Source: a virus
Direction: 5' to 3' (one strand)
DNA: 20,289 nucleotides
IMG/VR virus record: IMGVR_UViG_3300030060_005700
Location: 1 to 20,289 of that record
Part shown: positions 1-20,289 of the stretch, in pieces
Layout of the letters: each line of letters starts with the position of its first letter
Position numbering within the stretch: the stretch's first letter is position 1
The notes under the pieces: generated by a model
Told to the model about the DNA's origin: nothing
The model's database searches: none
Seen by the model: the letters and a program-made list of their open reading frames with translations, nothing else
Made by a program: the position numbers and the translations under genes

Positions 1-2
1 TC

Positions 3-59
3 AATCCTACTACTATTAGAGGTGTTGTATCTTCAGAAGGAGATAGCGACCTGTCGTAA
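3..59 (+). CDS. C-terminal end of a plus-strand gene (5' part outside window)
   Basis: An open frame enters from the left edge and stops at TAA 57-59, giving a plausible 18-residue tail (NPTTIRGVVSSEGDSDLS). The right end of the window is plus-strand late genes, so a plus-strand gene running into the left edge would fit a circular or permuted phage map. The stop codon lies inside the hairpin at 43-73. The fragment is too short to assign a product, and the frame choice rests on the look of the peptide alone. An alternative open frame through position 187 looks less protein-like. Confidence 0.35.
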   Translation, partial: NPTTIRGVVSSEGDSDLS

Positions 60-73
60 TGAACGGTCGCTAT
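43..73. terminator. Hairpin between convergent genes
   Basis: ATAGCGACC (43-51) and GGTCGCTAT (65-73) form a perfect 9-bp stem with a 13-nt loop. It sits between the end of the plus-strand fragment (stop at 57-59) and the end of the minus-strand 85-aa gene (145), where a bidirectional transcription end would be expected. There is no T-tract on either side, so it is not a textbook intrinsic terminator. It could instead protect 3' ends or be an RNase site. Confidence 0.4.
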
Positions 74-144
74 TCCCGGATTCTTGGCTTCTTGATGCAA
101 GTCGCAAAGCGTGCATGAAGGATGCGAAGATAGTTGAGGTAAAT

Positions 145-402
145 TTATTGGTTCCACATCCATTTCCCCTTGAGGTTTTCTGGAGGTAACAGCTTGTTAA
201 GCAACGAGTAGAATGACGGGTTAATCATCATTCCAAAAGGCATGTAACATGTTTCGTCTGGGTTATCAGGGTTGTCGTATACCACACAAATGGTTTGGAC
301 TTCTCTTCCTTTCAGGTCTTTGCATAGGACTACGGCTACATCACCCGATTCCATTGCTTTCTTTAAGGTCTTGAAATTACGGACACATTCTTCTTTTATC
401 AT
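145..402 (-). CDS. DUF6117-like small hypothetical protein
   Basis: 85 aa, last gene of the leftward module. The sequence follows the pattern of DUF6117-type proteins found on plasmids and phages: an N-terminal helix (FKTLKKAMESGD), strands of the type VAVVLCKD and VQTICVVYD, then MPFGMMINPSFY and a C-terminal LLPPENLKG. No function is established for this group that I know of. The start ATG at 402 follows a good ribosome binding site (TAGGAG, about 6 nt upstream). A 306-bp gap separates it from its upstream neighbour, so it probably has its own promoter. The family link is from memory of the pattern; function unknown. Confidence 0.75.
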   Translation of the reverse strand: MIKEECVRNFKTLKKAMESGDVAVVLCKDLKGREVQTICVVYDNPDNPDETCYMPFGMMINPSFYSLLNKLLPPENLKGKWMWNQ

Positions 403-492
403 GGCGGCTCCTATAGACCTTTATTCCATAGGAAGAATCATATAAAGTTTGGATCTTTAATAAGACTAATTGGTTAAAGTTAAATAATGCAC

Positions 493-533
493 GGGCGGTA
501 GCCGCTCGTCGCCTTTGGCGAGCGGCTAAGCCC
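493..533. other. Strong GC-rich hairpin in intergenic gap
   Basis: TAGCCGCTCG (499-508) and CGAGCGGCTA (519-528) are perfect 10-bp inverted repeats. An outer GGGC/GCCC pair (493-496 and 530-533) extends the stem. No T-tract follows on either strand. It lies upstream of the 85-aa gene and could form a structured 5' leader in its transcript. Confidence 0.5.
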
Positions 534-591
534 AAGAATTATTAAACGCAGTAATATGTCGCCTCCGAACCCAGGTTTTATTTTTTTACTG

Positions 592-706
592 TATAATTTA
601 ATTGTAAGGAGAGAGCCTTTTCTCTACTTGCTCAGGTAGCGTCTAAGCCTATACATACCTAGACGGGACATGAATGGTTACCCTGCTTTCTCAAGCAGGG
701 TTTCCT
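592..706 (+). ncRNA. Possible small plus-strand transcript in the 403-708 gap
   Basis: The 306-bp gap has no convincing gene. On the plus strand a perfect -10-like hexamer TATAAT (592-597) is preceded by a T-rich stretch but no good -35. It is followed by a short stem (CGTCTA 640-645 with TAGACG 660-665) and then by a perfect 9-bp hairpin (680-688/693-701) followed by TTTCCTATTT. This could be a ~100-nt RNA ending in a terminator-like hairpin. The same hairpin also lies just past the stop of the minus-strand 65-aa gene, so it may simply be that gene's 3' end. No known RNA family is recognised. Confidence 0.2.
680..701. terminator. Hairpin 3' of the 65-aa gene
   Basis: ACCCTGCTT (680-688) and AAGCAGGGT (693-701) form a perfect 9-bp stem closed by a 4-nt loop, starting 7 nt beyond the TAA stop of the minus-strand gene ending at 709. 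The T-content after the stem is better on the plus strand (TTTCCTATTT) than on the minus strand. It is a plausible transcript end for either direction, with a weak U-tract. Confidence 0.45.
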
Positions 707-708
707 AT

Positions 709-906
709 TTATGTGGTTTTATTTTTCTGATTGATTAACGATTGATAGTGATACAACGAAATATCTAACGGCATGTGATACTTGCTGATCTGTAGTTTGT
801 CTTTAGTGAAGACAGGGATTGAACCTACTTCAGGGAATTGAGAATCATCAGTCTTGATTTGTAAGATACGATTGTTTGATCTGATTACTTCAAACTTTAT
901 TAGCAT
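709..906 (-). CDS. Small hypothetical protein (65 aa)
   Basis: 65 aa, no recognised family. The start ATG at 906 overlaps the last 17 nt of the upstream 172-aa gene, which implies translational coupling. A GGAG lies about 10 nt before the start. The protein is mixed-charge, begins with a beta-like MLIKFEVIRS segment, and has no membrane span or Cys pairs. The overlap with its neighbour and a hairpin directly after the stop support a real gene; function unknown. Confidence 0.6.
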   Translation of the reverse strand: MLIKFEVIRSNNRILQIKTDDSQFPEVGSIPVFTKDKLQISKYHMPLDISLYHYQSLINQKNKTT

Positions 907-1408
907 TGTTTACCCACTCCATCTTACCTAGTACAGATGGACCTCTGAGATCTAAGATCTGTGTGAGAGGATGTACAATGCCATCAATATCTATTCCTCT
1001 TGTGGGTCTGGCGTTTCGATTAAATTCATAACTATATTCGACAGTTCGCTCTTGGATAAACTCCCGTTGCACTTGGAATGTAACTCGGACAGATGCTCTA
1101 CGGAGTAACTCGTTTGCTTTTTCGATGAGGAGTTCTCTTGTTGCGATTGCTGCAATTGGTTTACCTTGTCCTTTGACGAGAACATTAGTTGTAAAAGTTC
1201 CGTCAGCGTCTGGGCTGAGGCCATCGAGGACTGCTTCTGATTCTGTGTTTGATTTGTAGAAGAAGATTTCATCTAGTATGTCACCTTGATGATCTAGGGG
1301 TTCATTTACTTTTTGGAATCCATAGTCGTAAGACCACGGAACGTTAGACATTCCTGATTCGGGACGAACATCCTGTTCCCGAATGTCAGATAATCGTATT
1401 AAGGTCAT
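890..1408 (-). CDS. Hypothetical protein (172 aa)
   Basis: 172 aa of unknown function in the leftward early module. The start ATG at 1408 has AAGG about 7 nt upstream. The N-terminal half is acidic and Gly/Pro-rich (QGDILDEIFFY, DGLSPDADG). The middle (about residues 85-125) is rich in Arg/Glu with alternating beta-like strands (VRVTFQVQREFIQERTVEYS). There is no signal peptide or membrane span. The neighbours (196-aa protein upstream, 65-aa protein overlapping downstream) suggest one transcription unit with them. A shorter minus-strand frame inside it (991-1272) looks like a shadow. Confidence 0.75.
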   Translation of the reverse strand: MTLIRLSDIREQDVRPESGMSNVPWSYDYGFQKVNEPLDHQGDILDEIFFYKSNTESEAVLDGLSPDADGTFTTNVLVKGQGKPIAAIATRELLIEKANELLRRASVRVTFQVQREFIQERTVEYSYEFNRNARPTRGIDIDGIVHPLTQILDLRGPSVLGKMEWVNNANKV

Positions 1409-1463
1409 CCTTGTACCTTTGTGGGGGGAAACGCAGGACTTATTGACATTGCCTGCTCGTTAA

Positions 1464-2054
1464 TCAGAAGCTGATTTCATCACCATCTTTAGCGAATACT
1501 GGGGAAGTTGCAGTTTCCGGTGCAGTATTGCGTGTGTACACTTCTTCTCGTGAGATAGCTTTTTGTGTTTCTTCATCTGCTGAAGTAAAAGCTGAGAAGA
1601 TCTCTTTTCGTGTATCCATTAGATCTTCAACCTCATCATTGACATCGTACATAGGGATATCAAAGTTGATATATCCGTTGTTGTCTACAGGTTGACTTGA
1701 TGTGTTGATGTAAAGACCTTCGTAGGCAGATAGTTTTTCTACGAGTTCGTCTCTATCGTATCCCATCCACATGTCGATATCTTTGTCTCCGCAATCAGTG
1801 ATTGCATCAAGTAAGCATCTGAATGCGTCTTTTTGACTGTTCCATACTCGTTTGTGCATGGTGAGTCCGGGATAGCTATTGGTGTAAGAGAATGTAAGTG
1901 GTGCGTAAGATAATGAAGGGTCTGGATTAGCTTGTGAAAAGAACAATGTAACAGTGTTGGGATTCTTTTTACTTGCTTTGATTGAGTCAAACTTGAACTC
2001 ATATCCTCTAGGGTTTACTTGGATATCGAAGTTCATTTCGTGATTAAGAGCCAT
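1464..2054 (-). CDS. Hypothetical protein with SSB-like acidic C-terminal tip (196 aa)
   Basis: 196 aa, family not recognised. The start ATG at 2054 has AAAGG 8 nt upstream. The N-terminal ~75 residues look beta-rich with aromatics (YEFKFDSIKAS, TVTLFFSQA, LTFSYTNSY). The C-terminal third is acidic and ends FAKDGDEISF. An acidic tail ending in Phe is the hallmark of bacterial SSB tips (typically DDDIPF) and of several phage ssDNA-binding proteins that recruit replication partners. Its location in the module with the replicative helicase fits a DNA-binding accessory role. That role is an inference from the tail and context; no OB-fold motif can be demonstrated by eye. Confidence 0.75.
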   Translation of the reverse strand: MALNHEMNFDIQVNPRGYEFKFDSIKASKKNPNTVTLFFSQANPDPSLSYAPLTFSYTNSYPGLTMHKRVWNSQKDAFRCLLDAITDCGDKDIDMWMGYDRDELVEKLSAYEGLYINTSSQPVDNNGYINFDIPMYDVNDEVEDLMDTRKEIFSAFTSADEETQKAISREEVYTRNTAPETATSPVFAKDGDEISF

Positions 2055-2082
2055 TTTATATACCTTTCTAAGTATAATAAAT

Positions 2083-2138
2083 AAAAAAAAGAGTTAGTAA
2101 CCCTGTTGGCGGGTCCGAAGGACACCCCGCCAATAGGG
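2083..2138 (-). terminator. Long hairpin followed by distal T-run
   Basis: CCCTGTTGGCGGG (2101-2113) pairs with CCCGCCAATAGGG (2126-2138) around an inner GTCC/GGAC stem, so nearly the whole 38 nt folds. On the minus strand it starts 4 nt after the stop of the P-loop gene, and eight T residues (A-run 2083-2090) follow about 10 nt beyond the stem. That gap is longer than in standard intrinsic terminators, so it may be a weak terminator or an RNA-processing/stability element upstream of the 196-aa gene. Confidence 0.45.
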
Positions 2139-2142
2139 CTAA

Positions 2143-2661
2143 TTAGTGTCCTGTCCATCTAAATACCTTTTTAAGTTCTCTATATTGTTTACTTATCTCC
2201 TTTCCTTTTATTGCGTGTGTACTTCCAAAGTAGTTTTCGCATCGAATCACGCTGACCTGAAAGCCGTATTCGTCGGCTAAGTTTATATAAGGGAAGAATT
2301 GATCCTTTTCTGTGAATGGATTCGCTACACATATATCGGTTGTTGGGTCTGCTTGCATCCATTCTTCTACCTTAAATAAACAGAAGTTATAAGCATGTAT
2401 GTCCTGTGATTCTTCGTATATGTTTTTATAACTGTCATCTTTTCTGTCTGCTTCTCTTTGGAAGTAATCAGTATCTGATACAGTTCTTGATGGGCATACT
2501 CTTCTTGCTAATGATGTCTTCCCACTACCATTTACTCCTCTAATAATAAAGAGCGTAGGTTTGATTGCACCTAGCTCTTTGAGTCTCTTTCGGTTGTTTC
2601 GTTCTACTACGTTGTTCTCAATACTTGACAACGTATCCTTTGTAGATGAGAGGTTTGTCAT
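2143..2661 (-). CDS. P-loop kinase-like ATPase (N4BP2/AAA_33 type)
   Basis: 172 aa from ATG 2661, or 185 aa if the ATG at 2700 is used. I prefer 2661 because AGGAAGA lies about 6 nt upstream, whereas 2700 has only a weak site. In 185-aa numbering it shows Walker A GVNGSGKT (55-62) after a hydrophobic strand, then SDTDYF (75-80), IHAYNFC (101-107), ICVANPFT (123-130), FFPYINLADEYGFQVSVI and a HAIKGKEI segment. This order matches N4BP2L1-like/AAA_33 P-loop phosphotransferases, related to polynucleotide kinases. The substrate is not deducible and may be RNA/DNA ends or a small molecule. The usual Asp-Asn-Thr after the fifth strand is replaced by Ala-Asn-Pro. It overlaps the upstream 123-aa gene by 44 nt. 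Confidence 0.85.
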   Translation of the reverse strand: MTNLSSTKDTLSSIENNVVERNNRKRLKELGAIKPTLFIIRGVNGSGKTSLARRVCPSRTVSDTDYFQREADRKDDSYKNIYEESQDIHAYNFCLFKVEEWMQADPTTDICVANPFTEKDQFFPYINLADEYGFQVSVIRCENYFGSTHAIKGKEISKQYRELKKVFRWTGH

Positions 2662-2989
2662 TGATCTTCCTATTCTTTTTATGGATTGCAATCTCTTCAA
2701 CTAATTCTTTAGTTAGTAGTATTGATATGTTAAATACTATTTTGAGATCTGACATGTGTTGTTCGTTCATTAAATGAATTACAAACTTAAGTCTTTCGCC
2801 TTGGAACGGTCCTACTTGTACCTTTTCAAATGCTTTGTTGCCTCTTTCTAGTTCTTTGTTTAAAGATAAGAAGTCTTTGAGGTTACATAATTTAAGCATG
2901 TGGGGAATTGTTCTGATTTCCAATTCGCCCATTGTATTTGTAATCATTAGATTTACTTCTGAATGATGGGGTTTAAATTCGTTAGACAC
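2618..2989 (-). CDS. Hypothetical protein (123 aa), GTG start
   Basis: 123 aa of unknown function. It begins at GTG 2989, preceded by AAGGA at 8 nt, which supports this non-ATG start. Met-rich N-terminal third, then a helical Lys/Glu-rich region (LNKELERGNKAFEKV) and a hydrophobic/charged C-terminal region ending LIYKGYVVKY. Its 3' end overlaps the P-loop gene by 44-83 nt depending on the start used there, pointing to translational coupling. No metal-binding or nucleic-acid-binding motif is obvious. Confidence 0.7.
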   Translation of the reverse strand: MSNEFKPHHSEVNLMITNTMGELEIRTIPHMLKLCNLKDFLSLNKELERGNKAFEKVQVGPFQGERLKFVIHLMNEQHMSDLKIVFNISILLTKELVEEIAIHKKNRKINDKPLIYKGYVVKY

Positions 2990-3016
2990 TTTATAATCCT
3001 TATATAGTTGAGTGGA

Positions 3017-3045
3017 GGATCCCTCCGCATGAGCGGGAGGGATCC
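3017..3045. other. Intergenic hairpin upstream of the 123-aa gene
   Basis: GGATCCCTCCGC (3017-3028) pairs with GCGGGAGGGATCC (3033-3045), a 12-bp stem with one bulged G and a 4-nt loop. It occupies much of the gap between the 69-aa gene (ends 3059) and the GTG start of the 123-aa gene (2989). No T-tract follows, so it is better seen as a processing, stability or attenuation element than as an intrinsic terminator. Confidence 0.5.
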
Positions 3046-3058
3046 GTAACGATATGAT

Positions 3059-3268
3059 TCATTTAGATCTTATTGCAACTACTGTATCTAATACTTCTTC
3101 CTCTAATAGTTCACGGTTCTCTTCTCTATCCCATACCTCGTGCATCATTCCAGTTTCCCACATATATATTTCTACAGCCTGTAATACTTCATCGTATATT
3201 TCTTTCATGCTATCGGCTTCAATTACTTGATCGTTCCAAGGGAATGTTGCTTGTAGTTTTACTTTCAT
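3059..3268 (-). CDS. Small acidic hypothetical protein (69 aa)
   Basis: 69 aa from ATG 3268, chosen because TGGAG lies 5 nt upstream. An in-frame ATG at 3280 would add four residues but would place this ribosome site inside the coding region. The start (MKVKLQATFPWND) looks like a beta strand, followed by a long acidic helix with several Glu and Trp (EIYDEVLQAVEIYMWETG, REENRELLEEEVLD). It is a typical small early phage protein. The family is not recognised and no function can be assigned. Confidence 0.65.
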   Translation of the reverse strand: MKVKLQATFPWNDQVIEADSMKEIYDEVLQAVEIYMWETGMMHEVWDREENRELLEEEVLDTVVAIRSK

Positions 3269-3301
3269 TTTTATCTCCATTTAATAAAGTTAATAAGCGG
3301 A

Positions 3302-3331
3302 AGAGCTGCTCCTGCTTGCCATAGCAGCTCT
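3302..3331. other. Perfect 9-bp hairpin upstream of the 69-aa gene
   Basis: AGAGCTGCT (3302-3310) and AGCAGCTCT (3323-3331) form a perfect stem with a 12-nt loop. It lies in the likely 5' leader of the minus-strand 69-aa gene, about 34 nt from its start. No T-tract follows on either strand, so a leader structure is more likely than a terminator. Confidence 0.45.
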
Positions 3332-3412
3332 GTAGCGTTGACTCAGAACTCAATTCGCCGTCTGTCGCATTTGATGGAATCTTCTTTGTCGTGATATGCG
3401 GATGCTTTGAAG

Positions 3413-3545
3413 TAAGGAGCTTCGGAGCGTAGCGGAGAGCGGGCTGCAAGCCCATACAGAGTGAGGCGGAGCCGAATCCTGTTCTTACCTGCGAGTAGCA
3501 AGCGAAGCGAGCTATGGGTTACTGCGAGGAGCGAAGCGACGGGTT
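3413..3545. repeat. GC-rich degenerate repeats (GCGAAGCGA units) in gene-free gap
   Basis: This is part of the 312-bp gap 3281-3592, which has no supportable gene. Two imperfect copies lie in tandem: 3485-3520 and 3519-3545, both of the form TTAC(C)TGCGAG…GCGAAGCGA…GGGTT. To their left, 3413-3476 holds related GGAGC/GCGGA words, a small hairpin GGGCT/AGCCC (3441-3453) and distant TTCGG/CCGAA arms (3421-3425, 3472-3476). The base composition is richer in G+C than the flanks. The role is unknown. Confidence 0.45.
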
Positions 3546-3552
3546 GTTAATT

Positions 3553-3584
3553 AAAAAAACAGAGAGGGTTGTTAGTCCTCTCTG
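3553..3584 (-). terminator. Intrinsic terminator of the 95-aa gene
   Basis: CAGAGAGG (3560-3567) and CCTCTCTG (3577-3584) form a perfect 8-bp stem with a 9-nt loop. On the minus strand it is followed directly by seven T residues (A-run 3553-3559). It begins 8 nt after the stop codon of the 95-aa gene. This is the clearest Rho-independent terminator in the leftward module and implies that genes further left have another promoter or depend on readthrough. Confidence 0.85.
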
Positions 3585-3592
3585 TGTGGGGT

Positions 3593-3880
3593 TCACATTG
3601 CGATTGTGTCGAGTTCGATTGGTGTTTCTACTTGTTCGTTTACTTTGTTGAATGTTGTGTTTCTGAGTTGTTTTGGTACATAAGCTGAGAGCTTGTAGTA
3701 GTACCTGCCACTTTTTGCTCTGTATGCGTTGAGGTTGTACTCCATACCGTTGAGGGTTACGAAGGTGTTACCTTGACTTAGGGGTATTTCGGAGAATACG
3801 TGATCTCCTTTTCTTTCGATTTGTGTCATGTTTGATGTGTCGAATGTGAGAGTGATTGTGATTTGTTGATCGTTAGACAT
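3593..3880 (-). CDS. Hypothetical protein (95 aa)
   Basis: 95 aa with no recognised family. The ATG at 3880 has AAGGA about 9 nt upstream. The N-terminal region is strongly beta-patterned (QITITLTFDTS), followed by a central region rich in Tyr and Lys/Arg (AYRAKSGRYYYKLSAYVP) that could contact nucleic acid. No catalytic motif is visible. It lies as a single gene between the repeat-rich origin candidate on its right and an intrinsic terminator on its left, so it is probably transcribed alone. A role at the origin is possible but only positional. Confidence 0.7.
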   Translation of the reverse strand: MSNDQQITITLTFDTSNMTQIERKGDHVFSEIPLSQGNTFVTLNGMEYNLNAYRAKSGRYYYKLSAYVPKQLRNTTFNKVNEQVETPIELDTIAM

Positions 3881-3920
3881 GGTTACTAGTCCTTGTAAAA
3901 GAAAAGAATGAATAAGCGAA

Positions 3921-3948
3921 GTGCATATTCCGAAGGAATAATATGCAC
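3921..3948. other. Hairpin upstream of the 95-aa gene
   Basis: GTGCATATTCC (3921-3931) pairs with GGAATAATATGCAC (3935-3948) except for a 3-nt bulge. It sits about 40 nt before the ATG of the minus-strand 95-aa gene and could be part of its leader or an operator-like dyad. No T-tract follows. Confidence 0.45.
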
Positions 3949-4049
3949 GCAGCGGAAGACGTATAAAAGGCTTAGGCTAAACAGACTAGATAAGGGGCAA
4001 ATCATGGCGATTGCCTGACACCGTTCGTATTGTGTGTGTAGGCCAGGCC

Positions 4050-4061
4050 GCTAGGCCTAGC
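4050..4061. repeat. 12-bp perfect palindrome GCTAGGCCTAGC
   Basis: A perfect 12-bp palindrome in the gene-free 3881-4436 region, embedded in further GGCC-rich sequence (AGGCCAGGCCG just left). Such dyads are typical of operator or dimeric protein binding sites. Nothing else identifies the partner. Confidence 0.4.
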
Positions 4062-4125
4062 CGGATCTATTAGTAGCAACTAGTATGCGATACCCCCTAT
4101 GGCCCCCGGGATTCAGCAACCAGCT

Positions 4126-4152
4126 ATAATAGAAAGGCCATTCTGCTATCAA
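4126..4152 (-). promoter_or_regulatory. Candidate leftward promoter for the 95-aa gene
   Basis: On the minus strand, TTGATA (plus 4147-4152) and TATTAT (plus 4126-4131) resemble sigma-70 -35 and -10 boxes, but the spacer is 15 nt, shorter than the usual 17. It would give a long (about 240-nt) leader to the 95-aa gene, passing the palindrome and the 3921-3948 hairpin. This is a weak, motif-only call. Confidence 0.25.
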
Positions 4153-4183
4153 AATTTTTGTTTGTGCCACTTCGTTCCATCTT

Positions 4184-4419
4184 GTACCATTTGACGTGGT
4201 ACGGCTAACGCTATATACAACAACGATTTACAGCCAATGTACCAGTTGTACCAGTTGTTTCCCATTTCTCTTACTATATATACAAACCCCTTTACTTTTT
4301 AAAAAGTATGGTACATATGGTACAAAAATCTACAAATGCTTATATAACAGGGGTTTAGGACGTACCACACGTCACCCACGAGCATGGTACGTCCCGGTAC
4401 AAGGTGGTACACATGTACC
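4184..4419. repeat. GGTAC iteron cluster, candidate replication origin
   Basis: Eleven copies of GTACC/GGTAC lie within 236 bp: 4184, 4198, 4239, 4248, 4310, 4319, 4362, 4386, 4396, 4406 and 4415 (start positions). Two tandem 9-mer pairs stand out. TGTACCAGT occurs twice (4238-4255) and TATGGTACA twice (4307-4324), in opposite orientation. Between them is an AT-rich stretch (CTATATATACAAA) and a perfect 16-bp palindrome TACTTTTTAAAAAGTA (4293-4308). Iterons flanking an easily melted segment beside a replicative helicase gene is the usual layout of phage and plasmid origins. A regulatory cluster for a repressor is the main alternative. Confidence 0.55.
4358..4394. repeat. 9-bp inverted repeat GGACGTACC/GGTACGTCC
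   Basis: GGACGTACC (4358-4366) and GGTACGTCC (4386-4394) are perfect inverted copies separated by 19 nt, each containing one GGTAC core. They start about 40 nt beyond the helicase stop codon. They could form a hairpin in the helicase transcript, but there is no T-tract. More likely they are paired protein-binding sites in the iteron cluster. Confidence 0.5.
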
Positions 4420-4436
4420 CCTTGCCCCCTGAAAAC

Positions 4437-5834
4437 CTAGTCAATACGGCTCTTGAGCGTTAAACCCTTGATTCCTCGATTGCCACCGCCACCTAATCTA
4501 GCTCTTTGTAAGTCCCAAGCTGAATCTTGAATCAACCTGTAAACCAATTGAGCCTTACTTAATGGCGATGTTCTTAGCCCTTTGCTCCAATCTTTCCAAT
4601 TGGCATAGGCCACATCAGAAGAAACAAAGCCACCGGGATTAGGACTAAAACAAGCTGATAGGAACTCATCCATAGGGTTGTTAATAGTGTGGTATTCATC
4701 AATAAGAGCATTTGAGTGTTCCGGCATAGGGAACTTCTTCTTGGGATCTTCTTCACTCTCAACAATACATGCTCCTTGATAGGCCCAGAAGGCAATACCC
4801 TCTAGTTCGGCCATTAGTTTTTCGGACAAACGGTAGTCTTCCCTACCCGCAAAGCTAGTGTTGAAAGGGATTAACACCATTTTGCCGGACAATCCAAGCC
4901 CCTTATTGGGCAATTTAGGGATCTCATTGGACTGCATTATTGGGATAGCATCAATAACCACATTGCGGATGGGTGCTTCGTATTTTCGATTAATGGATAT
5001 AGGGTCTTTACCTACTATCGACTTAATAACCCTACAAGCAGCCTCTCCCTCTCGGTTAGAAACCTCAGATACCTCATTAATTGCCATTACTTTTGCGTGT
5101 TCAATACCCCAAAGACCAAACTGACCAGCAATATCTTCAAGGCAAGTACCCATATAACCCTCTCCAAGCAGGGCTTTGAGTACATTCATGATGGTTCCTT
5201 TACCCCCACGTATCTTTCCATACAGCAAAAACCACTTTGCGTACTCTCTATGGGAGATTAATGAGTACCCGAACATCCTCTGCAACAGATTGCACCAAGC
5301 AGTATCCCCTCCCGACCACTCCTCAAGACACTTGTGCCACAAAGGACATTCTGCAGAAGGGTTAAAGTTTACAGGAAGGACATAGGGGTCAAAGAAAGTA
5401 TCGTCCCTATCAAACTTGTCCTTACCATCGCAATCAACAATCTTGTCTTGGAAGGAAACAAGGGTTCTGCAACTCTTGGTTTTAGGGGCAGAAAGCCAAA
5501 CAGGAGCTTTATCTTGAGGAAGAGTCTGTAATGCCTGCAATGCACGCACCACTCCTTGGATCTTCTGTATGTTAGGAGCGTACCTAGAAGCGACTGTTCC
5601 ATTCTGAGTAGTTTGCTGGTAAGTTAAATTCTCAAGAGCTACCCAAAGTGAACTTTCGATCCACTCAATATCTCTTTTTTTCCACTCTTCTCCGTACCAT
5701 TCGTAAAAGTTTCCTCGCCAATACTGTAATCCGTTTCGATTATTAGGAGTAGAGAACCTAGTTCTTAAAAGATGGCGAGCGACTTGCATTGGCTCGGCTG
5801 ACGCTAAAGTGGGTGACTGCGTCCCGTTAGTCAT
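4437..5834 (-). CDS. SF3 (D5-like) replicative helicase / primase-associated ATPase
   Basis: 465 aa. An N-terminal D5_N-like region (about 1-190) precedes an SF3 helicase core. Motifs seen are Walker A GKIRGGKGT (206-214), a Walker B-like AKVMAINEVSE (247-257) and motif C IPIMQSNEIPKLP (297-309), followed by KMVLIPFNTSF. This is the P4/D5-type phage and plasmid helicase arrangement, which unwinds DNA at the origin as a hexamer. The GGKGT variant, with Gly where Ser/Thr is usual, recurs in phage D5-type helicases. There is no primase (AEP/Toprim) domain in this protein, so priming must come from elsewhere. The start ATG at 5834 follows GGAG at 7 nt. It diverges from the late module with only 21 bp between, and the GGTAC cluster lies just beyond its stop. 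Confidence 0.92.
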   Translation of the reverse strand: MTNGTQSPTLASAEPMQVARHLLRTRFSTPNNRNGLQYWRGNFYEWYGEEWKKRDIEWIESSLWVALENLTYQQTTQNGTVASRYAPNIQKIQGVVRALQALQTLPQDKAPVWLSAPKTKSCRTLVSFQDKIVDCDGKDKFDRDDTFFDPYVLPVNFNPSAECPLWHKCLEEWSGGDTAWCNLLQRMFGYSLISHREYAKWFLLYGKIRGGKGTIMNVLKALLGEGYMGTCLEDIAGQFGLWGIEHAKVMAINEVSEVSNREGEAACRVIKSIVGKDPISINRKYEAPIRNVVIDAIPIMQSNEIPKLPNKGLGLSGKMVLIPFNTSFAGREDYRLSEKLMAELEGIAFWAYQGACIVESEEDPKKKFPMPEHSNALIDEYHTINNPMDEFLSACFSPNPGGFVSSDVAYANWKDWSKGLRTSPLSKAQLVYRLIQDSAWDLQRARLGGGGNRGIKGLTLKSRID

Positions 5835-5855
5835 GGAAAATCTCCAAAGGTGTTA
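5835..5855. promoter_or_regulatory. Divergent start region with back-to-back ribosome binding sites
   Basis: The whole gap between the divergent helicase (ATG 5834, minus) and the first late gene (ATG 5856, plus) is 21 bp. CTCC at 5842-5845 is the minus-strand GGAG site, and AAAGG at 5846-5850 is the plus-strand site; the two abut. No room remains for either promoter, so transcription starts must lie within the opposing coding sequences, giving antisense-overlapping 5' leaders. Confidence 0.7.
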
Positions 5856-6257
5856 ATGATGACAGATATGATTAGTGCAGGAATAAATTACGGAAGAAAA
5901 ATTAATCCGTATTTAGTATCCCAACTTCTTAGAGGTATGAATAGACCCAATAGGGGTATAAGACCCTATCCTACCACACAACAGCAAGCAAATCAAATGT
6001 CAGCACTTACGCCGACAGGTGCTTTTACAGGTGGGACATTACAAAGAGATCCTTCTTCTAGGAACTATCAATTTAGTGAAGAAGATTTAATCAGAAGAAA
6101 ACAAGTAAGAGACGCAAGACTAGAAGCAAGACGAGCGCACTTACGAGGACTTCAACAACGAATGCAAGTTCCGTCAGTAGAAGAAAACGTGCTGGGGGGA
6201 ATACCTAGACCCGGATTCCCAACACTTGCATTTAATCAAGATTTAAGGATTACTTGA
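5856..6257 (+). CDS. Hypothetical protein, first gene of the late module (133 aa)
   Basis: 133 aa from ATG 5856, chosen because AAAGG lies 5 nt upstream. The next codon but zero (ATG 5859) is also possible, and GTG 5850 overlaps the ribosome site. The middle is low-complexity and Gln/Thr/Pro-rich (PYPTTQQQANQMSALTPTG). A strongly basic coiled-coil-like segment follows (DLIRRKQVRDARLEARRAH). No family is recognised. As first gene of the structural operon it may be a small virion or DNA-packaging accessory protein, but that is position only. Its stop overlaps the next gene's ribosome site region. Confidence 0.7.
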   Translation: MMTDMISAGINYGRKINPYLVSQLLRGMNRPNRGIRPYPTTQQQANQMSALTPTGAFTGGTLQRDPSSRNYQFSEEDLIRRKQVRDARLEARRAHLRGLQQRMQVPSVEENVLGGIPRPGFPTLAFNQDLRIT

Positions 6258-6259
6258 TA

Positions 6260-7201
6260 ATGGCTAATCCCTTAGAACAATTTATGGCAAGCAGAGAAAG
6301 TCAGAAATACATTGACCCTAAGCTGTACCGTCAACTTGCAGATTTAAACGCATCAATGGGATTAGATGTTTCTAGCTTTGAAACAGGAACCAAACCTTTA
6401 AATTTAGGGTCTGGTAAGTTTGCGTTAAAAGGATTGCCTCAAGGTGATTTATCAATTCCCCAGATAGACTTTGTTCAAGAAGAAAACATAGAAAGATCTA
6501 TTAAGTTACTAGAAAAAGGCGGCACTCCAACTCAAAAGAAACAAGCCGCAACTCTTAAAAGAATGTTAGCAGATCAAACCATCTTTGATGCTAACACGCA
6601 AAAGTACTTAACAGGAAACTTTGCTGATAACTTAGAAGAGCTAGTAAGTTCTTCTGTGTCACCTGCCAGGAAAAAAGACATCCTAGAATTAATGCTTGTT
6701 AATAATAAAGGTGCATTAGATGAGGAAGGTATTAAAAAGGTCAGGAAGGTAATTCTTGAATCTAAAAAACTTCCCTTGTCTGAACAAAGAAAGATTATTA
6801 GACAAGAGCTAAAGAAAAACGTTAATACTAAAAGTCTGGGTTTAGGAAGTCTTGCAGGAGAACAAGACAAATCAGGACAAGTAAGTTTTGAAAAGATAGA
6901 TAGAGAAACTCTTAGAGAAACGATGAATCGAGAGTCTCTTAATAGAAAAGATCTAGAATCTAAATTTAAAAAAGACTACTTAGATAGGACAGGAAAGAAT
7001 CCTTCTCCTGAGACTGTCCGTAAATACATAAAAAATCAGTCATCTGCTAAAGCAGTAGATCCTTTAAAGATGAACAAGCTCGCTAGAGAAGCCAAGTCTC
7101 GAAAAGGCATGGCTAAAATAACTAAACTAAAGGGTGGCAAGCTGCTACCGATCCTACTACTAGCTTCACTGGTGGGGGGATTAGGAGGTGAAGATGCCTG
7201 A
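6260..7201 (+). CDS. Hypothetical protein with C-terminal membrane segment (313 aa)
   Basis: 313 aa from ATG 6260, with AAGGAT 9 nt upstream. An upstream TTG at 6254 would add two residues. The protein is helical, highly charged (many Lys, Glu, Arg) and without recognised domains. Residues around 225-270 contain DYLDRTGKNPSPETVRKYIK, which could be a small DNA-binding or structural helical unit. The last 20 or so residues are a hydrophobic stretch (LLPILLLASLVGGLG) preceded by Lys-rich sequence, consistent with a single C-terminal membrane anchor and a cytoplasmic N-terminus. It could be a membrane-tethered lysis or assembly factor, or an ejected virion protein; neither is shown. Confidence 0.75.
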   Translation: MANPLEQFMASRESQKYIDPKLYRQLADLNASMGLDVSSFETGTKPLNLGSGKFALKGLPQGDLSIPQIDFVQEENIERSIKLLEKGGTPTQKKQAATLKRMLADQTIFDANTQKYLTGNFADNLEELVSSSVSPARKKDILELMLVNNKGALDEEGIKKVRKVILESKKLPLSEQRKIIRQELKKNVNTKSLGLGSLAGEQDKSGQVSFEKIDRETLRETMNRESLNRKDLESKFKKDYLDRTGKNPSPETVRKYIKNQSSAKAVDPLKMNKLAREAKSRKGMAKITKLKGGKLLPILLLASLVGGLGGEDA

Positions 7202-7703
7202 TGAAATTGCTAAGTGGTCACATGACGCAACCGCAGGGAAAGTGCTTTCATTCTTTGATTCTGAAGGCGTAGCAAACGCTTTAGAAATGAACTCCTTTAC
7301 AATTGAAGAAGAAGTTTCTACTCTTGTACAACATATGAGAGATCCAGATGCTAAGATCGCTCTTAGAGCGCATAATCAATTGCGTAGAGTTTTAAACGAA
7401 GTAGCTAAAGCAAGCGGCTTAATGGCTACGCAAGAACTCACATCAGATAAAGAAGGAAACCAAAGTGTCAAAATCACACGGAACACAAAGCTCCTCTCAA
7501 GCCTTAAGGAAACCTCGTCTCGTTCCAAAGTCGAAGGTAAGCCCGAGTACGCCGCCTCGTATCTCCCCCCAACTGACCCCGGAAGAAAAGCAAGTCTTCC
7601 ATCAAATGAAAATAATGGGACCGATGGGTCTGTCGAGATCAGGGGGACAGATTCTGTTCGACTTAGCGATCAAGGACATCGACAAGATAGTGGGGAGTCG
7701 TGA
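7194..7703 (+). CDS. Candidate terminase small subunit
   Basis: 169 aa from ATG 7194, which follows AGGAGG at 5 nt. A GTG at 7188 is inside that site. It lies directly before the terminase large subunit operon position, where small terminases usually sit. The pattern HMRDPDAKIALRAHNQLRRVLNEVAKASGLM, followed by a KxTRNTKLLSSLKE-like segment, resembles small terminase-type proteins (helical oligomer region, then a disordered tail). The last 80 residues, overlapping another gene in a different frame, are low-complexity and polar. Confidence in a real gene is high; the small-terminase assignment is moderate and context-based. The N-terminal 8 residues overlap the preceding gene. Confidence 0.6.
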   Translation: MPDEIAKWSHDATAGKVLSFFDSEGVANALEMNSFTIEEEVSTLVQHMRDPDAKIALRAHNQLRRVLNEVAKASGLMATQELTSDKEGNQSVKITRNTKLLSSLKETSSRSKVEGKPEYAASYLPPTDPGRKASLPSNENNGTDGSVEIRGTDSVRLSDQGHRQDSGES

Positions 7704-7899
7704 AAAATACGGCTCTATTCTTTACTCTAAGTTTATAGAAAAAGACGAACCTACTAACTACTTTGCTAAAGTAGTTAAAAATGTATTACCTAACTCTCTT
7801 CTTTCAGAAAGTCCTGTAAGCATTGCTGCAATCATGTCTCGTATTGCAACTGTTACTATGCTTTCAGAAGGAGAACTGAATGAAGATAAAAAAGATTAA
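7465..7899 (+). CDS. Hypothetical protein in long overlapping frame (144 aa), GTG start
   Basis: 144 aa starting at GTG 7465, with AAGGA 7 nt upstream. Its first 239 nt overlap the preceding gene in another frame, and its end overlaps the terminase start by 20 nt. The first 35 residues are basic and Ser/Pro-rich. From LTPEEKQVFHQM onwards the protein looks well folded (GGQILFDLAIKDIDKIVG, SILYSKFIEKD, SIAAIMSRIATVTM). The family is not recognised. It could be a terminase accessory or small subunit itself. A frameshift linking the two frames into one protein, programmed or a sequencing error, is the alternative reading. Confidence 0.65.
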   Translation: MSKSHGTQSSSQALRKPRLVPKSKVSPSTPPRISPQLTPEEKQVFHQMKIMGPMGLSRSGGQILFDLAIKDIDKIVGSREKYGSILYSKFIEKDEPTNYFAKVVKNVLPNSLLSESPVSIAAIMSRIATVTMLSEGELNEDKKD

Positions 7900-9817
7900 G
7901 ACAAGGGAGGAAGGGAATGATTTATTTCCCTTGCCCCAAGACTACCTAGAACTTTCAGATGAAGGTCAAAGGGAAGCACGAGTAAATGCTTGTCGTCAGT
8001 GGTTGGTTCCCACCTCCAGCCCTGATGACAAGTCTGTTCGTTTTATAGGATCAATGCTTTTCTTTGAGCAGTGGTATTTAAACCCTGATGAAGAAGATGA
8101 CTTTGATCCTATGTTCTTTGATGAAGAACCTGTACCTGTACCAGATGGTCACTTAGGTATTTATAAAGACTGGGCAACTAATAGATCTTCTCTAATTATT
8201 GCTCCCCGAGGTTTTGCAAAATCTAACTGCATTAGGAAATCAATCCTATTACAAATGCTTTCTAGACCGGGTTTCTCTTTTATATATGCGACCAGTACAA
8301 ACGATAATGCAAAACAAACAGGACAGATTATAAAGACACAGTTCCAACAGAATGAGAGAATCTTTGATGACTGGGCTCCTGAGATGCCTGACAATCGAAT
8401 TATTCCTAGAAGAGGGGAATCATCTTTTGGTACAGAGTTAATGTATCTTAAAAACGGATCTTGGTTTAGAGCTATCTCAAGCGAAAGCCGCCAACGTGGT
8501 GGTAGACCTAGATGCTATGTATTGGATGACCCTGAATATGATCCGCGTGCTTCAACGTCTATGTCGGTTCTTAGATCATACATGGATACTTTGCTTTTTA
8601 AAGTTGTTCTTCCTATGGTTACTCGTCCTGATACTTCTATTAGATGGCTTGCTACTTTCGTATCTCGAAGGCACTACGCATGGCACGGAATGGAAACACA
8701 GGAAACAGAACACGGAACAAAAGCAAAGGATTCAAGGTTCGACCACTGGAGTCGAATGATTATAAAAGCGGCCTATACAGACTCCTCTGATAAACTTGTT
8801 TCGTGCTGGCCTGAGATGTGGCCTGTAGATAGGGAAGCCAAAGAAAAAGATCCTCGTGTCCAAGATCGCATATCTCTTGAAGAGATTAAAGAGCAAATAG
8901 GCTCCGCTAACTTTGCATCTGAATACATGGCAGATCCGGGAGCATCTGATGATGTCTTCTTTCCTGAATTAAAAGAAAAACATAATTGGTGGGTTTCTGG
9001 GGTAGATGCCCTATATGGAGACACCCCCCACTCTTCTCTTACCTTTATCAATTGGGTAGATATTGAGGGGCAAAATAGGAAAATGCCTATCTCTGAGTTT
9101 CTTTCAGAGTCTTGGGTATTTATGACCGTAGACACCTCTTGGACTGCGACAAAGGACTCAGATTATAAAGTTTGCACAGTTATGGCCGCGACACCTGATA
9201 ATGAGCTATTTGTATTGGATGTTTGGTCTGGTCAATGCGACGAAAACACTCTAGTCCGAAAAATTTTCGAGGTTGCCGACAAGTGGCGGGTTCCTTCAAT
9301 TCACCCCGAAGTCGTAAAGCAATCTTTCGCTCTATATCAGACCCTAGATACTTTAGTCAAACAAAGAGCCGTAGAGATGATCGGGGTAGATCACCTTCCG
9401 AGGATCAAACCGCTAAAGGTGGGGATGATCTCGAAGCAGAGCCGAATAGCCTCCCTTCAATTTAGATTTGAAAATGGGCTTATAAAGCTACCTATCCAGA
9501 AAAGAATGGATCCTCATTGGAGGCAGCTTTTCGATCAGATAGAACAATTTAACCCTGATGTGCCTGATGGGGGTTTGGCAAAGGATGACCATATTGATAC
9601 TGTAGCTATGAGCGGTTCAATCCTAAAGGGCCGAGCTATTAACCCTTCAAGGGAATCCGAAGACGATAGAACACCAGAAGAACGCATATTAGATGGGGAG
9701 TTTTCAGATGAAAACAACATTCCTTGGATCGCTAAGACCCAAATAACCCCAGATCTTGTAAACCAAGTAATTGCTAGAAGGATAGAAGATGGACCAGATG
9801 CCTCCTCAAAAGTCTAA
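7880..9817 (+). CDS. terL: Terminase large subunit (DNA packaging ATPase-nuclease)
   Basis: 645 aa. It translocates phage DNA into the prohead with its ATPase and cuts concatemers with its RNase H-like nuclease. The ATPase domain shows Walker A APRGFAKS (108-115), Walker B RCYVLDDPE (211-219) and a coupling-type segment WLATFVSRRH (256-265). The nuclease domain shows motif I FMTVDTSWTATKDSDY (D418, with D426/D428 nearby), a central acidic site HPE (E477) and motif III DDHIDTVAMS (D570/D573). The start ATG at 7880 has AAGGAG 6 nt upstream. The Walker A has Ala before the Lys instead of the common Gly. Its position ahead of portal, scaffold and capsid is the classic packaging-head order. Confidence 0.97.
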   Translation: MKIKKIKTREEGNDLFPLPQDYLELSDEGQREARVNACRQWLVPTSSPDDKSVRFIGSMLFFEQWYLNPDEEDDFDPMFFDEEPVPVPDGHLGIYKDWATNRSSLIIAPRGFAKSNCIRKSILLQMLSRPGFSFIYATSTNDNAKQTGQIIKTQFQQNERIFDDWAPEMPDNRIIPRRGESSFGTELMYLKNGSWFRAISSESRQRGGRPRCYVLDDPEYDPRASTSMSVLRSYMDTLLFKVVLPMVTRPDTSIRWLATFVSRRHYAWHGMETQETEHGTKAKDSRFDHWSRMIIKAAYTDSSDKLVSCWPEMWPVDREAKEKDPRVQDRISLEEIKEQIGSANFASEYMADPGASDDVFFPELKEKHNWWVSGVDALYGDTPHSSLTFINWVDIEGQNRKMPISEFLSESWVFMTVDTSWTATKDSDYKVCTVMAATPDNELFVLDVWSGQCDENTLVRKIFEVADKWRVPSIHPEVVKQSFALYQTLDTLVKQRAVEMIGVDHLPRIKPLKVGMISKQSRIASLQFRFENGLIKLPIQKRMDPHWRQLFDQIEQFNPDVPDGGLAKDDHIDTVAMSGSILKGRAINPSRESEDDRTPEERILDGEFSDENNIPWIAKTQITPDLVNQVIARRIEDGPDASSKV

Positions 9818-10079
9818 AGATGACCAATATGTCACAATCCCATACTTCTTATATGAAGCAATGGCAAGGGCTTATTATTTAAGAGAACAAAACTCTGACC
9901 TCCCCGTTATGGATACTCCTAGTACACCGAAAACAGGAGAAGTGGGGGGAGATCTTAATTTGAAGGATTTGTATTTTAATCCTAATGACATACCGATGAA
10001 CTGGAAACCCGGCGGTGTTGCCGCTAAGGAACAATTAAATGTCCCATCAGATATTCAAGCTACCCAAGAACAAGACTGA
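9789..10079 (+). CDS. Small protein between terminase and portal (96 aa)
   Basis: 96 aa, starting at ATG 9789 with AAGGA 6 nt upstream. It overlaps the terminase end by 29 nt and the portal start by 41 nt, so the three genes are translationally linked. An N-terminal helix (YVTIPYFLYEAMARAYYL) is followed by a Pro/Gly-rich polar region. Small proteins in this slot are common in podovirus-like packaging modules, but I do not recognise the family. A role in portal assembly or packaging is only implied by location. Confidence 0.7.
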   Translation: MDQMPPQKSKDDQYVTIPYFLYEAMARAYYLREQNSDLPVMDTPSTPKTGEVGGDLNLKDLYFNPNDIPMNWKPGGVAAKEQLNVPSDIQATQEQD

Positions 10080-12018
10080 GATTTGCCGTGTCATTAGAGA
10101 TCATGCTCAAAGAGAAATAGACCGGCTCTCTTACCGAAGAACTATGTGGCTGCTTGCCTACTACTACCTTAACGGTATGCGTAGGTTTGATGTCTTTAAT
10201 CCTAATACAGGTCAATTGTCCCCCAACTATCTAGACGAAGAAGGCAACATGGAGTTTCAATCGCAGGAACTCCTTTCTGCTATTGATAGGGCTGCTTCTC
10301 GTATTGCATCTATGGATCTTCGTCCCAAGGTTCTTAGGACTGGAACATCTCTCCCCATGATTCGCCAGCGAGCAACTGCCCAGCTATTAGCGGATTCATT
10401 GGTTGCAGAAGATCAGATTGCTGAAGTATCTAAAACCTTTGCTCATATCTTTACGTCTCTAGGCTCCTGTGGTATCCAAGGTCACATTACCGACCACCCA
10501 ACTATTGGCCTGACTGCCGATCTTGAAGTAATCCATCCTAAAGAACTATTCCCATTCCCCTCTCTTGCCCAAGACTACACTAAGAAAGCTGGTCTTTTGC
10601 GGCAACGAATTGTTCCACTAGACACTTTGATTGAGAAGTTTGGTAATCGCATCAAGACTAATCTTGAGAAGATGGAGTACTGGGAAACTACCGTTGGTAG
10701 TCACATGGAAGATCCAGATGCCAGTGATGCTGAAGATAGTAACTTCTTTGATTCTTTTAGTGATCGTCAATACAGTGATGTAAATCCAAATGAAGCAATT
10801 ACTCTTGTTAGAGTTAGAGAGCTTTGGCTTGATGGTCCTCGGAACACTTGCTCTCGATATGTAATCTGTTCAGGCGATTACTTAATCGAAGACGAAGATC
10901 TTTCCAATACTCAAACGTATTGCCCTATTGGGGTAGCCCGTTTTATGGAAAACGGATCATTCCACGGTGCTGGTTTGTTTGATCTCCTCTTTAGCATTAA
11001 CCGTGAAATGGAACGAATGCTTAAGTCTCTATTCAATAACATAAGAGACTTAGATCGTTATGGCGTAGTTGTTATGCCTCAAGGTTCCTTCAACGAAAGA
11101 TCTATGCTTAGAGAAGTCGGCAAGGGATTGCGAATGATCTCTTACCAGCCAGATCCCCTTAACGAGAAGTTTAATCCGTTTGTTATCTCGCCTCATAATG
11201 CAGGCGATATCCCCGGCAAAACTGCTGCGTTTGCTAAAGAACTAATGCAATCAATTAACCCTGTTCAAGATCTCATTGCTGAGAAGGGTAGAGTTGACAG
11301 TGCTACTGGTCTTCAATTCCTTGATGAACAAATTAACCGTGCTATGACAAACCCCACAATGGGTGCAGTTCAAGCCTTTGGCCATATGTACCGAAGTCTT
11401 GTATCATCTGCTACAAGAGAACTGGTTATTAAACCAAGGCAAATTCCTGTACACGCATTAGATCTAAACCTTGCTGGTGCGGTCATTGACTTTAAGAATA
11501 GTACAATCTCGTTTGAGAAGAATCCTATTCCTAACTCTTCTCACCTAACCTTTACAGTGAATCAAATACATCCTCGATCCGAAGTAGTTCGGAAACAAGA
11601 AGCAATTGCTATGCTTGAGAAAGGATTAACTGATCCTGAGGGTGTTAAGCTGTTTGCACTGAAGGAAGGTTTAGACTTTGCAATCTATATGGATGAAGAT
11701 CAAGCTGCTTATGAGCTAGTAGTTCAGAACATACTAAACCTGTATGGTAATGGTAATGAGTCAGGTCAAATTGTCCTAACTCCACATACAAGTAGACCTG
11801 AGCTTCAACTTCGTGTATTGTCCTCATTCATGTCTGGGCCTTTAATGTCTCAGGCTGATCCTTCTATTATCGACGAGTTCAAGAAATATCGAGAAACTCT
11901 AATTCAATTCATGGGCCATTCACTTCCAGCAATGGTTCCAAACCCTGACTCAGCAGCTATGTTTGCTGAACAGGCTCAGATGGGGCCACGCCCCGGACCT
12001 CAAATGCAAGGAGCATGA
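10039..12018 (+). CDS. Portal protein
   Basis: 659 aa. It forms the dodecameric ring at the unique vertex through which DNA enters and leaves, and it docks the terminase. Portal-like features are an N-terminal helical region with aromatic and Asn-rich sequence (LAYYYLNGMRRFDVFNPNTG) and a segment on residue substitutions around the active head (AIDRAASRIASMDLRPKV). Later come a central stem-type helix region (LLFSINREMERMLKSLFNNI) and a C-terminal Met/Gln/Pro-rich tail (MGPRPGPQMQGA). Length and gene order (after terL, before scaffold and capsid) fit large podovirus-like portals. The ATG at 10039 has AAGGA 8 nt upstream. The specific portal family is not determined. Confidence 0.9.
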   Translation: MSHQIFKLPKNKTEICRVIRDHAQREIDRLSYRRTMWLLAYYYLNGMRRFDVFNPNTGQLSPNYLDEEGNMEFQSQELLSAIDRAASRIASMDLRPKVLRTGTSLPMIRQRATAQLLADSLVAEDQIAEVSKTFAHIFTSLGSCGIQGHITDHPTIGLTADLEVIHPKELFPFPSLAQDYTKKAGLLRQRIVPLDTLIEKFGNRIKTNLEKMEYWETTVGSHMEDPDASDAEDSNFFDSFSDRQYSDVNPNEAITLVRVRELWLDGPRNTCSRYVICSGDYLIEDEDLSNTQTYCPIGVARFMENGSFHGAGLFDLLFSINREMERMLKSLFNNIRDLDRYGVVVMPQGSFNERSMLREVGKGLRMISYQPDPLNEKFNPFVISPHNAGDIPGKTAAFAKELMQSINPVQDLIAEKGRVDSATGLQFLDEQINRAMTNPTMGAVQAFGHMYRSLVSSATRELVIKPRQIPVHALDLNLAGAVIDFKNSTISFEKNPIPNSSHLTFTVNQIHPRSEVVRKQEAIAMLEKGLTDPEGVKLFALKEGLDFAIYMDEDQAAYELVVQNILNLYGNGNESGQIVLTPHTSRPELQLRVLSSFMSGPLMSQADPSIIDEFKKYRETLIQFMGHSLPAMVPNPDSAAMFAEQAQMGPRPGPQMQGA

Positions 12019-12021
12019 TAT

Positions 12022-12918
12022 ATGTCCGAAGAAACAACCGAAGCAGTAGAAACTACTACTGAAACTACCCCCGAAGTATCTACTCAAGAAACTACTGAAA
12101 CAGATTCTAGAATCTCAGTGGGGGGTAAAGAATATACGACTGCTGAACTAGCTGAAGCTAAAGAAAACTATGACGCTTTAGTAGAACAAAATGAAGCTCT
12201 TCATAACTTTAAAGAGGCTACATTCCGATTAATGGATCCAAATGTAGATGCTGAAGCTAAGAAGAGAGATGCTCGTGAAATCTTAATGGCCGCTAACTAC
12301 ACGCCCGAACAGGCAGATGAGTGGGTCAAAATCTATGACCAACAGGAAGAAAATATGACTGAAGAATCAAATACTCCTGCTGAACCACAGCCTGAGAACA
12401 ATCAAAACAATCAAGAAACAGCTCGCATGAATGAAGAAATTCTTAAAATGCGTGCAAAAATGTTACAAGATAATCTAGAAAAACAAGTATCTAATTCGAT
12501 TTCATCTACTAAAGATGGAAAAGTATTAATGGATTGGATGAAATCTAATCGCTCAGGTGAAGAATTAAGCAGTGCTGAAGCCAGTCTTACTGAGAGAGTC
12601 CGTGCGCAAGCAATGGAAAACCTTAGACAAAGACGAAACATGGCAGGCACGTTTGATGATGCTTGGGTAGGAGAAGAGGTAACTCGTGCTGCTGAAAAGA
12701 TTTCGGCAGACATGCTTACGGTAATCGGCGATCCAGCCAAGATTGGTAGGGTTTCGGAAACAAGTCAGCAAGCTGAAAATTTGTATCGTTCTAAACCAAC
12801 CCCACTCCCTGAAACAAATGGGAAGACTTATGGAGATATCGAAGGAGATCTAACTAAATGGACCTCCGACCAACTCTTAAAGGGTCTTTCTGATTCAGGG
12901 GATCAATCTAAATTATGA
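12022..12918 (+). CDS. Candidate capsid scaffolding protein
   Basis: 298 aa, between portal and major capsid, the usual scaffold position. It has an acidic Glu/Thr-rich N-terminus (about 1-28), then the ISVGGKEYTTAEL motif seen near the start of many phage scaffolds. Long predicted coiled coils follow (ENYDALVEQNEALHNFKEA, about 48-66), with a disordered Glu/Asn/Pro-rich linker and another helical part with basic residues (RVRAQAMENLRQRRN). The overall acidic, helical, low-complexity character is typical of scaffolds that are lost or degraded during head maturation. No protease motif is visible. The start ATG at 12022 lies 4 nt after the portal stop, with AAGGAGC just upstream. Confidence 0.75.
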   Translation: MSEETTEAVETTTETTPEVSTQETTETDSRISVGGKEYTTAELAEAKENYDALVEQNEALHNFKEATFRLMDPNVDAEAKKRDAREILMAANYTPEQADEWVKIYDQQEENMTEESNTPAEPQPENNQNNQETARMNEEILKMRAKMLQDNLEKQVSNSISSTKDGKVLMDWMKSNRSGEELSSAEASLTERVRAQAMENLRQRRNMAGTFDDAWVGEEVTRAAEKISADMLTVIGDPAKIGRVSETSQQAENLYRSKPTPLPETNGKTYGDIEGDLTKWTSDQLLKGLSDSGDQSKL

Positions 12919-12927
12919 GGTGAACTC

Positions 12928-14526
12928 ATGGCTACTACTGGCTCAATTTTTGATACTGAGGCCAATCGAATCGAAGAGGTTCTCAGTAAACAAATCGACA
13001 CCATGCTTCCTACTATGGACCCAGCATGGCGAGATACTGTTATCACATCACAAGGTGTTGGATCACCTAGTGAATTTTCTAAGGATCTTCAAGTCAACAA
13101 ACTCTTCCGTGGCGGTGTCACGGGTGTAATTGATGGCGGTGGACCTGCTGGCGACTGGTCAATTTACGGAACCGCTGGTTCTACACTTGGCAAGAAGCTG
13201 CGACTTGATGGAACTGCTGCTGCATTCCCTGATGCTCTCGAAGGTGCAAAGCAAGCAACTTATAAGATGACAGTTCCAATGAAGGCACTGCATACTAACC
13301 TTGCTCTTTCACTTGCTGAAATGCAAATGGATGCTACTCCTGCTGTTGTAGATCAAGTTATTGCTCCTACACTTCAAGGTTTCGCACAGAACCTTTCGCA
13401 CACTCTTTGTAACTACTGGTACGTAAGCCAGAACGATAGTTACATGCTTGATGAAGTAGTAAGTAGATCAGCTCCTGATGATACTGATGCTCCCGGTGGT
13501 ACTAATCCAGCGTCTGCATTTGTATCAAGTGTTATTACCCTTAAAGGTAAGTTGACTGATCGATTTAATGTTGGTCAACGTGTCGATGTTGTGTCAGCAA
13601 ATGGTGGTGATCGTCGTAACTCCGCTGGTGATGATGCAACAGGTACTCGTATTAACTGCTGGGTTAATGCCGTTGATGATATCAAGGGTACAGTTGAGCT
13701 TATCAGTGATGACAATGCTAGTTATAACGGTGACACTAGCTGGATGATCGACATTGCTGCAACCGATAGAATCGTTCTTGCTAACAGTGGTCTTCCTCAA
13801 GCCGGTGCTGCTGCTTCAGCTTATAGCGGTATTGCTGGTATTAACTCATGGCTTAAGGGTGGCGACGGAAACGGTTCTACCGTTAATAACGCTAACACTC
13901 TTCTTGGTACTGAGTCAATTACTGGTGCTGCAATTAATGTTAATGATCACCCTGAATTTAAATCATTCTTCAAGGGTTCTGTAGGTGCATTAACTGAAGG
14001 CAAACTCCGTAAGTATGTTCGACGTTTCCATGCTGCTAAGGGTAAGTATGGCATGTCAATGGACTGCTTGATTGCTAGTGACGGTGTTTGGCTGTCTTAC
14101 GAAGCACAGAAGGTTGGTCAATACATTATTGATCGAACTAATGGTCTTTCTAGCCTTAATTCACAAGGTTCAGAAGACGGCTTCAATTTCTACTTTGAAG
14201 GTCGTAACTATAAGGGTTACACTTCTAACTATGTAGATTCTGGTGTTGTTTACGGAATTAAGAAGTCTGGTAACAACTGGAAGCGATACGTTGCTCCTGA
14301 TTACTCCGGTCTTACTTCAATGGGTGAAGCTCCTTCACACGTACCATTCCGATTCGTTATGCCTGCACTTACCGGAACTAACTCCGCTAAGTTCCCACTT
14401 CTCGCCTCCGGCGCTGTTACCGAACAGGTACAAATGCCCGGTATGCTTCGTATGCAATTGATCCCAGATCAAGCTGCTGGTATGAAGCTCTCAGGTTGCG
14501 ATGTTGATGTAGAGTATGGCGACTGA
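12928..14526 (+). CDS. Major capsid protein
   Basis: 532 aa, presumably an HK97-fold shell protein. Assignment rests on position after the scaffold, the large size, a sequence rich in Gly/Ala/Asn/Ser typical of shell proteins, and recognisable segments such as KMTVPMKALHTNLALSLAEM (113-132) and FAQNLSHTLCNYWYVSQNDS (152-171). Residues about 200-288 look like a separate beta-rich insertion (FNVGQRVDVVS, VNAVDDIKGTVELIS, TDRIVLANSG), as seen in P22-like and related coats. The start ATG at 12928 follows GAGGTGA at about 5-6 nt. The gene is followed by a strong terminator, as expected for a highly expressed product. The coding region is visibly less AT-rich than the neighbouring small genes. Confidence 0.92.
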   Translation: MATTGSIFDTEANRIEEVLSKQIDTMLPTMDPAWRDTVITSQGVGSPSEFSKDLQVNKLFRGGVTGVIDGGGPAGDWSIYGTAGSTLGKKLRLDGTAAAFPDALEGAKQATYKMTVPMKALHTNLALSLAEMQMDATPAVVDQVIAPTLQGFAQNLSHTLCNYWYVSQNDSYMLDEVVSRSAPDDTDAPGGTNPASAFVSSVITLKGKLTDRFNVGQRVDVVSANGGDRRNSAGDDATGTRINCWVNAVDDIKGTVELISDDNASYNGDTSWMIDIAATDRIVLANSGLPQAGAAASAYSGIAGINSWLKGGDGNGSTVNNANTLLGTESITGAAINVNDHPEFKSFFKGSVGALTEGKLRKYVRRFHAAKGKYGMSMDCLIASDGVWLSYEAQKVGQYIIDRTNGLSSLNSQGSEDGFNFYFEGRNYKGYTSNYVDSGVVYGIKKSGNNWKRYVAPDYSGLTSMGEAPSHVPFRFVMPALTGTNSAKFPLLASGAVTEQVQMPGMLRMQLIPDQAAGMKLSGCDVDVEYGD

Positions 14527-14542
14527 TTTTAATAACTAGGTT

Positions 14543-14575
14543 AAGGGGGGGCATTAGTCCCCCCTTGCCTTTTTT
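14543..14575 (+). terminator. Intrinsic terminator after the major capsid gene
   Basis: AAGGGGGG (14543-14550) pairs with CCCCCCTT (14559-14566), an 8-bp stem with an 8-nt loop (one extra G allows slippage). It is followed by GCC and then six T residues (14570-14575). It starts 17 nt after the capsid stop codon. It probably ends most capsid transcripts, with readthrough supplying the following genes at lower level. Confidence 0.85.
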
Positions 14576-14593
14576 ATTAGCGGATGGCTCTTG

Positions 14594-14890
14594 ATGAAAA
14601 AGAAAAACCCACTCAAATCTATACCTAGAGGGAAAAAAGGAGCGATGAAAGGTTGCAGCCTCAAGAGTGGTTGTAAATCTAAAAAGGGCGGATTGACGGC
14701 AAAGGGCCGTAGGATGATTAATAGGAAAACAGGTTCAAAGTTAAAGGCTCCTCAGCCCGGCGGTGGACCTCGGAAGAGATCGTTCTGTGCTAGAAACAAA
14801 GGGCAGATTAAAAAGTTTAACATTGACTGCCGCAAGACACCTAAGAAAAGAGCTTGTCTTGCTCGTAGACGATGGAAATGTACAAACTAA
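14594..14890 (+). CDS. Small very basic Cys-containing protein (98 aa), DUF6321-like
   Basis: 98 aa from ATG 14594, with a GGAT-type site about 9-10 nt upstream. A TTG at 14591 is in frame but unlikely. It is extremely rich in Lys/Arg/Gly, with six Cys (21, 27, 65, 79, 88, 96). The blocks KGGLTAKGRR (31-40) and LKAPQPGGGPRKRSFCAR (50-67) match a small basic protein widespread in marine phages (DUF6321-like, from memory). It could bind DNA or RNA, or sit inside the virion, and the Cys could bind zinc. The function is not established. It lies between the capsid terminator and the sigma-like gene. Confidence 0.85.
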   Translation: MKKKNPLKSIPRGKKGAMKGCSLKSGCKSKKGGLTAKGRRMINRKTGSKLKAPQPGGGPRKRSFCARNKGQIKKFNIDCRKTPKKRACLARRRWKCTN

Positions 14891-14905
14891 TGCCCGAGGT
14901 TTTCT

Positions 14906-15448
14906 TTGGAAGAACGAAGCTACAGCAAAGATATAAATGACCATTTAGGTTATTTAAGGCAGTGGACTTCTTCAATGCAAAAGGGAGGTTTCTTCTCCCT
15001 GTGGGAACACGACGAACTTTATAACCAAGCCTACTTAACGGCTTCAACGCTTTTAAATAAGAATTACGATCCAGAAAAGGGGACCGTGATTACTTATTTG
15101 AAAGCGTTTTTATGGCCTCGTGTTTTTTACGCATACGGTAAATACCACGGATGGCGTTATAGAAACTCTAAGTGGATAACACTAGAAACTTCTTATGCTT
15201 CTGCTTTTAATTTAGAAGAACCTTCATATGTAATTCCTGAAAAAGGTGAGCTTCCCCCTAACCTAACAGACGAAGAAATAGATATCATTCTTATGAGAGT
15301 GGGGGGAATGGGTTATCAGGAGATAGCCAACAATTTAGGGTATGCTTCTGGTACTACTATTTCATCTAGAATCAAAACTAGGATCTTTGACAAGTTTAAA
15401 AAGTCAGGACTCTTGGAGGAAAACAATGGATATCGAAATTATATTTGA
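14906..15448 (+). CDS. Sigma-70-like RNA polymerase factor, TTG start
   Basis: 180 aa. Residues about 35-85 (ELYNQAYLTASTLLNKNYDP, GTVITYLKAFLWPRVFYAY) resemble sigma region 2, with its 'DP-x-KGT-x-TYL-x-R' pattern. Residues 118-165 (LTDEEIDIILMRVGGMGYQE, IANNLGYASGTTISSRIKTR) resemble region 4 with a helix-turn-helix at 136-160. Such proteins redirect host RNA polymerase to particular promoters, here possibly late-gene promoters. The TTG at 14906 has GAGG 6 nt upstream, and the next in-frame Met would cut region 2. Its place inside the structural module rather than the early module is unusual. It might instead be a sigma-derived DNA-binding protein with another role. Confidence 0.7.
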   Translation: MEERSYSKDINDHLGYLRQWTSSMQKGGFFSLWEHDELYNQAYLTASTLLNKNYDPEKGTVITYLKAFLWPRVFYAYGKYHGWRYRNSKWITLETSYASAFNLEEPSYVIPEKGELPPNLTDEEIDIILMRVGGMGYQEIANNLGYASGTTISSRIKTRIFDKFKKSGLLEENNGYRNYI

Positions 15449-15983
15449 CCCTATTTACCATGCTCTAGATCTAGGGCTAGTTATAAATGAGAATCATGAG
15501 ATTCTTCCAGATGGCGAATGGGTTTCTTGGTGCAAACGAATCTCAGGTATTGACGATTTATTCGTATATCGACATAAAGAAGCAGGTACTTTTGTGCTTT
15601 CTAAATGGATTTACCACCCTAAGAAAGACGGTATAGGTATTGCGATGGAGCTAGAAGTTATGTCCGACCATCCAGATAAATATCCTATAGATCTCCCTTC
15701 TGCCCACTCAATGAGAAATAGATTGAAGTCTAACTCTGGTATGGCAGAAAGTATGAAAAAGAGCATTCGAGATAGAGCTAAGGCTAAAAGGCAACAAACT
15801 ATTGAAAATGCAGAAGAACGGCATCGAGTAGCAGATTGGTTACATCGAAAAGGGAATGTTAAAGAAGCTGCGGCTCTTCGTCAGAAAACCAATTGGAAGC
15901 CTGAAAATAGCCCTGAATTTGAACAGTTTAAACAAGATATTAAAAACAAGGCCAAAGGCCGTATCATTACAGGTGGTATATGA
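15426..15983 (+). CDS. Hypothetical protein (185 aa)
   Basis: 185 aa from ATG 15426, preceded by GGAGG at about 6-7 nt. An in-frame upstream start would add 28 unlikely residues within the sigma-like gene. It overlaps that gene by 23 nt. The N-terminal half is compact and aromatic (IIFDPIYHALDLGLVIN, DGEWVSWCKRISGIDDLFVY). The C-terminal half is a long basic/acidic helix (KKSIRDRAKAKRQQTIENAE) typical of coiled coils. No known family or motif is seen. Its operon partners suggest a virion or assembly role, unproven. Confidence 0.75.
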   Translation: MDIEIIFDPIYHALDLGLVINENHEILPDGEWVSWCKRISGIDDLFVYRHKEAGTFVLSKWIYHPKKDGIGIAMELEVMSDHPDKYPIDLPSAHSMRNRLKSNSGMAESMKKSIRDRAKAKRQQTIENAEERHRVADWLHRKGNVKEAAALRQKTNWKPENSPEFEQFKQDIKNKAKGRIITGGI

Positions 15984-16234
15984 ACCCGCTACTTAAAATG
16001 CTTCAAGCTGCTCGTGGAGCAAACATTCCTCGCCCCTTACGATCTAGGGCGTTTAAGGATATTCGTGGTGCAGGCAAAGGATTTTCTAAAGGTAACTTTA
16101 CGATGTCCCAAATGGCCGAAGACGAGCTTGATAAAATTCTTGATCTAATGAATACCAGTAGATACGATAACCCTTACATTGATGATCTTCTTGATGAAGT
16201 CATTAAAATGTATAAACGTGGAGGCGGTCGATAA
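15980..16234 (+). CDS. Hypothetical protein (84 aa)
   Basis: 84 aa. The start ATG at 15980 has AGGTGG 4-5 nt upstream and overlaps the preceding stop by 4 nt; its own stop overlaps the next ATG by 1 nt. The N-terminal half is basic with Gly/Phe (RSRAFKDIRGAGKGF). The C-terminal half is an acidic helix (EDELDKILDLMNTS, IDDLLDEVIKMYKRG). This could be a small structural or packaging accessory protein. No family is recognised. Confidence 0.7.
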   Translation: MNPLLKMLQAARGANIPRPLRSRAFKDIRGAGKGFSKGNFTMSQMAEDELDKILDLMNTSRYDNPYIDDLLDEVIKMYKRGGGR

Positions 16235-17148
16235 TGCACTCTAATCAATCATTCTTATATACTTGTCTTGAGCGTGTTCGAGGTTATCTTGATGACCCTG
16301 ACTTCGATGCTAAGTACGACAACAACTTTTTAATCCGGCACATCATTAGTCCTTGCATGACTGATGTTTGGGCTAGGATTAATATGAACTTAGATAATCC
16401 TGTAGTTCTTCGTCATGATATTGCTATCGACAAGGATACCGAATACTACATTCTTCCCCCCAGTATTGGTGAAGTATGGAGAGTTGCCGCAAGAGACTCC
16501 AAAGGTAGAATTATAAATGAGCTTATGCCTCGTAATGAGTTTCATCCTCAAGGTGTAGGTTTTGCAATCGAAGGTAATTGCCTTCGCGTTGATCCTAAAG
16601 TCCCGACTAAAACATACACTCTTTACTATGTTCCAAGCGGTGATGTTAGACCTCACTATGGAACAACTGCTTCTGATGCAGGTCTTGCAGGCGATAAGAA
16701 AACATTTACCTTAACTACAAGTCCTACAGTTGGTGATCTTGACAGAAGAGATAACTCTTATGCAGGACAGATTCTTAGGATTATTCCTACGAGCGGCAAG
16801 ATTGAAGAACGTGTAATTGAAACGCATACTGTTGCTGACAATGGAACCGCAACGGTTGTTACACGACTTCCGTTTGCTAAAGCTCATGGCAATCAAGTTG
16901 TTTATGAAATAGCTCCTATTGGTATGCAGTCTCTTTACGAAGCTATATCTGCTGCCGCATCTCTTAAGTTAGGTGCTTATCGAAAGATAACTGCTGCTCA
17001 CCACCAGATGATTACTCAGCAGTACCGCTCCGCAATTAAAACTGCAACCGATAATCTTGCTAATATGCAATTGCGTACAGGTAAGTACTTTGATAAGAAG
17101 ACTACCGACAACCCTGCATATGGTGAAATTGGATTTGTCTTTAGATAG
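16234..17148 (+). CDS. Candidate head-tail adaptor (connector) protein
   Basis: 304 aa. The N-terminal part (CLERVRGYLDDPDFDAKYDN) and a helical bundle around IISPCMTDVWARI are like podovirus adaptor/head-completion proteins that bind under the portal. The middle is beta-rich (TKTYTLYYVPSGDVRPHYG, TFTLTTSPTV). The C-terminal part returns to helices (SLYEAISAAASLKLGAY, HHQMITQQYRSAIKTATDNL), matching the two-part fold of these adaptors. Position after the capsid module and before candidate tail genes supports this. The exact family is not determined. The ATG is at 16234 with GGAGG about 10 nt upstream. Confidence 0.65.
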   Translation: MHSNQSFLYTCLERVRGYLDDPDFDAKYDNNFLIRHIISPCMTDVWARINMNLDNPVVLRHDIAIDKDTEYYILPPSIGEVWRVAARDSKGRIINELMPRNEFHPQGVGFAIEGNCLRVDPKVPTKTYTLYYVPSGDVRPHYGTTASDAGLAGDKKTFTLTTSPTVGDLDRRDNSYAGQILRIIPTSGKIEERVIETHTVADNGTATVVTRLPFAKAHGNQVVYEIAPIGMQSLYEAISAAASLKLGAYRKITAAHHQMITQQYRSAIKTATDNLANMQLRTGKYFDKKTTDNPAYGEIGFVFR

Positions 17149-17157
17149 GATTAATTA

Positions 17158-17985
17158 ATGGAAAGTACATATTCAGAACCTATCTCAAGAAGATACATTA
17201 CTCCTGAAAACGCAAGAGGGTTTGGGCAGAGCATGTTCTTGGGGGGGACTCTTAAACGAGAAGTTCAATTAAGGTCTACTAATCAAGATGCTTGGAGTTC
17301 TAGTAGAACAAATAATCAATTACCCTTGTTCACTTTTGATGATATAGGTGATTGGACTCCTCCAGCTACCAATGTGTTTATTACTACTGATGGAGGTGGC
17401 GGATCCGGTAACGATCAAACAGCAAGAGTTATAGGCACTAGCCCTATCTCTGTTGCTACAACTGGAACAAGTACAGTTAATGGAGTAACGACAACAGACT
17501 ACACGGCAAGTCTTTCTGTTGATCCAACTGATTGGGGTGATAATTACAATACTGTTTTTAATACGATTGTCTCAGCCCAACAAGTGCCTTTATTGCTTTC
17601 TCCTCTTTCCACAACAAACTTTGGAGTTAATTTAGTAGACTCTGCAAACAATGTAGATGTTCGCGGTCCTATTGTTTATAAGAGATATAGAGTTTCAGTT
17701 TTAACTCCTCAACTTAGGGATGGTGTTAGAGAATGGCTTTTGCCTTCTAGTCCAGATGCTTATCTTTTAGATTTAGGTCACAAACTTCCTATGGACGTTA
17801 AAAGTGATGGGGGCGTTACCCGAACAAGATTAACTCATAATAGCGGTTGGGAAGAAACCGGAGATGATGCAGAAATTCCAACTATTGTAATGGGTCAAAA
17901 AGTAAGTGTTTGGGATGTATCAGGATCACTTGATTATTACATTGCAGTAATTCCCGTAAGGCTATCTGTGGAATGTAGTTCCTAA
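17158..17985 (+). CDS. Probable virion/tail protein (275 aa)
   Basis: 275 aa, no recognised family. It is rich in Thr, Ser, Asn, Gly and Asp with alternating beta patterns (SPISVATTGTSTVNGVTTTDY, shortened), typical of virion surface proteins. A small Gly-rich linker (TTDGGGGSGND, about 77-87) may separate an N-terminal attachment part from a beta-rich C-terminal part ending IAVIPVRLSVECSS. The stop shares one base with the next ATG (17985), so expression is coupled to the Cys-rich protein. A tail or decoration role is an inference from composition and position. Confidence 0.65.
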   Translation: MESTYSEPISRRYITPENARGFGQSMFLGGTLKREVQLRSTNQDAWSSSRTNNQLPLFTFDDIGDWTPPATNVFITTDGGGGSGNDQTARVIGTSPISVATTGTSTVNGVTTTDYTASLSVDPTDWGDNYNTVFNTIVSAQQVPLLLSPLSTTNFGVNLVDSANNVDVRGPIVYKRYRVSVLTPQLRDGVREWLLPSSPDAYLLDLGHKLPMDVKSDGGVTRTRLTHNSGWEETGDDAEIPTIVMGQKVSVWDVSGSLDYYIAVIPVRLSVECSS

Positions 17986-19574
17986 TGGCTATTATTAGTT
18001 CAGGATGCTGTTGCCAAGGAGACGGTACAGGATGTCCCGGTTTTACACATTGGATTTTATATCCTACTTGTAGAACAGATAACGGTAACGAATCAAGTGC
18101 ATCTTGCAAAAAAGTTTCTTATACAGTTGCTTCAAATGCTGGTTGGCAAGAAGGGGATTTAATAGGGGTTTATGCTGTTTCTGGAACTTCATTACTTTAT
18201 TTAAAAGAATGCTACAACCTTACTTGTGCAGCAGATACTCCTCCAGCAGAATGTTCCGCAGGAAACTCAGTGGATCCTTCATGCCAAGATCCTGATGAAA
18301 CATACCCTCAAGATTGTGTTGACGTAAGTAATTTATTTGCATACCGAAGACTTGGAACTTCGACTACAGGCTGTAATGTTTGTTGCAATGGAGACTCTCC
18401 CTGTGGGGGGTCTATAGATGACGATATTCCTAGTACATCTGCTAGTGATGGTCGATGGGGTGGAGGATTTGCTGATGGCACATGGCCTTGCGATGCAGAA
18501 TTTAAGTATTGCGTAGGAATCCATCAAAATAACATAGGTGGAAATAATGCTACTAATCCTACTGACTCTAAATGTTTAAGCGTTTCAGATGTTTCTGCTG
18601 CGGTAACTAATGGTGCAGTTGCTCCTCAAACATCATTAAGTATTAGTTCGGCAACCTATAAAGTAGATACAGGTGCAAATGTTTCAGTATCAGCTCCTTT
18701 AATAACTTGGGAAAATGATGGAGCTTTATACCTACGCTTTAGATTAAAAGTTACTTGGAGTGAAGGAAGCTACTCTCCTTCATCAGATTGTTGTAAGACT
18801 GGAATTAATTGTTCTACTGTTGATAATTGTTGTCCTTGCGGCAATAGTTCAAATCCATTAGGAACATTTTGTCAATGCTCTACAGATACTCCAGATCCTA
18901 GCTGCGGTGTATTAGGAGGACTTCAAATATTAAATTGTTGCTTTGATACTACTAGCTGTACAACTTATGATTTTTGTAGCCCTAAAGCAGGTCATTCATG
19001 TACTCTTGGAGATGTATTACATCAACCGGGGCTACCTATTGGTGGATGTTGTGATGGTCCTTTTAGTGGCGACACTACATTTCAAAATATTGTTTTTTTT
19101 AGGACTTTAAAAATTTACGTAGATGAAGGCTCTCCAAACGATACTAATGGATTTTTAAAAGCTAGAACCTTTAATCCTAGCGGTAATGAGTGGAGAGATA
19201 ATGATCACTGGCATTTTCCTCCAAATGATGCAGGAGCATACAACGAGCCTTTAGTAGATCCAAATCTTAACATCTACGATTTACAACCCTGTTCAGCTAT
19301 GCGTCCAGTTGCTACTCTTAAAACAATTCCTAAAAATCCTTCTAACTGCTCAGGTGGTTGTAATAACTTTGCTGGCACTTATACTTATGATGAATACTTT
19401 GTATCTCCAGATGAACATTGCCATTTTGCAAGATATAGAGCGGATGATTTGACCCCTTTTAAACCGGGAAGCTCTAGTAGTTGCGGGGGATGTTCTAATG
19501 GAACTGTAGATCCTACAAAATTTCATCGTATTAGATATACATTTACAATAGGTACAACAGGAGAACAATGGTGA
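17985..19574 (+). CDS. Exceptionally cysteine-rich probable virion protein (529 aa)
   Basis: 529 aa with 40 Cys (about 7.6%), counted by eye. Cys clusters occur at the N-terminus (SGCCCQGDGTGCPG), near residue 130 (GCNVCCNGDSPCGG), between about 270 and 350 (SDCCKTGINC, NCCPCGNSS, NCCFDTTSC, IGGCCDGPF) and near the end (SSCGGCSNG). Between clusters are beta-patterned, Thr/Asn/Gly-rich stretches typical of fibre or surface proteins. There is no signal peptide or membrane span. The Cys spacing is irregular, so it is neither a metallothionein nor a tandem zinc finger. A disulphide-stabilised tail or receptor-binding protein formed after lysis is possible; metal binding is the alternative. It sits between the 275-aa protein and a zinc-ribbon protein, both coupled by overlap. 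Confidence 0.75.
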   Translation: MAIISSGCCCQGDGTGCPGFTHWILYPTCRTDNGNESSASCKKVSYTVASNAGWQEGDLIGVYAVSGTSLLYLKECYNLTCAADTPPAECSAGNSVDPSCQDPDETYPQDCVDVSNLFAYRRLGTSTTGCNVCCNGDSPCGGSIDDDIPSTSASDGRWGGGFADGTWPCDAEFKYCVGIHQNNIGGNNATNPTDSKCLSVSDVSAAVTNGAVAPQTSLSISSATYKVDTGANVSVSAPLITWENDGALYLRFRLKVTWSEGSYSPSSDCCKTGINCSTVDNCCPCGNSSNPLGTFCQCSTDTPDPSCGVLGGLQILNCCFDTTSCTTYDFCSPKAGHSCTLGDVLHQPGLPIGGCCDGPFSGDTTFQNIVFFRTLKIYVDEGSPNDTNGFLKARTFNPSGNEWRDNDHWHFPPNDAGAYNEPLVDPNLNIYDLQPCSAMRPVATLKTIPKNPSNCSGGCNNFAGTYTYDEYFVSPDEHCHFARYRADDLTPFKPGSSSSCGGCSNGTVDPTKFHRIRYTFTIGTTGEQW

Positions 19575-20011
19575 AACCTAAAGAAGCAACTATTATTAAT
19601 CCTTCTGATACCCCAGAATCTCATAGTGTCCCTGAAAAATCACTAATGACTTCTATAGAACAGACTTACGATGAAAAACCTGAAATGACCGCAGAAAATA
19701 TCATGGCTTATGCAAAGGCTAAAACTTCTTTATTGATAGAGGGGCAAGTATCTAGGAAGGTATATAAAGAACGTAAATCAATTTGTTTTTCTTGTCCCAA
19801 CAGGGCGGAATCTCCTGATGACCCTTTAGGGTATTGCACTTCCTGTGGGTGCGGAAGAAACCCCAAGGCTAGATTAACTGTTAAGCTAAACATGCCAAAG
19901 GTGTCCTGTCCAATAGATAAGTGGGGGGAATCAAAAGGCGTACAAAGAAACCCGATTAATAGAATGAAACTTTGGCTAGGTAAAAAACTTATAGGTATCC
20001 CAAATGACTGA
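19568..20011 (+). CDS. Zinc-ribbon-type protein (147 aa)
   Basis: 147 aa with a polar N-terminal half (Pro/Glu/Ser-rich) and a C-terminal Cys module: CFSC (73-76), CTSCGC (90-95) and SCPIDKWG (113-120). The order CxxC, CxxCxC, CP-x2-KW matches a small phage and bacterial zinc-binding protein type often found in structural regions of marine phages. Zinc ligands would be C73, C76, C90/C93/C95 and C114. The function is unknown; candidates are tail assembly or a chaperone/thiol role for the adjacent Cys-rich protein. The start ATG at 19568 follows AGGAG about 4 nt upstream, inside the preceding gene's end. Confidence 0.75.
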   Translation: MVKPKEATIINPSDTPESHSVPEKSLMTSIEQTYDEKPEMTAENIMAYAKAKTSLLIEGQVSRKVYKERKSICFSCPNRAESPDDPLGYCTSCGCGRNPKARLTVKLNMPKVSCPIDKWGESKGVQRNPINRMKLWLGKKLIGIPND

Positions 20012-20289
20012 ACGAAATAAAAGATGGATTTACTCTACAGTTGAAGCCTCTGAAAATAAGAGCGTTGACCGCTCTGGTCTTTCAGGCAAAGACATTGCTA
20101 ACCAAGTTGTAGGTATTGATGGTTCTGTTAAATACGGAATGCGCCCTAGTAGTGGTTTCCGTTTATATAGGGAACTAAATATAACTCAAGACTTTAATAG
20201 CACTGTAGGTTATACCCATACAAAAACCTCTACTGTAACAGACTTCTTTCCTGTTCAATTTCATATTTCTGAAGGCAACTTCGGTCAAG
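20004..20289 (+). CDS. Start of a virion/tail-module gene (cut by window edge)
   Basis: ATG 20004 opens a frame that runs to the window edge with no stop (95 codons visible). It overlaps the preceding gene by 8 nt. The visible part is hydrophilic and beta-patterned (RWIYSTVEASENKSVDRSG, YGMRPSSGFRLYRELNITQD). Nothing identifies the family, but the composition suits a tail or virion structural protein. The function cannot be decided from the N-terminus alone. Confidence 0.7.
   Translation, partial: MTERNKRWIYSTVEASENKSVDRSGLSGKDIANQVVGIDGSVKYGMRPSSGFRLYRELNITQDFNSTVGYTHTKTSTVTDFFPVQFHISEGNFGQ

Follow-up and report, generated by a model that had tools for sequence, protein, structure and literature searches.

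A virus record of 20.3 kb, the whole of which we refer to as the window, contains a dense cluster of GGTAC/GTACC repeats beside a gene for an SF3 helicase, raising the question of whether this cluster is the site where replication of the phage begins. The repeats lie in a 556-bp intergenic region 3' of the minus-strand helicase gene, with the first core about 18 nt from the stop codon, and there are eleven cores in all (at 4184, 4198, 4239, 4248, 4310, 4319, 4362, 4386, 4396, 4406 and 4415). The parts of the array, with the evidence used to define each, are as follows:

4184-4419, unstranded: iteron array of 11 GTACC/GGTAC cores, candidate origin (core positions, repeats, shuffles)
4362-4419, unstranded: block A, five cores directly behind the helicase stop codon (core positions)
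4358-4394, minus strand: hairpin within block A with 10-bp perfect arms (fold z = -4.2)
4307-4324, unstranded: block B, tandem pair of TATGGTACA with a 9-bp period (repeat search)
4256-4306, unstranded: AT-rich gap that separates blocks B and B', a candidate for the unwinding region, holding most of the palindrome at 4293-4308 (AT content)
4238-4255, unstranded: block B', inverted tandem pair of TGTACCAGT with a 9-bp period (repeat search)
4184-4202, unstranded: block C, two more cores (core positions)

The preliminary description had reported eleven cores within 236 bp and a mirrored arrangement of tandem 9-mers, and both hold. The density of cores far exceeds chance, with 11 in 240 bp of the window, whereas in 100 dinucleotide shuffles of it the maximum was 2.84 on average and never more than 5. 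The two copies of TGTACCAGT (4238-4255) and the two of TATGGTACA (4307-4324) are exact and face each other, and the arms at 4238-4253 and 4309-4324 are 88% complementary and 55 nt apart. The most AT-rich 50-mer of the array region (78% AT) begins inside block B and extends into the gap. Folding of the array as a whole is modest (z = -2.3), with short paired sites and a gap of about 50 nt. Two further points need qualifying. The array does adjoin the SF3 helicase gene but is positioned 3' of it, on account of the gene being on the minus strand, and not upstream. The 16-bp palindrome TACTTTTTAAAAAGTA is present at 4293-4308 as described, but it is not conserved in the relatives described below and has no demonstrable part as an origin element; we therefore reject it as a melting element and regard it as probably incidental to an AT-rich gap that is common to most of the relatives.

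The helicase gene itself has the following features:

4437-5834, minus strand: SF3 (D5/P4-family) helicase gene, 465 aa, stand-alone, without a primase domain (TIGR01613, DUF5906, PHROG)
4440-4682, minus strand: C-terminal winged-helix domain, residues 385-465, predicted iteron-binding domain (AlphaFold2, Foldseek, Pfam)
4482-4493, minus strand: wing tip GGGG, residues 448-451, corresponding to G[ST]KRTRG in relatives with GACC arrays (alignment, model, tails of GACC loci)

The product scores 143.7 bits against TIGR01613 (primase_Cterm; cut-off 108.7) and matches Pfam DUF5906 above cut-off (E 1.5e-11), and with these domains above their curated cut-offs it is classed by sequence as a P4/D5-family SF3 helicase. 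Its matches to the PHROG 'DNA primase' families are mostly to their C-terminal halves, and its closest sequence relative in the PDB is 7ola (E 7e-13). A fused primase domain, as in P4 alpha, was not found in the 465-aa helicase, which does not exclude membership of the P4/D5 family because stand-alone helicases such as Cch2 occur within it. Toprim_3 and Prim-Pol were not found in the records of five relatives, and no primase was found among the early genes of one of these phages (G002), which include a DNA polymerase A, a UDG-like protein, a PD-(D/E)XK nuclease, and a Sak4-like protein. The proposition that the polymerase of this family is a TV-Pol-type primase gained no support, and it matches ordinary polymerase A families. 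The helicase gene and a divergent gene on the opposite strand start within 16 bp of each other (5834-5850), and in a closed relative (G001) the two ORFs overlap by about 60 bp, such that there is no room for ordinary promoters between them.

The C-terminal 81 residues of the helicase are modelled by AlphaFold2 as a winged helix (pLDDT 89.1, pTM 0.79); the full-length model has a poor core (mean pLDDT 60) and was set aside, with the winged helix alone being used. The best Foldseek matches are the DNA-binding domains of RFX5 and RFX1 (TM 0.63-0.65, E about 2e-3), and RFX1 is also the best, though weak, sequence match to the winged helix (E 0.16). Pfam Pox_D5 is matched with weak scores by 13 of 13 family members, and RFX_DNA_binding by eight of the 13, also weakly (best E 0.0024). 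The C-terminal winged-helix fold is thus present, and we predict it to be the origin-binding domain. In RFX1 the major groove is contacted by the strands and by wing W1 (PMC8998557). The C-terminal domain of the vaccinia D5 helicase likewise has RFX1 as its best structural match, again weak, although in that domain the DNA-contacting helix differs in orientation (PMC9611036).

IMG/VR scans using the helicase and its alignments yielded 17 contigs with helicases that are 62-76% identical; a further relative is in a Myxococcales MAG, and a scan of a genome collection gave one relative (L023). These relatives reach 45-54 kb. We compared 13 distinct loci, the window and 12 relatives, all from uncultured phages. 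In all 13 an iteron array is present directly 3' of the SF3/D5 helicase gene, so that a search for the same spaced array beside related helicases found it in every relative examined, and this conservation supports the origin interpretation put forward in the preliminary description. The loci share a common order: sites behind the stop codon, a tandem pair, a gap, inverted sites (usually two or three in tandem in the relatives), a third block of one to three sites, and then a conserved box. The tandem spacing is 9 bp in nearly all of them, and some have degenerate individual cores, such that counts of exact cores vary. Blocks B and B' flank an AT-rich gap, and the most AT-rich 50-mer overlaps or adjoins it in 11 of the 13 loci, the exceptions being G001 and L006, which have no AT maximum there. 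In three loci (L006, L017 and L018), terminator-like hairpins with T tracts occur in the interval from the stop codon to block B, much as a terminator separates alpha from crr in P4.

The array is also close to unique within its genome. In G001, a closed 54-kb genome with 127-bp identical ends, the repeats form one cluster and there is no tandem pair elsewhere, and the same is true of G002, G004, G005 and the window; in G003, two isolated tandem pairs occur away from the array. Apart from one pair of loci, the first ORFs downstream of the array are non-homologous, leaving the helicase as the array's constant partner. The array thus goes with the helicase and not with the 95-aa protein encoded downstream, and the SF3 helicase appears to be its sole conserved neighbor. 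An iteron-plasmid origin would have a Rep-type initiator separate from the helicase, and no match to a Rep family was found among the subset of window ORFs tested. The DNA of the array region has no match in the phage collection, and neither the large terminase nor a 532-aa ORF of the structural module (12928-14526) has a match among 50,697 phage records; the probable origin is thus placed in a phage group whose terminase and 532-aa ORF match no sequenced phage record.

Two other elements are conserved beyond the third block:

4132-4154, minus strand: conserved box TTTTGATAGCAGAATGGCCTTTC, one copy per genome (alignment of loci)
4101-4107, minus strand: conserved GGGGGCC element, which could pair with the box (alignment of loci)

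The box has the pattern TTTTGATA..GG..CTTTC, in which TTTTGATA is invariant in all 13 loci, and it occurs once in each long contig when up to two mismatches are allowed. Together with the GGGGCC element about 46 nt further on, it is among the most conserved DNA of the region, and both are present once per genome. As a conserved RNA or DNA hairpin the two would form 7 pairs, with no compensatory double change. A promoter, a priming site, or a host-factor site are candidate functions; a role as a general phage promoter was rejected, there being one copy per genome and no consistent -10 partner by eye. Elsewhere in this part of the window, dense short repeats of the GCGAAGCGA/GAGCG type are located between two small minus-strand ORFs (3419-3545), and beyond these is a hairpin at 3921-3948 (GTGCATATT...AATATGCAC).

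The wing and the iterons change together among the relatives. Two of these, G005 and L066, have GACC arrays instead of GTACC, with the layout unchanged, and they alone among the 13 loci have an altered wing, GTKRTRG or GSKRTRG; loci with GTACC have GGGGKRG, GNGGKRG, KNGGARG, GKGGSRG or GGGGNRG. No mismatched combination of wing and array was found among the 13 loci. Over codons 1-395 G005 and L066 are not sisters, and G005 groups with the GTACC loci L014 and L017; an AU test of their sisterhood over these codons gave p = 0.0035 for DNA and p = 0.052 for protein, for a grouping that was picked on account of the arrays and with two DNA rows of atypical base composition. From about codon 430 through the array, however, G005 and L066 are 69-87% identical to each other, compared with about 41-66% to the other loci. 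Because the cores are not sisters and yet identity is high from about codon 430, the wing and array look like one recombined cassette, although linkage alone could carry the two together, as the wing codons abut the array.

A second family, whose members are full-length primase-helicases with a relative in Acidithiobacillus phage AcaML1, provides a further comparison. The cores of two members (L088 and L094) are 94% identical and their C-terminal tails 54%, and the iterons differ (TGACGG in L088, TGAAGG in L094) while the DNA between the arms is still alike. Across three such loci (L088, L094 and L099), each 3' of the primase-helicase gene, the C-terminal domain and the origin site switch on a near-constant core. 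Reader and site are thus coupled in this distant family as in that of the window. The natural specificity switches (GTACC to GACC and TGACGG to TGAAGG), with their matching protein changes, make the recognition code of P4/D5-type initiators directly testable. We consider the chances to be evenly balanced that the wing, RFX-like in form, is the main means by which P4/D5-family initiators recognize their iterons, and that wing plus array is a swappable specificity cassette. If this is true, a helicase core that is 94% identical can bear different tips with matching iterons. The origins of many SF3 phages would also be predictable, as inverted short sites that directly follow the gene on its 3' side and are often in tandem with a 9-bp period, contradicting the statement that this origin organization occurs in PICIs only.

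The sequences establish that the array exists, that its layout and place are conserved, that it is nearly unique within each genome, that the helicase has a winged-helix domain, and that wing and iterons change together. From this we infer binding, melting, and initiation at the array, and think it likely that this is a cis-acting replication origin bound by the adjoining SF3/D5 helicase. In such a model, the RFX-like winged helix at the C-terminus would bind the GTACC iterons and allow the helicase to load itself at the origin, and, as the two tandem pairs are in opposite orientation, two helicase rings would assemble facing each other on either side of the AT-rich gap. The rings would then melt the gap, with replication starting there. 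Cumulative GC skew, proposed earlier as a check, is of little help: it is near monotone in the closed relative G001, with no inflection at the array, and has little power as a test in phages such as these, where skew tracks the orientation of the genes. The local skew of the window changes sign near 4.1 kb, which is not repeated in the relatives.

Other roles for the array can be envisaged. It could be an accessory region like P4 crr, bound by the helicase and needed in cis, with synthesis starting at another site, and P4 crr does occupy an equal place (3' of alpha, behind a terminator) and has an equal tandem 9-bp inverted layout, with ori about 4.7 kb away. The P4 ori, however, bears the repeats of crr, and no second cluster is present in the window or in five relatives, save for the two isolated tandem pairs in G003, which argues for synthesis starting at the array and against a second site; in PICIs, moreover, the 3' array is itself the origin (PMC6092414). 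We regard an accessory role of this kind as unlikely. The location of the array between two genes oriented in the same direction, and a promoter-like match within the gap, would be consistent with an operator acting on the flanking genes, bound by a repressor or activator such as the 95-aa protein, or by an autoregulating helicase. The array is 3' of the helicase gene, however, and not at its promoter, the downstream ORFs vary among the relatives, promoter-like matches are not in excess (2, versus 1.5 in shuffles), and the repeats change along with the helicase wing, and we judge an operator to be very improbable.

A structural element, whether a transcription terminator or an RNA regulator that follows the helicase gene, or a site for packaging or recombination, would account for the strong hairpin in block A (z = -4.2) and for the terminator-like hairpins at this position in L006, L017 and L018. 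The hairpin explains block A alone, though, and blocks B, B' and C are spaced and oriented as binding sites for a protein would be; there is no Rfam match in the window, and the annotation of P4 shows that a terminator and a cis replication region can occur together. We consider a purely structural role highly improbable. A replication origin remains our preferred interpretation, and similar arrangements are present in isolated phages. Of 20 such phages, selected to be diverse and without prior sight of their 3' regions, nine carry an inverted pair no more than 300 bp from the SF3 stop codon, with a score reached by at most 0.4% of 224 control windows, a rough comparison given that the controls are mostly coding sequence. 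The 9-bp tandem period is also seen in AcaML1, in Mycobacterium phage Sunflower1121, and in most of the distant IMG/VR loci, and some other phages have tandem periods of 10 or 11. Origins might therefore be located in many phages by a simple rule, namely to look for inverted sites 3' of SF3 genes.

Origins of this kind are already known, as in P4 crr, the PICI/SaPI ori, and SCCmec Cch2, and what is new here is the occurrence in a phage group without a detectable primase domain. Like the window, P4 has a P4-family helicase with a C-terminal winged helix and iterons that follow the gene closely on its 3' side, beyond a terminator, and in crr type 1 tandem repeats 9 bp apart face inverted ones across an A/T-rich gap. 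P4 differs in that alpha has a fused primase, the repeat is TGTTCACC and not GTACC, and there are two arrays, with the 3' array being crr, which is required in cis, and replication starting at the second (ori) elsewhere. In PICIs the origin directly follows rep on its 3' side and has an AT-rich region between two sets of iterons (PMC6092414); the iterons in the window are likewise immediately 3' of the putative initiator gene, as they are in all of the relatives, and similar inverted sites were judged by eye to be present 3' of the primase gene in the Streptococcus satellite Javan96. Unlike PICIs and SaPIs, the phage in the window is not a satellite dependent on a helper for virion proteins, as it has its own large terminase and large ORFs in structural-module order, and its relatives have their own DNA polymerase A. 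The putative origin of pRN1 is immediately 3' of the gene for an SF3 replication protein whose C-terminus is a winged helix, as described for pRN1 and BIP-1 (PMC4234260), but consists of one long stem-loop without iterons; the window has no lone stem-loop of about 100 nt at this place, and has instead short iterons, a gap of about 50 nt, and modest folding. The nearest biochemical precedent is Cch2 of SCCmec, a stand-alone D5-type helicase whose C-terminal domain binds 5-nt iterons directly downstream of its own gene (PMC7581432). Cch2 works with CCPol-MP and has three iterons as opposed to eleven cores in the window, but like the window helicase it is a stand-alone D5-type protein with no fused primase.
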